This document shows, one piece after another, positions 1 to 64,000 of a DNA stretch of 64,000 nt. The number at the start of each line of letters is the position of its first letter. Position 1 is the first letter of the stretch. The notes under the pieces were generated by a model, which saw only the letters and a list, made by a program, of their open reading frames with translations, ran no database searches and was not told the DNA's origin. The position numbers and the translations under genes are program-made. Origin of the DNA: Rhodobacter sp. (GTDB taxonomy: Bacteria > Pseudomonadota > Alphaproteobacteria > Rhodobacterales > Rhodobacteraceae); assembly GCA_013821825.1 (NCBI GenBank), contig PNJK01000001.1:1-64000 (forward strand), read 5' to 3'.

Positions 1-187
1 CCTTAGGTTCATTTTGCCGATGCCACAAACGAAACTCTCTAGTCGGATCAGCGAAGTTCCGAAAGCAGGCCTTCGGAGGAACATCTTAACAAACCCTTAC
101 CGTCCACACCCCTTCCCCTGCAAAATCAACCCCTTACCCAACCCGTCCACTGTGGACAGGGGGAGTCCCCTTGCGGCCCCCAGACCC
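1..187. other. Intergenic stretch downstream of dacB
   Basis: No gene is supported here. The only open frames have no ribosome binding site and no recognisable composition. A short palindrome, GTCCACTGTGGAC, lies just past the dacB stop. A near copy, GTCCACCGTGGAC, lies just past the parA-like stop near 5850. Its one-base loop makes it a poor terminator. Confidence 0.5.
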
Positions 188-1658
188 TCACACATAGGCC
201 TCCGCCCAGCGGCTCACCAGTTGCCCCTGCAGCCGCCGCGCCCGTTTGGTCCAGGCCGTGACCCCCTCCGGGTCCTCCCGCAGGGCGACCGGCACCGCAT
301 CCCGCCGCTCCGGATCGCCCGAAAAGATGGCGAAAACTAGCTCCCTGCCGCTGGGGGGGCTGATGTGCCCCGCCAGCCCCGAGACGAAGTTCAGCGTCCC
401 CGACTTCGCCAGCACCTTCACCGGGTGGCCCTCGATCGCCGCGCCCTTGTCGTCCCTCATCCCCACGTCGCGCAGGATCGGTTTCAGCCCCCGACGCTCC
501 CTCTCTGCCTGGCCCAACACCCGCGCCATCCCAGCCGCTGTCACCCGTGACGCCCCCCCCAGCCCCGAATGATCCTGCAGATCGAACGAAACCCCGAACG
601 CACCCTGCACCCACTCTGACATCGCCGAAGCCGAAGCCGAAAGCCCCGCCGCCCCGGACGCGGTCAGGCCCACGCATTCCGCCGTCAGATTGGTTGAAAA
701 CCGCAACATGTCGCGCAGCACTTCGGGCAGCGGCTCGCTTTCCACCCGGCCAAGTTCGCGGCCATCAGGGCGCGCGCCGGTCCGCTCGGGCGGGGCAAGC
801 GCAATGCCCTGCGCCCGGGCCAGCGTGCGAAACACCTCGGCCACATAGGCCCCCGGGTCACGCACCGGCAACCAGCGGCTCCCCCCCCTTGCCGAGCGCG
901 GACGCGGCGACGGTCCACTCCTCGACCGGACCCGGCGTTTAGGTGAACAGCGGGGCATCACGCGCGGCAATCGCCACCCGCACCATACCCACCTTGGGCG
1001 CAAAGCGTTCACCCCGGGCATCGACGGCCACTTGCCAGTCGCCGCTGGCACGCTTCCATTCGAAATACACCCGGTTGAAGTTGAGGTTGAGCCCGGAAAT
1101 CGCGGCATTATAGCCGACGTGATCCGGCTGATCCTCTGCAATCCCCCGCAACCTTGGCAGCGCACCGTCCCAGTACAGGAACCGCCCGGTGGCACCCGCG
1201 ATCCCGGCCTTGGCCAGCCGCGCCACCAGGCTACCCAGCTGGTCGGTCTGCAGGGTCGGATCGCCCCCTCCGACAAGGATGATATCGCCTTGCACCACTC
1301 CGCCCGCGACCGGACCCGTAGCCAGCACCCTGGTCAGGAACCGATATCCGGCGCCCAGCCGGTCCAGCGCGTAAAGTGCGGTCACGGCCTTGGCCACGCT
1401 GGCCGGAGGCAGGGCGAAGTTCGGCTCGTGCACGGCCAGAACCGCACCGGTCCTTGCGTCCGCCACCACAAAGCTGACCGCACCGCCCAACTTTGCCGCG
1501 TCGATCAGACGCGACACATCTCCGGCCGAGGAAGCCGACGGCATCGCCGCCACCCCACCTCGCGGTCGGGGGCGGGGCGAGGTTTCCATTATCTCGGCCA
1601 AGGCCGGGAACGCCGACCCCGCCAACAACCCACCCAGAAGCATCCGCCGCGTGATCAC
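188..1658 (-). pseudogene. dacB: D-alanyl-D-alanine carboxypeptidase/endopeptidase (PBP4 family), nonsense plus frameshift
   Basis: PBP4-type enzymes trim peptidoglycan stem peptides in the periplasm. The start at 1658 gives a Tat/Sec-like signal (MITRRMLLGGLLAGSAFPALA). All penicillin-binding motifs remain: SVAK (SxxK) in the first fragment, and STN (SxN) and KSG (KTG) in the second. Two lesions split the gene. A TAA at 939-941 stands where the family has a residue such as Tyr after PLFT. A run of eight C at 881-888 adds one base in LGKGG/SRWLPV, moving the reading into another frame. Reading through both gives one continuous product of about 490 residues ending at 188. It is either a recent pseudogene or carries two assembly errors. 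nadD lies upstream in the same direction. Confidence 0.8.
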
Positions 1659-1812
1659 CGCAACAACCTCCGTTTACCCGGTGATACCCGATCCGAGTGA
1701 TTCCTCCAGCCCGGCAATTCAGTCTGCGAGATCACAACCTGCTCACCAAATTGCATATGGCGCTTGCCCTCCAGCATTCCTGCGGGCGGGTTGGGGGCGC
1801 TGGACCGGCGCT

Positions 1813-2418
1813 TCAGCCCCGCCCTGATCGCCAATCTCCCTTCGCCCGGATCTCGGTAGACGAGGCGTCATTCAGCGGCAGGTTCACAAAGCACCAGACC
1901 GGCGGGGCATGGCTTGCAAGGCTTTCTCCCCGCGCCACCCGATGCACCCGAAACGCCCGAGCCGCCACCGACAGCCGCGCCTCCACGCCCGAGCCGGGCC
2001 GCGCCAGAACGCCCACCGCAACACTGCGCAGGATGTCGCGCCAGCGCTCCCAGCGGTGAAACTGCACCAGATTGTCGGCACCCATGAGCCAGACAAAAGT
2101 GACGCCGGGATAAACCCGCCGCAACCGCTCGATGGTGTCCACCGTCACCCGGGTGCCAAGGCTTTCTTCCAAAGCCGTGATCTTCACGCGCGGATGCTGC
2201 ATGACCTTGCGTGCCCGCGCCAGCCGGTCGGCCATCGGCGCGGGCTGGCGCGCCTTCAGTGGATTGCCGGGGCTGACCAGCCACCAGAGCTGATCCAGCC
2301 CCATCCGCTTCAACGCCTCACGTGTGATGTGCACATGCCCCTCATGCGCAGGATCGAACGACCCGCCGAGAAGCCCGACGACCATGCCCTTGGCCGCAAT
2401 AGGAAAACCGGCACGCAT
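1813..2418 (-). CDS. nadD: Nicotinate-nucleotide adenylyltransferase
   Basis: NadD joins nicotinate mononucleotide and ATP to give deamido-NAD in the NAD pathway of the cytoplasm. The 201-residue product has the nucleotidyltransferase motif [11 protein letters not shown] (residues 18-28) and the C-terminal SSTEIR signature (about 186-191), both typical of the family, at normal length. The start at 2418 was chosen because a GGGAG box lies about seven bases upstream and the protein then starts just ahead of the conserved core. A longer frame to 2616 would run through the operator and start of the divergent MarR-GNAT gene. The usual neighbour rsfS is not present. Confidence 0.93.
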
Positions 2419-2488
2419 TCCGGGCTCCCTTGCATACCCCGCTGGGTAGTCATGCCGCTGGCGTGCACGGCTGTAAAGCAAAAACCCC

Positions 2489-2517
2489 TTGACTTGCCGC
2501 TTATAACTGACTTTAGT
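2489..2517 (+). promoter_or_regulatory. Candidate promoter of the MarR-GNAT gene
   Basis: TTGACT at 2489-2494 is a good -35 box. TTTAGT at 2512-2517, 17 bases later, is a possible -10. The -10 lies inside the first inverted repeat of the operator, so a bound regulator would block polymerase. This is inferred from position and spacing only. Confidence 0.45.
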
Positions 2518-2543
2518 CAGGTAATTTACCTGACAGGAGTCAG
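2508..2543 (+). promoter_or_regulatory. Triple overlapping palindromic operator for the MarR-GNAT regulator
   Basis: Three perfect inverted repeats are chained just before the start codon at 2546: TGACT-TT-AGTCA (2508-2519), TCAGGTAA-T-TTACCTGA (2517-2533) and CTGAC-AGGA-GTCAG (2530-2543). The last covers the ribosome binding site AGGAG. MarR proteins usually bind such palindromes at their own promoter, so autorepression is the simplest reading. The site also lies upstream of the divergent nadD start. Confidence 0.65.
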
Positions 2544-2545
2544 AC

Positions 2546-3421
2546 ATGCTGGACTCTATCGCTCGCCTGCGCCGGTTCAACCGCGTCGTCACCCGCGAAA
2601 TCGGGGCTCTCGACACGTCCTACCTTGGGCGTGGACGGCCGCTCAGCACCGCACGTGTTTTGCACCTGATAAAGCCAGAAGGAACCGACATCGCTGTCAT
2701 CCGGCAGACCCTGCATTTCGATTCCGGCCTCCTCAGCCGCCTGCTCCGCGCGCTTGAGAAAGAAGGTCTGGTGGTGGTGAAGTCTGACCCTGCCGACCGC
2801 CGCCGCCGGATCGCTCACCTGACCGAGGCGGGCCAGGCCGAATGGCAAGTCTATGATCAGCTTGGCCACGACAAGGCCAAGGCTGTCTTCGACCGTGCCG
2901 GGTCGCGCCAGCAAGCCCTGATCGAGGCGATGGACCTTGTCGCAACGGTGCTGTTGCAAGACGAATTGGTGATCCGCGATGCCGATCCCGACGACCCGGC
3001 TGCGCTTTCTTGCTTGTCAGCCTATTACCGGATTCTTCTCGACACCTTCGCCAGCTTCACCCCCGAGATGCTGCCCTTGCCTCTGCCCGAAGCTGCCAGA
3101 TACCGCAGCCCTGACGGCGCGTTTCTTGTGGCCTGGTCCGACGACCTGCCGGTCGGCTGCGTGTCGCTTCGTCCGCTTGAACCCGGGGTTGGAGAGGTCA
3201 AGCGGCTTTGGGTTCATCCCATTGCCCGCGGCCAGGGTCTCGCTCGTCGCCTAATGCGCGCCATCGAGACCCGCGCCCGTGAATTGGGGATGACCCGTCT
3301 GCAACTGGATACCAACACCGGACTTTCCGATGCAGTCGCCCTCTATCGCAGCGATGGTTGGACCGACATCGCCCCCTACACGACCTCGCCCTCAAACCTC
3401 TGGATGGCCAAACGCCTCTGA
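2546..3421 (+). CDS. MarR-family regulator fused to a GNAT acetyltransferase
   Basis: The 291-residue protein has two parts. Residues 1 to about 140 form a MarR winged helix, with the wing sequence [14 protein letters not shown] and a preceding recognition-helix region ending [11 protein letters not shown]. Residues about 145-291 form a GNAT N-acetyltransferase with the acetyl-CoA loop [10 protein letters not shown] and a C-terminal ALYRSDGW strand. Such fusions are known, and their acetylated substrate is generally unknown. It is transcribed away from nadD from a palindrome-rich leader, with AGGAG in front of the ATG. The target metabolite and regulated genes cannot be read from the sequence. 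Confidence 0.85.
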
Positions 3422-3480
3422 CCGTTGCAGCCCGGTCCCATCGCCGCTACATACGCGCCAACCCGCGATGGAGCACTGAC

Positions 3481-5136
3481 ATGGCCAGCTATCAATACGT
3501 CTACCACATGGAGAACGTCTCCAAGACTTACCCCGGCGGCAAGAAGTGCTTCGAGAACATCCATCTCAACTTCCTGCCCGGCGTGAAAATCGGTGTCGTC
3601 GGCGTCAACGGCTCGGGCAAGTCCACACTCTTGAAGATCATGGCCGGAATGGATACCGACTTCAAAGGCGAGGCTTGGGCCGCCAAGGGCGCCCGCGTCG
3701 GCTACCTCGCGCAGGAACCGCAGCTTGACCCGACGCTCGACGTCAAGGGCAACGTCATGCTGGGCGTCGCCGACAAGCAGGCGATCCTTGACCGCTACAA
3801 TGACCTTGCCGTCAACTACTCGGACGAAACGGCGGACGAGATGGCCAACCTGCAAGACAGGATCGACGCCGAGAACCTGTGGGAACTCGAGGCCACGGTT
3901 GGCGTCGCGATGGACGCTCTGCGCTGCCCGCCCGATGACGCCGATGTCTCCACCCTTTCCGGCGGGGAACGCCGCCGCGTGGCGCTTTGCAAGCTGCTCC
4001 TCGAAAAGCCCGACATGCTCCTGCTCGACGAACCGACCAACCACCTTGACGCGGAATCGATCGCCTGGCTGCAAAAGCACCTGATCGACTACAAGGGCAC
4101 CATCCTGATCGTCACCCACGACCGCTATTTCCTGGACGACATCACTGGCTGGATCCTCGAACTCGACCGCGGCCGGGGCGTGCCCTACGAAGGCAACTAC
4201 TCCGCCTGGCTGGACCAGAAGGCCAAGCGCATGGCCCAGGAAGCGCGTGAGGACAAATCCAAGCAGAAGGCGCTGGAAAAGGAACTGGAGTGGATCCGCT
4301 CGGGTGCCAAGGCCCGTCAGGCCAAGGGCAAGGCCCGTCTGTCGCGCTATAACGAGATGGCCAACCAGACCGTCACCGAACGCGCGACGCAAGCCCAGAT
4401 CATCATTCCGAACGGCGAGCGCCTTGGCAACAAGGTGATCGAGGTCGAAGGCCTGAAGAAGCACATGGGCGACAAGCTTCTGATCGAGGATCTGTCGTTC
4501 ACGGTGCCTCCGGGGGCCATCGTTGGCGTCATCGGCCCGAACGGCGCCGGCAAATCCACCCTCTTCCGCATGATCATCGGGCAAGAGCCGCCAGATGAGG
4601 GCACGATCAAGCTCGGCGACACAGTGAAGCTTGCCTTCGTCGATCAGTCCCGCGATGCGCTCGACCCCAACAAGAACGTCTGGGAGGAAATCTCCGGCGG
4701 GGCCGAGGTCATCCATCTTGGTGACATGCAGATGAACAGCCGCGTCTACACCGGCGCCTTCAACTTCAAGGGCACTGACCAGCAAAAGAAGGTCGGCCTC
4801 CTCTCCGGTGGTGAGCGCAACCGCGTCCACATGGCCAAGCTGTTGAAATCCGGCGGCAACGTGCTTCTCCTTGACGAGCCGACCAACGACCTTGACGTGG
4901 AAACCCTGCAAGCATTGGAAGCCGCCATCGAAGACTTCGCCGGCTGCGCCATCATCATCAGCCACGACCGCTTCTTCCTCGACCGGCTTTGCACCCACAT
5001 CCTCGCCTTCGAAGGCGACGCGCATGTCGAATGGTTCGAGGGCAACTTCCAGGCCTACGAAGAAGACAAAGTCCGCAGGCTCGGGCCGGATGCGCTGGAG
5101 CCGAAGCGGGTGAAGTACAAACGGTTTGCCCGCTGA
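3481..5136 (+). CDS. ettA: Energy-dependent translational throttle protein EttA (ABC-F ATPase)
   Basis: EttA binds the ribosomal E site and gates the first elongation step according to ATP/ADP ratio. The 551-residue length matches the family. Two ABC domains are present: Walker A GVNGSGKST (41-49), LSGGERRRVAL and LLLDEPTNHLD in the first; GPNGAGKST, LLSGGERNRVHM and LLLDEPTNDLD in the second. The charged linker between them (KQKALEKELEWIRSGAKARQ) is the tRNA-interaction region. There is no membrane domain. The start at 3481 begins the conserved MASYQYVYHMENVSK; an upstream in-frame extension overlaps the previous gene and is rejected. It appears monocistronic. Confidence 0.95.
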   Translation: MASYQYVYHMENVSKTYPGGKKCFENIHLNFLPGVKIGVVGVNGSGKSTLLKIMAGMDTDFKGEAWAAKGARVGYLAQEPQLDPTLDVKGNVMLGVADKQAILDRYNDLAVNYSDETADEMANLQDRIDAENLWELEATVGVAMDALRCPPDDADVSTLSGGERRRVALCKLLLEKPDMLLLDEPTNHLDAESIAWLQKHLIDYKGTILIVTHDRYFLDDITGWILELDRGRGVPYEGNYSAWLDQKAKRMAQEAREDKSKQKALEKELEWIRSGAKARQAKGKARLSRYNEMANQTVTERATQAQIIIPNGERLGNKVIEVEGLKKHMGDKLLIEDLSFTVPPGAIVGVIGPNGAGKSTLFRMIIGQEPPDEGTIKLGDTVKLAFVDQSRDALDPNKNVWEEISGGAEVIHLGDMQMNSRVYTGAFNFKGTDQQKKVGLLSGGERNRVHMAKLLKSGGNVLLLDEPTNDLDVETLQALEAAIEDFAGCAIIISHDRFFLDRLCTHILAFEGDAHVEWFEGNFQAYEEDKVRRLGPDALEPKRVKYKRFAR

Positions 5137-5183
5137 CACCAGCCCGACGCCCTCTGGTCCGGAACCAACACTAACCCAAGACC

Positions 5184-5206
5184 CCCCTCCCCCTCGTGGG
5201 GAGGGG
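5184..5206 (+). terminator. Hairpin downstream of ettA
   Basis: A perfect 9-bp stem, CCCCTCCCC / GGGGAGGGG, with a 5-base loop lies 47 bases after the ettA stop. No T-tract follows, so it may be a Rho-assisted terminator or part of a repeat element. Confidence 0.45.
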
Positions 5207-5863
5207 CAGGGGTGGGGGGCACCGTGCCAAGCAGCAATCGTAGGGTGCGCTTCAGCGCACCACCCCGCTTGGGCGCCCTCTCCGCACAGGGCCGCGCCCT
5301 CTCTCGGGCGCTCGCTCCAACGGTCGACGTAGGCGCTTTATGGTGCAATTCCCTTGACGCCAGTTCGGCTGTGCAGCGGGGGAGAACGCCCTCCCGGGCG
5401 GAGGGAGGGCGCGACCCAGTGGACTTCGCCCTTGATTCCGGGCGAAGGGGTGCCAAGCCTGATTGCTGTGATTTCAAAGTGCGGCCGCAGTGTGCTGAAG
5501 TGTCCACTTAACCTCGTTTCCTTAGACAGCACGAAAAGAAGGCTAGGTGGACACATCATTGGTGGATTCGTATTCATCCGATTCCCAGACCGGTACATAG
5601 CTCCCCAAGGCAACCACCCCCGCGCCCTCAGTGTTGTCCCTCCGACCAAACAACCTTGGTTTCCCCTTGAAAGGCGCACTTGCCTGGGTGATCGGCATAC
5701 CGATCCCCATCATCACCCACTACTCGGTCACCTGTTCTGGCAATCAGAACCGCCGGACAGGAGCCCCTTGTGGCCTCGGCAATGCAAACCTTAACACTAC
5801 CCTAACGCCTACAGCTAACCCACTGGAATCCCTTGCGGCGCCCAGCCCGTCCACCGTGGACAG
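5207..5863. other. Decayed intergenic spacer with short repeats
   Basis: No intact gene is supported. GGTGCGC-TTCA-GCGCACC forms a hairpin at 5244-5261. TGTCCACTTAACCT (5501-5514) and AGGTGGACA (5545-5553) form an inverted pair about 50 bp apart that could be the ends of a vanished insertion element. From about 5670 one frame reads KGALAWVIGIPIPII and a shifted frame continues LLGHLFWQ. That resembles a small membrane protein broken by a frameshift, but the homology is not secure. Confidence 0.35.
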
Positions 5864-6484
5864 CTACAGAAGCAGCCCCAGCACCTCATCCGCCAGCCGG
5901 CTGACCTCCCCCGCTGCGACCCCCCGCAGGTCCGAGGCCCCCAGCCCGGTCCCCAAGGTCTCCGCGTAGACCACCCGCTGGCCGAGCGTAGCCTCCGCCA
6001 CCCCCCCAACCGAGGCCGCCGCCTCTGCCACCTCCAGACCCAGCCGCGTCCCCGCCTTGACCCGGTTCAGCACGATCAGAGCCCGCCGCCCCTCACGGCC
6101 CACCAGATCGAAGACCCCATCCGTCGCCCAGAGGTCGACCATCGACGCCGCTACCGGCACCAGAACCAGATCCGCCTCCCGCAAGGCGGGCCGCAAATCG
6201 GCGTCGACCTTGGGCGGCGTGTCCACGATCACCACGTCCGCGAACTTCTTGAGCTTCTCGCACTCATAGCTCACCCCCCAGGCCGAGGCGGTGGAAAACT
6301 CCACCCCCGCTGCACCCAGCTTTTCCCGGCGCGACAGGAACCAGCGGCCAAGGCTGCCTTGCGGGTCGGTGTCCAGAAGGGCGACCCGCAAACCCCTGCG
6401 GTGAAACTCGACCGCGAGGTTCACGGCGATCGTGGTCTTGCCCGATCCGCCCTTCTGCTGTGCCACGGTCACGACCTTGCCCAT
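5864..6484 (-). CDS. ParA/MinD-type ATPase (orphan)
   Basis: This is a 206-residue P-loop ATPase of the ParA class, which move or position DNA or protein cargo through ATP-driven dimerisation. It has the deviant Walker A KGGSGKTT (residues 11-18), the A' box LLDTDPQGS and Walker B VVIVDTPP. The short length without an N-terminal helix-turn-helix suits the small VirC1/ParA-like group. No ParB gene or parS-like site is nearby, so it is unlikely to be the chromosomal partition ATPase. The start at 6484 has a GAGGGA box and opens directly into the Walker A strand; an upstream frame to 6604 lacks support. It is divergent from the cold-shock gene. Confidence 0.82.
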   Translation of the reverse strand: MGKVVTVAQQKGGSGKTTIAVNLAVEFHRRGLRVALLDTDPQGSLGRWFLSRREKLGAAGVEFSTASAWGVSYECEKLKKFADVVIVDTPPKVDADLRPALREADLVLVPVAASMVDLWATDGVFDLVGREGRRALIVLNRVKAGTRLGLEVAEAAASVGGVAEATLGQRVVYAETLGTGLGASDLRGVAAGEVSRLADEVLGLLL

Positions 6485-6729
6485 CGCGATTCCCTCACTT
6501 GCTGCGACGCAGCATAGACGGTTTTGCGGCGGCAGCACAGAGCAAAGGCCCACCAGGCACCCGAAGCACCTGAACCTCTTGGAATCAGCCGCAGAATATG
6601 CCAATATTTTTTTGCGACGTTAACTTTTCGACCACTGTCTCCGACCATCGGCCACAGCAATCGACTTCAAGCTGACGGGGCCAAGCCGCCGCAATCTCGC
6701 GGGCGGAAGACTTGACAGGAGACATCACG

Positions 6730-6936
6730 ATGGCCAAGGGCACCGTGAAATGGTTCAATGAAACCAAGGGCTACGGCTTCATTGCCCCGGAAGGTGGCAA
6801 GAAGGATGTGTTTGTCCACATCACCGCGCTGGAGCGTGCTGGTCTGCGCAGCCTGAAGGATGGTCAGCCGGTCACCTTCGACATCGAAGCTGGCCGTGAC
6901 GGTCGCGAATCCGCGACGAACCTCGCACTCGCCTGA
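6730..6936 (+). CDS. Cold-shock domain protein (CspA family)
   Basis: A 68-residue single cold-shock domain acting as an RNA chaperone. RNP1 (KGYGFI) and RNP2 (VFVHI) are intact after the standard opening MAKGTVKWFN. The start at 6730 is set by a CAGGAG box and the conserved N-terminus. The roughly 245-base gap to the divergent ParA-like gene leaves room for a long 5' leader, as is common for cold-shock genes, but no specific thermosensor fold could be assigned. Confidence 0.93.
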   Translation: MAKGTVKWFNETKGYGFIAPEGGKKDVFVHITALERAGLRSLKDGQPVTFDIEAGRDGRESATNLALA

Positions 6937-6955
6937 AGCGGGCGGCAAGAACGCG

Positions 6956-6980
6956 CGGCGGGCGGCAGGCCGCCCCCCGC
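6956..6980 (+). terminator. GC-rich hairpin after the cold-shock gene
   Basis: GGGCGGC-AG-GCCGCCC and flanking complementary bases lie about 20 bases after the stop, between convergent genes. There is no T-tract, and the tight loop implies partial opening. It is a weak candidate. Confidence 0.35.
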
Positions 6981-6988
6981 AATACCAT

Positions 6989-7420
6989 TTACATCAATGT
7001 CATTGCCGACCGGTCACGCAGGACGTGTTCGAAGCCCCTGCGGAAGCCCGTTTCAGACACATGGTCCGGAAGACAGACAGCCGTGCGAAGCCCCATCGGG
7101 TAGGCCGGGATTTCAAACTCCTGACTGACCAGCATCACCCGCATCTTCGCTTCGGCGGCGATCAACGTGGCAATAGCGCGTTCGGCTGCGGCGATGCCGC
7201 CGAAAGCGTCGCAATCCATCACAAACAGATCATAACCCATCGGATCGTCCAGGATGGCCGAAAGGGCCGTGTAAACTTCGTCCTCGACATCGACCAAGCT
7301 GCCATAAGTCGCAAGCCGTCGTGAGGTAAGTCCATCGGGCTGGTCCGTCAGAAGCATCACGCGGATGCCCAGGGAATGCTGCGCCGAAGTCTGCCTGCCG
7401 GTTCTTGCGAGAATTTGCAC
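6989..7420 (-). CDS. Orphan receiver-like protein
   Basis: A roughly 143-residue protein with the layout of a response-regulator receiver: strand IRVMLLTDQ, acidic strand end YDLFVMDCDAFGG as the presumed phospho-acceptor site, and later strand MRVMLVSQEFEIP. No output domain and no adjacent kinase are present. I chose GTG at 7420 because a GGAGG box lies eight bases upstream; a GTG at 7435 is possible. It is convergent with the cold-shock gene. Its partner and role are unknown. A degenerate receiver used in protein-protein contacts is as likely as a phosphorylated one. Confidence 0.6.
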   Translation of the reverse strand: MQILARTGRQTSAQHSLGIRVMLLTDQPDGLTSRRLATYGSLVDVEDEVYTALSAILDDPMGYDLFVMDCDAFGGIAAAERAIATLIAAEAKMRVMLVSQEFEIPAYPMGLRTAVCLPDHVSETGFRRGFEHVLRDRSAMTLM

Positions 7421-7686
7421 GTGCACTGCCTCCACTGCCTTTCATCAGACTGCACCAGCAATGCGGTCAGCATTCGCCGGAAAAAAGGAAACATACAGGT
7501 AAAATTCGGCGCCCGTGCCACATTCAAGCAGAGGTTGCCAGATGGGCAGGAGCACCAAGCGTCATAGTTGCAAGACGTCAGCTCTGCACCGTTTGGGATG
7601 GTTACAAGGAAGGTGTTAACCTATTCTTCGCTGAATTGCAGCCCTTGATCCATCGTCGGGCGGATCGAATCAATCGTGGGGTGGGG

Positions 7687-8433
7687 ATGAACCGGTACGC
7701 AAACCTTACACAGTGGGAACTTCGGCAGGATCTTGCCGCCGCGTTTCGCTGGACCGTGCGACTGAATCTGCACGAAGCGGTGGCCAACCATTTCTCGGTC
7801 GCGGTGAACCCCGAGGGCACGCGGTTCCTGATCAACCCCAACGGACGGCACTTTTCGCGCATCACCGCTTCGTCGCTGGTCGAGATTGACGCGAACGATC
7901 CGTCCACCCGGTCGCGGCCCGACGCACCCGACCCGACAGCCTGGGGGCTGCATGGGGCGGTACACCGGGCCTGCCCGCATGCAGTCTGCGTGATGCACGT
8001 CCATTCGATTCACGCCACCGTGCTGGCCAGTCTGGCCGACAGCCGACTGCCCGCGATCGACCAGAACACCGCGATGTTCCACAACCGGCTTGTCGTGGAC
8101 GACCATTTCGGCGGCATGGCCTTTGAAGAAGAAGGCGCGCGTTGTGCCGGCCTGCTGGCCGACCCGAAGATCACCACGATGGTGATGGGCAACCATGGCG
8201 TGCTGGTCATCGGCGCCACGGTTGCCGAAACCTTCAACCGGCTTTACTATTTCGAGCGCGCCGCCGAGACCTATATCCGCGCGTTGCAGACTGGACGGCC
8301 GCTGCGCATCCTGCCAGAAGAGATCGCCGAAAAGACCGCCCGGGAATGGGAGACCTATCCCGGTTTCGCCGAGGCGCATCTCCGTGAACTGCGCGCGATC
8401 CTTGATGTGGAAGACCCGGGCTACGCCAGCTGA
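7687..8433 (+). CDS. Class II aldolase/adducin-family protein
   Basis: The 248-residue product belongs to the zinc aldolase/epimerase fold (fuculose-1-phosphate aldolase, ribulose-5-phosphate epimerase). Metal-ligand histidines lie in HVHSIH, with a further conserved block MGNHGVLVIG and the C-terminal helix EIAEKTAREWE. The early conserved NHFSVAVNPEGTRFLINP matches the family. The ATG at 7687 follows a GGGGTGGGG stretch; longer in-frame starts have no support. It lies upstream of a choline-sulfatase gene in the same direction. The substrate is unknown. Confidence 0.82.
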   Translation: MNRYANLTQWELRQDLAAAFRWTVRLNLHEAVANHFSVAVNPEGTRFLINPNGRHFSRITASSLVEIDANDPSTRSRPDAPDPTAWGLHGAVHRACPHAVCVMHVHSIHATVLASLADSRLPAIDQNTAMFHNRLVVDDHFGGMAFEEEGARCAGLLADPKITTMVMGNHGVLVIGATVAETFNRLYYFERAAETYIRALQTGRPLRILPEEIAEKTAREWETYPGFAEAHLRELRAILDVEDPGYAS

Positions 8434-8779
8434 GCGGCTGGAACCAACCGCTTTCCAGGCCAATGACGGTCCTGCCCGACGCTCCCCCGACCTCACCGAG
8501 GCCGAGGTCCAGATGGCCCTTCTGGCCCGACTGGACCCGGCGCGGGTTCCCGACGGCACAATGGCCGGCTGGTGGATGGTATGCGTCCAGCTTGATCCTG
8601 AGGCGCAAGGGGCGATTGCCCTGGGACCAAACCCCCGGTCCGGCTGTTCCGGCTGCCAGCCTGACCCTGGCGCTGCTGATCGCGGACCGGCGGCCAAGAG
8701 AGCCGTTTTCTGACGAAGCAGGGCTTTTCCTGCCCGCGTTTCTGGGGTCTCTATTGGCCAAATCGAAAGGACCGCCGCA
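8434..8779 (+). other. Possible degenerate or unrecognised small gene between aldolase and sulfatase
   Basis: Two plus-strand frames look partly coding. One reads DLTEAEVQMALLARLDPAR; the other, ending at 8783, reads SLTLALLIADRRPREPF and its stop overlaps the sulfatase start as ATGA. Together they could be one short gene broken by a frameshift near 8640. I recognise no family, and both frames could be chance readings of GC-rich DNA. Confidence 0.3.
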
Positions 8780-10285
8780 ATGACCACGACACCCAATATC
8801 CTGGTCCTCATGGTCGATCAGCTGAGTGGCACGCTGTTCCCCGACGGGCCCGCCGATTTCCTGCACGCCCCAAACCTCAAGCGCCTTGCCGCCCGGTCGG
8901 CGCGCTTTGCCAACTGCTACACCGCCTCGCCGCTGTGTGCCCCGGCCCGGGCCAGCTTCATGTCGGGGCAACTGCCCAGCCGCACCCGCGTCTATGACAA
9001 TGCGGCCGAGTTCGCCTCGGACATCCCGACCTATGCCCACCACCTGCGCCGGGCCGGGTATCAGACCGCGCTAAGTGGCAAGATGCATTTCGTTGGCCCC
9101 GACCAGCTGCACGGGTTCGAGGAACGCCTGACCACCGACATCTACCCTGCCGATTTCGGCTGGACCCCTGACTACCGCAAGCCCGGCGAAAGGATCGACT
9201 GGTGGTACCACAACCTCGGCTCGGTCACCGGCGCAGGCGTGGCCGAGATCACCAACCAGCTCGAATATGACGACGACGTCGCGCATCAGGCCATGCAAAA
9301 GCTTTATGACCTCTCGCGCGGCGCAGATCCCCGACCCTGGTGCCTCACCGTCAGCTTCACCCATCCACATGACCCCTTCGTCGCCCGCCGCAGGTTCTGG
9401 GATCTTTACGAAGACGCGCCGGAACTGGAGCCGCCAAAGCCGATTGCCTACGCCGATCAGGACCCCCATTCCCGCCGCCTGATGGACGCCTGCGAGTGGC
9501 GCGCCTTCGACATCACCGATGACCAGATCCGCCGTGCCCGGCAGGGCTATTTCGCCAACATCTCTTACGTCGACGACAAGATCGGCGAGATTCTGGCCGT
9601 GCTCGAGGCGACCCGGCAAGAGGCGGCGGTGCTGTTCCTTTCGGACCACGGCGAGATGCTGGGCGAAAGGGGCCTGTGGTTCAAGATGAACTTCTTCGAA
9701 GGCTCCGCCCGGGTGCCGCTGATGGTCGCGGCCCCGGGTCTTACACCGGGCAAGGTGGCGACCCCGGTATCCACGATCGACCTTGCCCCCACGATCGCGG
9801 CGCTGGCGGGTATCTCGATGGCCGAAGTCGCGCCCTGGACCGAAGGCATAAGCCTTCTGCCCGTGGCGGACGGCGCGTCCCGCCCCGCCGTCACCATGGA
9901 GTACGCCGCCGAAGGCACGATCACCCCGATGGTCGCCCTGCGCGAAGGGGCCTGGAAATACATCCGCTGCCCGGCCGATCCGGACCTGCTTTACGATCTG
10001 GCGCATGACCCGGATGAGCGCACGAACCTTGCCGGGGATCCCCGCGCCACCGAAATCCTGACCCATTTCCAGACCCTCGCCGATCAGCGCTGGGATCTCC
10101 CCGCATTCGACGCCGCTGTCCGCGAAAGCCAGGCCCGCCGCTGGGTGGTCTACGAGGCGTTGAGGAACGGCGCCTTCTACCCCTGGGACCACCAACCCCT
10201 CCGCGCCGCGTCCGAGCGCTATATGCGCAACCACATGGATCTCAACGTGCTGGAGGATCAGAAGCGTTTTCCACGGGGGGAGTGA
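8780..10285 (+). CDS. betC: Choline-sulfatase
   Basis: BetC hydrolyses choline-O-sulfate to choline and sulfate, feeding glycine betaine synthesis. The 501-residue type I sulfatase has the formylglycine motif C-A-P-A-R in [10 protein letters not shown] (Cys53), N-terminal metal ligands in LVLMVDQ, and [15 protein letters not shown] for the distal metal site. The C-terminal extension with [12 protein letters not shown] and PWDHQPL is typical of choline-sulfatases rather than aryl-sulfatases. There is no signal peptide, so it is cytoplasmic. A GMC oxidoreductase resembling choline dehydrogenase is convergent downstream and a carnitine locus follows, supporting a quaternary-amine role. Confidence 0.88.
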
Positions 10286-10303
10286 TCCTGCCGCTCGACC
10301 CAT

Positions 10304-10321
10304 TCCGGCCTGCCAGCCGGA
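10304..10321. terminator. Small hairpin between convergent genes
   Basis: TCCGGC-CTGCCA-GCCGGA lies between the convergent betC and GMC oxidoreductase genes. The stem is only six pairs with no T-tract, so it is a weak bidirectional terminator candidate. Confidence 0.3.
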
Positions 10322-10384
10322 GCAAGGCACTATCGGGGCGCTGGCGGGGGCTCGATGCCCGCGACGGCGGCGGCGCGTTCAGGT

Positions 10385-11998
10385 TCAGCGCCCGTCCGCC
10401 AGCACCATCTCTGCGCCCTTCCAGCCCATCAGCATTGCGGGCGCATTCGTGTTGCCTGCGATGATCGTCGGGAAGGCGCTGGTGTCGATCACCCGCAAAC
10501 CATCAACCCCATGCACGCGCAACCGCGCATCCACCACCGATCCCTCAACATCCGGCCCCATCCGGCAGGTGCAGCTTGGGTGGTAGACCGTCCCCGACCG
10601 GGCGCGGAAATCGGCGATCAGGGCCTCGTCCGTCACCACATCGGGCCCCGGTCGCAACTCTTCCTTGATCAGCCGCGCCAGCGCCGGTTGCGCCGCGAGA
10701 TGCCGCAAGTATTTCACCGCAGCCAGCATCTCCTCGACGTCGTGGTCGGTCGAAAACGCATTCGCCGTGATCACCGGATGCTGCAGCGGATCGGCTGACC
10801 GCAGGCGGATATGCCCCCGGCTGGTCGGGCGGCAGTTCGACAAGCCGATGCTCATCCCCGACCAGGGGTCCGGAGTCAGGACCGGACGTTCACCTTCCCT
10901 TGGGATCAGGGTCGAGAAGGCCTGCATGTAAAGCTGCATGTTTGGCCGATCCAAATCGGGCGAGGTGCGAAAGAACCCGCCAGCGTGGTTGATGCTTTTC
11001 GCCAGCGGCCCGCCCCGCAGCAGCAGATACTGCATCCCCGCCCGCAGTTTGCCCCACCACGGGCGCAGCTCGTCGTTGTAGGTCGGCACCGTCATCGACC
11101 AGGTATAGTTGATCCCCTGATGGTCGCTGAGGTGATCGCCGACGTTTGCATTGTCCCTCAGCACCGGCAGCCCAAGCGATTGCAGCAACCCCCCGGGTCC
11201 TATCCCCGACAGCTGCAAAAGCTGCGGCGAGTTGATCGCGCCGCCGGACAGGATGACCTCACCCCGCGCGCGCAGGGTTCGCTCAACGCCGCACTGCCGG
11301 TACTCCACGCCCACCGCGCGGCCATTCTCGATCACCACACGCGTCACCATCGCCCCGGTGATCACCCGCAGATTCGGCCGCTTCATCGCCGGCCGCAGGA
11401 ACGCCCGCGCGGCCGAGTTCCGCCGCCCGCCCTTGATCGTCATCTGGTAGACGCCCGCGCCTTCCTGACTGGCGCCGTTGAAATCCGGAGTGGCGGGCAG
11501 CCCGCCCTGAGCGCAGGCCGCCACGAAATCCTGCACCAAAGGATGCAACCCGCTGGTGTTGGCCGACACGAACAGCGGCCCGCCCTGACCGCGCCAGTCA
11601 TCGGCCCCGGCCTCATTATCCTCCATCGCCTTGTAGGCGGACAGGCAGTCGTCCCAGCCCCAGCCGGGGTTGTTTCGGCCCCAGTCGTCGTAATCGGCCC
11701 GGTGGCCGCGGATATAAACCATCGCATTGATCGAGGACGATCCGCCCAGCACCTTTCCCCGGGGCCAGTGGTCGCGGGCGCCCGCCAGCCCGGGGTCGGG
11801 TTCGGACTTGTAAAGCCAGTTCACCGTCGGGTCGTAGAACAGTTTGCCATAGCCAAGCGGCAACTGGATGTAGAAGCGCCGGTCGCTGCCACCCGCCTCC
11901 AGCACCGTGACCTTGTAACGACCGTTGGCGGACAGGCGGTCTGCCAGCACCGACCCCGCGCTTCCCGCACCCACGATGATATAATCCGTCTCGTCCAT
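10385..11998 (-). CDS. GMC-family FAD oxidoreductase (choline dehydrogenase-like)
   Basis: This 537-residue GMC flavoprotein oxidises an alcohol. It has the FAD Rossmann motif [17 protein letters not shown] at the N-terminus, the GMC signature [18 protein letters not shown], the second signature [16 protein letters not shown], and the catalytic histidine region [10 protein letters not shown]. The end [15 protein letters not shown] is conserved. Choline dehydrogenase BetA is the best-known relative and betC is adjacent, but many GMC enzymes of this type act on other alcohols, so no symbol is assigned. The start at 11998 is the first Met before the FAD motif, with a GGGGGG box upstream. Confidence 0.85.
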
Positions 11999-12086
11999 AT
12001 CGCCCCCCGGCACTCTCGGCAGGTTAGACGGAGGCCCCCACCGAAACCGTCCACTTTGCGACAGCAGATGTCGCCCAGAGGCAGGG

Positions 12087-12566
12087 CTAGCCCACTGCCA
12101 CCGCAAAGGTCGGGGCGTAGTCGACCGGGAAGTTCACCGATCGCGCAATGAAGCAGACCTCGTGGATGCGGTGGTGGATCGCCTCGGCCTCGGCCATGTC
12201 CGCCCCCGGGCGGACCACGACATGCGGCCGTAAGGTCACCTTGACAAATCGCCCGGCCCCGCCGCGCCCGACCTCGCCCACTCCGAGCGGGCTGTCGGAA
12301 TAGGAGGTCACCACGATCCCCGCGTCGCTCGCGTAATGCAGATACCACAACATGTGGCATGCGGAGAGCGCGCTCAGGAGCAAGTCCTCCGGGTTCATCT
12401 TCGCGGGATCACCCCCCAGAAGCGGATCGTTCGAGCAATGCACGGGGTCCCTCCCCGGTACCGCGATATCCCATGTCCGGTCATAGGCCTTGTAATGCGC
12501 CGTCCCCTCGCCCCGGTTGCCGGTCCAGAGAATGCGGGTGGTGTAGTCGTGGGTGCGCGGGGTCAT
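12087..12566 (-). CDS. OsmC-family peroxidase-like protein
   Basis: A 159-residue OsmC/Ohr-fold protein, a family of thiol peroxidases that reduce organic hydroperoxides. The two redox cysteines are placed as expected, in LSACHMLWYLHYA and EVCFIARSVNFPVD. The opening WTGNRGEGTAHYKAYDR and the segment MNPEDLLLSAL are typical of the YhfA-like/OsmC subgroup. It follows the GMC gene's start with a short gap and reads the same way, so co-transcription is possible but not shown. Confidence 0.87.
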   Translation of the reverse strand: MTPRTHDYTTRILWTGNRGEGTAHYKAYDRTWDIAVPGRDPVHCSNDPLLGGDPAKMNPEDLLLSALSACHMLWYLHYASDAGIVVTSYSDSPLGVGEVGRGGAGRFVKVTLRPHVVVRPGADMAEAEAIHHRIHEVCFIARSVNFPVDYAPTFAVAVG

Positions 12567-12581
12567 GAGGGATCAAGGTAA

Positions 12582-13409
12582 TCAGGCGTGAAAGGGATCA
12601 GGCACTGCGGTCCGCCTTGCGAGACGCTGCCCCGAAGCGTTCAGATCGGACCATCCGCAGGTTGCGGCGAGCAGTTCGACATCATGGTCGGTGCCCACGG
12701 CAAGGCTCTTTCGGAACGAGGTGGAATTCCGCATCTGGCGACGCTCCTTGAAGCGCCGCAGCCATGATCTGGTGACGGTCGTCACTGGCGTTGCGATCGG
12801 CAGTGCCGCCCGCCATTTCCTTTGCACATATCGATAGCAAAGGTCGAAATCCTCACCGAGTTCATCATGATATGCGTCATTGTGGATACAGGGCAAACCT
12901 CCGCCATAGACACCTTTGCCCTGGCTGATCGCGGTTTGCGCAATATCTGTTCCGTACAGGTGCCACCCTGGCATCGCATCGTCGAACCTGATCCCGGAAG
13001 CCCGCCGCAGCACGATCAGCAATTCGTCCAGCGAGGCGCACGGCATCGGCATCTGCGGTACACGTCCGACAATCCCGCCGAGGGACGATGACCATACTGG
13101 CCCCCAACCGGCTCTGCCGGGTCCGATGCCAAAGGCGCCAAGCAAGGCCCAGTTCGGATCAGTAGCTTCGATTTGCGCAATTCTGGCCTCCAGCAGGGTG
13201 TCCCAGCCCGCCGGCAAGAAGACATCGTGATGCACGAATACGAGAATTGGCTCATCTGTTGCGTCAATGGCCTGCCGGTAACCCAGACTTGCAGAGGAAG
13301 CGCCCTCGCTAACGTGACACCGCCAGGCCTTGGCGCAGGGTGACCGCTCAAGATTAGTCGACCGAATTGCAGTGGAATGGCTGTTTACGCAGAGAACATA
13401 CTTTGCCAT
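12582..13409 (-). CDS. StrF-like glycosyltransferase-domain protein
   Basis: A 275-residue protein with a GT-A-like fold of the streptomycin-StrF/GT2 type. The features are EPILVFVHHDVFLPAGWDTLL (the acidic HHD acts like a DXD), a following LLGAFGIGP strand, and PGWHLYGTDIA near the expected acceptor region. The N-terminal strand YVLCVNSHS supports the start at 13409; a TTG at 13442 is possible. Base composition is visibly less GC-rich than the flanking catabolic genes, and the function is unrelated to them, so lateral acquisition is plausible. The acceptor is unknown. Confidence 0.65.
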   Translation of the reverse strand: MAKYVLCVNSHSTAIRSTNLERSPCAKAWRCHVSEGASSASLGYRQAIDATDEPILVFVHHDVFLPAGWDTLLEARIAQIEATDPNWALLGAFGIGPGRAGWGPVWSSSLGGIVGRVPQMPMPCASLDELLIVLRRASGIRFDDAMPGWHLYGTDIAQTAISQGKGVYGGGLPCIHNDAYHDELGEDFDLCYRYVQRKWRAALPIATPVTTVTRSWLRRFKERRQMRNSTSFRKSLAVGTDHDVELLAATCGWSDLNASGQRLARRTAVPDPFHA

Positions 13410-13471
13410 GCCTGATCTTACGAAAACCAGTTCGCATGTCAACTCGGCGTACCTGGCGGCCGATCAAGGCC

Positions 13472-14275
13472 TCATCGCCCCTTCCACACCGGATCGCGTT
13501 TCTCGGCAAAGGCCCGCGCCCCCTCCAGTTGATCCTCGCTGGAGTAGAGCCGGTCCACCGTCGGCAACTGCCGCTTGGTGACGCGGTTCAGCGCGTCCTG
13601 AAAACGCATGTTCTCGGCCTCGCGCACCACTTCCTTGATCGCGGCATAGACCAGCGGCGGGCCGCTTTCCAGCAAACGCGCCAGTTCCCAGGCCTTGGGC
13701 AGCAACTCCTCCGGCGCGCAGACTTCCTTGATCAGCCCCCAGCGTTGCGCCTCCCCGGCGTCGAACCAGCGGCCGGTCAGCAGAAGGTCCATCGCCACAT
13801 GATAGGGGATGCGTTTCGGAAGCTTGATGCTGGCGGCGTCCGCCACCGTGCCCGACCGGATTTCCGGCAGGGCAAAGGTCGCGTTGGTGGAACACAGGAT
13901 CAGGTCCGCCGACAGCGCCAGCTCAAGCCCTCCACCGCAGCAGATGCCCTGTACGGCGGCGATCACCGGCTTGTTGAGGTTCGGCAGTTCCTGCAACCCG
14001 CCAAAACCGCCCACACCATAGTCGCCGTCGACCGCGTCGCCCTCGGCGGCAGCCTTCAGGTCCCAGCCGGGGCAGAAGAACTTCTCGCCCGCCGCGCGGA
14101 TGATGCAGACCCTTAACGTGTCGTCGTCGCGGAATTCGCGGAACGTCAGCCCCATGATCCGGCTGGTCTTCAGACTGATCGCATTGGCCTTGGGCGCATC
14201 CAGAGTGACCTCCAGAACGGCGCCTTCCCGCCGGGTTTTGATTGGCCCCTCGGTCCGCATCTGCATCTCCGGCAT
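13472..14275 (-). CDS. caiD: Enoyl-CoA hydratase (probable crotonobetainyl-CoA hydratase)
   Basis: A 267-residue crotonase-fold enzyme. The oxyanion-hole motifs are present (ICCGGGLELALSADL; GEKFFCPGWDL), and the length is standard. It is the last gene of a minus-strand operon with a CoA ligase (stop one base before this ATG), an acyl-CoA dehydrogenase, a carnitine dehydrogenase fusion and a BKACE enzyme. In that setting hydration of crotonobetainyl-CoA to carnitinyl-CoA is the most economical role, completing a gamma-butyrobetaine to carnitine route. Substrate is inferred from context only. A GGAGAG box precedes the start. Confidence 0.78.
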   Translation of the reverse strand: MPEMQMRTEGPIKTRREGAVLEVTLDAPKANAISLKTSRIMGLTFREFRDDDTLRVCIIRAAGEKFFCPGWDLKAAAEGDAVDGDYGVGGFGGLQELPNLNKPVIAAVQGICCGGGLELALSADLILCSTNATFALPEIRSGTVADAASIKLPKRIPYHVAMDLLLTGRWFDAGEAQRWGLIKEVCAPEELLPKAWELARLLESGPPLVYAAIKEVVREAENMRFQDALNRVTKRQLPTVDRLYSSEDQLEGARAFAEKRDPVWKGR

Positions 14276-14276
14276 C

Positions 14277-16263
14277 TCATACTCTCCTGATCAGAGCATC
14301 CACCGCCACGGCGCCGATTTCGCGCACCATGGTCGGATTGATCTCGATTTCCTCAAGGCTTTCGTCGTCCAGCATCAACTTGGCCAGCCTGACAGCAATC
14401 TCTGCGACGGCGCCCATATCAGCCCTGGTCCGCCCGCGGTAGCCATCCAGAAGCGGCCAAAGACGCAGGCCCTTCGCGGCTTTCAGCACCTCAGCCTCAG
14501 TCACCGGCAGCACCAGTGTCACGGTATCAGCCAAGAGCTCCGCCGTGACTCCGCCCAAGCCCAGCGTCAGCGTTGCCCCATAGACCGGGTCGCGGCGGAG
14601 GCCGACAAGTACTTCGGCCACCGCCCCCGTCACCATCTCCTCGACAAGATACCCAGTCGCTCCCGGCATCTCTGCTTGCCCTTCCAATGAGGTCAACCCA
14701 AGCCGCACCGCCCCGGCCTCGGTCTTGTGGGCAAAGCCAAGACCCTTGATCGCGTAGGGCGGGCTTAACCCCGCCAAGTCAAGCGCCTCCAAGGTCCTTG
14801 CCGTTGTAGCCTTAGGCACCGGAACCCCGGCCCCCGCCAGCAGCGCCTTCCCCTCGGCCTCCGACAGCAGCCGGTTGTCTCGCTTTGGCAAGGCGGCAGC
14901 GGGACGCCACCCCGGCACGCCTGGTGGCGTCTGCGCGGCCTTCACCGCCGCCAATGCCGTCTCCAGCCCCAAAAGCGCACAGACGCCTTCCTGCATCATC
15001 GCCTGCACCCGTCCCTCGCCAAAGTTCTCAGCCATGGACGCGACCGGAAGGGCGGGCTTCCCCGTCGCCTTTTGCGCCGCCACAATCGCCGCAAAGGCCG
15101 GGTCGTAACCGGACGGATCGCAGCGGTCGGCCCGGGGGCTGTCGATGACATAAAGCCCCGCGTCATAGGCCTCCAGCATGGCCGAGAATACCTCGGTCGT
15201 CTTCGGACCATCGCCCCAGATGAAGGTGTGGTAATCTAGGGGGTTGGAAATCGTCGGGATCTCGCCCAGCACCGCGAACAGCCGGTCGTGCGTGGCCTGG
15301 GGCACTGGTGGAAAATCGATCCCGTGCGGCGCGGCCAGATCGGCCACCAGCCCTGCCTCGCCACCCGAGCAGGACAGCGAACAGATCCGCGTCCCGATCT
15401 GCGGGCCATGGACGTGGAAGATTTTCAGCGTCTCGACCAGTTCACTGGGCGTATTGACCTCGGCAACCCCGATCTGCCGCAAGTAGGCACTGGACGCCGC
15501 GCCACCGCCTGCAAGAGAAGCGGTATGCGAGGCCGCCGCCGTCCGGGAAAGTTCCGTCTTCCCCGACTTGATCGCCACAACTCCCTTTCCCAGTTCTCGC
15601 GCCTTCTCGGCAAGGGCGGCAAAGGCTGGGGCATCGTCAATCCCCTCGATGTAAAGCCCCACCGCGGTGACGCGCCGATCGTCCAGCAGTGCCCCGGTCA
15701 GTTCCGCCAAACCAACCACGGCGGCATTGCCCAGACAGGCAACATAGGCCACCGGCAGGCCTCGCTGCTGCATGCCAAGGTTGATGACGATGTTCGACGA
15801 CTGGCTGACCAGCGCCACGCCCTTGTCGACCCTGATGCCCCCGTGCTGGTCGGGCCAGAGAAGCGCACCGTCCAGATAGTTGATCACGCCATAGCAGTTC
15901 GGCCCAAGGATCGGCATCCCGCCGGCCGCCGCGGCCAGGCGGTCTTGCAGACCCACCTCGCCTGCCTCTTCCCAGCCAGAGGCAAATGAGATCGCCCCCC
16001 CCCGCACCCATCGCGGCCAACTCGGCCACCACCTCCAGCGTCGCAAACCTGTTCACCCCGATGAAGGTCGCGTCCGGCGGCACTGGCAGATCGGCAAGTG
16101 AAGCATAAGCCTTCTGCCCGCCAATCTCAGCCTTGGTCGGATGCACCGGCCAGACCGGGCCCTGAAACCCCATCTTCTGGCACTGCTCGATGACATTCAG
16201 TGCCCAGCCAGCCCCGAGGACGGCGATGTGGCGCGGGCGGAGAAGGCGGTCGAGGCGGCTCAT
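14277..16263 (-). pseudogene. ADP-forming acetate-CoA ligase family protein, frameshifted in a poly-C run
   Basis: This family couples acyl-CoA formation to ATP with ADP release through CoA-binding, succinyl-CoA-ligase-like and ATP-grasp domains. The first fragment (start 16263) has the CoA-binding domain, RLLRPRHIAVLGAG. The second carries GPNCYGVINY, the phosphohistidine-loop-like PLDYHTFIWGD, and an ATP-grasp region. They join at a run of nine C (15995-16003), where eight would restore AAMGAGG/AISFASGW and a protein of about 661 residues. Everything else is intact, so this may be a sequencing error, slippage or a very recent mutation. The operon suggests it activates gamma-butyrobetaine, crotonobetaine or carnitine to CoA esters. 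Confidence 0.75.
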
Positions 16264-16290
16264 GCCTGGCCTCCGCTTGCTGCACGGGCC

Positions 16291-16344
16291 GCCGGGGGCG
16301 CTTCGCCCCCCGGACCCCCAGAGGATATTTCGGAACAGAAGAAA
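16291..16344 (+). repeat. Composite intergenic element, copy A
   Basis: A hairpin (GGGGGCG-CTT-CGCCCCC, 16294-16310) is followed by GACCCCC and the tail GGATATTTCGGAACAGAAG. The same tail recurs, with variation, near 16480, 21530, 23655, 28075 and 33395. It lies between the CoA ligase start and copy B. Confidence 0.6.
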
Positions 16345-16472
16345 GTGAAAAGCGGAAGAACCGTAACGCCCCGCCCGGACCCGCCGGACGAGGCGCCTTC
16401 TCCCGTTACGGTCATCGGCGTCCCCGCCTGTACCGTGTGACCAGACTGACGAGTCGAAGTTAACATTTGGTT

Positions 16473-16563
16473 GCTTCTTCTGTTTCCAAGTATCCCGCGG
16501 GGGTAGGCCATTGGTTTCGCCGTTGGTCCGAGAAACAGATGGACCAGGGGGTGTGAAACCCCC
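16473..16563 (-). terminator. Composite element copy B with hairpin, downstream of the acyl-CoA dehydrogenase
   Basis: Read on the minus strand, a stem GGGGGT-TTCAC-ACCCCC (16547-16563) lies 12 bases after the acyl-CoA dehydrogenase stop. It is followed, after a spacer, by the tail with GGGATACTTGGAAACAGAAG (16473-16499). The hairpin sequence is identical to the one after the dipeptidase gene at 21547-21563. Position after a stop suggests termination, which would uncouple the ligase and hydratase from the upstream part of the locus. Confidence 0.55.
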
Positions 16564-16575
16564 GCTTCCGACACC

Positions 16576-17739
16576 TTAGCCCCCGACCGCCCGCAGCAAT
16601 TCGCGGCTGATGATATGCCGCTGAATCTCGGAGGTGCCCTCCCAGATCCGCTCCACCCGCGCGTCGCGCCAGATGCGCTCCAGCGGCAACTCGTCCATCA
16701 GCCCCATGCCGCCGTGGATCTGGATCGCCTCATCGGCGACCATCGCCAGCACCTCGGTCGCCTTCAGCTTGGCCATCGCCATGTCGGCTTCCGTCACCGA
16801 ACCCTGATCGTATTTCCACGCGGCTTCCCGCGTCAGCAGTTCCGCCGCCTTCAGCTCCATCGCCATGTCGGCCAGCTTGAAGCTGACCCCCTGGAACTTG
16901 CCGATGGCCTGTCCGAACTGCTTGCGCTCCGCAGCATAAGACACCGCATGCCTCAAGGCCCGCTCGGCCCGGCCAAGACAAGTCGAGGCCACCTGCAACC
17001 GGGTCGCCCCCAGCCAGGAATTCGCCACCTCAAAGCCCTTGTGGACTTCGCCCAGCACATTGGCCGCTGGCACACGGCAGTCGTCGAATTCCAGGACGGA
17101 GTTGGTGTAGCCGCGATGCGAGACATTCCGGTAGCCATCCCGCACCGTGAAACCCGGCGTGCCCTTGTCCACGAAGAAGGCCGTGATCAGCTTTTTCGGT
17201 CCGCGCGGAGTTCCTTCCTCGCCTGTCGCCATGAAAACGATGGCAAATCCGGCAAGGTCGGCGTGCGAAATGAAATGCTTCGTCCCGTTCAGCACCCAGT
17301 CGTCGCCGTCCCGCCGCGCGCTGGCCTTCATCCCGCGCAGGTCCGACCCCGCGCCGGGTTCGGTCATTGCCAGACAATCCCAGGTCTCGCCCCGGATGCA
17401 GGGCATCAGGTACCGCTCGCGCTGCTCGGCATTCCCCGCGAGCAGAATGTTCGACGGCCGCGCCACGCAGGTCCAATGCAGCGCATAGTTCGCCCGGCCC
17501 AGCTCTTTTTCATAGAGGAGCCAGGAGAGGGTATCGAGCCCCGCACCCCCCACCTCCACCGGCATGTTGGCGGCATAAAGCCCCGCAGCGATGGCCTTCT
17601 GCTGCACTTCGCGGATCAGCTCCAGCGGCAGCACACCTGTCCGCTCCACCGCCGCTTCATGCGGGTAAAGCTCGGTTTCGACAAAGGCGCGCGTCGTCTC
17701 GACGATCATCGCCTGTTCTTCGGAAAGTCCGAAATCCAT
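16576..17739 (-). CDS. Acyl-CoA dehydrogenase (probable gamma-butyrobetainyl-CoA dehydrogenase)
   Basis: A 387-residue FAD enzyme that introduces a 2,3-double bond into an acyl-CoA. Family signatures include AMTEPGAGSDLRGM, the FAD-site block AERKQFGQAIGKFQG, QIHGGMGLMDELPLERIWRDARV, and the C-terminal catalytic-base region IWEGTSEIQRHI. The ATG overlaps the stop of the carnitine dehydrogenase fusion by one base, so the two are translationally linked. In a carnitine locus the natural substrate is gamma-butyrobetainyl-CoA (CaiA-like), giving crotonobetainyl-CoA for the downstream hydratase. Substrate is inferred. Confidence 0.82.
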   Translation of the reverse strand: MDFGLSEEQAMIVETTRAFVETELYPHEAAVERTGVLPLELIREVQQKAIAAGLYAANMPVEVGGAGLDTLSWLLYEKELGRANYALHWTCVARPSNILLAGNAEQRERYLMPCIRGETWDCLAMTEPGAGSDLRGMKASARRDGDDWVLNGTKHFISHADLAGFAIVFMATGEEGTPRGPKKLITAFFVDKGTPGFTVRDGYRNVSHRGYTNSVLEFDDCRVPAANVLGEVHKGFEVANSWLGATRLQVASTCLGRAERALRHAVSYAAERKQFGQAIGKFQGVSFKLADMAMELKAAELLTREAAWKYDQGSVTEADMAMAKLKATEVLAMVADEAIQIHGGMGLMDELPLERIWRDARVERIWEGTSEIQRHIISRELLRAVGG

Positions 17740-19199
17740 TACGCCCTCGCTTGTCCAACCGCCCGGCCCGCGCCCTCAGGCATTGGCAACCCGGCATGCG
17801 CCTTTGCAATCGCCTGCAGCTTGCCCCAGACCTCGGGCGCCGCCGCGACCGGCTTGCCCGTGCCGATGTCGACGTGGAGGCACAGCTGCTCCACCGTCGC
17901 CACGCACACATCGCCCTTCATGATCCGCACGAAGGACCGGAACCGCTTTTGATCCGCGCTGATGATCTGCAGCGTTCCGGTCAGCCGGTCGCCCAGCTTC
18001 GCTTCGCCCAGATGCCGAATATGCGTCTCGGCCGAGTAATAGCTGTGCCCCGCCGCCACGTAGTCCATCCCCGCCCCGATCAGCCGCAGGAACGCGTCAA
18101 CGGTTTCCGAATTGGCAAAGTAATAGCGGCTTTCGGTCATGTGGCCGTTGTAGTCGATCCAGCCCGGCAGCACCTGCATCCGGGCCATTTCCAGTGGCTT
18201 GGCCGTGTCGGGCACCGGATCGGGCAGCGCCAACCTGCGCCGCGCGTCATGTTCGTTCAGGACGCGGCCCGCGCCGACGTTGCGGTCCTTCAGCGCGCGC
18301 AGGATGCCGACCAGGTTCTGGTCGCGCAGCCGTTCCAGATTTCGGATATGCATATGCCCGGACTGTGCGTCGGACTGGCCGGCCACCAGATCGACCAGTT
18401 CGTCGTTGAACTCGGGCACGTCGGTAAGCTTGGTCCATGGCCACTTCAGTGCCGGGCCGAACTGGGCCATGAAATGGCGCATCCCCGCCTCGCCGCCCGC
18501 GATGCGGTAATTCTCGAACAGGCCCATCTGCGCCCAACGCAGACCGAAGCTCATGCGGATGGCATCGTCGATCTCTTCGGTGGTGGCGACGCCGTCCTTC
18601 AGCATCCACAACGCCTCGCGCCAGACTGCCTCCAGGAACCGGCTGCCGATAAAGGCGTCGATCTCCTTGCGCATGACCAGAGGGAACATACCGATCTCGG
18701 TGACGATCTTCTTCGTCCGCTCAATGATCTCGGGCGGGTTGGCCGCCGAGGCCGAAATCTCGCAAAGCGGCAGCAGGTAGACAGGGGTGAACGGGTGGGC
18801 CACGATGATGTTGGCAGGCGCCACCGCGCCCTTTTGCAGATCGACGGCCTTGAAGCCGCTGGTAGATGACCCGATCAGGATGTCCGGGCTGGCCTGCTGC
18901 ATCTGGGCATAGACTGCATGTTTCAACTCCAGACGTTCCGACACGCTTTCCTGCACATATTCCGCCCCTTCCAGCGCCTCGGCCATGGTCGCGGAAAAAC
19001 ACACGCGGCCCTCGGGCGGCATCGGACCATCCGACAATGAAGGGACGGCAAGCCGGGCGTTGGCCAGCATGATCTCCACGTTGCGCTCCGCCCCCGGTGC
19101 GGGGTCGAACACATTGACATCCCAACCGTTCAGGACGAACCGGGCCGTCCAGCCGCCGCCGATAACCCCGCCGCCAATGATTGCTGCTTTTCTGGTCAT
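17739..19199 (-). CDS. lcdH: L-carnitine 3-dehydrogenase fused to betainyl-CoA thioesterase
   Basis: The 486-residue protein is a two-enzyme fusion. Residues 1 to about 320 are an NAD-dependent 3-hydroxyacyl-CoA-dehydrogenase-type carnitine dehydrogenase, with GGGVIGGGWTARF and the SSTSGFKAVDL and NIIVAHPFTPVYLLPL blocks. Residues about 340-470 are a hot-dog thioesterase (LPGWIDYNGHMTESRYYF). This fusion is described in rhizobial carnitine catabolism: the dehydrogenase makes 3-dehydrocarnitine, and the thioesterase releases glycine betaine from betainyl-CoA made by the BKACE partner encoded two genes upstream. ATGA overlap with the membrane protein upstream and a one-base overlap downstream show tight operon structure. 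Confidence 0.9.
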   Translation of the reverse strand: MTRKAAIIGGGVIGGGWTARFVLNGWDVNVFDPAPGAERNVEIMLANARLAVPSLSDGPMPPEGRVCFSATMAEALEGAEYVQESVSERLELKHAVYAQMQQASPDILIGSSTSGFKAVDLQKGAVAPANIIVAHPFTPVYLLPLCEISASAANPPEIIERTKKIVTEIGMFPLVMRKEIDAFIGSRFLEAVWREALWMLKDGVATTEEIDDAIRMSFGLRWAQMGLFENYRIAGGEAGMRHFMAQFGPALKWPWTKLTDVPEFNDELVDLVAGQSDAQSGHMHIRNLERLRDQNLVGILRALKDRNVGAGRVLNEHDARRRLALPDPVPDTAKPLEMARMQVLPGWIDYNGHMTESRYYFANSETVDAFLRLIGAGMDYVAAGHSYYSAETHIRHLGEAKLGDRLTGTLQIISADQKRFRSFVRIMKGDVCVATVEQLCLHVDIGTGKPVAAAPEVWGKLQAIAKAHAGLPMPEGAGRAVGQARA

Positions 19200-19567
19200 G
19201 AGAATGCTCCACGAAGGACAATCGCGTTCATGCCGATGAACGCCACAAGAAAAGACCGGACGCCAATTCGCGCCGGAGTAATCCGACCGCGGAACATGCG
19301 TCCGACCGACGTGCCCAAAAGGCTCAGAGCCCCCGCATTGACCACCCAGACGACCGCGCGGAACTTGAGTTGATCTGGATGCCGGTCAAGCTGCGCCTGC
19401 GATGCGAACATCTCCGCTGGAAGGCCGAAAACGATGTATCCCAATCCAAGTGCCGCAATTGCCAAAGCAGCGAGCGGAAACATCCACCCCGGTTCAGCCG
19501 CCTGCTGATATGCCGCCATGCCGAAGGGCGCCGCGACAAGGAAAGTCCAGAACCCCAGGATCGTCAC
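19196..19567 (-). CDS. Unknown small membrane protein in the carnitine operon
   Basis: A 123-residue protein, GTG start, with three or four hydrophobic segments (about residues 3-17, 27-49, 72-86 and 102-117) separated by a polar loop, ASQAQLDRHPDQLKF. I recognise no family. It overlaps the BKACE stop by GTGA and the dehydrogenase start by ATGA, so all three are translationally coupled. That makes it a constant partner in expression: a transport accessory, an enzyme anchor or a sensor are all possible. No signal peptide cleavage site is evident. Confidence 0.7.
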   Translation of the reverse strand: MTILGFWTFLVAAPFGMAAYQQAAEPGWMFPLAALAIAALGLGYIVFGLPAEMFASQAQLDRHPDQLKFRAVVWVVNAGALSLLGTSVGRMFRGRITPARIGVRSFLVAFIGMNAIVLRGAFS

Positions 19568-20478
19568 TTCGCCACCGGCGCACGCTTTTCCAGCTTCAGT
19601 CGCGCCCGGACCTCGGCCGGGGTGATCACCCGCGCCCCAAGGTTTTCCACGATGGTCGCTGCCCGCTCCACCAGCTGCGCATTCGTCGCCAGCACCCCCT
19701 TCTCCAGCCAGAGGTTGTCCTCCAGCCCGACCCGCACATTGCCCCCGGCAATCGTTGCGGCCGCAACATAGGCCATCTGGTTGCGCCCCAGGGCAAAGGC
19801 GGAATAGTGCCAGCTGGTGGGCACATTGTTCACCATCGCCATGAAGGTGTTAAGGTCATCCGGCGCGCCCCACGGCACGCCCATGCACAGTTGCACCAGC
19901 ACCGGCTCGGGGATCACGCCTTCATTCACCAGTTCCTTGGCAAGCCACAGGTGGCCGGTGTCAAACGCCTCGATCTCGATCCGAGCGCCCGCCGCCGTCA
20001 TCCGCCGCGCCATGTCGCGCAGCATGCCGGGCGTGTTGACCATCACATAATCGGCCTCGTTGAAGTTCATCGTGCCGCAGTCGAGCGTACATATCTCGGG
20101 CCGGCATTCGACGATATGGGCCACCCGCTCCTCGGCCCCTGCCATGTCACTGCGCGGGCCGATCCGGCCCATATCCTCGGTCCCCTCGAAATAGATGTCG
20201 CCGCCCATTCCGGCGGTCAGGTTCAGCACCACATCCGTGCCGCTGTCGCGAATGCGTTCCGTCACCTCGCGGTAATACTCCAGCTTGCGACTGGGCTTCC
20301 CCGTCTCCGGGTCACGCACATGGCAATGGACCACCGCCGCCCCCGCCTTGGCCGCCGCAATTGCGCTGTCGGCGATCTGCTTCGGCGACCGGGGCACGTG
20401 GGGCGAGCGGTCCTGCGTGCCGCCCGATCCGGTCACGGCACAGGTGATGAAGACTTCGCGGTTCATGGTCAGCGGCAT
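19564..20478 (-). CDS. BKACE-family dehydrocarnitine cleavage enzyme
   Basis: BKACE enzymes (DUF849, beta-keto acid cleavage) condense a beta-keto acid with acetyl-CoA to yield acetoacetate and a CoA ester. In carnitine catabolism the beta-keto acid is 3-dehydrocarnitine and the product betainyl-CoA. The 304-residue protein has the zinc-binding VVHCHVRD, the phosphate/CoA loop NLTAGMGGD, the strand CTLDCGTMNF, and the C-terminal VRVGLEDNLW. The start at 20478 is set by AGGAG seven bases upstream. It is the first gene of the operon and faces the CdhR-like activator across about 70 bp. The assignment rests on the adjacent dehydrogenase-thioesterase fusion. Confidence 0.88.
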   Translation of the reverse strand: MPLTMNREVFITCAVTGSGGTQDRSPHVPRSPKQIADSAIAAAKAGAAVVHCHVRDPETGKPSRKLEYYREVTERIRDSGTDVVLNLTAGMGGDIYFEGTEDMGRIGPRSDMAGAEERVAHIVECRPEICTLDCGTMNFNEADYVMVNTPGMLRDMARRMTAAGARIEIEAFDTGHLWLAKELVNEGVIPEPVLVQLCMGVPWGAPDDLNTFMAMVNNVPTSWHYSAFALGRNQMAYVAAATIAGGNVRVGLEDNLWLEKGVLATNAQLVERAATIVENLGARVITPAEVRARLKLEKRAPVAK

Positions 20479-20548
20479 GGGGCATCTCCTCTTCACCCGC
20501 CACCATACCCCGCTTGTCAACCAGCGCATTGCACTTTACGAAATCTGC

Positions 20549-21556
20549 ATGACGGAAAACGCACTCTTCACGCCGGCCATGGGCCCCTTGACGATCGCCC
20601 TCTTCGTGCTGCCGCAGGCGTCCATTCTCGAGGTCGCCTCCGCCCTCGACCCCCTGCGTAACGCCAACCGCCAGCTGGGACAGGAGGCCTTCCGCTGGCG
20701 CGTGGTCACCCCGGACGGCCTGCCCGTGCCCCTGACCTGCGGCATCGAACTGCCGTCCTCCGGAAACCTGTCTCACGCCATCGGCGCCGACGCGCTCATC
20801 GTCATCGCGGGCTACCGCCTGGCCGAAGTCGCCACCCGCCCGCTGATCCGCGACCTGCGCCGCATCGCTCCCCGCTTCGCCTTGGTCGGTGGAATCGATG
20901 CCGCCCCCTGGGTCATGGCCCGCGCGGATCTTCTGAATGGATACCGCGCCACCGTGCATTGGGAAGACCTTGAGGATATGGCCGCCATGCACCCGGACAT
21001 CGACGTGGTTCCCGACCGCTACGTCATCGACCGCAACCGTGCCACCATCGGCGGAGCCGCAGCCGCAACCGATTTCATGCTGCACCTGATCCGCGCCCGC
21101 CATGGTGCAGCGCAGGCACGCCAGGTCGCCGCCAGTTTCCTTGCAACCGTCCGCAAAGGCTCGGAACCGCAGATAGCCCCCTTGGCGCAAGACCCCGCCC
21201 TCGACCCCCGCGTCGCCCGTGCCGTGGCCTTGATGGAGGCGGCACTCGACGTCCCCGAACCGGTCGCAGCCATCGCGGCAACGGTCGGCATCTCGCCCCG
21301 CCGCCTTGAAACCCTGTTCCGGCAAGACCTCGGCCTCACCCCCGGAGCCTACGCCCTCGGCCTCCGCCTTGCCGCCGTCCGCCGCCTGTTGACCGACACC
21401 GCGCACCCGCTGTCAGAGATCGCGCTCCGCACCGGCTTTTCCAGCCCTGCTACCCTGTCCCGCGCCTTCAGAGCCAGGTTCGGCCAGCCCCCCGGATCAC
21501 TTCGAACCGCAGGCTTCCTCTCTGCGAAAATATCCCACGGGGGTGCGGGGGTGTGA
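20549..21556 (+). CDS. cdhR: GlxA/CdhR-type AraC-family transcriptional activator
   Basis: A 335-residue regulator with an N-terminal class I glutamine-amidotransferase-like (DJ-1/PfpI) sensor, residues about 10-190, and a C-terminal AraC double helix-turn-helix (VPEPVAAIAATVGISPRRLETLFRQ ... LSEIALRTGFSSPATLSRAFRARFG). CdhR of pseudomonads has this architecture and activates carnitine dehydrogenase genes. Here it is divergent from the carnitine operon with about 70 bp between starts, which must contain both promoters. The start codon is uncertain because no clear ribosome site precedes 20549. The last 13 residues are encoded by the repeat/terminator element at 21519-21565. Confidence 0.82.
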   Translation: MTENALFTPAMGPLTIALFVLPQASILEVASALDPLRNANRQLGQEAFRWRVVTPDGLPVPLTCGIELPSSGNLSHAIGADALIVIAGYRLAEVATRPLIRDLRRIAPRFALVGGIDAAPWVMARADLLNGYRATVHWEDLEDMAAMHPDIDVVPDRYVIDRNRATIGGAAAATDFMLHLIRARHGAAQARQVAASFLATVRKGSEPQIAPLAQDPALDPRVARAVALMEAALDVPEPVAAIAATVGISPRRLETLFRQDLGLTPGAYALGLRLAAVRRLLTDTAHPLSEIALRTGFSSPATLSRAFRARFGQPPGSLRTAGFLSAKISHGGAGV

Positions 21557-21565
21557 AACCCCCGC
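21519..21565. terminator. Bidirectional hairpin terminator with composite element copy C
   Basis: GCGGGGGT-GTGAA-ACCCCCGC (21545-21565) sits exactly between the convergent cdhR-like and dipeptidase stops. It is preceded on the plus strand by AAAATATCCCACGGGGG, which on the minus strand is the repeat tail CCCCCGTGGGATATTTT. The cdhR-like stop codon lies inside the hairpin. Confidence 0.65.
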
Positions 21566-23575
21566 TTACGCCGCGTCCAGCAGGCCGCGGCCTTTCAGCA
21601 AGGCCTCCACGCCCGGCATCCGGCCCCGGAACTGGAGATAAAGCGCCTCGGCATCTTCAGAGCCGCCTGCCGACAGGATGAACCGCTCCAGCCGCGCCGC
21701 CGTCTCCGGATCAAACGGATCGCCCGCTTCCTCAAAGGCAGCGAAGGCATCCGCGTCCATCACTTCCGACCACATGTAGGAATAGTAGCCTGCCGAATAA
21801 CCGTCGCCGGAAAATACATGCGCGAAATGCGGCGTCGCGTGGCGCATCCGGATCGCCCGTGGCATCCCCAGTCCTTCCAGCGCTTCTGCCTGTTTCTGCA
21901 TGGGGTCGGCAGGGGCCGCGCCGCTGTGAAACTCCAGATCGACCAGAGCCGAGCTGACGAATTCCACCGTCGCAAACCCCTGGTCATAGGTTCCCGCCGC
22001 CAGCAGCCGCTCCAGCATGCCGGCAGGCATTGGCTCCCCCGTTTCATGATGCCGCGCGTGTTCTTCCAGCACCGCCGGAACCTCCAGCCAGTGTTCATAA
22101 AGCTGGCTCGGCAGTTCCACGAAATCCCGCGCCACGGATGTCCCGGAAATGAACCCGTAGGTCACGTCCGACAGCATCTGATGCAGCGCATGCCCGAATT
22201 CGTGAAACAGGGTCCGCGCATCGTCATAGGACAAAAGCGTTGGCGACCCCTTGGCGAAGTTGCACACATTCACCACCACAGGCCGCTGCTCGCCGCCAAG
22301 CTTGCGCTGCGACCGCATCGCCGAACACCAGGCTCCGGACCGCTTTGACCCCCGCGCGAAGTAATCGCCAAGGAATACCGCCACATGGGCACCCTTACGC
22401 GTCACCTCCCACCCTCGCACATCAGGGTGATAGAACGGCCCGTCGATCTCGCGGAACTCCAGACCGAAGAGTCGGTTCGCACAGTCGAACTGCGCCCCCA
22501 GCATCGCCTCCAACCCGAGGTACGGCTTCAACGCCGCCTCATCCAGATCATGCTCGGCCTTGCGCCGTTTCTCGCTGTAGTACCGCCAGTCCCAGGCTTC
22601 CAGGGGCGCTGGCAACCCCTCTGCCACCAGCATCGCCTCCAGCACGGCTGCATCGTCCAGCGCCTTCGCCTTGGCCGGCTCCCAGACCCGCATCAGCAGA
22701 TCGCGCACCGCGCCTGGCGTCTTTGCCATCTCCGGTTCCAGCTTGAAGGCAGCGAAATCTGCGTAGCCCAACAAACCCGCCCGCTCTGCCCGCAAGGCAA
22801 GGATCTCTGCGGCCACCCCGCGGTTGTCCGTCTCGCCCCCGTTCGCCCCGCGCGCCACCCAGGCCTCATAGGCCCGCTCCCGAAGCGCCCGGTTCGGCGA
22901 AAACTGCAGGAACGGCACGATCAGCGATCGGTTCAGCGTCACAACTGCGCCAAGGCCCCGCTCCGCCCCCGCCGCCCGCGCCGCGTCCTGCACGAACCCT
23001 GGCAAGGCACCCAGATCGGCCTCGGACAACTCCATGAACCAGGCCCGCTCATCTGCCAGAAGGTTCTGCGAAAACGCCGTCCCCAGGACCGCCAGCCGCG
23101 ACTTCACCGCCGTCAGCCGCTCTGCCGCCGCCCCTTCCAGCGCCGCACCGGACCGCACGAACATCTGCCGGTAGAGTTCCAGCACCCGCATCTGCTCGGG
23201 CGTCAGTCCCAATCCCTCGCGCCCGTTCCACAAGGCCTCGACCTTCGCCCACAACGCCTTGTTGTTGGTGATCTCGGACGAAAACGCGCTCATCTTCGGT
23301 GCAAGATCGCGCATCAACGCCTCGCGCGCCTCTGTCGAATCTGCACCGGCAAGGTTGTAAAACACCCCCGACACCCGGTCGAGGTCGCCCTCGGCCAGTT
23401 CCAGTGCCTCGATCACCTCGGCAAAGCCGTTCCCCGGCCCCTCGGCAATCGCCGCGATATTGGCCCGCGCCCGCGCCAGTGCCTCGTCAAAGGCCGGAGC
23501 AAAATCTTCATCGCGGAGCAAGGCGAAGGGCGGAAGGCCGAAAGGCGTCTCCCAAGGCTGAAGCAGAACATTCAT
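21566..23575 (-). CDS. dcp: Peptidyl-dipeptidase Dcp (M3 metallopeptidase)
   Basis: M3 zinc peptidases degrade short peptides in the cytoplasm. The 669-residue protein has the HEFGH zinc motif in DDARTLFHEFGHALHQM, the downstream SYMWSEVMDADAF block and the substrate-loop SGDGYSAGYYSY. Its opening (LLQPWETPFGLPPF) and overall spacing fit Dcp rather than oligopeptidase A. No signal peptide is present. The start at 23575 has AAAGGAG at a good distance; a longer frame adds nothing conserved. The gene ends in a hairpin shared with the convergent cdhR-like gene. Confidence 0.92.
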   Translation of the reverse strand: MNVLLQPWETPFGLPPFALLRDEDFAPAFDEALARARANIAAIAEGPGNGFAEVIEALELAEGDLDRVSGVFYNLAGADSTEAREALMRDLAPKMSAFSSEITNNKALWAKVEALWNGREGLGLTPEQMRVLELYRQMFVRSGAALEGAAAERLTAVKSRLAVLGTAFSQNLLADERAWFMELSEADLGALPGFVQDAARAAGAERGLGAVVTLNRSLIVPFLQFSPNRALRERAYEAWVARGANGGETDNRGVAAEILALRAERAGLLGYADFAAFKLEPEMAKTPGAVRDLLMRVWEPAKAKALDDAAVLEAMLVAEGLPAPLEAWDWRYYSEKRRKAEHDLDEAALKPYLGLEAMLGAQFDCANRLFGLEFREIDGPFYHPDVRGWEVTRKGAHVAVFLGDYFARGSKRSGAWCSAMRSQRKLGGEQRPVVVNVCNFAKGSPTLLSYDDARTLFHEFGHALHQMLSDVTYGFISGTSVARDFVELPSQLYEHWLEVPAVLEEHARHHETGEPMPAGMLERLLAAGTYDQGFATVEFVSSALVDLEFHSGAAPADPMQKQAEALEGLGMPRAIRMRHATPHFAHVFSGDGYSAGYYSYMWSEVMDADAFAAFEEAGDPFDPETAARLERFILSAGGSEDAEALYLQFRGRMPGVEALLKGRGLLDAA

Positions 23576-23636
23576 CGCGGATCTCCTTTGCCGCAAAACC
23601 TAGGGCCCCCGGACCCCAAGGTCCACCCTTCCCCCC

Positions 23637-23676
23637 TTGCTCTTTTCGCAAATTCTCTCAGGATTTCCGGGGGCGG
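23637..23676 (-). repeat. Composite intergenic element, copy D
   Basis: On the minus strand this reads CCCCCGGAAATCCTGAGAG followed by AATTTGCGAAAAGAGCAAG, a diverged relative of the GGATATTT...GGAACAGAAG tail. It lies between the ABC permease stop and the dcp start, where a terminator would be expected. Confidence 0.4.
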
Positions 23677-23741
23677 AATGCCCCATCAACCAAAGCCGGT
23701 TGGCGCGCCAGAAGGTTTGCGGCGCATGCCGCTCCCTGTCC

Positions 23742-24539
23742 CTACTGCCCGTCCCGCCCGCGCAACCCTGCCTCCAGCCGCCTGAGAACCAGACTGAGCC
23801 CGATCGTCATCGTCAGATAGAGCAGCGCGGCCACGTTGTAGGTCTCGAAATAGCGGAAATTGCCAGCCGCCGTCACCTTGGCCAGCTGCGTGATGTCCGT
23901 CACCCCCAGCACGGAGACCAAAGACGAATCCTTCACCATCGCCACAAAGTCGTTGCCAAGCGGCGGCAGTACCATGCGGAAGGCTTGCGGAAAGACGATG
24001 TGACGGAACCGCTGCCAGCCGTTCAGGCCAAGCGCTTTCGCCGCCTCGATCTGGCCTGTCTCGACCGCCTGCAGTCCCGCACGGAAAATCTCGGCGAGGA
24101 AGGCCGAATAGGCCAGCATCAGCGCAATCACCGCGCGCCACAACAAGGGGAAATCCCGCCCCCGCAGCTCGTCCGCCCCCAGGGGGATCGCCAGCCAGTT
24201 CCACGCCGCTACCAGCCCCGGCGCAAGCACGAAAGCCACATAAAGCAGCAGCACGATGATCGGCACGCCCCGCATCACCTCGATGTAAAGCCGCGCCGCC
24301 TGCCGCAGGACCACAACGCGCGACAGCCCCGCCAAAGCAAGGCCAAGCCCGATAAGGCACGCCCCGGCATAGGCCACCAGCGTCACCAGAACCGTGATCC
24401 AGATACCTTTCGCCAGCGTCGCAAGGGCCGCTGAATAGACCGCACTTGCCCAGACCTCATAGAACAGCCAAAGGCCGGCGATCGTCACGATCACCAGCCA
24501 CCAGGGAAAGTCGCGGTCAGGCTGCGAGGAGGGAGTCAT
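23742..24539 (-). CDS. Polar amino acid ABC transporter permease
   Basis: A 265-residue HisMQ-type inner-membrane permease with about five to six transmembrane segments. The EAA loop that contacts the ATPase is clear: EAAKALGLNGWQRFRHIVFPQ. The conserved segment RGVPIIVLLLY and the end LSLVLRRLEAGLRG are typical. A matching periplasmic binding protein is encoded just upstream. No ATPase or second permease is adjacent, so the permease may work as a homodimer with an ATPase encoded elsewhere. Confidence 0.9.
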   Translation of the reverse strand: MTPSSQPDRDFPWWLVIVTIAGLWLFYEVWASAVYSAALATLAKGIWITVLVTLVAYAGACLIGLGLALAGLSRVVVLRQAARLYIEVMRGVPIIVLLLYVAFVLAPGLVAAWNWLAIPLGADELRGRDFPLLWRAVIALMLAYSAFLAEIFRAGLQAVETGQIEAAKALGLNGWQRFRHIVFPQAFRMVLPPLGNDFVAMVKDSSLVSVLGVTDITQLAKVTAAGNFRYFETYNVAALLYLTMTIGLSLVLRRLEAGLRGRDGQ

Positions 24540-24546
24540 GGGGATA

Positions 24547-24570
24547 GGCCCGGGCGGTCAGGCCCGGGCC
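24547..24570 (-). terminator. Intercistronic hairpin between binding protein and permease
   Basis: A perfect 9-bp stem GGCCCGGGC / GCCCGGGCC with a 6-base loop separates the two genes. Such hairpins often stabilise or partly terminate the upstream message, giving more binding protein than permease. Confidence 0.6.
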
Positions 24571-24578
24571 AGTGGGCC

Positions 24579-25364
24579 TCAGCCGCCAAGCTTGTAGTCA
24601 AGGAACCACTTCTTGTTCAGCGCCTCGATCGTGCCATCCGCTCGCATCGCCGCAATCGCCGCGTTCATCGGTTCCACCAGGTCAGAGCCTTTCGGGAAGA
24701 TGAAACCGAAATCCTCGGTCCCCAGCTTGTCGCCCACGATCTTCAGACCGCCGGCGCTGGCATCGACATAGCCGGCACCCGCCGTGCCATCGGTCAAGAC
24801 CAGATCGACATCGCCCGCCTTCAGCGCCTCGACCGTGGCCCCGAAGGTCTCGAACAGCTTGATGCGCGGGTTGGCTTCGTTGCCGTCCAGCACCTCGTAG
24901 ACGCCGACATAGAACGGTGTGGTACCAGGCTGCGCGGCCATCAGAAGTTCGGCATCAGCGGCAAAGCTGGCCGCATCGGTGAACCGCTCTTCATCGCCGC
25001 GCACCATCATGACCATCTCGCTGGTCATGTAGCTGTCGGAGAAATCGACCTGCTCTTTCCGGTCGTCGCGGATCGTGATCCCGGTCATGCCCATGTCGAA
25101 CTGGCCTTCCGACACCGCAGGGATCATCGCATCCCAGCTGATGTTTTCGTAGGTCACCACGATGTTCAGCCGCTTGGCGATTTCCGCCAGCGCATCATAT
25201 TCCCAGCCCACCGCGGCGCCCGAGGCGTCAAGGAACTGCAACGGCGGATAGGCGTTTTCGGTCACGATCACCACTTCGCGGCCAGCAAGATCGGGCAGGT
25301 CCTGCGCGAAAGTGGGCACAGTCAGCAGCGAAAGGCCCAAAAGGGCGGCAGCAGTCAGCTTCAT
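24579..25364 (-). CDS. Amino acid ABC transporter periplasmic substrate-binding protein
   Basis: A 261-residue family-3 solute-binding protein with a cleavable signal ([21 protein letters not shown]). The mature start has the usual strand [14 protein letters not shown] and then [41 protein letters not shown] is the ligand-binding signature, and [15 protein letters not shown] closes the second lobe. The arginine in TIRDDR is the residue that usually binds the alpha-carboxylate of amino acids. The exact amino acid is unknown. It is the first gene of the transporter pair. Confidence 0.92.
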
Positions 25365-25399
25365 CGGTCACGCTCCCGGAATGGATGGTCAGATTGCGA

Positions 25400-25600
25400 C
25401 TATGCCATTCCCTTGGCGCGATGCAAGAAGCCGCGTCGCAGTTGCTGGACGGTCTCGGTCACGGATGGGTCGTTCTCGATGTTCGGCGCGATCGTTTCGG
25501 GGCCGATCAGAATTGGCGAAGGTACCGCGCTGACTGCACCGGCCGCACGCACCGCCAGCGCGGCCAAAAGGATCATCGGCTTTGCAGGTTTCGGGAACAT
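25400..25600 (-). CDS. Putative small exported protein
   Basis: A 66-residue frame starting at 25600 after a GGGGGG box. The N-terminus (MFPKPAKPMILLAALAVRAAGAVSA) resembles a signal peptide, followed by a proline-rich segment and a charged helix, ENDPSVTETVQQLRRGF. No family is recognised. It fills the gap between the ABC binding-protein gene and the DUF924 gene and reads in their direction. It could be spurious. Confidence 0.42.
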   Translation of the reverse strand: MFPKPAKPMILLAALAVRAAGAVSAVPSPILIGPETIAPNIENDPSVTETVQQLRRGFLHRAKGMA

Positions 25601-25661
25601 CTGCCCCCCATCTTTTCAGCCAGTCATGCTGAAGAAACGCAAGAAACGCGGAAAAGCTCCC

Positions 25662-26435
25662 TCATATGCGAAGACATGCCGCCAATTGCCCGGGGCCGTC
25701 GGCAGCAATGGCGCAAAGCTCCCGGCAAATTGGTGACCGCCTTTGCGTTTGCCACCCCGCGGCGCTTCGGGCCGCTGCCGCAGCCTGTTGCCCTTCGGTC
25801 TTGGCGGCTATTGTCCGCAGGTCGGTCTGATGAGGAAACGTCCCCGCCGAGAGGTACTCTGCTTCTTCGGGCGTCGACTGGCGCCCCAGAACCGCGTTGC
25901 GGTGGCTGTGCCGGCCAAACCTTGCGATCACTTCCCAGTGCTTTTTCGGCTGCTCGACCCCGACCTCGTAGAACTTGCGCAGACGTTCAGGTGCTGCCCT
26001 TTGCGCCGCCTCTGCCACCGCTATGGCACGGTCCAGATTGGCAAGGTGATCGTCGCATTCGCAATGCTCCAGCGGCAGCTTGAACATCGATTTGAACCAG
26101 ACATTTTCCAGTTTGTCGAAATGCCCGTTGTCGAACCCTTCCAGGCAAAGCGCCAGTGCCTTGGGGTCGCTGGCATAGGCTTCGGGCGTGTCTGCCCAGA
26201 TCGACCGCGGGAACTGGTCCAGCACGATGATCAACGCCAGTCGTCCGCACGGCGTCGCCGCCCAATGATCCAGCTCCCCCCGCACGGCCTGTTCAGTCAG
26301 CGGGGTGTACCTTGCCATCACCGCGGGCCCGGCACCGCCCCGCATGCGCCAGACCCAATGGTCAAGATGCGCCTGCGGCTCAGGATCAGGCCCGTCGGGA
26401 AACCAGAATTCGAGGATATCGTCCGGAGTCGTCAT
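25662..26435 (-). CDS. DUF924 family protein
   Basis: The 257-residue product matches DUF924, a helical tetratricopeptide-like family of unknown function. Landmarks are DILEFWFPDG at the start, ALIIVLDQFPRSIW, and FARFGRHSHRNAVLGR-type sequence followed by STPEEAEYL. The last 60 or so residues after FPHQTDLRTIAAKTEG are alanine/glutamine-rich and run past the usual family end, perhaps from a late frameshift. It is not visibly linked to its neighbours. Confidence 0.82.
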   Translation of the reverse strand: MTTPDDILEFWFPDGPDPEPQAHLDHWVWRMRGGAGPAVMARYTPLTEQAVRGELDHWAATPCGRLALIIVLDQFPRSIWADTPEAYASDPKALALCLEGFDNGHFDKLENVWFKSMFKLPLEHCECDDHLANLDRAIAVAEAAQRAAPERLRKFYEVGVEQPKKHWEVIARFGRHSHRNAVLGRQSTPEEAEYLSAGTFPHQTDLRTIAAKTEGQQAAAAARSAAGWQTQRRSPICRELCAIAADGPGQLAACLRI

Positions 26436-26528
26436 CTGCCGCCCCTTTGCGTCCGGCCAGAAATGAACTTCGCCCGCATGGCGTCGGTCGTCTGCGACCT
26501 TGCCCAGATCGGGCCAGACCAGCAGCCA

Positions 26529-27572
26529 TCAAGGGGCGCGATGCGTCCCCCCGCAGACCTTGCAATCCGTGCGCCGCGCAACTTTGATAACCCGGACATC
26601 AGCAAAAAGCGCATCATGAATCATCAGCCGCCCCGACAGGGTTTCCCCGGCCCCGGTCAGATGCTTGACCGCCTCCATCGCCATGATCGACCCGATCACC
26701 CCCGGAAGTGGCGCGGCAACCCCCGCCTCGGCGCAACTCGGCACAAGGTCTGCTGCGGGTTTCACTGGGAAGACGCAGGCATAGCACGGGCCACCCTTCG
26801 CCGGATCGAAGAGGCTCACCTGCCCCTCCCACTGCGTCAGCGCGCCCGAGATCAAGGGCACACCCGCGGCCACACAGGCCCGGTTCACCAGATAGCGGGT
26901 GTCGAAATCGTCGGTCCCGTCCAGCACCAGATCATAGTCCGCCACCAGCCCGCCCGCGTTCGCCTCGGTCAGCTTGCGGTTATACGGCCTGACCACGATA
27001 AACGGGTTCAACGCCCGCATCGCCACTTCGGCCGAGAATACCTTCGGCATCCCGACCCGCTGATCGGTATGGATCACCTGCCTCTGCAGGTTCGACCCTT
27101 CGACCACATCTGCATCGATCACCCCGATGGTCCCGACCCCGCTGCCCGCCAGATACAGAAGCGCCGGAGAGCCAAGGCCCCCGGCCCCCACCACAAGGAC
27201 TTTCGCCGCCTTAAGGCGCTTCTGCCCCGCCCCCCCGATCTCGCGCAGAAGAATATGCCGGGCATAGCGCTCCAGTTCGGCCTCGCGGAATGTGCCGGGC
27301 GCAGGCGCGGGCAAGGGATCCTCTGCCTTGCGGTGCCGAAGCGCACGCAAACCCTCGCGATAGCCCAGCGCCAACACCGCCAAGATCCCGAAAACCAGCC
27401 AGGCCCCGAAGTCGCCTCCCACCACCCGCGCAAGCGGGTTATTCACCTGAATGGGCAGGTGCGCGACCAGCAACAGCGCCCACCAGCCCGCCGCCGCAAT
27501 CAGCCACCGCTCTCCCCAGCCCCGCCTCTGGCCCAACACCCAAAGTCCGACGAAGCCCAGCAGCCCGATCAA
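26529..27572 (-). CDS. moeB: HesA/MoeB/ThiF-family sulfur-carrier adenylyltransferase
   Basis: MoeB/ThiF enzymes adenylate the C-terminus of ubiquitin-like sulfur carriers for molybdopterin or thiamine synthesis. Residues about 95-347 hold the E1-like fold: [44 protein letters not shown], and the zinc cysteine pairs CYAC and CKVC. An added N-terminal region of about 90 residues has two hydrophobic segments, so the enzyme is probably membrane-tethered. The TTG start overlaps the dut stop as TTGA, so coaBC-dut-moeB is one unit. ThiF and MoeB cannot be separated by sequence alone. Confidence 0.83.
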
Positions 27573-28060
27573 GACCTGTCCGTCCCGAACCCGGTCGACC
27601 CAAAGCCCCCCATCCCCCGCGCCGTCTGATCCAGCGTTTCGACCGCCGAGAACCCGGCCTGCACGACCGGGGCCACAACGACCTGCGCCACCCGGTCGCC
27701 GTGGCGGATCGTATAGGGCTCCAGCCCAAGGTTGATCAGCGATACCCCCAAGGCGCCCCGGTAATCGCTGTCAACCGTACCGGGAGTGTTCGGCAACGTG
27801 ATCCCGTGCTTCGACGCAAGCCCCGACCGGGGCCGCACCTGCATCTCAAACCCCTCGGGCACAGCCACCCTTAACCCGGTCGGACAGATCGCCCGCCCCA
27901 TCGGCAACAGCGTCAGACCTGCCCCGCGCGCCTCTGCCGGGAAATTCGCGCAAAGATCCGCCCCCGCCGACCCCGCCGTCTGGTATGCGGGCAATGGCAA
28001 GGACCGATCCGCCCAATCTTCCCACACTACGCTTACAACCGGACCCATCCGATCCACCAT
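27569..28060 (-). CDS. dut: Deoxyuridine 5'-triphosphate nucleotidohydrolase
   Basis: dUTPase hydrolyses dUTP to dUMP and pyrophosphate, protecting DNA from uracil. All five motifs are visible in the 163-residue trimeric-type protein: [10 protein letters not shown], the [11 protein letters not shown] loop, [16 protein letters not shown] with the catalytic Asp, [12 protein letters not shown], and the C-terminal [10 protein letters not shown] arm. It follows coaBC, as in many proteobacteria. The intergenic repeat copy E ends directly at its ATG, so the leader of dut is formed by that element. Confidence 0.95.
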
Positions 28061-28093
28061 CTTCTGTTCCCAAATATCCCCGCCGGAGGCTCC
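28061..28093 (-). repeat. Composite intergenic element, copy E, abutting the dut start codon
   Basis: On the minus strand it reads AGCCTCCGGCGGGGATATTT then GGGAACAGAAG, with the dut ATG following immediately. It is the cleanest copy of the repeated tail in the window. Confidence 0.6.
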
Positions 28094-28103
28094 GCAGCTG
28101 GCC

Positions 28104-29297
28104 TCAAGCCAATGCCTCGGCGATCTTCAAAGCCAGCCGCCGTGCGACCTCGCCCTTGCCCATCCGGGGCCAGGCCTCGGCCCCGGCGTCCGAGATCAGG
28201 ACCACCTCATTCTCCGTCCCGCCCATGATCCCCGTGCCGGGTGACACGTCGTTGGCCACGATCCAGTCGCAGCCCTTGCGCGCCCGCTTGGCCATGGCAT
28301 GGGCGACGACATCCGTCGTCTCTGCTGCAAAGCCCACCACCAGACGGGGCCGGCTCGAACCCGTTGCCACCAAGGCCAGAATGTCCGGGTTCTCGGCAAA
28401 CTCCAATACCGGAGCCTTGCCCGACCCGTCCTTCTTCATCTTCTGCGCCGACGCATTGACCACCCGCCAATCCGCCACCGCCGCCGTCATGACTGCCGCA
28501 TCGGCCGGTAGCGCCGCCTCGACCGCAGCCGCCATCTCGCGCGCCGTCTCGACCCGCACCACCATCACCCCGACCGGGGGCGCAACCACAGCAGGCCCGG
28601 TCACAAATGTTACCCTTGCCCCAAGATCGCGCAGCGCTGCGGCAATCGCCGTCCCCTGCGCGCCCGAGGACCGGTTGGCGATATAGCGCACCGGATCAAC
28701 CGGCTCATGCGTCGGACCCGAGGTCACGACGACATGCCGCCCTGACAAAGGCCCGCCGCCCAGCGCCGCTTTGATCGCTTCCACAATCGCCGCGGGTTCG
28801 GCCATCCGCCCCGGCCCATATTCGCCGCAAGCCATCTCGCCGTCATCCGGGCCGACCGTCAGCACCCCGTCGCCGCGCAGAACCGCAAGGTTTCGCCGGG
28901 TCGCCGCATGTTCCCACATCCGCACATTCATCGCGGGCGCGACCAGCACCCGCTTGTCCGTCGCCAGAAGCAGGGTCGAAGCAAGGTCGTCCGCCCGCCC
29001 TCCGGCCATCTTGGCCAGCAGGTCCGCCGTCGCCGGGGCCACGACCACAAGGTCCGCCGCGCGGCTCAGCTGGATATGCCCCATCTCGGCCTCGTCCGTC
29101 AGGTCAAAGAGGTCCTGATAGACCTTCGCCCCCGCCAATGCCCCCACCGACAAAGGCGTCACAAACTCCGCCCCCGCCCGTGTCAACACCGGCACCACCG
29201 ACGCCCCCGCCTTCTGGATCAGGCGGATCAGCTCCAACGCCTTGTAGGCCGCGATTCCGCCGCCGATGATCAGAAGTATCCGCTTGCCCGCAAGCAT
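28104..29297 (-). CDS. coaBC: Bifunctional phosphopantothenoylcysteine decarboxylase/synthetase
   Basis: CoaBC makes 4'-phosphopantetheine from phosphopantothenate and cysteine during CoA synthesis. The N-terminal flavin decarboxylase (residues 1 to about 180) has [18 protein letters not shown], the catalytic His in [11 protein letters not shown], the [10 protein letters not shown] loop and the CoaC cysteine in [11 protein letters not shown]. The C-terminal synthetase starts near [20 protein letters not shown] and includes FAENPDIL and WIVANDV. The start at 29297 is preceded by GGAGGG; the longer frame to 29381 lacks conserved sequence. Product is 397 residues. Confidence 0.95.
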
Positions 29298-29355
29298 GGT
29301 CCCGGGCCCTCCGTTCAAGGTCAGGGACAAGGTGTAGGGTCCGGGCTCGCCAAAC

Positions 29356-30093
29356 TCAACACCCGACGGTCGATGAAACATCTTGCGCGGGGCGGGGGAA
29401 CCGGTCGATCTGCTCCGCCAGCAGTCGCAGCAATTTCCATAGCCCGCTGTCGTGGATGCCGCGCCGCTCCAGTTGGGTAACGGTGTTCAGCACATACTCC
29501 GCGCCCGAACCCCAATGCCCGCAAGCCCGTGCCAGGGTCTGTGCCACCTCCGTCAAAGCCAGGCGCCCGGCGTAATAGGGTGAAGCGCGGTTCATCACGA
29601 AGCCCAGCGCCGTGACCCGGCCCGCATCCGTATCGACCGTCAGCCAACGCGGGAGGTTGTTGATCGGTTTCACCGTGAACTCGCGCCGGAACAGCCGGTC
29701 CAGCAACGTCGCCGGGTCTTCCGGCGCCAGTTCGTAAAGAACGCCCCGGCACTGGCCACCACGGTCCAGCGCCATCATCAGGCCCGGCTGTTCAAATGTC
29801 CCGCGAAAGCGGCGCATCCGCAGGCAGAAGGACCGATGCCAGCCGCGCGCGATGCCGGGCTGTTCGGCACGATGCTCCAACTCAGGCTTCCAGATCAGCG
29901 AGCCATAGGCGAAAAGCCGGATCGGCTGTCCGGGCAAGGGCTGGTCGGCAAGGACCTTCTTTACCCAGTCGGCATAGTCTGCGTCGGTCTGCTGCCTGAC
30001 CCCCTTGGCCGGCCCGGCATCCTCCACCGCCCGATGAACGCGGGCGATGTGGTCAGGTGTAAGGGAAAGGCTGCGTGCAAGAATTCGCGTCAT
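29356..30093 (-). CDS. chaC: ChaC-like gamma-glutamylcyclotransferase
   Basis: ChaC enzymes cleave glutathione to 5-oxoproline and Cys-Gly. The 245-residue protein has the substrate-binding YGSLIWKPE turn and the strand RSFCLRMRRFRGT, followed by a region ending NRASPYYAGRL and the C-terminal helix THLERRGIHD-type sequence. Length is slightly above the bacterial norm because of about 50 N-terminal residues. The ATG at 30093 is preferred over a TTG one codon upstream. gshB lies only a few kilobases away but not in the same operon. Confidence 0.87.
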   Translation of the reverse strand: MTRILARSLSLTPDHIARVHRAVEDAGPAKGVRQQTDADYADWVKKVLADQPLPGQPIRLFAYGSLIWKPELEHRAEQPGIARGWHRSFCLRMRRFRGTFEQPGLMMALDRGGQCRGVLYELAPEDPATLLDRLFRREFTVKPINNLPRWLTVDTDAGRVTALGFVMNRASPYYAGRLALTEVAQTLARACGHWGSGAEYVLNTVTQLERRGIHDSGLWKLLRLLAEQIDRFPRPAQDVSSTVGC

Positions 30094-30232
30094 CAAGACA
30101 CCCGGCAGAGGCCGACCTGTGTTGCATGCTTGCCCGGCAATGCACTTCCGTCAACCGCGTTGCAGGGGCTGGCTGCCATTGCGTTGGAAACGGCATCGGT
30201 CTGCCAAGGTTTCGCGACCGATTCCCGTCGGG

Positions 30233-31111
30233 TCAGACGAGGAAATGTCGTACTTCGCGCGACTGCGCTTCCAGACTTCGGCGCATCTTGGCGAAAGCTG
30301 CCGCCTCCAGCTGCCGCACGCGTTCCTTCGACAGGCCCAGTTCTTCGCCAAGGCTTTCCAGAGTCCGACCCTCTTCGCGCAGCTTGCGTTCGGCCACGAT
30401 GTAGCGCTCGCGCGCGTTGAGCCCTTGAAGCGCAGTGATCAGCCAGTCGCGCAGCCGGGTGGTGTCATGCGCGCCCTCGACTGCCTCGGCGGCTTGCACG
30501 CCCTCATCTTCCAGCGCGTCGATCCACTCACGTCCGTCTTCGTCGGTCGATTGCGTCGCGTTCAGCGAATAGTCCGACCCGGACAGCCGCCCCTCCATCA
30601 TCTCGACATCATGCAGGGGCACGCCAACCTCGGCCGCAACCATCTGGCGCAGCTGGTGTTGATCCAGTGTCTCGCCGTGTTGGGAAGCCTCGCGCTCCAG
30701 CTTGGTCTGCACTCGGCGCAGGTTGAAGAACAGCGCCTTCTGGCTCGAGGTCGATCCGGTCCGCACCATCGACCAGTTGCGCATCACATAGTCCTGAATC
30801 GACGCCTTGATCCACCAGACAGCATAGGTCGAAAACCGTACGCCCCGGTCGGGGTCGAACTTGTCGGCGGCCTTCATCAGTCCAAGGCTGGCTTCCTGGA
30901 TCAGGTCGTTCATCGGCGCGCCATAGCGGCGGAACTTCGATGCCATGCTGATCGCGAGGCGCATGTAGGCGGTGATCAATCGGTGCAGCGCCTGTTCGTC
31001 GCGCTGGTCGCGCCAGGCATAGGCCAGCCGCAACTCGGTTTCCGCGTCCAGCAATTCCGCCTTCATCGCTTTGCGCGACATCGTCTGGTCAGTATGTCCG
31101 TCAAATGCCAT
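30233..31111 (-). CDS. rpoH: RNA polymerase sigma-32-type factor (RpoHII-like)
   Basis: A 292-residue alternative sigma factor. Region 2 is intact (NDLIQEASLGLMKAADKFDP, then RFSTYAVWWIKASIQDYVMRNW), the RpoH box QKALFFNLRR is present, and region 4 ends in LESLGEELGLSKERVRQLEAAAF. Rhodobacterales carry RpoHI and RpoHII, and the opening and spacing here resemble RpoHII, which serves singlet-oxygen and oxidative stress responses. GGAGGTCATC precedes the ATG. The gene is divergent from cobU with about 65 bp between starts, so both promoters lie there. Confidence 0.92.
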   Translation of the reverse strand: MAFDGHTDQTMSRKAMKAELLDAETELRLAYAWRDQRDEQALHRLITAYMRLAISMASKFRRYGAPMNDLIQEASLGLMKAADKFDPDRGVRFSTYAVWWIKASIQDYVMRNWSMVRTGSTSSQKALFFNLRRVQTKLEREASQHGETLDQHQLRQMVAAEVGVPLHDVEMMEGRLSGSDYSLNATQSTDEDGREWIDALEDEGVQAAEAVEGAHDTTRLRDWLITALQGLNARERYIVAERKLREEGRTLESLGEELGLSKERVRQLEAAAFAKMRRSLEAQSREVRHFLV

Positions 31112-31177
31112 GATGACCTCCAGATCGGCTATCTGCGGCGGTTCCGCCCTTTGTTCCCCTTTCTACGGAGCGTCTGC

Positions 31178-31732
31178 TTGACCGGATCACTTCAGCCCTT
31201 CCCGCTTGCGCCCCTGACACTGGTCGTGGGGGGCGCCCGTTCCGGCAAGTCGCGCTTCGCCGAACGGCTGCTTTCGGCTTCGGCCCGCCCAAGGCGCTAC
31301 ATCGCCACCGCCGAGGCCTGGGACGATGAAATGCGGGCCCGCATCGCCGAACATCAGCGCGACCGCGGCGCCGACTGGACCACCGTCGAAGCCCCGCTTG
31401 ACCTGCCCGCTGCCCTCGCCTCCGCCCGCCCGGACGAGGTCGTCCTGATCGACTGCGCAACGCTTTGGCTTACCAACCACCTGCTTGCCGACAACGACCT
31501 GCAGAAGGAAACCGAAGGCCTTGTCGCCGCCCTCGCCGCCTGCGCCGCACCCGTCGTCGTTGTGTCCAACGAAACCGGCTGGGGGATCGTTCCCGAAAAT
31601 GCGCTAGCCCGGCGGTTTCGCGACGAACAGGGCCGCCTGAACCAGCGTCTCGCCGCCGAGGCGACACTGGTCGTCACCGTGATCGCGGGCCTGCCACTTG
31701 CGCTCAAGGGCAGCCTTTCGGGTCTGCCATGA
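31178..31732 (+). CDS. cobU: Adenosylcobinamide kinase/adenosylcobinamide-phosphate guanylyltransferase
   Basis: CobU/CobP phosphorylates adenosylcobinamide and adds GMP in cobalamin nucleotide-loop assembly. The 184-residue protein opens with the P-loop LVVGGARSGKSRFAERL, then RRYIATAEAWDDEMRARIAEHQ with the histidine accepting the GMP, and VLIDCATLWLTN. The TTG at 31178 is chosen because GGAG lies eight bases upstream and it starts just before the P-loop; no ATG fits. Its stop overlaps the next ATG, so the two genes are coupled. Confidence 0.93.
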   Translation: MTGSLQPFPLAPLTLVVGGARSGKSRFAERLLSASARPRRYIATAEAWDDEMRARIAEHQRDRGADWTTVEAPLDLPAALASARPDEVVLIDCATLWLTNHLLADNDLQKETEGLVAALAACAAPVVVVSNETGWGIVPENALARRFRDEQGRLNQRLAAEATLVVTVIAGLPLALKGSLSGLP

Positions 31733-32307
31733 CGCGGTTCTGGTGGGTCCGCCACGGCCCGACGCATGAACGCGCGATGACCGGCTGGCGCGATGTTCCG
31801 GCGGATCTGTCCGACACCGCCGCCCTCGCCCGCTTGAACGCCCACCTGCCGCCGGATGCCCTCGTGACCTCCTCGGACCTGATCCGTGCCACCGCCACTG
31901 CCGACGCCCTATCCTCCGGCCGCATCCGCCTGCCCCCCGACCCCAACCTGCGCGAGATTCATTTCGGCGACTGGGATGGTCGCCACTGGTCCGACATCGC
32001 CGCCACCGACCCCGACCTTTCGAGCCGGTTCTGGGAGGAACCGGGCCCGCACCGCGCCCCCGGCGGCGAAAGCTGGAACGACGCCGCCGCCCGCGCCAGC
32101 GCCGCCACTGACCAGCTTGCCACCCGCCATGCGGGCCAGGACCTGATCATCGTAGCGCATTTCGGCGTTATCCTGACCCAGCTCGCACGTGCCACCGGCC
32201 AGACACCCTTTCAGGTTCTGGCCCAGACCATCGATCCGCTCTCCGTGACCTGCCTTGTCCACAACGCGGGCCGCTGGCAGGCGCTTTCGATCAATCATTG
32301 TCCGTGA
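31729..32307 (+). CDS. Histidine phosphatase-family protein (CobC-like)
   Basis: A 192-residue phosphoglycerate-mutase-fold phosphatase. The RHG box VRHGPTHE supplies the phosphohistidine, and the second catalytic His is in IIVAHFGVI. A REIHFGDWDGRHW segment is typical of the alpha-ribazole phosphatase group. ATGA overlap with cobU supports a role as CobC-type alpha-ribazole-5'-phosphate phosphatase in cobalamin synthesis, but the family is promiscuous. Confidence 0.8.
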   Translation: MTRFWWVRHGPTHERAMTGWRDVPADLSDTAALARLNAHLPPDALVTSSDLIRATATADALSSGRIRLPPDPNLREIHFGDWDGRHWSDIAATDPDLSSRFWEEPGPHRAPGGESWNDAAARASAATDQLATRHAGQDLIIVAHFGVILTQLARATGQTPFQVLAQTIDPLSVTCLVHNAGRWQALSINHCP

Positions 32308-32384
32308 TTGAAACCGTCACAATTCATCGCTTCCCTTCGCCCATGCCACTCGCTCAAATACCGGCAGCGAAAAGGACAACCCCC

Positions 32385-33257
32385 ATGACCTATGACCTTG
32401 TGATCGGCGACCGCGCCTATTCCAGCTGGAGCCTGCGCGGCTGGTTTCTGTTTGACGCCTTCGGCATCCCGGTGAAATGCCACACGGCCCGGCTTTACAC
32501 CGACGAGCTTCCAAACCTGCTGAAAGACTACTTCCCGGCGAAAACCGCCCCCACCATGCGCACTCCCGACGGCTCGGTCGTCCCCGAAACCATCGCCATC
32601 GCCGAGGAACTGGCCACCCGCCACCCTGACGCCGGACTCTGGCCTTCCGACCCCCACGCCCGCGCCACCGCCCGCGTCCTCGCCGCCGAGATGCACGCAG
32701 GCTTCACCGCCCTGCGCAGCCACTGCCCGATGAACCTGCGCGTCAGCTATACGGACTGCCAGCCGCCCGAAGCGGTCCTGTCCGATCTCAGGCGCCTTGA
32801 AACCCTCTGGGCCTGGGCGCGCGAAACCACCGGATCGGAAACTCCGTGGCTTTGTGGCGCCTACTCTGCCGCCGATGCCTTCTTTGCTCCGGTCGCCAGC
32901 CGCATCGGCACCTACAACCTGCCGGTCAACCCGCAGGCGATGCTTTACGTCAACGCCCACCTCGCACATCCGTCTTTCCGCCGCTGGCGCGCGATGGGCA
33001 TGATCGACGGCGCCGATCAGGAATTCTATCGCCGCGACTATCCCCGCCGCGACTGGCCCGGCCCGAACCGCCTGCCCGCCCGCGCCGTGGACGGCACCGA
33101 AGCCGAAAACACGGCCTGCCCCTACTCCGGCAAGCCCGTCACCCATGTCCTTGAACTCTATGGCCGCCGTTTCGGCTTTTGCCGCGCCTTCTGCCGCGAC
33201 AAGACCGTCGCCGATCCCGAAGCCTGGCCGGAATTCATGGCCCTTTACCACTCGTAA
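32385..33257 (+). CDS. Glutathione S-transferase with C-terminal YHS-like cysteine domain
   Basis: The first 220 or so residues are a GST: thioredoxin-fold start YDLVIGDRAYSSWSLRGW, the cis-Pro/glutathione region VVPETIAIAEEL, and an all-helical domain with PWLCGAYSAADAFFAPVA. The last 50 residues carry CPYSGKPV followed by GRRFGFCRAFCRDKTVADPE. That matches the spacing of YHS/TRASH-type metal-binding domains (C-x-x-G near the start, then FxFCxxxCRxKF-like). The fusion suggests metal or thiol sensing attached to a GST. The ATG at 32385 follows AAAGGAC; total 290 residues. Ligand is unknown. Confidence 0.75.
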   Translation: MTYDLVIGDRAYSSWSLRGWFLFDAFGIPVKCHTARLYTDELPNLLKDYFPAKTAPTMRTPDGSVVPETIAIAEELATRHPDAGLWPSDPHARATARVLAAEMHAGFTALRSHCPMNLRVSYTDCQPPEAVLSDLRRLETLWAWARETTGSETPWLCGAYSAADAFFAPVASRIGTYNLPVNPQAMLYVNAHLAHPSFRRWRAMGMIDGADQEFYRRDYPRRDWPGPNRLPARAVDGTEAENTACPYSGKPVTHVLELYGRRFGFCRAFCRDKTVADPEAWPEFMALYHS

Positions 33258-33382
33258 ACCATTTCGCCCTACCCGTTAACCAATGTGAAGACGGGATCGG
33301 GCGGAATGCGCATTGCGAAAGACCTTGGACATCGGCGCGACCGGTGCAAAGCCCGGTCGCGGCTTTGCTCCCCCTCCCTTTA

Positions 33383-33409
33383 CCTGTTCCCGAATATCTG
33401 CCCAGAAGG
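33383..33409 (-). repeat. Composite intergenic element, copy F
   Basis: On the minus strand it reads CCTTCTGGGCAGATATTCGG then GAACAGG, a variant of the repeated tail. It lies in the roughly 280-base spacer between the GST and comM genes, which otherwise holds no supported gene. Confidence 0.4.
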
Positions 33410-33541
33410 CCCTGCCCAAGCCGGTTGCGCGCCCTTCGCGCGCAGAGGCGAGACAAAAGGCGCGCGCGAAGCGCTCAATCTGAAAGCCGGCCGGGCCAGC
33501 GATGCGGCCATGAAACCATCTGCCCCGCCGGGCCTTCGCGC

Positions 33542-35059
33542 ATGACCGCCCGTTCCTACACCGTCGCCTTCGAAGGCGTCGAAGCCCGCCTGGTCGAAGT
33601 GCAATGCGCCCTCTCCCCCGGCGCACCGGCCTTCAACCTGGTCGGCCTGCCCGACAAGGCGGTGTCCGAGGCTAAGGAACGCGTGCGCGCCGCCCTGCAG
33701 GCGCTGTCGATCGCGCTTCCGGCAAAACGGATCACCGTGAACCTCTCGCCGGCCGACCTGCCCAAGGAAGGCTCGCATTTCGACCTGCCGATCGCCGTCG
33801 CCCTGCTTGCTGCGCTGGACATCATCCCGCGCGAAGATGTCGAAGGCGTCGTCTCGCTGGGGGAACTGTCGCTTGACGGTCGCCTGATCGCCGTCGCCGG
33901 TGCGTTGCCCGCCGCAATGGCCGCCGCCATCGAAGACCGTGCACTACTCTGCCCCAAGGCCTGCGGGGCTGAGGCGGCCTGGGTCGGCGCAACCCAGGTC
34001 CTTGCCGCCGCCTCGCTGGAAGAAGTGCTGCACCATTACACCGGTCGCGCAACGCTGACTCCAGCCGAAGCGGGCGAGGTCATCCGAACCCGCAACCCCC
34101 GCGACCTCCGCGAGGTAAAGGGTCAGGAGCGCGCCAAGCGGGCGCTGGAAATCGCCGCCGCCGGTCGCCACCATCTGTTCATGGTCGGCACTCCGGGGTC
34201 GGGAAAATCCATGCTGGCCGCGCGCCTGCCCGGAATCCTGCCGCCACTTTCCGCGACCGAGGCGCTGGAAACCTCGATGATCCACTCTTTGGCCGGGTTG
34301 CTGACGGAAGGCGGCATCTCGCGCGACCGGCCGTTCCGGGAACCGCACCACACCGCCTCGATGGCGGCCATCGTCGGTGGCGGTCGCGGGGCGAAACCCG
34401 GCGAAATCAGCCTGGCGCATAACGGCGTCCTGTTTCTCGACGAGTTTCCCGAATTTCCCCGGACTGTGCTCGACACCCTGCGCCAACCGATCGAGACCGG
34501 CACGGTTATGGTCGCCCGGGCCAACGCCCATATCCGCTATCCCTGCCGGTTCCTGCTGATCGCCGCCGCCAATCCGTGTAAATGCGGCTACCTTTCCGAC
34601 CCGGCCCGCGCCTGTGGCCGCGCGCCGATCTGCGGCGAGGATTACCTTGGCCGGATCTCCGGCCCGCTCATGGACCGCTTCGATCTGCGCGTCGAAGTGC
34701 CGCCCGTCGCCTTCGCCGACCTTGACTTGCCCGCTTCCGGCGATGCCTCCGCAACGATTGCCGAGCGCGTCGCCACCGCCCGCGACATCCAGACCGGGCG
34801 CTTCAGCCAACACCCCGAGCTGCGGGTGAACGCCGATCTCGAAGGCAGCACGCTCGAAGAGTTCGCCACCCCCGATGCGGACGGCAAGGCCCTGATCTCG
34901 CGCGTGGCGGAACGCATGGGCCTCTCGGCGCGCGGCTATCACCGGGTGCTGCGCGTCGCCCGCACCATTGCCGATCTGGACGGCAGCAAGACTGTGCGAA
35001 AACCCCACATCGCCGAAGCGATCAGCTTCCGCCTGACTTCAGCCATCGGCGGTCTCTAG
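33542..35059 (+). CDS. comM: ComM/YifB-family Mg-chelatase-like AAA+ ATPase
   Basis: ComM is a hexameric helicase that promotes branch migration during natural transformation, and close homologues occur in non-competent species too. The 505-residue protein has the N-terminal Lon-like domain (FNLVGLPDKAVSEAKERVRAAL, PADLPKEGSHFDLPIA), the AAA+ Walker A GTPGSGKSM, Walker B VLFLDEFPEF, the zinc-binding cysteines in NPCKCGYL and CGRAPICG, and the C-terminal domain LSARGYHRVLRVARTIADLDGS. The start at 33542 is the first Met before the conserved SYTVAFEGVEARLVEV. Confidence 0.94.
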   Translation: MTARSYTVAFEGVEARLVEVQCALSPGAPAFNLVGLPDKAVSEAKERVRAALQALSIALPAKRITVNLSPADLPKEGSHFDLPIAVALLAALDIIPREDVEGVVSLGELSLDGRLIAVAGALPAAMAAAIEDRALLCPKACGAEAAWVGATQVLAAASLEEVLHHYTGRATLTPAEAGEVIRTRNPRDLREVKGQERAKRALEIAAAGRHHLFMVGTPGSGKSMLAARLPGILPPLSATEALETSMIHSLAGLLTEGGISRDRPFREPHHTASMAAIVGGGRGAKPGEISLAHNGVLFLDEFPEFPRTVLDTLRQPIETGTVMVARANAHIRYPCRFLLIAAANPCKCGYLSDPARACGRAPICGEDYLGRISGPLMDRFDLRVEVPPVAFADLDLPASGDASATIAERVATARDIQTGRFSQHPELRVNADLEGSTLEEFATPDADGKALISRVAERMGLSARGYHRVLRVARTIADLDGSKTVRKPHIAEAISFRLTSAIGGL

Positions 35060-35168
35060 ATTCGGGTTCATCCCAACCCGCCTGCCGGCAGGCCTTGCGA
35101 ATTGCTTATCGGCCAACGCACCCATTGAAACACGAAGGATGCGAAGAATGCCCTGACCAGGATACCCG

Positions 35169-36113
35169 TCAGAGGCCCCGCTTCGCCTCTATCACGTCCC
35201 AGATTTTCGCAGCGGCATTCGTCCCGTCGAACCGCTCCAATTCCTGGATCCCGGTGGGCGACGTCACGTTGATCTCCGTCAGCCAATCGCCGATCACGTC
35301 GATACCGACGAAGACCTGCCCCTTCTGCCTCAGGACGGGCCCGATCGTCCGGCAGATCTCCAGATCCCGCTCGGTCAGCCCCACCTTCTCCGGTCGCCCG
35401 CCAGCATGCATGTTCGACCGCGTCTCCCCGGCCTGGGGCACCCGGTTGATCGCCCCAACCGCCTCGCCATCGACAAGGATCACCCGCTTGTCGCCCTTCG
35501 ACACGTCGGGCAGGAACTTCTGCACGATCAGTGGTTCCCGGTTGATCCCCATGAAAAGCTCATGCAGCGACGACAGGTTGCGGTCGTTCGGATCCAGCCG
35601 GAATACGCCGGCCCCGCCGTTGCCGTAAAGCGGTTTCAGGATGATATCCCCATGCCGCGCCTTGAAAGCCCGGATCGTGGCCAGGTCGCGTGCGATGGCG
35701 GTGGGTGGGGTCAGAGAGGGAAACCGCAGGACAAGCAGCTTCTCAGGACTGTTCCTGACCCAGAAGGGATCATTCACCACCAGCGTCCGCGGATGAATCA
35801 TCTCAAGCAGATGGGTCGTCGTGATGTAACCCATATCGAACGGAGGATCTTGCCGCAGCCAGACGACATCGTATTCCCCCAGATCAACCTCAATCTCGGC
35901 ACCGTAAGTGACATGATTGCCGACCTCGCGCCGCAGCTCGATCGGCCAACCGCAGGCCATGACCCGGCCCTCGACAAAGGCCAGCCGGTCAGGAGTGTAG
36001 AAAAACAGGGAGTGCCCGCGCTCTTGCGCCTCGACCGCGATGCGAAAGGTTGAATCGGCGTTGATATTGACAGACCCGATCGGATCCATCTGCAGGGCTA
36101 CCTTGAGGGGCAT
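35169..36113 (-). CDS. gshB: Glutathione synthetase
   Basis: GshB joins gamma-glutamylcysteine and glycine with ATP. The 314-residue ATP-grasp enzyme has the N-terminal strand [22 protein letters not shown], the substrate block [18 protein letters not shown]-grasp residues in [16 protein letters not shown], and the C-terminal metal loop [21 protein letters not shown]. The start at 36113 has GGAGAG just upstream. It is the last gene of rsmI-yraN-gshB, a common alphaproteobacterial order. Confidence 0.95.
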
Positions 36114-36169
36114 GTCTCTCTCCAGCACGTTCGCTAGGAGTGATGACCCAAGGCAGAGGAAGATGCAAT

Positions 36170-36568
36170 TCAGCCAGCGAAGGCATTTTCCAGAACTTCG
36201 ATCCGGCCTTGCCCGTCGACCAGCGCCAGATCGATGCGAACATCAGTCAAGAAACCCTTGGGTTCCCCGGCCAGAAATTCGTCCACCGTCGCGAATATCC
36301 GGCCAATCTGCGCCTTCGACAGGTGCGATGCCGCCATGTCATGGCTCCGGCTTTGCTTGACCTCGACGAAGATCACTTCGTCGCCCTGACGTCCAATCAG
36401 ATCAATTTCACCGGTGATGCCGCGCCAGTTGCGGGCGCAGATCGCGATCCCCTTGTCTTCGTAGACCCGGGCAACCGACGCTTCGGCAGCATGCCCGGCA
36501 TGATAGTTCGCCAACCCGCGGGACGAACGGTTGCGCCTGACAGCATCGGAAACGAAGTCGAAGGGCAT
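36170..36568 (-). CDS. yraN: YraN family (UPF0102) nuclease-fold protein
   Basis: A 132-residue protein of the restriction-endonuclease-like UPF0102 family. The core is [46 protein letters not shown], with the E...D...ExK arrangement of PD-(D/E)xK nucleases. The activity is unproven in the family. The start at 36568 was chosen because the longer frame to 36679 overlaps rsmI and is not conserved. It sits between rsmI and gshB on the same strand. Confidence 0.88.
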
Positions 36569-36596
36569 GGCATCCTCTTGAAGGCGGGGGCGCTGT

Positions 36597-37487
36597 TCAT
36601 TTCCGGTCAAGATCAAGGGCGATCCGGTAGACGATCTTGCGCGATACCCCCAGAGTTTGCGACACAAAGGTTGCAGCATCCTTAACGCTCATCGTGGCAA
36701 GGGCGTCTGTCAGGGCTGTCTCGATGCTGGCGGCGCTGGCTTCGGGCTGTGGGGCGCGGTCCACCAGTACGACGATCTCGCCCTTCACCTCGCGATCGGC
36801 AAATTCGGCAGACAGGTCCGCAAGCGTCCCGCGAGACACCTCTTCGAAACGCTTGGTCAACTCGCGACAGATCGCTGCCTGCCGCCCGGCCCCAAGGGTC
36901 AGCTCCATGTCAGCCAGCAGAGACCGAAGACGCTTCGGGCTTTCATAGAAGATCAGTGTTGCCTGGACACCGGAGAAGTCCGCCAGATATGTCCGCCGGG
37001 CGCCCTGGGCAGCTGGGGGGAAGCCCGCGAACAGGAACCGGTCCGAAGGCAGACCCGACAGCGTCAGCGCGCAGATCACGGCACAGGGGCCGGGTGCTGC
37101 CGTCATCGGCAGATCGGCGGCTGCAACCGCCCGGGCCAATTCGAACCCAGGGTCCGAGATCAGTGGCGTACCGGCCTCGGACGCGTAGGCCACGCTCTTG
37201 CCTTCGCCGATCAGGGCCAGAAGGCGCGCAATCGTGCCTTCGCCGCTGTGGTCATGATAGGCGATCACCGGGCGAGTCCCCAGCGGCACCCCGTGAATCT
37301 CCATCAGGTGCCGCAGGGTGCGCGTGTCCTCGGCCACCAGCACGTCGGCCCCGGACAGGACGTCCAGCGCCCGCAGCGTGATGTCTCGCGCCGCTCCGAT
37401 CGGGGTCGAGATCAGGTGCAGCCCCGGCGGAATCGCGCGCAGGGCGGGTTTATGGGCGATTTCGGTGAGCGCTGCTGGTTGCCTCAC
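36597..37487 (-). CDS. rsmI: 16S rRNA (cytidine(1402)-2'-O)-methyltransferase
   Basis: RsmI methylates the ribose of C1402 in 16S rRNA using SAM. The 296-residue tetrapyrrole-methylase-fold protein has LHLISTPIGAARDITLRAL, VLVAEDTRTLRHLM, YHDHSGEGT, YASEAGTPLISDPGFEL, and PGPCAVICALTLSGLPSDRF. The GTG at 37487 is preferred because GGAAG lies about seven bases upstream; an ATG at 37526 would lengthen the unconserved N-terminus into the direct-repeat region. It is the first gene of the rsmI-yraN-gshB group and divergent from the lpoA-like gene. Confidence 0.93.
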   Translation of the reverse strand: MRQPAALTEIAHKPALRAIPPGLHLISTPIGAARDITLRALDVLSGADVLVAEDTRTLRHLMEIHGVPLGTRPVIAYHDHSGEGTIARLLALIGEGKSVAYASEAGTPLISDPGFELARAVAAADLPMTAAPGPCAVICALTLSGLPSDRFLFAGFPPAAQGARRTYLADFSGVQATLIFYESPKRLRSLLADMELTLGAGRQAAICRELTKRFEEVSRGTLADLSAEFADREVKGEIVVLVDRAPQPEASAASIETALTDALATMSVKDAATFVSQTLGVSRKIVYRIALDLDRK

Positions 37488-37511
37488 AAGTTTACTTCCC
37501 TTCCCGAACCA

Positions 37512-37559
37512 ATTACCTTGACCCATGCCTGTCTAGGACCGTGATTACCTTGGCCCGTG
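37512..37559. promoter_or_regulatory. Direct repeats in the rsmI/lpoA divergent promoter
   Basis: ATTACCTTGACCCATG (37512-37527) recurs as ATTACCTTGGCCCGTG (37544-37559), 14 of 16 bases identical, at a 32-bp period or three helical turns. It lies between the divergent rsmI and lpoA-like starts and could be a regulator site shared by both. Confidence 0.45.
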
Positions 37560-37591
37560 TTCGGCGTGCCTTCGCAGAGTGAGGAACCTTT

Positions 37592-38767
37592 ATGTTGTCT
37601 GTTATTCGTCGGGCCCGCAAGTCGCTGGGTCGGTCTTTCCTTGTTCTCTGCACGGCGGTTCTGGCGGCTTGCGTGCCGACGGGCGGCCCCTCGACCGGAC
37701 CGGCGACCGGTGCGGGCGGCACGGTCCAGGTAGCGCTTCTGGTCCCTTCGGGATCCGGGCAGGCGCAGGATGAACTTTTCGGCCAGAGCCTGGAGAACGC
37801 CGCCCGGCTGGCGATCGCGGACCTGTCCGGGGTGAAGATCAACCTGAAGGTCTACAAGACTGGCGGCAGCCCGGCGCAGGCCACATCCTTGGCTAAGCAG
37901 GCGGTGGACGAAGGTGCGCAGGTGATCCTCGGGCCGTTCTATTCCGAAGAGGCGAATGCCGCGGGCGTCGCCGTGGCAAATTCTGGCGTCAGTGTGCTGG
38001 CGTTTTCCAACAACGCCGCGATTGCGGGTGGCAACGTGTTCGTCCTCGGCCAGACCTTCGACAACACGGCACGCCGGCTGGCCAGCTATGCGGTCAGGAA
38101 CGGCAAGTCGAGGGTCCTGATCGTGTACGACCGCAACGTGGCGGGCGAGGTCGGCAAGACTGCCATCGAACGGGGCGTCTCGGCTGCCGGTGGGTCGGTC
38201 GTCGGGGTCACCTCCTACGAATTCTCGCAGAACGGCATTGTTCAGGCCGCATCGGGGATCGTGGGAACCGCGCGGTCTTCGGGTGCCACGGCGCTGTTTC
38301 TGACGGCGGATACGGCCGGCGCACTGCCTTTGCTGAGCCAGTTGCTGGTGGACAACGGCATCGACCGGTCCAGCACGCAATTCATCGGCCTGACCCGCTG
38401 GGACATTCCGCCAGCAACGCTTGCCCTGCCAGGTGTGCAGGGTGGCTGGTTCGCAATGCCGGACCCGGGGCTGCAGGCGCAGTTCCAGTCGCGCTATCAG
38501 GCGGCCTATGGCTCTTCCCCGGTCGCCGTCGCGGGGCTTGCCTATGACGGGATCGCGGCCATCGGAGCACTGGCGCGGTCAACCAAGGGCGAACCGGTCA
38601 GCCGCTCGGCCCTGACCCAGCCGGCAGGATTCGCGGGTGTCTCGGGCATCTTCCGCCTGCTGCCGAATGGCACGAACGAGCGTGGGCTGGCTGTGGCGGC
38701 CATCCGTGACGGGCAAGTTGTCGTGGTCGATCCGGCCCCGCGCAGCTTTGCTGGCGCCGGGTTCTGA
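37592..38767 (+). CDS. LpoA-like penicillin-binding protein activator lipoprotein
   Basis: A 391-residue outer-membrane-type lipoprotein. The signal ends in the lipobox LAAC (Cys27), followed by a Gly/Thr-rich linker. The mature part is a type I periplasmic-binding fold (VQVALLVPSGSGQAQ, LGPFYSEEANAAGVAVANSGVSVLAFSNN, VLIVYDRN, YDGIAAIGAL), as in LpoA and LppC, which stimulate PBP1A. The gene is divergent from rsmI-yraN, the same arrangement as E. coli lpoA (yraM) and rsmI. GAGGAACC precedes the ATG. glnD starts four bases after its stop. Confidence 0.85.
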   Translation: MLSVIRRARKSLGRSFLVLCTAVLAACVPTGGPSTGPATGAGGTVQVALLVPSGSGQAQDELFGQSLENAARLAIADLSGVKINLKVYKTGGSPAQATSLAKQAVDEGAQVILGPFYSEEANAAGVAVANSGVSVLAFSNNAAIAGGNVFVLGQTFDNTARRLASYAVRNGKSRVLIVYDRNVAGEVGKTAIERGVSAAGGSVVGVTSYEFSQNGIVQAASGIVGTARSSGATALFLTADTAGALPLLSQLLVDNGIDRSSTQFIGLTRWDIPPATLALPGVQGGWFAMPDPGLQAQFQSRYQAAYGSSPVAVAGLAYDGIAAIGALARSTKGEPVSRSALTQPAGFAGVSGIFRLLPNGTNERGLAVAAIRDGQVVVVDPAPRSFAGAGF

Positions 38768-38771
38768 CATC

Positions 38772-41546
38772 ATGACCAAGGCGGCGAAGGTCGCGCCGTC
38801 CCTGTCGGATCCGGCACCCTTTCGGGTGCCAGATGTCGTCGTTCTGACCCGCATGGTCCTGGAAGACCTGAGTTCTGCAGACGACGCACGGGCTGCACGG
38901 GCCGTGGTGGTGCGGCACCTGCAAGCCGCGAAGGCCGAGGCTAACGCGGGCTTCGAGATGGCATTCCTGACCAATCCGCGGTCAGCCCGCAGGTTGGTGA
39001 CGGCACAGGCGGCCCTGACCGATGTGCTGGTGCAGGTGGCGCTTGCCGCAGCCCTGAAGCTGCACCCGTTGCCGAACCCGACCGAGGCCGAGCGGATCGC
39101 CGTCCTGGGCGTCGGCGGCTATGGCCGTGCCGAGATGGCACCGCAATCGGATGTGGACCTTTTATTCCTGACGCCGTGGAAGATCACTCCCTGGGCGGAA
39201 AGCGTCATCGAGACGATGCTTTACATGCTGTGGGACCTGAAGCTGAAGGTCGGCCATTCCAGCCGCACGGTGAAGGACTGCCTGCGTCTGGGGCGCGAGG
39301 ATGTGACGATCCGCACCGCCCTTCTGGAGCACCGCTTTGTCTGCGGCTATGCGCCGCTTGCAACCGAATTGGCGGATCGGCTTTGGGCAGAGTTGTTCAA
39401 GAACTCCGGTCCCGAGTTCATCGAGGCGAAGCTGGCGGAACGGGCGGAACGTCACAAACGGCAGGGCGGCCAGCGTTACGTGCTGGAACCGAACGTCAAG
39501 GAGGGCAAGGGCGGACTGCGCGACCTCCAGACGCTCTACTGGATCGGCAAGTATATGCACCGCGTGCCCAGTGCCGAGGGGCTGGTCGGGGCGGGGCTTC
39601 TCAGCCGCGAGGAATTCGACAGCTTTGCCCGGGCGGAAGATTTCCTCTGGGCCGTCCGCTGCCATCTGCATTATGCGACCGGCCGCGCAAACGACACCCT
39701 GACCTTCGACCTTCAGGTCGAGGTGGCGGCCCGAATGGGCTACCGCGACAGCGGCGGCAGGCGAGCGGTCGAGCATTTCATGCAGGACTATTTCCGCCTT
39801 GCGACACGGGTGGGCGAACTGACCCGCATCTTCCTGACCGAGCTTGAAGCCCGCCACGCCAAGCGCGAAGCCAGCCTGTTCGGCATCTTCAAGCGCACGA
39901 AGAAGGTGAGACCGGGCTACAAGTTGGTGCAGGGGCGGATCGACGTCATCGATCCCCCGGCGTTTCTGGCCGACAAGCTGAACCTGCTGCGCGTTTTTGA
40001 AGAGGCGCTGCGGACAGGCTATCTGCTTCATCCAAACGTCATGCGCCTGCTGGCGTCGAACCTGGACCTGATCGACGAGGAGATGCGCGACGACCCCGAG
40101 GCGCGGCGGATCTTCCTTGACCTGCTGCTCAAGCACGGCAACCCCGAACGCAGCTTGCGCCGGATGAACGAGCTTGGCGTGCTTGCCGCCTTCATTCCGG
40201 AATTCGAACCCATCGTCGCGATGATGCAGTTCAACGTCTATCACCACTACACGGTAGACGAGCACATCATCCAGACGATCAGCTGCCTCGCCCAGATCGA
40301 GCGCGGCGAGCTGATCGAAGAGTTGCCGGTTGCAAGCGGCATCCTGAAGGAAGGCGTGAACCGCCGGATCATCTATGTGGCGCTCTTGCTGCACGACATC
40401 GGCAAGGGCCGACCCGAGGATCATTCGATCCTCGGCGCGCAGCTGGCGCGACGCATCTGCCCCCGGCTGGGGCTGGAGCCCGAGGAATGCGAGACCGTCG
40501 AATGGCTGGTGCGCTATCACCTCCTGATGTCCGACATGGCGCAGAAGCGCGATGTCGGCGATCCGCGCACGGTGCGGGACTTTGCCAAGGCGGTGAAGAC
40601 GAAAAAGCGCCTGGACCTGCTGACCGTGCTGACCGTCTGCGATATCCGCGGCGTGGGGCCAGGGACCTGGAACAACTGGAAGGCCATGCTGATCCGCCAG
40701 CTCTACAAGCTGACCGCAGATGCGCTGGAGGGTGGGCTTGAGACCGTCAACCGCGAAAACCGCAAGGATGACGCCAGACTGGCCCTGCGGACCCGGCTGG
40801 AAGGCTGGGAGAAGGCGGCCGTCGACCACGAGACCAGCCGCCACTACGGCCCCTACTGGCAGGGCCTTTCGACCGAGACCCATCTGGTCTTTGCCGGCCT
40901 GCTTCAAGGTCTGGCCGATGACGAGATCCGCATTGACCTGCACCCCGACCCCGACCGCGACGCGACCCGCGCCTGCTTTGCGCTTGCCGACCACCCTGGC
41001 ATCTTCAGCCGCCTTGCAGGGGCATTGGCGCTTGTCGGGGCGAACGTGGTGGATGCGCGCACCTATACCTCGAAAGACGGCTATGCGACCGCCGTCTTCT
41101 GGGTGCAGGACATCGAGGGCAAGCCCTATGAGGTGTCCCGTCTGCCGCGCCTGCGGGGCATGATCGACAAGACGCTGAAGGGCGAGGTCCTGGCGCGCGA
41201 GGCGCTGAAAGACCGTGACAAGCTGAAGAAGCGCGAGCGCGAGTTCCGCTTTCCGACCCATATCACCTTCGACAACGAAGGGTCCGACATCTACACGATC
41301 ATCGAGGTCGACACCCGCGACCGGCCCGGCCTGCTTTACGATCTGACCCGCACGCTGGCCAACAACAATATCTACATCGCCTCGGCCGTGATCGCGACCT
41401 ATGGGGCGCAGGTGGTGGACAGCTTTTACGTCAAGGACATGTTCGGTTTGAAACTGCACCAGAAGCACAAGCAGGAAGCGCTGGACAGAAAGCTGCGCAC
41501 CGCGATTTCCGAAGGTGCGGAACGGGCGCGGGACGCACAGGTATGA
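38772..41546 (+). CDS. glnD: Bifunctional PII uridylyltransferase/uridylyl-removing enzyme
   Basis: GlnD senses glutamine and uridylylates or deuridylylates PII proteins. The 924-residue protein has, in order, the nucleotidyltransferase motif GGYGRAEMAPQSDVDLLF (about residue 115), the GlnD helical linker with KEGKGGLRDLQTLYWIGK, the HD hydrolase domain (VALLLHDIGKGRPEDHS), and two C-terminal ACT domains (DHPGIFSRLAGALAL; RDRPGLLYDLTRTLA). All catalytic acidic residues appear intact. It follows the lpoA-like gene closely and overlaps murJ by ATGA. Confidence 0.96.
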   Translation: MTKAAKVAPSLSDPAPFRVPDVVVLTRMVLEDLSSADDARAARAVVVRHLQAAKAEANAGFEMAFLTNPRSARRLVTAQAALTDVLVQVALAAALKLHPLPNPTEAERIAVLGVGGYGRAEMAPQSDVDLLFLTPWKITPWAESVIETMLYMLWDLKLKVGHSSRTVKDCLRLGREDVTIRTALLEHRFVCGYAPLATELADRLWAELFKNSGPEFIEAKLAERAERHKRQGGQRYVLEPNVKEGKGGLRDLQTLYWIGKYMHRVPSAEGLVGAGLLSREEFDSFARAEDFLWAVRCHLHYATGRANDTLTFDLQVEVAARMGYRDSGGRRAVEHFMQDYFRLATRVGELTRIFLTELEARHAKREASLFGIFKRTKKVRPGYKLVQGRIDVIDPPAFLADKLNLLRVFEEALRTGYLLHPNVMRLLASNLDLIDEEMRDDPEARRIFLDLLLKHGNPERSLRRMNELGVLAAFIPEFEPIVAMMQFNVYHHYTVDEHIIQTISCLAQIERGELIEELPVASGILKEGVNRRIIYVALLLHDIGKGRPEDHSILGAQLARRICPRLGLEPEECETVEWLVRYHLLMSDMAQKRDVGDPRTVRDFAKAVKTKKRLDLLTVLTVCDIRGVGPGTWNNWKAMLIRQLYKLTADALEGGLETVNRENRKDDARLALRTRLEGWEKAAVDHETSRHYGPYWQGLSTETHLVFAGLLQGLADDEIRIDLHPDPDRDATRACFALADHPGIFSRLAGALALVGANVVDARTYTSKDGYATAVFWVQDIEGKPYEVSRLPRLRGMIDKTLKGEVLAREALKDRDKLKKREREFRFPTHITFDNEGSDIYTIIEVDTRDRPGLLYDLTRTLANNNIYIASAVIATYGAQVVDSFYVKDMFGLKLHQKHKQEALDRKLRTAISEGAERARDAQV

Positions 41547-43087
41547 AGCCCGTCCGGATCGTAAAGGGGTTCCTCACCGTCGGATTCTGGACGCTGATCA
41601 GCCGCATCGCGGGGCTGGTGCGCGACATCTTGCTTGCCAAATATCTCGGCGACGGCCCGGTTGCGCAGGCCTTTGTCATCGCCCAGTCGCTGCCGAACAT
41701 GTTTCGCCGCTTTTTTGCGGAAGGGGCTTTCAACTTCGCCTTCGTCCCGATGTTCGCCAAGAAGGTCGAGGCGGATGAGGGGGCCGAAGCCTTTGCCCGC
41801 GACGCCTTTTGGGGCATGGCGGCACTCCTGACCGTGTTCTCGGTATTGGCCATTCTCGGGATGCAGCTTCTGGTCTTCATGATGGCTTCGGGCTTTGTCG
41901 GGGACGCGCGCTTTGACCTTGCGGTCACGCTGGGGCGGATAGCCTTTCCCTATATCCTCTTCATCTCGCTGACCGCGCTGCTGTCGGGGATGCTGAACGC
42001 GGCGGGGCGGTTCATCGTGACCTCGGCGGTGACGATCCTTCTGTCGGCCACGATGATTGCGGGCATGGTGCTGGCCAACCGCATGGGCTGGGACATGGGT
42101 CGCACGCTGGCCTGGTCGGTCACCCTGTCCGGCGTGCTGCAACTGATCGTCACCTATGTCGCAATCCGGCGGCTGGGCTACCGGCTGCCGTTCCGCTGGC
42201 CGGTCCTGACGCCCGAGTTGAAGCGTCTGGCCATCATCGCCGCCCCTGCAGTGCTCGCGGGCGGGGTGGTGCAGATCAACCTGATCGTCGGGCGGCAGGT
42301 GGCCAGCCTGACCGAAGGGGCGGTGGTCTGGCTTTACAACGCCGACCGGATCTACCAGCTGCCACTCGGCGTCGTGGGCATTGCCATCGGGATCGTGTTG
42401 CTGCCCGATCTCTCGCGCCGTCTCCGCGCCGAAGACGCCGAAGGGTCCAGAGCCAGTTTCAACCGGGGGACGGAGTTTGCGCTTCTGCTGACCCTTCCCG
42501 CCGCCGTGGCGCTGGTCGTGATCGCCTGGCCGATCATCTCTGTCCTGTTCCAGCGTGGGGAATATGGGGCCGAGGCCACCCAGAACACCGCCTGGGCGTT
42601 GGCAGCCTACGGGCTTGGCCTGCCCGCCTTCGTGCTGCACAAGGTACTGCAACCGTTGTACTACGCGCGCGAGGATACCCGGTCCCCGTTCCGCTTTGCC
42701 GTCTGGTCAATGGTGGTGAATGCAGCGCTTGCCGTGGGCCTGATGCCGGTAATCGGCTACATGGCTGCCGCGATTGCCACCTCTGCAGCCGCATGGGTGA
42801 TGGTCTGGCAGTTGTGGCGCGGGTCCCGCGTCATGGGCGACGCCGCGCGCTTTGACGACAGGTTCCGCAGGCGGCTGCCCCGGATTGTCGCTGCGTCGCT
42901 GCTGATGGGTCTGGTGCTTTGGGGCTTGTCGGTCCTTTTGGCGGTACCCCTTGCCACCCCCGGCATCCGAACGGCGGCTTTGGGGTCGATGATCCTGGCC
43001 GCAATGGCGGTCTATTTCGGCAGCGTCTTGCTGATCGGCGGGATGAGCTGGGTGGAACTGCGCAGCGCGCTCCGGCGTCAACGCTGA
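41543..43087 (+). CDS. murJ: Lipid II flippase MurJ
   Basis: MurJ moves lipid II across the inner membrane for peptidoglycan synthesis. The 514-residue protein has about 14 hydrophobic segments and the MOP-superfamily opening GFWTLISRIAGLVRDILLAKYLG. Further family marks are SLPNMFRRFFAEGAFNFAFVPMF and RFIVTSAVTILLS. The arginines in the N-terminal half that line the cavity are retained. The ATG overlaps the glnD stop; the 3' end overlaps the convergent rhomboid-like gene by about ten bases. Confidence 0.95.
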   Translation: MKPVRIVKGFLTVGFWTLISRIAGLVRDILLAKYLGDGPVAQAFVIAQSLPNMFRRFFAEGAFNFAFVPMFAKKVEADEGAEAFARDAFWGMAALLTVFSVLAILGMQLLVFMMASGFVGDARFDLAVTLGRIAFPYILFISLTALLSGMLNAAGRFIVTSAVTILLSATMIAGMVLANRMGWDMGRTLAWSVTLSGVLQLIVTYVAIRRLGYRLPFRWPVLTPELKRLAIIAAPAVLAGGVVQINLIVGRQVASLTEGAVVWLYNADRIYQLPLGVVGIAIGIVLLPDLSRRLRAEDAEGSRASFNRGTEFALLLTLPAAVALVVIAWPIISVLFQRGEYGAEATQNTAWALAAYGLGLPAFVLHKVLQPLYYAREDTRSPFRFAVWSMVVNAALAVGLMPVIGYMAAAIATSAAAWVMVWQLWRGSRVMGDAARFDDRFRRRLPRIVAASLLMGLVLWGLSVLLAVPLATPGIRTAALGSMILAAMAVYFGSVLLIGGMSWVELRSALRRQR

Positions 43088-43767
43088 CGGATCATCTCTC
43101 TCACCCGGGCAAAGCCGCCGGGGCTGACGATGAAGGAGAGAAGGAACCCCGCCGCGAAGCCCGTAACGTCGGCCACCCAATCCCAACTGCCGCCGAAGAG
43201 GACGCCGAAGACCAGCTGGAAGAAAAGCAGCGCCCCGATCAGGCTGAAGGCGCGGTATTTGTTCGCCCCCTTCCGGGCAAGGTTGGTCCAGAGCAGGAAG
43301 GTGAAAGCCCCGATCAGCCCGTAGACCGCCGGATAGGCCCCGATCAGCGGCGCGCGGATATCCGGGATCAGAAGGCCATAAGCCAGCCCCCCGGCGATTG
43401 ACGCGCCAGACACCACCACCAGCACCCCCCACCAGCGGAAGATCTCGCCCACCATCTTGCCCAAGGCGAGCAGGATCACCACCGCGAACAACGCATGCGT
43501 GAAAGAGCCGTGGACCAGCGGATAGGAGACCAGCCGCAGCAGGTCCGCATAGGGCTGGCCGCCGGTTTCGGCCTGATACCGCAAAAGCTCGGGGAACATC
43601 GCGAAGCGCTCGACCGCCTGCAGCCGCCAGCCGATGCCGCCCGCGCCGCCGACCAGCCCAGCTTCTGCCAACACCAGCACCAGTTCCATGGCGATCACCG
43701 GCAGCGCCAGCACCCAGACGATCATCGGCAAGGGATTGATCGGCGCCGCATTGTGGTCTGGCTGCAT
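43078..43767 (-). CDS. Rhomboid-family membrane protein lacking catalytic residues
   Basis: The 229-residue protein has about six transmembrane segments in the rhomboid order, including LVHGSFTHALFAVVILLALGKMVGEIFRWW (segment 2) and a late helix, WVADVTGFAAGFLLS. The catalytic GxSG is replaced by GAYPAVYG, the late catalytic His (AHxGG) by ADVTG, and the oxyanion Asn of segment 2 is not apparent. It should therefore be proteolytically dead, like iRhoms or derlins. The ATG at 43767 follows GGGGGAACAG. It is convergent with murJ. A chaperone- or adaptor-like role is possible. Confidence 0.75.
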   Translation of the reverse strand: MQPDHNAAPINPLPMIVWVLALPVIAMELVLVLAEAGLVGGAGGIGWRLQAVERFAMFPELLRYQAETGGQPYADLLRLVSYPLVHGSFTHALFAVVILLALGKMVGEIFRWWGVLVVVSGASIAGGLAYGLLIPDIRAPLIGAYPAVYGLIGAFTFLLWTNLARKGANKYRAFSLIGALLFFQLVFGVLFGGSWDWVADVTGFAAGFLLSFIVSPGGFARVREMIRQR

Positions 43768-43851
43768 CTGTTCCCCCAACCCCCGGGCGATTGACGCCCC
43801 TGCCCCCTTGGATTACGCGGGTTCGTCAGTGATTTCCAGACGGAGCCTCGC

Positions 43852-44907
43852 ATGTCTTCCGCATCCTCGGCGGTCCAAACGCCGAAAGCCTTCAAACCCC
43901 GGATCTTCTCGGGCATCCAACCCTCGGGCGGGCTGACGCTGGGCAACTACCTTGGAGCGCTGAAGCGCTTTGTCGAAAAGCAGGACGAGGGGATCGAGAC
44001 GGTCTATTGCCTGGTCGACATGCATGCGATCACCGTCTGGCAGGACCCGGAAAAGCTGCGCCAGCAGACCCGCGAAGGAGCGGCGGCCTTCATCGCCGCC
44101 GGGATCGACCCGAAACGGTCGATCCTGTTCAACCAGTCGCAGGTCTCGGCCCATGCCGAGCTGGGCTGGATCTTCAACTGCGTCGCGCGGCTGGGCTGGA
44201 TGAACCGGATGACCCAGTTCAAGGACAAGACTGCCGGCAAGAACGCCGAGGCGGCCAGCCTTGGGCTTTACGCATATCCCAGCCTGATGGCCGCCGACAT
44301 CCTGGCCTATCACGCTACTATGGTCCCCGTTGGCGAGGACCAAAAGCAGCACCTTGAACTCACCCGCGACATCGCGATCAAGTTCAACAACGACTATGGC
44401 GTCGATTTCTTCCCCGTGGTCGAGCCCCTGATCGAGGGTGCGGCGACCCGTGTGATGAGCCTTCGCGACGGCACCAAGAAGATGTCGAAATCCGATCCGT
44501 CGGATCAAAGCCGGATCAACCTCACCGACAGCGCCGATCAGATTGCGGGCAAGATCCGCAAGGCCAAGACCGACCCGGAGCCCTTGCCAGAAACCGTGGA
44601 CGGTCTGAAGGATCGACCCGAGGCGCGCAACCTGGTGAACATTTACGCCTCCCTTGCCGGACACACGGTTGGCCAGGTTATCCGGGACTTTGCCGGGGCG
44701 CAGTTCGGCAGTTTCAAGCCAGCGCTAGCCGACCTTGCCGTGGCGAAACTGTCACCGATCACCAACGAGATGAACCGCCTGATGGCCGATCCGGCCGAGA
44801 TTGACCGCATCCTTGGAGATGGGGCAACACGTGCTGAAGCCATCGCCCGGCCGATCCTCGACCAGACCAAGGACATCGTTGGCATGATCCGGTCGCGGCA
44901 GATGTAA
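43852..44907 (+). CDS. trpS: Tryptophanyl-tRNA synthetase
   Basis: TrpS charges tRNA-Trp. The 351-residue class I synthetase has the HIGH-equivalent in [19 protein letters not shown] and the KMSKS loop [19 protein letters not shown]. Other family segments are [26 protein letters not shown] and [31 protein letters not shown]. Length is standard. It starts just after the divergent rhomboid-like gene and ends before an intrinsic terminator at 45055. Confidence 0.96.
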
Positions 44908-45054
44908 TCCACAGGATAGATCGCCCCTCGACGATCCTGTCACATTCCCGATTCCTGCGGCACCTATAAAGGCAACTGTTCGGAGATGCGATCTGTCCCC
45001 ATCGCTTCGGCCGTGGCCAGCCTGTCCCCTGAGAGGTCACAGCCCCACCGGCAT
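44908..45054 (+). other. Structured spacer between trpS and its terminator, possible small RNA
   Basis: A TATAAA box at 44965-44970 is followed by structured sequence, including GCGAT-CTGTCCCC-ATCGC and GGCC-GT-GGCC, up to the terminator at 45055. No convincing -35 matches it. It is most simply the trpS 3' untranslated region, but a separate transcript of about 115 nt is possible. Confidence 0.3.
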
Positions 45055-45092
45055 GCCCCCGTGCGCCCCCCGCATGGGGGCTTTCTTTCTTC
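45055..45092 (+). terminator. Intrinsic terminator downstream of trpS
   Basis: An 11-bp stem, GCCCCCGTGCG / CGCATGGGGGC (one G-U pair), with a loop of C is followed by TTTCTTTCTT. It is the clearest Rho-independent terminator in the window. Confidence 0.8.
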
Positions 45093-45150
45093 CTACGGCG
45101 GTCCGCGTCGGAAACTTTACCTAGATACCATAGGGCGAAAAGCCAAGTCT

Positions 45151-45226
45151 TTGACTCTCTTGACTCTCCCAGGTTGAAATGTGGCTCGCCACCAGAGTTT
45201 GCAGGGATTGACACCAGAGTTGGCAG
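45151..45226 (+). repeat. Left boundary repeats of the repressor island
   Basis: Tandem TTGACTCTC TTGACTCTC (45151-45168) precedes two copies of a second motif: CACCAGAGTTTGCAG (45190-45204) and TTGACACCAGAGTTGGCAG (45208-45226). The latter is matched in inverse orientation at 47116-47134, so it may mark the left end of a small element. Confidence 0.6.
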
Positions 45227-45296
45227 CAAACGCTTTTCAGCGGCGACGGCTGGATTTGAGCTTCGGCTGTGCTCCAGGTGGAAAGGGGAGAGGCCA

Positions 45297-45548
45297 TCAC
45301 GCGGCCTCTTTCTTCGATTTGGGTGGGCGGGGGATGTCGCGCGGCCATTCCAGGTCCGCAGGCCAGTTATCCGCGAACCATGTCAGGACGCGCTCGGCTG
45401 TCCTTGTCCGACAGTCGGCACCCTTCGCGATAATGTTGTGGAAGAAGTCGCCCTTCCCGAAAATCCGCATGGAGATCGCGAAGTGGCCGACACTCTCGTG
45501 TGCGGCGAGCGTCTGGGCGAGATGAAGGAGTAGGGCTGTTTGACTCAT
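45297..45548 (-). CDS. Small Cro-like putative DNA-binding protein
   Basis: An 83-residue protein divergent from the island repressor. The pattern VGHFAISMRIFGKGDFFHNI ... TRTAERVLTWFADNWP resembles the compact helix-turn-helix seen in small phage-type regulators (helix, GK/GD turn, then a TAExVLxWF helix), and its first part can be aligned to SKLAVGHPSLIKNL in the neighbouring repressor. It could act as a Cro-like counterpart, but no named family is recognised. The start at 45548 leads straight into the operator array. Confidence 0.55.
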   Translation of the reverse strand: MSQTALLLHLAQTLAAHESVGHFAISMRIFGKGDFFHNIIAKGADCRTRTAERVLTWFADNWPADLEWPRDIPRPPKSKKEAA

Positions 45549-45558
45549 GGGCCGACAT

Positions 45559-45626
45559 TAGCCTGTAGTGGCTCATCCTGTAAAGCCACTACAGGCTATA
45601 TTTTGCATTTTAGCCATTACAGGCTA
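45559..45626. promoter_or_regulatory. Three operator-like repeats between divergent regulators
   Basis: Three 16-bp half-symmetric sites share TAGCC-N6-GGCTA: TAGCCTGTAGTGGCTC (45559-45574), AAGCCACTACAGGCTA (45583-45598) and TAGCCATTACAGGCTA (45611-45626). Centres are 24 and 28 bp apart. The first two also form a perfect 15-bp inverted repeat. This is laid out like the triple operator of a lambdoid switch, with the outer sites close to each start codon. Confidence 0.75.
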
Positions 45627-45636
45627 TCTTTGCCCG

Positions 45637-46305
45637 ATGGATGCGATTCTCGACTCTATCGACCAGGCACTTCGTGAGAAGGGATTGTCCGATTCGGCGG
45701 CTTCAAAGCTGGCTGTCGGGCACCCCTCTCTCATCAAGAATTTGCGCATGCCGCGCGATGGCGAGAAACGTTACAACCTGCCCGCCTTGATGAGGTTGGC
45801 CGATGTCTTGGACCTCGAATTCTACTTCGGCCCCAGAAGACCAGCAGGCAGACCGGACAACGGCGTTTCCTTGCGGAACCTGTCGCCTGATGCGGATTCC
45901 CCGTCTGGTTTCCTGATCATCCCATGGCTGGACGCGGGTCTGAACAGATCCAGCGCTCCGGTTGCCTTTTCGCGGGCATGGCTTGCCACGCACGGTCTCA
46001 TTCCCGACTTCCTTCTGGTGGCTCAGCCCGACAAGATATCTGTCGAAGACCGACCATCTGGCGACAGTCTCGTCTTGCTCGACACGCGGCCGGTGATCCG
46101 CAAGGGCCATGGCCTTTGGTGCTATCGGGAACCTGGCCGCATCAGCGTATCATGGGTGACCTTTTCTGGTAGTGTAACGGTCGTCCAGGCGTCGGACCCG
46201 GAGCAGGAACCTCAGATCATTCACGGCCCACCTGGAGGGGCGATCAGCATTATCGGCAAGGTGGTCTGGCTCGGCCAAAGCCTGCTGATGAAGGGCAAGA
46301 TTTGA
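45637..46305 (+). CDS. Phage-type repressor with N-terminal HTH and S24-like C-terminal domain
   Basis: A 222-residue regulator. The N-terminal 70 residues (LREKGLSDSAASKLAVGHPSLIKNLR, then YNLPALMRLADVLDLEFYFG) form a lambda-repressor-like helix-turn-helix. The C-terminal part (SRAWLATHGLIPDFLLVAQPDK, SGDSLVLLDTRPVIRKGHGLWCYR, IIGKVVWLGQSL) follows the LexA/S24 peptidase fold. The lysine usually found after the long beta strand is not obvious, so self-cleavage may be lost. The ATG at 45637 is preferred over an upstream frame that would run through the operators. Confidence 0.78.
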   Translation: MDAILDSIDQALREKGLSDSAASKLAVGHPSLIKNLRMPRDGEKRYNLPALMRLADVLDLEFYFGPRRPAGRPDNGVSLRNLSPDADSPSGFLIIPWLDAGLNRSSAPVAFSRAWLATHGLIPDFLLVAQPDKISVEDRPSGDSLVLLDTRPVIRKGHGLWCYREPGRISVSWVTFSGSVTVVQASDPEQEPQIIHGPPGGAISIIGKVVWLGQSLLMKGKI

Positions 46306-46339
46306 TAACTGCCCAAATTTGTTCACAAGGAGATTGAAC

Positions 46340-46597
46340 ATGAAGACCTTCGTCCTAACCGCGTTTTTGCTGGCCCTCGCAGCCTGCGTTCCAGCCGGAG
46401 AGCCTATTGTCTCCGACTACAATGGCGACAGCGTCAAGATCGCGATGTACAACGCTTTCGGTGAGGGTGCGCGCAGCGCGGCCACCGATGCCGAAGCGCT
46501 TCGCATCTGCCAGAAAGGTGGCAAGCGCACCGCCGAATATGCTTCCGTGCGCCAGTCCGCCGAGTACCAGGTCGAGCACCTCTACCTCTGCCTCTGA
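46340..46597 (+). CDS. Small putative lipoprotein of the repressor island
   Basis: An 85-residue protein with a lipoprotein signal ending LAAC (Cys16) and a mature part of about 70 residues containing GDSVKIAMYNAFGEGARSAATDAEALRICQKGG and a C-terminal cysteine. The AAGGAG box lies ideally before the ATG at 46340. No family is recognised. It follows the repressor by 34 bases and ends before a hairpin terminator, so it may be co-transcribed with it. An envelope or superinfection-type role is speculative. Confidence 0.65.
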   Translation: MKTFVLTAFLLALAACVPAGEPIVSDYNGDSVKIAMYNAFGEGARSAATDAEALRICQKGGKRTAEYASVRQSAEYQVEHLYLCL

Positions 46598-46619
46598 CCC
46601 GAAAATCAGTTCCCAGAAC

Positions 46620-46644
46620 GGGATCGGGTATCATGCCCGATCCT
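46620..46644 (+). terminator. Hairpin after the island lipoprotein gene
   Basis: GGATCGGG-TATCATG-CCCGATCC, an 8-bp perfect stem with a 7-base loop, lies 23 bases past the stop. No long T-tract follows. Confidence 0.55.
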
Positions 46645-46679
46645 GTCGCCGTTTCTCGGCCTTTCCAAAGCCTTAGCGC

Positions 46680-46724
46680 GAACTGGGAACTGGCGGACGA
46701 ACTTGGCGCGTCAGTTCCCAGTTC
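46680..46724. repeat. Inverted repeat GAACTGGGAACTG
   Basis: GAACTGGGAACTG (46680-46692) and CAGTTCCCAGTTC (46712-46724) are perfect 13-bp arms with a 19-base loop. A further partial copy, CAGTTCCCAG, lies at 46607-46616 just before the lipoprotein terminator. Confidence 0.7.
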
Positions 46725-46809
46725 CAGAAGCCGGTTGCATGTTGTGGGGGTCGATGAAGCGGCATCGATCACACACCCCATATCCTCCAAAATCAATGTG
46801 TTAAACGCT

Positions 46810-46851
46810 ACATGCAAATGGCAACCCGAACATGCGGCTCCATTTGCATGT
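46810..46851. repeat. Inverted repeat ACATGCAAATGG
   Basis: Perfect 12-bp arms ACATGCAAATGG (46810-46821) and CCATTTGCATGT (46840-46851) flank an 18-base loop that itself contains ACATGC. The function is unknown; a folded RNA or recombination site are options. Confidence 0.7.
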
Positions 46852-47077
46852 TCCGAGACCCCGGCAGCCCGTCCCTTGCACTGCATTGACCCGTTTAGTG
46901 GACCTTAAACACTGGTTTTACAGGGGTTTAAACGCACCCTTCCCGCCGATGCATGATTTATGCATTTGCTGTGTTGCAGGGCCTCATTCCCCGGTTTTCG
47001 CCATTTCCTGCTGACAACCCCGCGCGCCTCTACCCCGTCGCCGCCACCGCGCTAACCCCGCGCCACCCCACGCTTTT

Positions 47078-47109
47078 TCACCTGTTCCCACCTAATCTCA
47101 CCTGTTCCC
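47078..47109. repeat. Direct repeats TCACCTGTTCCC
   Basis: TCACCTGTTCCC occurs at 47078-47089 and 47098-47109, a 20-bp period or two helical turns, immediately inside the right boundary repeat. Confidence 0.6.
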
Positions 47110-47115
47110 GCTTCC

Positions 47116-47134
47116 CTGCAGACTCTGGTGTCAA
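47116..47134 (-). repeat. Right boundary inverted repeat of the repressor island
   Basis: CTGCAGACTCTGGTGTCAA is the inverse of TTGACACCAGAGTTGGCAG at 45208-45226, with 17 of 19 positions matching. The two copies enclose about 1.9 kb. No target-site duplication is obvious outside them. Confidence 0.65.
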
Positions 47135-47309
47135 CGCTCAATGAAAAACCGGTTGTCCACAGAAGAATTCCAAAGAAATCGCTTTACAGGCTTCCGCTTT
47201 GGCCACACCATATCTAGTAAGGGAAGCGTCGGGCAAACGCAGACCCTTGCCAGACACCCAGCTTCTTGTGGGTCGTGGCCCGCCTGAAGCTTCATAATGA
47301 GGCCGGGCA

Positions 47310-47813
47310 ATGTCGCTTTCCGAAGACTATGCAACGATGGACGATCTTCATCCGATCGACATTGTCGAGACACTGGCCGAACACCATGCGTGGGAATTTG
47401 ACCGTGTCACCGAAGATCAGATCGCCATGGCAGTCGAAGGCCAATGGCGGACCTACTCGCTGACGCTGGCGTGGAGCCCGCAGGACGAAACCCTGCGCCT
47501 GATCTGCACCTTCGAGATGGAGCCACCGGAAAACAAGCTTTCCGATCTCTATGACGTGCTGAACCGCTGTAACGACATGGTGTGGACTGGCGCCTTCACG
47601 TGGTGGGTGGAACAAAAACTGATGGTCTGGCGCTATGGCCTGCTGCTTGCGGGCGGGCAGATGGTGGGGCCGGAGCAGATCGACCGGCTGATCACATCTG
47701 CGGTCATGGCTTCGGAGCGGTTCTACCCGGCTTTCCAGATGGTTGCCTGGGGCGACCACTCACCCGCCGATGCGATGAAAGTCGCCATTGCCGAGGCTTA
47801 CGGCCGCGCCTAA
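47310..47813 (+). CDS. YbjN domain-containing protein
   Basis: A 167-residue protein of the YbjN family, which has a type III secretion chaperone-like fold and an unclear role in stress or motility. The core reads HHAWEFDRVTEDQIAMAVEG, WRTYSLTLAWSPQDETLRLICTFEM, LYDVLNRCNDMVWTGAFTWW, and ends RFYPAFQMVAWG, all well conserved among alphaproteobacteria. It directly precedes proC in the same direction with a 28-base gap, and co-transcription is likely. Confidence 0.88.
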   Translation: MSLSEDYATMDDLHPIDIVETLAEHHAWEFDRVTEDQIAMAVEGQWRTYSLTLAWSPQDETLRLICTFEMEPPENKLSDLYDVLNRCNDMVWTGAFTWWVEQKLMVWRYGLLLAGGQMVGPEQIDRLITSAVMASERFYPAFQMVAWGDHSPADAMKVAIAEAYGRA

Positions 47814-47841
47814 CCTTGTCCTGTGAAAACCGGGAGATGGC

Positions 47842-48654
47842 ATGGCACTGGATCGGGTGGCCCAGGATGGGCTTGTACTGCTTGGCTGCGGCAAGATGGG
47901 GACGGCGCTGCTGACCGGCTGGCTGGCAGCAGGGTTGCCGGTGGATTCCGTCTGGGTCATTGAGCCGAACCCCACCGATTGGCTGATCCAGACCGGGGTC
48001 CGCTTGAACGAAGGCCTGCCCGAAGCGCCTGCCGTGGCCTTGCTTGCCGTGAAGCCGCAGATGATGGGCAAGGCGTTGCCCGCGCTGCAGGCGCTGGGGA
48101 ACGGCACAACGCTTTTCGTGTCCATCGCCGCAGGCACGACGATTGCCACGTTCGAAGGCGTCCTCGGGGCGGAAACGCCGATCATCCGGACGATGCCAAA
48201 CACGCCCGCCATGGTGGGCCGGGGGATCACTGCGATCTGCGGCAACGCGCATGTGTCGGCCGAAGACTTCGCCCTGGCGCGCGAATTGATGGCCGCGGTG
48301 GGCGAGGTGGTCGAGCTAGACGGCGAACACCAGATCGACGCGGTGACGGCTGTCTCGGGCTCGGGCCCGGCTTATGTGTTCCACCTGATCGAAACGATGG
48401 CCGCGGCGGGTGAGGCCGAAGGTCTGCCCGCCGATGTGGCAATGCAGCTGGCCCGTGCCACGGTCTGCGGCGCAGGCGAACTGGCTTACAGAAGCTCCGA
48501 GACGGCAGCACAGCTGCGCATCAACGTGACCTCGCCCGGAGGCACAACCGCCGCCGCTATGGCAGTACTGATGGACCCGGAGACAGGCTTTCCGGCGCTG
48601 CTCAAGCGGGCGGTGAAAGCTGCAGCCGTCCGTGGGCGGGAGCTTGGGAAATGA
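47842..48654 (+). CDS. proC: Pyrroline-5-carboxylate reductase
   Basis: ProC makes proline from pyrroline-5-carboxylate with NAD(P)H. The 270-residue protein has the Rossmann start LVLLGCGKMGTALLTGWL, AVKPQMMGKAL, the strand IIRTMPNTPAMVGRGI, and the family signature in the C-terminal half ending TSPGGTTAAAM. Length is standard. Its stop overlaps the csaA start as ATGA. Confidence 0.95.
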   Translation: MALDRVAQDGLVLLGCGKMGTALLTGWLAAGLPVDSVWVIEPNPTDWLIQTGVRLNEGLPEAPAVALLAVKPQMMGKALPALQALGNGTTLFVSIAAGTTIATFEGVLGAETPIIRTMPNTPAMVGRGITAICGNAHVSAEDFALARELMAAVGEVVELDGEHQIDAVTAVSGSGPAYVFHLIETMAAAGEAEGLPADVAMQLARATVCGAGELAYRSSETAAQLRINVTSPGGTTAAAMAVLMDPETGFPALLKRAVKAAAVRGRELGK

Positions 48655-48986
48655 CCATCACCTACGCCGAGTTCGAGGCGGTCGACATCCGCGTCGGCCG
48701 CATCACCCGCGCCGAACCTTTCCCCGAGGCGCGCAAACCTGCGATCAAGCTTTGGGTCGATTTCGGACCGGAGATAGGCGAGAAAAGGTCGTCGGCGCAG
48801 CTGACGCGGCACTATGCTCCGGACGACCTGGTCGGTCGGCTGGTGCTGGGCGTGGTCAACTTCCCGCCCCGCCAGATCGGCAAGGTGATATCCGAGGTGC
48901 TGGTGCTGGGTGTGCCGGACGAAGACGGGCAGGTCGTACTGATCGGGCCGGGCCATGACGTTCCCTTGGGAGGAAAATTGTTTTGA
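48651..48986 (+). CDS. csaA: CsaA-like tRNA-binding protein
   Basis: A 111-residue OB-fold protein of the EMAP-II/Trbp111 class, which binds tRNA or acts as a secretion-linked chaperone. FEAVDIRVGRITRAEPFPEARKPA and the core SSAQLTRHY, LVGRLVLGVVNFPPRQIGKV, SEVLVLG match CsaA closely. It is translationally coupled on both sides, to proC (ATGA) and to the following dehydrogenase (TTGA). Confidence 0.92.
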   Translation: MTITYAEFEAVDIRVGRITRAEPFPEARKPAIKLWVDFGPEIGEKRSSAQLTRHYAPDDLVGRLVLGVVNFPPRQIGKVISEVLVLGVPDEDGQVVLIGPGHDVPLGGKLF

Positions 48987-49942
48987 ATCCAACGCTTCTG
49001 ATTACCCGCCGCCTGCCTGACCGTGTGCTTGATGCTGCCCGCGCCCGGTTCGACGTGACACTTCGCGACCGGATTGAACCACTGTCGGCGGATGAACTTC
49101 GCGCGGCGCTTCGTGACTATGACGCTGTCCTGCCCACCCTTGGGGACCGGTTCCAGCCGGATGTCTTTGCCGACGTGCCGAACCCGAGGGCAAAGATCCT
49201 TGCCAACTTCGGGGTGGGGTATAACCACATCGACGTCGAGGCCGCCAAGGCCGCAGGCGTGGCGGTATCGAATACCCCCGGTGCGGTGACGGACGCGACC
49301 GCAGATATCGCGCTTTCCCTGATCCTGATGACCGCGCGGCGGCTGGGCGAAGGCGAACGCATCCTGCGGGCCGGAAGCTGGGAAGGTTGGGGACCGGTGC
49401 AGATGCTGGGCACCCATGTGACCGGAAAACGCCTTGGCATCATCGGGTTTGGACGGATCGGCAAGGCAATTGCCAAGCGCTGTCATTTCGGCTTCGACAT
49501 GGAGGTGGTGTTCTACAACCGCTCTAAGGTCGAGGGTCCCGGCTTGCCTGCGCGGCAGGTCGAGATGGCCGAGGCGATGGCGGCGGATTTCGTGGTGGTG
49601 GCCGTGCCGGGGGGCAAGGCGACCTACCATCTGATCGACGCCAAGACTTTCGACATGATGAAGCCATCCGGGATCTTCGTGAACATCTCTCGCGGCGATG
49701 TGGTCGATGAAACCGCGCTGATCGACGCGCTGCAAGCAGGCCGGATCGCGGGGGCGGGCCTTGACGTCTACGAATTCGAGCCAAGGGTTCCCGCGGCCCT
49801 GATCGCGATGGAGAATGTGACGCTGCTGCCGCATCTGGGGACCGCCTGTCTTGAGGTGCGGACCAGCATGGGCATGATGGCGGTGGCAAACCTGATCGCC
49901 TCCGCCGATGGGCAGGTCCCGCCCAATCTGGTCAACCCGTAG
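48983..49942 (+). CDS. D-2-hydroxyacid dehydrogenase (glyoxylate/hydroxypyruvate reductase-like)
   Basis: A 319-residue NAD(P)-dependent enzyme. It has the Rossmann motif LGIIGFGRIGKAIAKR and the catalytic Arg in NISRGDVVDE. The catalytic Glu lies in DVYEFEP and the His in LLPHLGTAC, giving a full triad. NTPGAVTDATADIALSLIL is typical of D-glycerate/glyoxylate reductases. The TTG start at 48983 is set by GGAGG nine bases upstream and its overlap with the csaA stop. The precise substrate is uncertain. Confidence 0.87.
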   Translation: MNPTLLITRRLPDRVLDAARARFDVTLRDRIEPLSADELRAALRDYDAVLPTLGDRFQPDVFADVPNPRAKILANFGVGYNHIDVEAAKAAGVAVSNTPGAVTDATADIALSLILMTARRLGEGERILRAGSWEGWGPVQMLGTHVTGKRLGIIGFGRIGKAIAKRCHFGFDMEVVFYNRSKVEGPGLPARQVEMAEAMAADFVVVAVPGGKATYHLIDAKTFDMMKPSGIFVNISRGDVVDETALIDALQAGRIAGAGLDVYEFEPRVPAALIAMENVTLLPHLGTACLEVRTSMGMMAVANLIASADGQVPPNLVNP

Positions 49943-49985
49943 GCGCGGGCCAGAACCCTTCTGCGAAGCGTGCTGGCCCTTGGCC

Positions 49986-52175
49986 TCAGGCGGCTTTCTT
50001 TTCGCCGCCGAAGCGGGTGTAGAAGGTCTCGCCCTTCTCGGCCATCTCGCGCAACAGCGCCGGGGCGTGGAAGCGGGGGCCGAACTGGGCGGTAAGGCCA
50101 CGGCAGATCTCCACGGCGCGGGCGGCACCGATGATATCAAGCCAACTGAACGGCCCGCCGGACCATGGCGCAAAGCCCCAGCCGAGGATGGCGCCGACGT
50201 CACCTTCGCGGATATCGGTCAGAACGCCATCTTCCAACGCGCGGACGGCCTCCAGCACCTGCGCGAACAGAAGCCGGTGCTGCACATCGGCCAGCGACGG
50301 TTGCATCTTGTCGCGCGGATACTTCGCCGCAAGCCCGTCCCAGAGGCCAAGCCGGTCGCCCTTTTCGTCGTAGGCGTAGAAGCCTGACTTCGATTTGCGC
50401 CCCATGCGGCCCGCATCCGCCATCCAGAACAGGACCTTGTCCACCGCCTCATCCGGATAATCCGCGCCCATCGCGGCTTTGGTGGCCTTGGCGATCTTGA
50501 CGCCTAGGTCGATGGAGGTTTCGTCCACCAGCTGCAGCGGCCCAAGCGGCATGCCGACCAGCTTTGCCGCGTTTTCGATCAGCGCCGGTTCTACCCCTTC
50601 GGCGACCATGCGGATGCCTTCGTTGATGTAGGGGATGATGCAGCGGTTGGCATAGAAGAAGCGGGCGTCGTTGACCACGATCGGGGTCTTGCGGATCTGG
50701 CGGACGAAATCCAATGCCTTGGCGACGGCAATATCGCCGGTCTTTTCGCCCCGGATGATTTCGACAAGGTTCATCTTGTCGACCGGGCTGAAGAAGTGGA
50801 TGCCGATGAACTGCTGTGGGCGGGTCGAGGCCCCGGCAAGGCCGGAGATCGGCAAGGTCGAGGTGTTGGTGGCATAGATGCAGTCCGCGCCGGTGGCAGC
50901 CTCGACCTTTGCAGTCACCTCTGCCTTGACTTTGGGATCTTCGAAAACCGCTTCAACGATCAGATCGGCACCCTTCAGGGCGGCATAATCCGTGGTCGCA
51001 GTGATGCGGACCAGCACTTCGGCCTTCTTCTCTGCCGTCACCGTGCCGCGCTTCATGCCCTTGTCGAGGATACCTTCGGAATGGGCCTTGCCGCGATCCG
51101 CGGCCTCCTGGCTCGCGTCGATCAGGACAACCTCGATCCCGGCGAGGGCCGAGACATAGGCGATCCCCGCCCCCATCATGCCCGCGCCAATTACGCCCAG
51201 CTTTTTCACCGACTGGTCAGGGGCCGCGGGACGGTTGGCGCCCTTCTCCAGCGCTTCCTTGTTGATGAAGAGGCTGCGGATCATCGCCGCCGAGGACGGG
51301 TTCATCAGGACGGACGTGAAGTGCCGCGCCTCGATCTTCAGCGCCGTGTCAAAGGGGACAAGCGCGCCTTCGTAGACGGCGGCGAGCAGGGCCTGGGCCG
51401 CCGGATAGACACCCATGGTCTTGCCATGCACCATCGCGGACGCACCGACAAAGGTCGGGAAGCCCGGAGCGGAATAGGGCGCTCCGCCCGGCATCTTGTA
51501 GCCCTTGGCGTCCCATGGCTTGACCAGATCGGCGTCGGCGGCCGCCAGAACCCATTCCTTTGCGCGCTTCATCAGGTCTTCCGGGGCGACGACCTCGTCG
51601 ATCAGGCCCGAAGCCTTGGCGGATTTCGGATCGACAAGCTTGCCTTCCAGCAGGAACGGCGCGGCCATCATCGCGCCCAGCTTGCGCGAGAGGCGCGTCG
51701 TGCCTCCGGCACCGGGGAAGATGCCGACCATGATCTCGGGCAGGCCGATCTTGGCCTTGGGGTTGTCGGCGGCGAAGATGCGGTGACAGGATAGCGGCAG
51801 TTCAAGCCCGATGCCCAGCGCGGTGCCGGGAAGCGCCGCAGCAATCGGCTTGCCGCCCTTCTGGGTCTTCGGGTCCATACCTGCGCGTTCGATCTTGCGC
51901 ATCACCTTGTGAATGCCCATCAAGCTATCGAAGATCGCCTGCGCGCCGCAAGCCCGCATCTGGGCGATCACTTTCAGGTCCATGCCGCCGGCAAAGTCCT
52001 TCTTGCCGCTGGTCAGGATGATGCCCTTGACACCCGCATCGGCCAGCGCCGTGTCGACAAGGTCGGACAGAAGCGTGAAAGCCTCGGTCGACATGACGTT
52101 CATCGACTTGGATTTCACGTCCCAGATGATGGTTGCGACGCCATCCTGGTCAGTGGTCATGGTGAAATCGGTCAT
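49986..52175 (-). CDS. fadJ: Fatty-acid oxidation multifunctional enzyme (enoyl-CoA hydratase/3-hydroxyacyl-CoA dehydrogenase)
   Basis: The 729-residue protein combines an N-terminal crotonase domain (SGKKDFAGGMDLKVIA; ALPGTALGIGLELPLSCHRI; GLPEIMVGIFPGAGGTTRLSR) with a C-terminal NAD-dependent dehydrogenase (KLGVIGAGMMGAGIAYVSALAGIEVVLID; IGIHFFSPVDKMNLVEII). It performs steps two and three of beta-oxidation. The ATG overlaps the stop of the upstream bicupin gene by ATGA, which is unusual for fadJ and ties its translation to the cupin cassette. The thiolase for the final step is encoded about 2.5 kb upstream. Confidence 0.94.
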   Translation of the reverse strand: MTDFTMTTDQDGVATIIWDVKSKSMNVMSTEAFTLLSDLVDTALADAGVKGIILTSGKKDFAGGMDLKVIAQMRACGAQAIFDSLMGIHKVMRKIERAGMDPKTQKGGKPIAAALPGTALGIGLELPLSCHRIFAADNPKAKIGLPEIMVGIFPGAGGTTRLSRKLGAMMAAPFLLEGKLVDPKSAKASGLIDEVVAPEDLMKRAKEWVLAAADADLVKPWDAKGYKMPGGAPYSAPGFPTFVGASAMVHGKTMGVYPAAQALLAAVYEGALVPFDTALKIEARHFTSVLMNPSSAAMIRSLFINKEALEKGANRPAAPDQSVKKLGVIGAGMMGAGIAYVSALAGIEVVLIDASQEAADRGKAHSEGILDKGMKRGTVTAEKKAEVLVRITATTDYAALKGADLIVEAVFEDPKVKAEVTAKVEAATGADCIYATNTSTLPISGLAGASTRPQQFIGIHFFSPVDKMNLVEIIRGEKTGDIAVAKALDFVRQIRKTPIVVNDARFFYANRCIIPYINEGIRMVAEGVEPALIENAAKLVGMPLGPLQLVDETSIDLGVKIAKATKAAMGADYPDEAVDKVLFWMADAGRMGRKSKSGFYAYDEKGDRLGLWDGLAAKYPRDKMQPSLADVQHRLLFAQVLEAVRALEDGVLTDIREGDVGAILGWGFAPWSGGPFSWLDIIGAARAVEICRGLTAQFGPRFHAPALLREMAEKGETFYTRFGGEKKAA

Positions 52176-53152
52176 CGGTTCGTCTCCTTGGGCCAGCCGG
52201 GATAGGGGGTGCCGTCCTTGTGGGACTGGGTGCGCAACCCCTTGTGGCGTGAATAGTGCAGGTCGATGTCGGGATAGGTCACCTCGTCCTCGGGCAGACG
52301 AGAGCCTGCGACGAAATAAGTGACGGGCTGGTCGGTGCGGTTTTCAAGGCAATGCGCGTTCGGCACACCCGCGGGCCAGCAGACGCAAGTGCGGGGCGGC
52401 AGGTCGCGGGGGCCGTGGTTTTCGTGCAGGGTCACGACACCGTCGAGCGTGTAAAGAAACTCATCCTCGTCCGAATGCCAGTGGCGCTGGCTGGACCGTG
52501 CACCGGGCATCAGGGTTTCGGTGAAGGCGCCGAACTGGGTAAGACCACCTGCGTCAGAAAGCGGATGGGCGACGTAGTCGCCAATGGCGTTGAACGGGGC
52601 GGGATACGAGTTTGGCACGCTTTCGCCGGGGGCCGATCCGGCGCGGATCAAGGTCTGACGGGCCGTGCCGTCAAAGGCATGGCCCCATGGCGCACGCAGG
52701 TCCAAAAGCTCATCCGGCAGGGCGCCCTCGCGCAGCACGGCGCCATCTTTGGCAATCATCTGCCAGCGGGTGTCGCCATTCACCAGCCGCCGTCCGTCAT
52801 CAGGATAGGTGCAGATATCGCCCTTGGCGCGGCTGCCGACGATCAGCCAGTTGCAAGGCACCTCGCCCCGGTTCGTCAAGTGATGCGCGTTGGGATCGCC
52901 CTGACGCCAGCACAGGGCATCGCCAGGAAAGACATCGGTCATGCCATTGTCGTCCCGCAGGGTCGCGGTGCCTTCCAGAAGATACAGGAACTCGTCCTCG
53001 GCAGAATGCCAGTGCCGGGCGCTGGACCATGCGCCGGGGGCAAGCGTTTCGAGGTAGGCCCCGAACTGGGTCAGCCCACCTGCGCCCGACAATTGCAGGG
53101 TCGCAAGCCCGTTTTCGCCCGAGACCGGCGCAGATGCGGAATCGACAATCAT
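52172..53152 (-). CDS. Bicupin protein coupled to fadJ
   Basis: A 326-residue protein with two cupin barrels. Each has the metal-binding motif: PGAWSSARHWHSAEDEFLYLLEG (about residue 40) and PGARSSQRHWHSDEDEFLYTLDG (about residue 215), and each ends in a P-x-G-x-x-NAH segment (QGDPNAHHLTN; AGVPNAHCLEN). Both metal sites look intact. Its sequence resembles the single cupin encoded two genes upstream, suggesting duplication. It overlaps both neighbours by ATGA. Function is unknown; a dioxygenase or isomerase on an acyl or sugar-like substrate is possible. Confidence 0.75.
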   Translation of the reverse strand: MIVDSASAPVSGENGLATLQLSGAGGLTQFGAYLETLAPGAWSSARHWHSAEDEFLYLLEGTATLRDDNGMTDVFPGDALCWRQGDPNAHHLTNRGEVPCNWLIVGSRAKGDICTYPDDGRRLVNGDTRWQMIAKDGAVLREGALPDELLDLRAPWGHAFDGTARQTLIRAGSAPGESVPNSYPAPFNAIGDYVAHPLSDAGGLTQFGAFTETLMPGARSSQRHWHSDEDEFLYTLDGVVTLHENHGPRDLPPRTCVCWPAGVPNAHCLENRTDQPVTYFVAGSRLPEDEVTYPDIDLHYSRHKGLRTQSHKDGTPYPGWPKETNR

Positions 53153-53595
53153 CCCCGCGCATCCGATTTCGGAGCGGGAAACAAGAGATGCTCGGGGACC
53201 GGCCAGGTGGCAGCCTCGGTAGCGTAATGCGCTTCGGAAAACCGCCAGACATCGGTACGGAGAACCAGAACCTGACGGGCCTGATGCGGCGGCGCGACAC
53301 GAATCCCATCGGCAATCATATGAGTGAAATGCCGCCCCTCGATCCGATGTGGAGCGACATAGTCCGCCTCACGCGCCAAGCGTTCGTAGTGGGTGACGCC
53401 GCGCCGCCGAAGCGTTTGGTGCAGGGTCTGAAAGGTGGGCAGCAGGTCGGCTCTGGAGGTGACGAGCAGACGTGCGACGTCGGTATGCACGAGGTATGGC
53501 AGATCGATCATCGCCGCATAGGCAGCGAAGTCGCCCGCCAGCGCGGCAGCGGACACGGTATCCAGAGCCTGTTGATAAATCGTCAGCGGGTTCAT
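53149..53595 (-). CDS. Putative NTF2-like protein in the cupin cassette
   Basis: A 148-residue protein whose helix-helix-sheet outline (LTIYQQALDTVSAAALAGDFAAYAAMIDLPYLVHT ... RHFTHMIADG ... WRFSEAHYATE) suggests the SnoaL/NTF2-like fold, often used by small isomerases. No family is certain. The ATG at 53595 follows GGAGGGG. It overlaps the upstream cupin stop and the downstream bicupin start by four bases each, so it is a fixed member of the cassette. Similar outline to the 54111-54551 product suggests two related copies. Confidence 0.6.
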   Translation of the reverse strand: MNPLTIYQQALDTVSAAALAGDFAAYAAMIDLPYLVHTDVARLLVTSRADLLPTFQTLHQTLRRRGVTHYERLAREADYVAPHRIEGRHFTHMIADGIRVAPPHQARQVLVLRTDVWRFSEAHYATEAATWPVPEHLLFPAPKSDARG

Positions 53596-54062
53596 CGGAT
53601 GCCCCTCCAATCCGTGCCGTCCTTGTAGGTGAACCGGGCGCGGCCACCCTCCATCTCGACCTTGAGATCGTGGTCTGAATAGGTCGCGACCTCACGCTTG
53701 GCCTTGCTGCCGACCACCAGAAAGCGGGCCACCTTGTCCGTACGGTTGATGAAGTGATGGCCATCGGGATTTCCGGCCGGAAACGCGGCGCAATCGCCGG
53801 GGTGTAGGATGGTCTCGCCCGCATCCTCCACCAGCGTGCATTCGCCTTCTGTCACCATGACGAATTCGTCTTCGTTCAAGTGCCAGTGGCGCAGGCTGGA
53901 AAGAGCGCCGGGCTCGAGCGTCACCAGATTGACGCCAAACTGGGTCAGCCCCCCGGCGTCGCCAAGCCGCAGCGACGAACGTCCCGCCATCATCTCGGCA
54001 TACGGTGAAGGATAGATCGAGCCGGTCCTCACCGGCACCGCCTTGGGGTCAATTACTGGCAT
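53592..54062 (-). CDS. Single-domain cupin protein
   Basis: A 156-residue cupin with the complete motif PGALSSLRHWHLNEDEFVMVTEG and second motif PAGNPDGHHFINRT, predicting one metal bound by three His and a Glu. It closely resembles each half of the bicupin downstream (shared GDAGGLTQFGVNLVTLEPG-type opening). A GGAAGG box precedes the ATG. Its stop overlaps the next ATG. Substrate is unknown. Confidence 0.78.
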   Translation of the reverse strand: MPVIDPKAVPVRTGSIYPSPYAEMMAGRSSLRLGDAGGLTQFGVNLVTLEPGALSSLRHWHLNEDEFVMVTEGECTLVEDAGETILHPGDCAAFPAGNPDGHHFINRTDKVARFLVVGSKAKREVATYSDHDLKVEMEGGRARFTYKDGTDWRGIR

Positions 54063-54110
54063 GGTATCCTTCCTTTGGGCGCAGTGCGCCCAGCCGGGAA
54101 GGCACCGGCT

Positions 54111-54551
54111 TCAGGCGGACAGGGCCATGGCTGCGAATTGCGGGTCCAGCTCGGGCAACGACAGATGCGGGAAGCAGACCATCTCGATCCGGATGCCGGA
54201 GAGGGTCCTGGAGCAATAGTACAGGATCGAGGTGAAGCGGTCTTCCTGCTGCCCGGGGACAATCTCGTGATACTCGACCCAGATGCGGAACCGCCCACGC
54301 CGCGGGACACCCACTGCTACGACATCCGATTTCAGGGCAACCACGCCGTTTCGAACCAGCGCATCGTGCCAGAGCGCCAGCATCGCACGCCCCTCGTCCG
54401 GATTGTGGACGATCAGGCGAGTCGAAAGCAGTTCGATCGGAACGGGATAGACAAAATCTGCTACCAGTTCGTCCAGCCGACCGGCAAGAAGCCAGTCGGC
54501 GCGGAGGCGCATATGGTCGCTGATTTTCGAAAATTGCACGGCGAGTCTCAT
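54111..54551 (-). CDS. Second putative NTF2-like protein
   Basis: A roughly 146-residue protein with helices RLRADWLLAGRLDELVADFVYPVPIELL followed by strands (FRIWVEYHEIVPGQQEDRFTSILYYCSRTL), suggestive of an NTF2/SnoaL fold. It lies between thiolase and the cupin cassette on the same strand. The start is unsure: GTG at 54590, ATG at 54551 and ATG at 54512 are all in frame and none has a good ribosome site. Function is unknown. Confidence 0.55.
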   Translation of the reverse strand: MRLAVQFSKISDHMRLRADWLLAGRLDELVADFVYPVPIELLSTRLIVHNPDEGRAMLALWHDALVRNGVVALKSDVVAVGVPRRGRFRIWVEYHEIVPGQQEDRFTSILYYCSRTLSGIRIEMVCFPHLSLPELDPQFAAMALSA

Positions 54552-54694
54552 CAAGGCAGCAAAAGGACGACTTAGCCCAGAAGGAATCACCCCGAGCGCC
54601 AGCCATTCGGGTGACCTCGCGCATCGAAATGGCGAGATAATGGCAATCGGCTTTTTTCCACCGATCCGGGGAAGGGGCCGCCTGAAGCATCCTG

Positions 54695-55906
54695 TCAGAC
54701 CCGTTCAATGACCGTGGCCGCGCCCATGCCGCTGGCGATGCACAGCGTAGCCAGGCCCAGCGTCTTGTCGGAGCGCTCCAGTTCGTCCAGCAGCGCGCCG
54801 ATGATGATTGCGCCGGTCGCGCCAAGCGGGTGGCCCATGGCAATCGACCCGCCATTGACGTTGACCAGCTCAGGATCGACGTCGAATGCCTGCTGAAAGC
54901 GCAGGACCACGCTTGCGAAGGCTTCGTTCACTTCGAACAGGTCGATGTCGCCGACGCTCAGGCCGCTGTCGCGCAGGATCCTTTCGGTAACCGGAACCGG
55001 GCCGGTCAGCATGATCGTGGGATCGGTTCCGATCTTCGCCGTGGCGCGAATCCTGGCGCGCGGCGTCAGGCCGTGGGCGCGGCCGAATTCCGCGTCGCCG
55101 ACCAGAAGTGCCGCAGAACCATCCACGATCCCGCTGGAGTTTCCGGCATGGTGAATGTGGTGGATCCGCTCCAGATGCGGGTATTTCATCAGGGCGATCT
55201 TGTCGAAGCCGGGCATGACCTCGCCCATGTCCTTGAAGGCGGGCTTCAGTGCGCCAAGCGTCTGCATATCTGTGCCGGGGCGGATGTATTCGTCACGGTC
55301 CAGGATCGTCAGGCCATTCTGGTCACGGATGGTCAGGACGGAATTTGCAAAACGCCCCTCCTCCCAAGCCCTGACCGCTCGGCGCTGCGATTCCACCGCC
55401 AGAGCATCGGCCTGATCGCGGGTAAAGCCGAACTGGGTGGCGATGATGTCGGCGGAAATGCCTTGCGGGACGAAGTAGCTTTTCATCGCAAGGCCGGGAT
55501 CGACGGCGATTGCCGCCCCGTCCGAGCCCATGGGGACGCGGCTCATCATTTCGACCCCGCCGGCGATGTAGGCGTGGCCGGCACCGGCCTTCACCTGATT
55601 GGCGGCAAGGTTCACCGCCTCCATCCCGGAGCCGCAGAAACGGTTGATCGCAACGCCGGGGATGCCTTCGTCAAGGTCCGAGGCAAGGACTGCGGACCGC
55701 GCAAGGCAGCCGCCCTGTTCGCCCACCTGCGTGACGTTGCCCCAGATCACATCCTCGATCACCGCGCCGCTCAGGCCGTTGCGTTCCTTGACCGCGTTCA
55801 GGACCTTTGCCGACAGCGCGACCGCAGTAAGTTCATGCAGCGACCCGTCAGCACGCCCTTTGCCGCGGGGGCTGCGGACGGCATCGTAGATATAGGCCTC
55901 GGGCAT
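54695..55906 (-). CDS. fadA: Acetyl-CoA acyltransferase (thiolase)
   Basis: A 403-residue thiolase that cleaves 3-ketoacyl-CoA in beta-oxidation. The acyl-accepting Cys is in INRFCGSGMEAVN, the His in VNVNGGSIAMGHPLGATGA, and the second Cys in CIASGMGAA. EVNEAFASV is also present. With the acyl-CoA dehydrogenase upstream and fadJ downstream, it completes the cycle. Degradative (FadA) rather than biosynthetic (PhaA) function is inferred from context. Confidence 0.9.
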   Translation of the reverse strand: MPEAYIYDAVRSPRGKGRADGSLHELTAVALSAKVLNAVKERNGLSGAVIEDVIWGNVTQVGEQGGCLARSAVLASDLDEGIPGVAINRFCGSGMEAVNLAANQVKAGAGHAYIAGGVEMMSRVPMGSDGAAIAVDPGLAMKSYFVPQGISADIIATQFGFTRDQADALAVESQRRAVRAWEEGRFANSVLTIRDQNGLTILDRDEYIRPGTDMQTLGALKPAFKDMGEVMPGFDKIALMKYPHLERIHHIHHAGNSSGIVDGSAALLVGDAEFGRAHGLTPRARIRATAKIGTDPTIMLTGPVPVTERILRDSGLSVGDIDLFEVNEAFASVVLRFQQAFDVDPELVNVNGGSIAMGHPLGATGAIIIGALLDELERSDKTLGLATLCIASGMGAATVIERV

Positions 55907-55924
55907 GGGTTTCTCCTTCGTCGG

Positions 55925-56275
55925 TCAGAAACTGCAGCAGTCGGGCGTGCAGTCGCAATCGGGTGTCGTGTCGGCCTTGCCGCAGCCGCGCGTCGTGGGC
56001 AGATCGCAGCCGATGCAGCCGCAGTCGTACCACTTGTCTTTCTGACGCTTCCGGCCATCTTCGCGCAACTCTTCCGCCGCGTCACGACAGGCCGCAAATC
56101 GCGCGCGGATCAGGGGGATGGCCCGGATCGGCCCCTGGTCGGCAATGGCGGACCTGGCGAACCCAGAACAGCCGGCGCCACCCTTGGCCACGCGTAATGC
56201 GCAGGCAAACCCCTCGCGCGGCGAGAGGCGGCGCTGATATCCGCCGATCGCGGCGAGGGCGACGCGGTCCAGCAT
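55925..56275 (-). CDS. YidD-like protein with cysteine-rich C-terminal tail
   Basis: A 116-residue protein. Its N-terminal half follows the YidD pattern (a GYQRRLSP helix, then an alanine-rich segment ending GCSGFARSAI, as in YidD's CSEYALEAI), though the PTC motif is absent. The last 35 residues add a cluster of cysteines (DCGCIGCDLPT, GCGKADTTPDCDCTPDCC) that looks metal-binding. YidD aids membrane-protein insertion; this version sits oddly between GST and thiolase genes. Start at 56275, one base after the GST stop. Confidence 0.68.
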   Translation of the reverse strand: MLDRVALAAIGGYQRRLSPREGFACALRVAKGGAGCSGFARSAIADQGPIRAIPLIRARFAACRDAAEELREDGRKRQKDKWYDCGCIGCDLPTTRGCGKADTTPDCDCTPDCCSF

Positions 56276-56276
56276 G

Positions 56277-56909
56277 TCACGCCTGGGCGGACGGAAGCGC
56301 CCGCTGCATCAGGTCGTAGGGGTGTTTCCAGCCGCGAAGCGCCGCGATGCGGTCCAGCCAGGCGTCGATGTGGGGCCAGTCCTTGCGATCAAAGCCGAAG
56401 GGTTCCGGGTAATAAAGATAGCCGCAGCAGGACAAGTCCGCGATCGTGGCTGCATCGCCGACAATCCAGTTCCGCCCGGCCAGATGATCGTTCAGCACAG
56501 TATAGGCTGCCTTCAGGCGGCCTTGCTGGAAGGGAACCACACCTTCGGGGCGCTTTTCGGGGGGCAGGAAGTTCATCAGGAACCGTGTCGTCCCGATTTG
56601 GGCAGACAGCTTGTGATTGTCCCAGAACATCCAGCGCAGCACCTCGCGCCGCTCCGCGGCTGACCGGCCGCCCATCTTGCCGGTCTTGGACGAGATATAG
56701 TCAAGGATCACCCCGGATTGGGTAAGGGTATTTTCCCCGTCAATCAGGACCGGCACTTCTCCCATCTCGTTGATCGCGCGAAACTCGGGGCTTCGCGCCT
56801 CGCCCTTGAAGAAATCGACGAAGACCGGCTCCCAGTCCTGATCGGTCAGGGTCAGCGCAAGTGCGCATTTGTAGGCGTTGCCGCTTTCACCGAAGCAGTA
56901 GAGTTTCAT
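56277..56909 (-). CDS. Glutathione S-transferase
   Basis: A 210-residue GST. The thioredoxin-fold half (KLYCFGESGNAYKCALALTLT) ends with the conserved EVPVLIDGENTLTQSGVILDYI, containing the cis-Pro and the gamma-glutamyl site. The helical half has GRNWIVGDAATIADLSCCGYLYY with the N-capping box. It lies within the beta-oxidation operon, perhaps detoxifying unsaturated or oxidised acyl products, though this is inference. Confidence 0.88.
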   Translation of the reverse strand: MKLYCFGESGNAYKCALALTLTDQDWEPVFVDFFKGEARSPEFRAINEMGEVPVLIDGENTLTQSGVILDYISSKTGKMGGRSAAERREVLRWMFWDNHKLSAQIGTTRFLMNFLPPEKRPEGVVPFQQGRLKAAYTVLNDHLAGRNWIVGDAATIADLSCCGYLYYPEPFGFDRKDWPHIDAWLDRIAALRGWKHPYDLMQRALPSAQA

Positions 56910-56939
56910 TGCGAAGGCCCCTCCCCAGGGCAGGTCGGT

Positions 56940-57152
56940 TCAGGTCTTGCGCTCTGCCAGATCGGCCTGAAAAGCGCGCAGGCGCGCGGCGAGTTCATCC
57001 GCGTCCGTGATGGCCGCGAGGTTTTCGAAGAGGAAGGACAGCGCCTCTCCCTCTTCAAGTCCGGTACTGGTGGTGAACTTGCGCAGGGCACGATAGCCCT
57101 CTTCCGTCATCGCGGCGGGAAAGCGCCGGGTCAAGCGAAAGCGTCTGGGCAT
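56940..57152 (-). CDS. Unknown 70-residue protein in the beta-oxidation operon
   Basis: A short helical, charged protein (TEEGYRALRKFTTSTGLEEGEALSFLFENL, then ADELAARLRAFQADLAERK). The ATG at 57152 has a GGGGGA box. No family is recognised. It lies between the acyl-CoA dehydrogenase and GST genes with short gaps, in the same direction, so co-transcription is likely. Confidence 0.65.
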   Translation of the reverse strand: MPRRFRLTRRFPAAMTEEGYRALRKFTTSTGLEEGEALSFLFENLAAITDADELAARLRAFQADLAERKT

Positions 57153-57181
57153 CGTCGTTCCCCCTTTGGCAGAGGCCGGGG

Positions 57182-58957
57182 CTAGAAAGCCTCGGCCGCA
57201 AGCGCCATCACCGTGTCCGCCCCGGTTTCGATCCGCGCCAGGTGCATACCGCAAGCAGGCAGCTGCCGGGCCATGTAGAACCGCCCGGTGGCGATTTTCG
57301 CTTCATAGAAGGACCGGTCGCCCGCCCCCGCGTCAAGCGCCAAGTAAGCCGCACGCGCCATCCGCGTCCACATCAAGCCAAGGCAGACGTGTCCCATCAT
57401 GTGCATGAAGTCATAGGACCCTGCCAGCGCGGCGTTGGGGTTCTTCATGCCATTCTGCATGAAGAACATTCCCGCCTGCTGAAGCTGCTTCGAAGCGGCC
57501 TTCAAGGGCTCGGTGAAACCGGCCATCCGGGCCTCGCCCTCAGGCGCCTTCACCTCGGCCTTGACCATCTCGAAGAAGGCCATCACATGCTTGCCGCCAT
57601 CGGTGGCCAGCTTGCGGCCCACCAGATCAAGCGCTTGCACGCCGTTGGCGCCTTCGTAGATCATCGCGATCCGGGCGTCGCGGGCGAACTGCGACATGCC
57701 CCATTCCTCGATGTAGCCGTGGCCGCCGAAGACCTGCTGGGCCTGCACCGACATGTCAAAGCCCTTGTCGGTCAGGAAACCCTTGAGTACCGGGGTCAGC
57801 AGGCCGATCAGCCCGTCCGCCGCCTCGTCATGCATCCGGCTGTGCCGGTCGATCAGCGTAGCCCCCCAGAAGGTGAAGGCTCGCGCACCTTCGACGAAGC
57901 TTTTCTGTTCCATCAGATTGCGGCGGATGTCGGGGTGGACAATCAGCGGGTCAGCCGGACCGCCGGGGTTTTCAACCCCGGTCACTGCGCGCCCTTGCAA
58001 ACGGTCCTTCGCGTAGGCCAGCGCGTTCTGATAGGCGGCCTCGGCAACGGCATAGCCTTGCAGACCCACACCCAGCCGGGCCTCGTTCATCATCGTGAAC
58101 ATGGCCTTCATGCCCTTGTGAAGATCGCCCAGCAGCCAGCCCGTTGCCCCGTCATAGTTCATCACACAGGTCGAGTTGCCGTGGATGCCCATCTTTTCCT
58201 CGACCTTGCCAACTGACACCGGATTGCGCGCGCCAAGGCTGCCGTCTTCGTTCACCAGGAACTTCGGCACGATGAAAAGGCTGACGCCCTTCGTCCCTTC
58301 GCCGCCGCCCGGCGCTTTTGCCAGCACAAGGTGGACGATGTTTTCGGCCATGTCATGGTCGCCGGCAGAGATGAAGATCTTCTGGCCGGTAATCCTGTAG
58401 CTGCCATCCGCCTGTGGTTCGGCCTTGGTGCGCATGATGCCCAGGTCGGTGCCGCAATGCGGTTCCGTCAGGTTCATCGTACCAGTCCATTCGCAGGACA
58501 CCATCTTTGGCAGCCATGTCTGCTTTTGCTTGTCCGTGCCATGGACAAGGATCGCCGAACAGGCGCCGTGGGTCAGGCCCTGGTACATGTTGAAGGCCAT
58601 GTTGGCCGACACGAAGGTCTCGTTCACCGCCGTATGCATCAGGTAGGGCAGCCCCTGCCCGCCATATTCCGGCGCAGCGTCCAGCGCCGTCCAGCCACCT
58701 TCGCGCATTGTGTCGAAAGCCGCCTTGAAGCCGGTCGGCGTGCGGACAAAGCCGTTCTCCAGCACGCAGCCTTCGCGGTCGCCCACGGCATTCAGGGGGG
58801 CAAGGATGTCCGAAGCGACCTCGGCCGCCTCTTCCAGCACGGCCGCAGTGAAGCCTTGGTCCAGATCGCCATAGCCGGGGATGTCGGCCTCGGAAATCTT
58901 CAGGACATCGTGCAGCAAGAATTGCATGTCCTTCACGGGGGCGGTGTAGCTGGGCAT
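57182..58957 (-). CDS. Acyl-CoA dehydrogenase with C-terminal extension (DmdC/FadE-like)
   Basis: A 591-residue FAD enzyme, longer than classical acyl-CoA dehydrogenases by a C-terminal helical domain, as in the DmdC group. Landmarks are the YGGQGLPY loop, [29 protein letters not shown], a glutamate-bearing [15 protein letters not shown] and the end [14 protein letters not shown]. DmdC acts on methylmercaptopropionyl-CoA; many relatives act on fatty acyl-CoAs, which fits this operon better. The gene follows the MerR regulator by 22 bases. Confidence 0.88.
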
Positions 58958-58979
58958 CTTTGGTCTTTCCTTCCCGGTA

Positions 58980-59396
58980 TTATTCCGCCTCGTGCCGAGG
59001 CGCGTGGCCCCTGACGTCGACTTTGGCCAGTTCGGCCTTCAGATCGGCAATCGCCACGTCCAGTTCGGTCCGCTGCGCTTCCATGATGGCAAGGCGTTCG
59101 CGGGCAATCTCGCAGGCCCGCTGACGCTGAGCCGCGTCCGACCTGTCGCGGTCGTAAAGGTCAAGCGTCTGGCTGATATCCTCCAGACTGAACCCAAAGC
59201 GCTTGCCGCGCAGGATCAGTTTCAGGCGGGCGCGGTCACGCCGTGTGAAGAGCCGCCTGGTTCCCACGCGAACGGGGTTCAGAAGCTTTTTCGCTTCGTA
59301 GAAACGCAAGGTGCGCGGCGTCACGTCGAAGGCGTCGCACATGGCACGGATCGTCGTCAGGTCGGTCTGGATATCGGGTTGCGGGTCTTGGATCAT
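58980..59396 (-). CDS. MerR-family regulator of the beta-oxidation operon (LiuR-like)
   Basis: A 138-residue MerR protein. The winged helix is clear ([20 protein letters not shown], then [30 protein letters not shown]), followed by a coiled-coil dimerisation helix ([26 protein letters not shown]). No metal-binding cysteines are present. This type (LiuR/PsrA-associated) controls acyl-CoA catabolism in proteobacteria. It leads the acyl-CoA dehydrogenase gene and lies just downstream of TGACGTTAACGTCA-type palindromes. The ATG at 59396 is preferred over 59447. Confidence 0.85.
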
Positions 59397-59463
59397 CGTC
59401 AGCTCGTGAAATGGTGTGTCGCAAGGACAGATGAACACCTGGCACAAGCATTACCAGAGCAGT

Positions 59464-59513
59464 TGACGTTAACGTCAGTGTAACGTCACGTCATGAATTT
59501 GCTTGACGTCAAG
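59464..59513. promoter_or_regulatory. MerR operator palindromes upstream of the beta-oxidation operon
   Basis: TGACGTTAACGTCA (59464-59477) and CTTGACGTCAAG (59502-59513) are perfect palindromes separated by a half-site-like TAACGTCACGTCA. They resemble LiuR-type operators. They lie between the upstream MerR stop and the downstream MerR start, in the presumed promoter of the operon. Confidence 0.65.
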
Positions 59514-59547
59514 TCGGAACCTCGGGGCGTCTGATGGGGGCGGGGAC

Positions 59548-59931
59548 CTAGTTTGCGGGCAGCTTGTTCATCTCTGACACTGCCGTATCGCGCAGGGCCC
59601 GCAGATCGGCGAGCGCGGTTTCCAGCTCCGCGCGCTGCCGGTCCAGTTCCAGCAGCTGCCGGTCTGCCAGCTTCAGCCATGCTTCAAGCTGCGGGCGTTC
59701 GCCCTTCTTGCCGTAGATCAGCAGCCATTGGCGAATCTCTTCCAGGGAAAAGCCGAAACGGCGGCCACGCAGGATCAGCTTCATCCGCGCGATCTCTCTC
59801 GGTCCGTAGAAACGGGCGCGGCCTTCCTTTTCGGGGGCAAGAAGTTCGATGTATTCGTAGTAGCGCAGGGTACGCGGCGTCACCTCGAACTTGGCGCACA
59901 TCTCCTTGAAGCTGAGCCGTGTCTCGGTCAT
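59548..59931 (-). CDS. Second MerR-family regulator
   Basis: A 127-residue MerR protein paralogous to the one downstream: [50 protein letters not shown], then a coiled coil ([23 protein letters not shown]). The two are clearly duplicates by order and motif. Start at 59931. It is divergent from a pair of thioesterase genes with about 110 bases between starts. Confidence 0.87.
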
Positions 59932-60042
59932 GGGCCGTCCTCCCCCTATGAACCTAGCGCGGGGGACATCGGCCACGCAACGCTCGTGCGGGGCCTTGCG
60001 CTTCCCCCGGACGCCGGGTTTGATGCCGCGACCGGAGGCTAC

Positions 60043-60480
60043 ATGACAAAGCCCGCGCCCGACGCCCTGACCATCGCCCGCAAGTTCATTGCCGCGCTGC
60101 CGCACAGCCGGGCGCTGGGGATGCAGCTGGAAGAAGTGTCAGAGGGGGTTGCCGTGATCTCGATGCCCTATGATGCGCGGCTTATCGGTGATCCGGAGAC
60201 CGGCGTGATCCATGGTGGCGCGGTTTCTGCGCTGATGGACACCGCGGCAGGGGCTGCGGTGATGAGCCACCCTGCCGCCGGGTTTTCAACCGCTACGCTG
60301 GACTTGCGGATCGATTACATGCGCCCCGCAACCCCCGGTCAGACAATACGCGCCCGGGCCGAATGCCACCATGTCACCCGCAGCGTTGCCTTCGTGCGCG
60401 CGGTGGCTCTGGACGAGGACGAAAGCCGTCCGGTGGCCATGGCGACCGGCGCCTTCACGGTTGAAAGGCAGGCGAAATGA
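60043..60480 (+). CDS. PaaI-family hot-dog thioesterase
   Basis: A 145-residue thioesterase. The active-site region [19 protein letters not shown] has the catalytic Asp, followed by [25 protein letters not shown] lies close before the ATG. The stop overlaps the next gene's start by ATGA. It probably hydrolyses acyl- or aryl-CoA esters, supporting the neighbouring beta-oxidation genes. Substrate is unknown. Confidence 0.87.
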
Positions 60481-60971
60481 AGCGCCCAGAACCGCTGAGC
60501 GTCATCAAGCAACGCCGCGAGGGGCTGCTGCGGACGCTGGTCGACGGGGTGCCCTATATCCGCTTTCTGGGGGTTGAATTCGACCGGCGCGGGGATGAAC
60601 TGACGGCCATCCTGCCTTTTCAGGACAGCCTGATCGGTAACCCGGCGCTGCCGGCGCTGCACGGCGGCGCCACGGCGGCATTTCTTGAAATCGCTGCGAT
60701 CATCGAACTGTCCTGGTCCTCGCTTTGGGACGGGGTCGAGGCGGAAGGGGCGCTGCCACAAGGGCAGTTGCGCCTGCCGAAGACGATCGACTTCACGGTC
60801 GACTACCTGCGCGCGGGCCTGCCGCGCGACGCCTATGCCCGGGCAAGGGTGAACCGTTCCGGGCGACGCTATGCCAGTGTCCATGTCGAGGCCTGGCAGG
60901 ACAACCGCGCCCGTCTGTTCGCGCAGGCCACCGGGCATTTCCTGATGCCGACCAACGGGAATGCAGGTTGA
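60477..60971 (+). CDS. Second PaaI-family hot-dog thioesterase
   Basis: A 164-residue hot-dog protein related to its neighbour. [18 protein letters not shown] is the active-site helix, with Glu in place of the Asp seen upstream, then [23 protein letters not shown]. Tandem divergent thioesterases often form heteromers. It overlaps both the upstream thioesterase (ATGA) and the MATE exporter (TTGA). Confidence 0.82.
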
Positions 60972-62278
60972 CCGAGATCAGCCACGGCCGGGTCCTGCGG
61001 ATCGCGGGACCGATCGTCCTGTCCAACGCCACGGTGCCGTTGCTGGGTGCCGTAGACACCGCGGTTGTCGGCCAGCTGGGCGATGCGGCCAGCCTTGGCG
61101 CGGTCGGCATCGGAGCGGTGATCCTGGCGACCTTGTACTGGGCATTCGGGTTTCTCAGGATGTCGACCTCGGGCCTTGCGGCACAGGCGCAAGGTGCTGG
61201 CGACATGGCCGAGCGGTCTGCAGTCCTGATCCGCGCACTGATCGTCGGCGGGGTTGCGGGGTTGGCGCTGGTGGCCGCTCAGGTCGCTCTGTTCGCCGGG
61301 GCGTTCTGGCTGGCGCCTGCCAGCGCCGAGGTTGAAAGTCTGTCCGGCCAGTACCTTGCGATCCGCATCTGGGGCGCCCCAGCGACGATTGCGCTTTACG
61401 CGCTGACCGGCTGGTTGATCGGGCTGGAGCGGACGCGCGGCGTCCTGATCCTGCAACTCTGGCAGAACGGGCTGAACATCGGGCTGGACCTGTGGTTCGT
61501 GCTGGGCCTTGGCTGGGGCGTGCCGGGGGTGGCAGCAGCCACTCTGATAGCGGAATGGACCGGCCTCTTGCTGGCGCTGTGGTTGGCGCGCGATGCCTTC
61601 GGGCCGGGGCTGCGGGCAGGACTGGCCCGCTTGCGCGACCGGCCGGCGATGGCGCGGATGTTCACCGCGAGCCGGGACATCATGGGGCGGACCGTGCTGT
61701 TGCAACTATCCTTTACCAGCTTCGTCTTCCTTGGCGCGCGCTTTGGCGATGTGACCCTAGCCGCCAATCAGGTGCTGATGCAGTTTCTGGAAATCACCGC
61801 CTTCGCGCTGGACGGTTTCGCCTTTGCCGCCGAGGCGCTGATCGGGCAGGCGATCGGTGCGCGGGCCAAGGGTGCGACGCGGGCGGCTGGTCGCATCTGC
61901 TTGCAATACGGGGTCGGCGGGGCAGCGGCGCTGGCGGTGATCTTCGCGCTGACCGGGACTGCGATCATCGACCTTATGACCACCTCGCCCGAGGTGCGGG
62001 CCGAGGCGCGATCCTATCTGCCGTGGATCATCGCGGCCCCGATGATTGGCGTGGCTGCATGGATCTATGACGGGATCTTCATCGGTGCGATGCTGACCGG
62101 CGACATCCTGCGGGCGATGCTGCTGTCGGTAGCCGTCTATGCCGTGGCCCTGGCAGTGCTTGTGCCCATGGGCGGCAATCACGGGCTGTGGGCCGCGCTG
62201 ATGGTGCTGAACGGGGTCAGGACGTTCACTCTCTGGCGGCGCTATCCGAAGGTTCTGGCTTTGGCCGATCGCGCGTGA
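60968..62278 (+). CDS. MATE-family efflux transporter (DinF-like)
   Basis: A 436-residue membrane protein with about twelve transmembrane segments and the MATE opening RIAGPIVLSNATVPLLGAVDTAVVGQLG. The equivalent second-half motif is FAFAAEALIGQAIGAR. It exports cationic drugs or metabolites using sodium or proton gradients. The TTG start overlaps the upstream stop as TTGA and directly precedes the conserved helix; no ATG fits. The link to thioesterases is positional only. Confidence 0.88.
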   Translation: MTEISHGRVLRIAGPIVLSNATVPLLGAVDTAVVGQLGDAASLGAVGIGAVILATLYWAFGFLRMSTSGLAAQAQGAGDMAERSAVLIRALIVGGVAGLALVAAQVALFAGAFWLAPASAEVESLSGQYLAIRIWGAPATIALYALTGWLIGLERTRGVLILQLWQNGLNIGLDLWFVLGLGWGVPGVAAATLIAEWTGLLLALWLARDAFGPGLRAGLARLRDRPAMARMFTASRDIMGRTVLLQLSFTSFVFLGARFGDVTLAANQVLMQFLEITAFALDGFAFAAEALIGQAIGARAKGATRAAGRICLQYGVGGAAALAVIFALTGTAIIDLMTTSPEVRAEARSYLPWIIAAPMIGVAAWIYDGIFIGAMLTGDILRAMLLSVAVYAVALAVLVPMGGNHGLWAALMVLNGVRTFTLWRRYPKVLALADRA

Positions 62279-62333
62279 GGCTTGCCATCCCTTGCACCTG
62301 CGGGCAATGATCCTGCGGCCAACGGGGGACATC

Positions 62334-62789
62334 ATGCGCAAGTTTCTGGTCGTGCTGGACGACAGCCGCGAATGCCTGAACGCGATGCGCTTTGCCGCAC
62401 TGCGGGCCGCGCACACCGGCGGGGGGGTGACCATCCTGTCGATCATCCCGCCCGAGGAATACCAGCACTGGATGGGCGTGGCCGACCTGATGCGCGCCGA
62501 AGCCCGCGAACGGATCGAGGCGCATTTCGAGGTCTTTGCCAAGTGGATGCGCGACAAGCAGGGCGTAAACCCGGAACTTGTCATCCGCGAGGGTGACCCG
62601 GTGAACGAGATTCTGGCGCAGGTGAAGGATGATCCCGAGATCGGTATTCTGGTGCTGGGCGCGGGGACCGAGAAATCAGGGCCCGGACCGCTGGTGACCG
62701 CGATGAGCCGCAGTTCCGGCAACCTGCCGATCCCGATTACCATCGTGCCGGGTGACATGTCGAAAGAGCGGCTGGACGCGATTACCTGA
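62334..62789 (+). CDS. Universal stress protein (UspA family)
   Basis: A 151-residue Usp-fold protein. KFLVVLDDSRECLNAMRFAALRAA opens the fold, and the ATP-loop region reads ILVLGAGTEKSGPGPLVTAMSRSSGNLPIPITIVPG, close to the G-2x-G-9x-G(S/T) pattern of ATP-binding types. It follows the MATE gene by about 55 bases. GGGGGAC precedes the ATG. Confidence 0.9.
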   Translation: MRKFLVVLDDSRECLNAMRFAALRAAHTGGGVTILSIIPPEEYQHWMGVADLMRAEARERIEAHFEVFAKWMRDKQGVNPELVIREGDPVNEILAQVKDDPEIGILVLGAGTEKSGPGPLVTAMSRSSGNLPIPITIVPGDMSKERLDAIT

Positions 62790-62894
62790 AGCCTGAACGC
62801 TTCGGTGCAGACTCCCTTCCAGGGCCGACCATAGTTTGCGTAGCCTTTGTTTGACGGACGACGTGGGTCGGATAAGCAGGGGCATACAGTGCGC

Positions 62895-63850
62895 ATGCTG
62901 CTGGTCATCTCGCTGCTGGCGGTGCGGCGGGCGCAAAATCCGGTGCTCGCGGCCCTGATCCTGATCGCGGCGGCGACGGCGTTCTACATGGACCGTCTGG
63001 CGGACGCTTGGCGCCTGGACGCTCGTGACCGCAGGATCGGCGGCGCTGGTCGTCGGGCTGCTCTTCACCAACATGAAAAGCTATGCAACGCTGCTGCGTG
63101 CCGACAAGGAACTGCTGGGCGCCGTGCAACCCCTGGCTCTGATGAGCGGCGCGTTGCGCTGTGCCAAGATGATGCTGAAATCCACCCGGATCGAGCTTCT
63201 GCCGACCGGAACCGGTGCCCGGCCCGGGGCAGTATCTTGCGGCGGCGGCCAAGCCGGTGCTGATGGTGATCGTCGCGGGTGAAACGGGACCGGCGGCCAA
63301 CTGGTCGCTTGGCGGCTATGCGCGCCCGACGAGCCCGGAACTTGCCACGCGCGACATCCGGTATATCAAGAATGCAACCAGTTGCGGCGCGGCGATGGCG
63401 ACCTCGCTGCCCTGCATTTTCTCGCCCCTGACGCGGGATTCGTATTCCTACGAGGGCAGGATCGGGACGGAAAACCTGCTGGATGTGCTGTCCCCTGCCG
63501 GGCTCAAGGTGGAATCGTGGGACAACAACTCCGGCGACAACAGGGTGATCCTGGCGATGCATTGCATGTCCGACGTCGGCGAGTGCCTTGGCGAAGGCGG
63601 CCTTTATCTGCACGGGACGCCTTGGTTCATGGCGTCCGAAAAGCAGACCCATGTGCCGATGGTGATCTGGATGTCGGACCGGTTCCGTGCGACGTTGGGT
63701 TTGAAGGAAGCTTGCCTGACCAATCAGCTGGAGGCCCCGGTGACACACGACAACATGTTCTTGACGGTGATCAGGCTTCTGGATGTCACGACGGAAGCAA
63801 GGGTTCCCGCCCTGGGCCTTGCCGCCGAATGCCGGGCAAAGGCCAGCTGA
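62895..63850 (+). pseudogene. eptA: Lipid A phosphoethanolamine transferase, eroded
   Basis: EptA adds phosphoethanolamine to lipid A. The remnants lie in three frames: a piece of the membrane domain (VLAALILIAAATAFYMD), a second (VVGLLFTNMKSYATLLRADKELL), then the catalytic domain (KPVLMVIVAGETGPAANWSLGGYA). The catalytic Thr of the CGTxT motif is lost (SCGAAMATSLPC), and the metal-site SDHGE has become SDVGE. A segment of about 150 residues between the DNNSG and SDxGE blocks is missing. It is therefore dead. Its stop lies three bases before dgkA, the gene that normally recycles the diacylglycerol EptA makes. Confidence 0.85.
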
Positions 63851-63853
63851 CCG

Positions 63854-64000
63854 ATGGAAAAGCAGAAGCCTGAGCGCAAGTCCGGGGTGGCGCATTTCTT
63901 CGCTGCGGCCGGATATTCCATCGGTGGGGCAAGGCGCCTGTGGCGGGAGTCGGCCTTTCGGCAAGAGGTGCTGGCGCTTGTCGGTCTTGCGGTCCTCTTC
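63854..64000 (+). CDS. dgkA: Diacylglycerol kinase, partial at window end
   Basis: The first 49 residues of a DgkA-type integral-membrane kinase: HFFAAAGYSIGGARRLWRESAFRQEVLAL matches the N-terminal amphipathic helix and the start of transmembrane segment 1, including the conserved glutamates. DgkA phosphorylates diacylglycerol to phosphatidic acid. The gene runs off the window, so the active-site region is not seen. The ATG at 63854 follows closely on the eptA remnant, reflecting an ancestral operon. Confidence 0.85.
   Translation, partial: MEKQKPERKSGVAHFFAAAGYSIGGARRLWRESAFRQEVLALVGLAVLF

What the first reader, a model, noticed from the sequence alone, without database searches (positions are those of the whole stretch)
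45208..47134. A 1.9 kb repressor island bounded by inverted TTGACACCAGAGT repeats
The segment carries a phage-type repressor, a small divergent HTH-like protein, a lipoprotein and a hairpin-rich tail. It is bounded by a 19-bp inverted repeat (17/19 identity). No transposase, integrase or structural phage gene is present. It could be a minimal immunity module, a satellite element mobilised in trans, or a domesticated prophage remnant. The lipoprotein next to a repressor recalls superinfection-exclusion genes.
Basis: partly seen in the sequence, partly recalled or inferred. Interest (0 to 1): 0.75.

Follow-up and report, generated by a model that had tools for sequence, protein, structure and literature searches.

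The report
Mini-phage in a transposing phage's slot
A 2 kb stretch of a bacterial chromosome is what is left of a jumping (Mu-like) virus that kept its two ends and its immunity gene, and it sits in the narrow slot before one host gene where a branch of such supposedly random-jumping viruses often settles.

Summary
The inverted repeats are the left and right ends of a Mu-like (DDE transposase) phage: 5'-TGAGCGTTGACACC...GGTGGCGAGCCACA-3', with two tandem transposase-type sites at the right end. The element is an internal-deletion derivative: left end, small lipoprotein, CI/LexA-fold repressor, three operator-like sites, divergent 83-aa protein, right end. No MuA was found in its genome; related phages carry the repressor/83-aa pair plus MuA and MuB.

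Unexpectedly, the element lies in a fixed slot. In its genus and in other genera of the family, right ends of related phages lie, after a 5-bp target duplication, 2-10 bp (mostly 9-10) from a TCCACA motif upstream of ybjN. In the family sample this holds for 8 of 9 examined genomes whose MuA is at least 56% identical to the reference, and significantly for none of 20 with less. Stacked insertions and short cassettes with similar ends and other cargo occur there too (clearest in one genome).

So this is a mini-Mu-like element at a preferred attachment site. Immunity and exclusion are inferred; trans-mobilisation is possible, not shown. Site-biased Mu-like integration has a published precedent (Citromicrobium phiA), so I call it a new variant of a known kind.

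The parts
45175..45179 (+). TGAAA, putative 5-bp target duplication, trpS side
   Evidence: Matches 47142-47146; empty site in G035. One extra A separates the left terminus from the second copy, so the duplication is imperfect.
45180..45240 (-). Phage right end (terminus CA at 45180 when read on the - strand), with two tandem transposase-type sites (45186-45204, 45208-45226)
   Evidence: Profile of phage right ends E 1.1e-17; the window copy is in the training set. Same layout in G001, G023, G025, G038.
45241..45296 (.). Deletion junction zone: right-end sequence meets the sequence that follows the 83-aa gene in phages
   Evidence: Read by eye: similarity to L017 fades near 45265 on one side and to right ends near 45240 on the other.
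45297..45548 (-). 83-aa protein, phrog_7669, predicted four-helix HTH-like fold, divergent from the repressor
   Evidence: phrog_7669 E 1.4e-29; matches in 14 phage records; model pLDDT 86. Foldseek gives only weak matches, many of them HTH domains, none with E at most 0.001.
45559..45626 (.). Three operator-like copies of AGCCAYTACAGGCTA (45559-45573 -, 45584-45598 +, 45612-45626 +)
   Evidence: 3 found, 0.03 expected. Three copies of a slightly looser pattern at the same place in phage L017 and two in L007/L095.
45637..46305 (+). CI/LexA-fold phage repressor, 222 aa, without the S24 Ser/Lys pair
   Evidence: 63-66% identical in L007 and L017; Foldseek: lambda-186 hybrid repressor E 4e-6, LexA E 2.2e-5; alignment A1.
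46340..46597 (+). Small lipoprotein, 85 aa, signal and lipobox-like LAAC
   Evidence: Homologues in G023 (85%), G025 (73%), G031 (63%, same phage as L008) and G009 (51%). The lipobox is read by eye; no signal predictor was run.
46680..47141 (-). Phage left end: hairpin-bearing non-coding region and terminus TGAGCGTTGACACC (read on the - strand)
   Evidence: Left-end profile E 2.1e-11; the window copy is in the training set. DNA matches to left ends of G026, G032, G038, G025 and G001.
47142..47146 (+). TGAAA, second copy of the putative target duplication
47153..47309 (+). Host target landmark: TTGTCCACAG and the conserved non-coding block upstream of ybjN (47310-47813)
   Evidence: Found in 31 of 32 genus genomes; gap from target duplication to TCCACA is 2-10 bp in 18 relatives. 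ybjN: PF10722 E 5e-32.

Best explanation
The segment (45180-47141) is a non-autonomous internal-deletion derivative of a Mu-like transposable phage. Shown by sequence: both phage termini, the immunity region (repressor, operator-like sites, 83-aa protein) and an accessory lipoprotein are kept, and the transposition and structural genes that related phages carry are gone. It occupies a preferred insertion slot of one clade of these phages, a few bp upstream of a TTNTCCACA motif before ybjN. Inferred: a phage transposase placed the phage, or an already deleted copy, in this slot; the repressor still shuts down incoming phages with the same operators; the lipoprotein may add exclusion at the envelope. 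The repressor lacks the Ser and Lys that many relatives have for SOS self-cleavage, so the immunity should not be relieved by DNA damage. The termini look intact, so a related helper phage could in principle move the element.
For: Ends: shared terminus with the 42-kb phage contig G001/L017 and TG...CA ends with identical 5-bp duplications in G001, G023, G026, G032, G038, G031, G308 and, at another place, G025. Parents encode MuA (PF02914 E 2.6e-48 and 1.8e-48) and MuB-like protein (phrog_296). Repressor and 83-aa homologues both occur in 54 of 110 loci examined and lie on opposite strands in 54 of 54; among the 85 loci found through MuA, 33 have both and 46 have either (13 + 12 other loci had been found through these proteins or the element's DNA). 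No MuA match in the window's genome. Slot: 18 relatives have a right end 2-10 bp plus 5 bp from TCCACA upstream of ybjN, 11 of 18 at 9-10 bp; a right-end profile finds eight sites not in its training set at E at most 0.0053. MuA and ybjN lie on one contig at prophage distance (31-37 kb) in G237, G447, G308 and G072. MuA clade: in the family sample, 8 of 9 examined genomes with MuA at least 56% identical have a right end there, against 0 of 20 lower ones at E up to 0.01 (G443 weak, E 0.16); with the three genus MuA carriers (G038 and G031 at the slot, G025 not) it is 10 of 12. Tree: clade support 97, 5 label changes against a shuffled mean of 10.3, 0 of 500 as low.
Against: The window's target duplication is imperfect (one extra A), and it is the only one of the 65 ybjN loci scanned with a full left end facing ybjN. 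The inverted repeat alone is within reach of chance for a 64-kb window. No second copy of the element and no helper were found. The slot is preferred, not obligatory: G025, G183 and V109 are elsewhere, V110 apparently (left flank only). In G237 the two flanking 5-mers differ. 42 of 110 related loci show neither repressor nor 83-aa homologue at E 1e-4 (some are fragments). Immunity, exclusion and mobility are untested.
Confidence: 0.85

Rival explanations
1. A decaying prophage remnant: a full phage inserted here, most of it was lost, and what remains has no function.
For: G009 keeps a lipoprotein relic (with a stop inside) and a right terminus, G020 only a right terminus, at the slot; G026 has a 515-bp element there. 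The window's duplication is imperfect. No MuA in the genome.
Against: All three ORFs are open, the three operator-like sites match the motif exactly, and both termini fit the profiles of ends of longer phages (window copies in training).
Confidence: 0.35
2. A transposing satellite: a cassette with phage ends that moves only when a helper phage supplies MuA and MuB, and lands at the helper's slot.
For: G308 has two short cassettes with phage ends (873 and 1771 bp between successive left termini) stacked beside a full prophage at the ybjN slot, carrying a nuclease-like protein (read by eye) and a trypsin-like protein that hits PADLOC PDC-S45 (E 7.2e-13). G023 and G032 have both ends at the slot and no MuA found. 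G026 has a 515-bp element with identical 5-bp duplication.
Against: No element was seen at two places or in two genomes, no capsid-hijack gene is present, and only 1 of 394 family genomes matched the pattern for directly stacked ends (it misses nested stacks such as G308's). G023 (820 contigs) and G032 (81% complete) are poor assemblies, so MuA could be missing from them. The outer duplications of the G308 cassettes could not all be matched.
Confidence: 0.3
3. The concentration at ybjN is a survivor effect: insertion is random and only harmless insertions persist.
For: The insertion point is at the outer edge of a conserved block, so the region between the motif and ybjN stays intact. Lytic transposition of Citromicrobium Mu-like phages is chromosome-wide (PMC12486242, section 21 read).
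Against: Survival alone would not fix the position to a few bp (9-10 bp gap in 11 of 18 relatives), nor tie it to one MuA clade.
Confidence: 0.1
4. The ends are an unrelated transposon or a tyrosine-integrase island that merely carries phage genes.
For: No transposase or integrase is encoded in the element.
Against: The same kind of ends bound MuA/MuB phages with 5-bp duplications.
Confidence: 0.03

Closest known systems
Mu-like siphophages of Rhodobacteraceae (vB_ThpS-P1, vB_PeaS-P1, Rhodobacter phage RC1, RS1, vB_RhkS_P1)
   Same: Homologues of the 83-aa protein in all five, and of the repressor in all but vB_PeaS-P1, on opposite strands near one end of the record. PMC5488378 (passages) reports ParB-like and transposase genes in vB_ThpS-P1 and vB_PeaS-P1; the parents of the element have both too.
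   Different: The window element lacks all but the immunity end. The passages I read of PMC5488378 name no insertion slot.
Citromicrobium Mu-like phage phiA (PMC12486242)
   Same: Integrative transposition into one 40-bp zone in parental and newly lysogenised strains, n = 24 (section 21 read): the precedent for a site-biased Mu-like phage.
   Different: Its zone lies in a hypothetical gene of one host genus. Here the slot is non-coding, is used in several genera, has a landmark motif, and holds deletion derivatives and stacks.
Pseudomonas saltovirus Ab30 hotspots (PMC5977238)
   Same: Insertion hotspots at a set distance from a sequence motif (passages).
   Different: There 42 REP-like places take about 5% of lytic transposition events; here one place holds most settled prophages of the clade that I examined.
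Mini-Mu derivatives and MITEs (recalled)
   Same: Two transposon ends, internal deletion, no transposase.
   Different: Natural, keeps the repressor module, and sits in a preferred slot.
Tn7 and its attTn7 (recalled)
   Same: DDE-type transposition at a set distance from a conserved host landmark.
   Different: No TnsD/TniQ-like match among the 10 ORFs of phage G001 tested, and one insertion (the window) is reversed.

Membership tests
Mu-like transposable phage (as parent) | MuA-type DDE transposase and MuB | tested here: met
   In the parent phages G025 and G001. MuA absent from the window element and not found in its genome; MuB was not searched there.
Mu-like transposable phage (as parent) | TG...CA termini with several transposase sites per end | tested here: met
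   Several sites were read at the right end; binding by MuA is inferred from position and repetition only.
Mu-like transposable phage (as parent) | 5-bp target duplication | tested here: met
   Identical pairs in G001, G023, G025, G026, G032, G038, G031 and G308. Not matched in G237.
Mini-Mu type non-autonomous element (window segment) | Both ends present and no transposase inside | tested here: met
Mini-Mu type non-autonomous element (window segment) | Clean target duplication | tested here: inconclusive
   TGAAA on both sides, with an extra A at the left terminus.
Phage satellite (PICI, P4-like) | Integrase and capsid or packaging hijack genes | tested here: not met
   Three likely genes only, with no Pfam match above cut-off, no PADLOC match, and only phrog_7669 convincing in PHROGs.
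Phage satellite (PICI, P4-like) | Mobilised by a helper phage | not testable with these tools
   Needs a culture.
Superinfection-immunity module | Repressor recognising operators of related phages | tested here: inconclusive
   Shared operator-like sites in window, L017, L007; binding not tested.
S24/LexA-type self-cleaving repressor | Catalytic Ser (GDSM) and Lys (VKR) | tested here: not met
   Present in relatives such as L010, L012, L013; absent in window, L007, L017, L018. Motif meaning recalled.
Tn7-like targeted transposon | TnsD/TniQ target selector | tested here: inconclusive
   None in the 10 ORFs of G001 tested; the other ORFs were not scanned.

The most novel reading that the evidence does not exclude
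A clade of Mu-like phages has turned random transposition into targeted lysogeny at one landmark (TTNTCCACA upstream of ybjN). The slot has become a docking site where full prophages, deletion derivatives and short cargo cassettes with phage ends (repressor plus lipoprotein here; protease-like and nuclease-like genes in G308) pile up, the short ones moved in trans. That would be a transposase-driven counterpart of integrase att-site islands.
Probability: 0.3. Interest if true: 0.8.

Novelty: new variant of a known kind. Interest (0 to 1): 0.58.

Why it matters
Mu is the textbook case of near-random insertion. A clade of Mu-like phages that settles within a few bp of one host landmark in several genera gives natural material for asking how MuA and MuB choose targets. 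The deletion derivatives ask whether transposing phages have satellites, and whether a 2-kb relic can guard a cell against its own parents.

Tried and rejected
1) Chromosome origin. Because the slot has a DnaA-box-like motif (recalled), I tested whether it is oriC. dnaA lies 0.4-1.8 Mb from ybjN along the contig in the six genomes where both are known (G013, G237, G249, G261, G363, G447), and gidB is also far from it, so I rejected it. GC skew from 20 samples of G237 was noisy.

2) A phage DnaA-domain protein as target selector. G025's phage has one (PF08299), but in G447, whose phage is at the slot, the only PF08299 match is about 1.66 Mb from its MuA and of host-dnaA length. Not supported as a general selector.

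3) An RNA gene as landmark: no Rfam match at gathering score in the window, and only one chance-level match near the slot at E up to 1.

4) tRNA target: no tRNA in the window.

5) Family-wide pattern scan for right ends near TCCACAGCT: 45 of 394 genomes matched; of the 30 loci tested only one (L275, G193) was at ybjN. A recurrent match, GCCACACCGACCTGTTCCACAGCT and variants, looks unrelated.

6) Scan for directly stacked ends: 1 of 394 genomes, G452. Nested stacks such as those of G308 and G386 are not caught by it.

7) Viral-contig right-end patterns: 105 loci with 105 matches, 104 read and the last (L446, no second site). 10 passed a second-site filter; I judged 8 to be phage ends by eye (L392 and L410 dropped). 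One of the 8 (L380) has no flank. Of the other 7, 3 are at the slot (one is G001 itself), 2 are next to another phage's left end, 2 are elsewhere.

8) Left out of the site-by-clade count: 9 of 38 MuA-positive family genomes (G102, G158, G167, G170, G188, G328, G359, G378, G405) whose ybjN region was not fetched; G102's MuA fragment is 61% identical, so it would belong to the upper group. In the tree G031 MuA is two rows because it lies on two contigs, V121 is labelled as user by its trpS neighbour alone, V110 as non-user by its left flank alone, and support is SH-aLRT only.

Full report
WHAT IS THERE. The window lies in a 4.0-Mb, 234-contig genome. It is in the same genus as G038, whose contig carries the same match as the record titled Tabrizicola sp. 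bin.65. Between trpS and ybjN lies a 1962-bp segment, 45180-47141. It codes for a divergent pair, an 83-aa protein (phrog_7669, E 1.4e-29) and a 222-aa repressor, and for an 85-aa lipoprotein-like protein. Taken alone the repeat pair is not clearly beyond chance for 64 kb.

WHAT IT COMES FROM. The repressor has 63-66% identical relatives in Tabrizicola L007 and in a 42-kb viral contig L017. The pair is also found in Mu-like siphophages: the 83-aa protein in RC1, RS1, vB_RhkS_P1, vB_ThpS-P1 and vB_PeaS-P1, the repressor in all of these but the last. Over 110 related loci, 54 have both and 68 have either; where both are present they are on opposite strands in 54 of 54. Among the 85 loci found through MuA alone the figures are 33 and 46; many loci are fragments and distant repressors may be missed at E 1e-4. 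L017 has the same terminus...GTGTCAACGCTCA, and shares parts of the non-coding left end. Reading junctions in relatives gives the general form: left end TG(A/T)GCGTTGACA..., right end ...GCCACA, with identical 5-bp duplications in G001, G023, G025, G026, G032, G038 and G031. The phages G025 and G001 code for MuA and MuB. The window element is therefore the left end with the immunity region joined to the right end. No MuA was found in the window's genome; MuB was not searched there.

THE REPRESSOR AND ITS NEIGHBOURS. Three copies of AGCCAYTACAGGCTA lie between the divergent genes (0.03 expected); three copies of a slightly looser pattern lie at the same place in L017 and two in L007. A model of the repressor (pLDDT 76) matches CI and LexA structures (best E 4e-6). 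The alignment shows that the window, L007, L017 and L018 lack the GDSM serine and the VKR lysine seen in L010, L012, L013 and others (the catalytic meaning is recalled), so SOS cleavage is unlikely. The 83-aa protein is predicted as four helices (pLDDT 86); structure matches are weak, many of them HTH domains. Lipoprotein relatives occur in G023, G025, G031 and, as a relic with a stop, in G009.

THE SLOT. An empty site in G035 shows the insertion. The block upstream of ybjN is present in 31 of 32 genus genomes. In the 30 loci examined, 8 have a phage-type end against it (G000, G009, G020, G023, G026, G031, G032, G038; G009, G020 and G026 rest on short right termini, G026 also on its duplication and left end), 15 have trpS within 532 bp, i.e. 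no large insert (one of them, G010, has a doubtful relic), and 7 have other DNA or a contig edge or no trpS in view. The phage contig G001 is inserted there too. In other genera the same holds: G237, G447, G308 and G072 have MuA and ybjN on one contig at prophage distance with right ends at the slot; G452, G386, G153 and G402 have right ends there on other contigs than their MuA. A right-end profile built from 14 ends finds G031, G308, G386, G452, G447, G072, G153 and G402, none of them in its training set, at E at most 0.0053. The gap between the 5-bp duplication and TCCACA is 2-10 bp in 18 relatives, 9 or 10 in 11 of them, and 9 in the window (for nested relics the innermost was measured). 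In G237 the two flanking 5-mers do not match. These 18 were picked by their right ends; a left-end profile run over the 65 ybjN loci finds a full left end facing ybjN only in the window's own locus, so the window is reversed.

WHO USES THE SLOT. Of 38 MuA-positive family genomes (of 394) I examined ybjN in 29. Among those with MuA at least 56% identical to G025's, 8 of 9 have a right end there (not G183); among 20 with lower identity none is significant and G443 is weak (E 0.16). With the genus carriers of MuA (G038 and G031 at the slot, G025 not) the upper group is 10 of 12. On a MuA tree the users fall in one clade (support 97; 19 rows: 11 users, 4 elsewhere, 4 unlabelled), except G402, which lies outside it; 5 changes against a shuffled mean of 10.3. 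The slot is preferred, not absolute: G025, G183 and V109 sit elsewhere, V110 apparently. In viral contigs, 3 of 7 right ends with flank are at the slot, 2 touch another phage's left end and 2 are elsewhere.

STACKS AND CASSETTES. In G308 the slot holds a right-end relic, a short cassette, a second short cassette and then a full prophage, whose duplication ATGGT lies inside the second cassette's right end. Successive left termini are 873 and 1771 bp apart. The cassettes carry a 202-aa protein that looks nuclease-like by eye (no Pfam or PADLOC match) and a 265-aa trypsin-like protein (PDC-S45 E 7.2e-13; Trypsin_2 below cut-off). The outer duplications of the two cassettes could not all be matched. 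G452 has two right-end regions and a right end abutting a left end. G386, G153 and G308 show repeated right-end relics at ybjN. G026 has a 515-bp element.

MECHANISM. Shown: phage ends, deletion, slot, clade association. Inferred: MuA/MuB-driven insertion; choice of slot by MuA, MuB or a partner that reads the motif or a protein bound to it; immunity by the repressor; exclusion by the lipoprotein. A phage DnaA-domain protein is not the general selector, and the slot is not the origin by marker genes.

LITERATURE. PMC12486242 (section 21 and passages) reports a Citromicrobium Mu-like phage that integrates in a 40-bp zone (n = 24) while lytic transposition is chromosome-wide. PMC5977238 (passages) reports Ab30 hotspots next to REP-like elements. 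PMC5488378 (passages) reports that virions of vB_ThpS-P1 and vB_PeaS-P1 lack random host DNA over 1 kb at their ends. I saw no paper on a ybjN slot or on satellites of Mu-like phages in the listings of searches; the library holds open-licence papers only, and listings were capped.

Noticed in passing
47153-47309 and the same block in 31 of 32 genus genomes: The non-coding block upstream of ybjN is very conserved: 99% over 135 bp in G038, against 83% DNA identity for ybjN itself there. No Rfam match; function unknown.
   Followed up: partly
45142-45169 and empty sites in relatives: Many empty sites share a sequence like GCCAAGTCTTTGACTCTACAGACTCTCC just before the insertion point (the window has a variant). 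CAGACTCT also occurs in several phage right ends, so target and phage end may resemble each other.
   Followed up: no
L223 (G308) 5135-7778: Two short cassettes with Mu-like ends carrying a trypsin-like and a nuclease-like protein, beside a full prophage at the ybjN slot.
   Followed up: partly
L466 1-1408 (IMGVR 2788500356_000003): DNA upstream of a right end that abuts another left end seems to hold IS-like transposase sequence and a nuclease-like reading frame, read by eye only.
   Followed up: no
L091 1749-2237 (G032): A 162-aa protein with the Mu I-gamma DNA-binding domain (PF09039 E 6.7e-7) close to the right end, in a genome where no MuA was found.
   Followed up: no
G015, G019, G022, G028, G030 upstream of ybjN: These genus members have other DNA, with no phage end noticed, between trpS and ybjN or before ybjN, so the region may be a wider hotspot.
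   Followed up: no
G237 sampled GC skew: Skew turns positive near 1.40-1.46 Mb, close to the prophage and far from dnaA at 28 kb. Noisy; may reflect rearrangement.
   Followed up: partly
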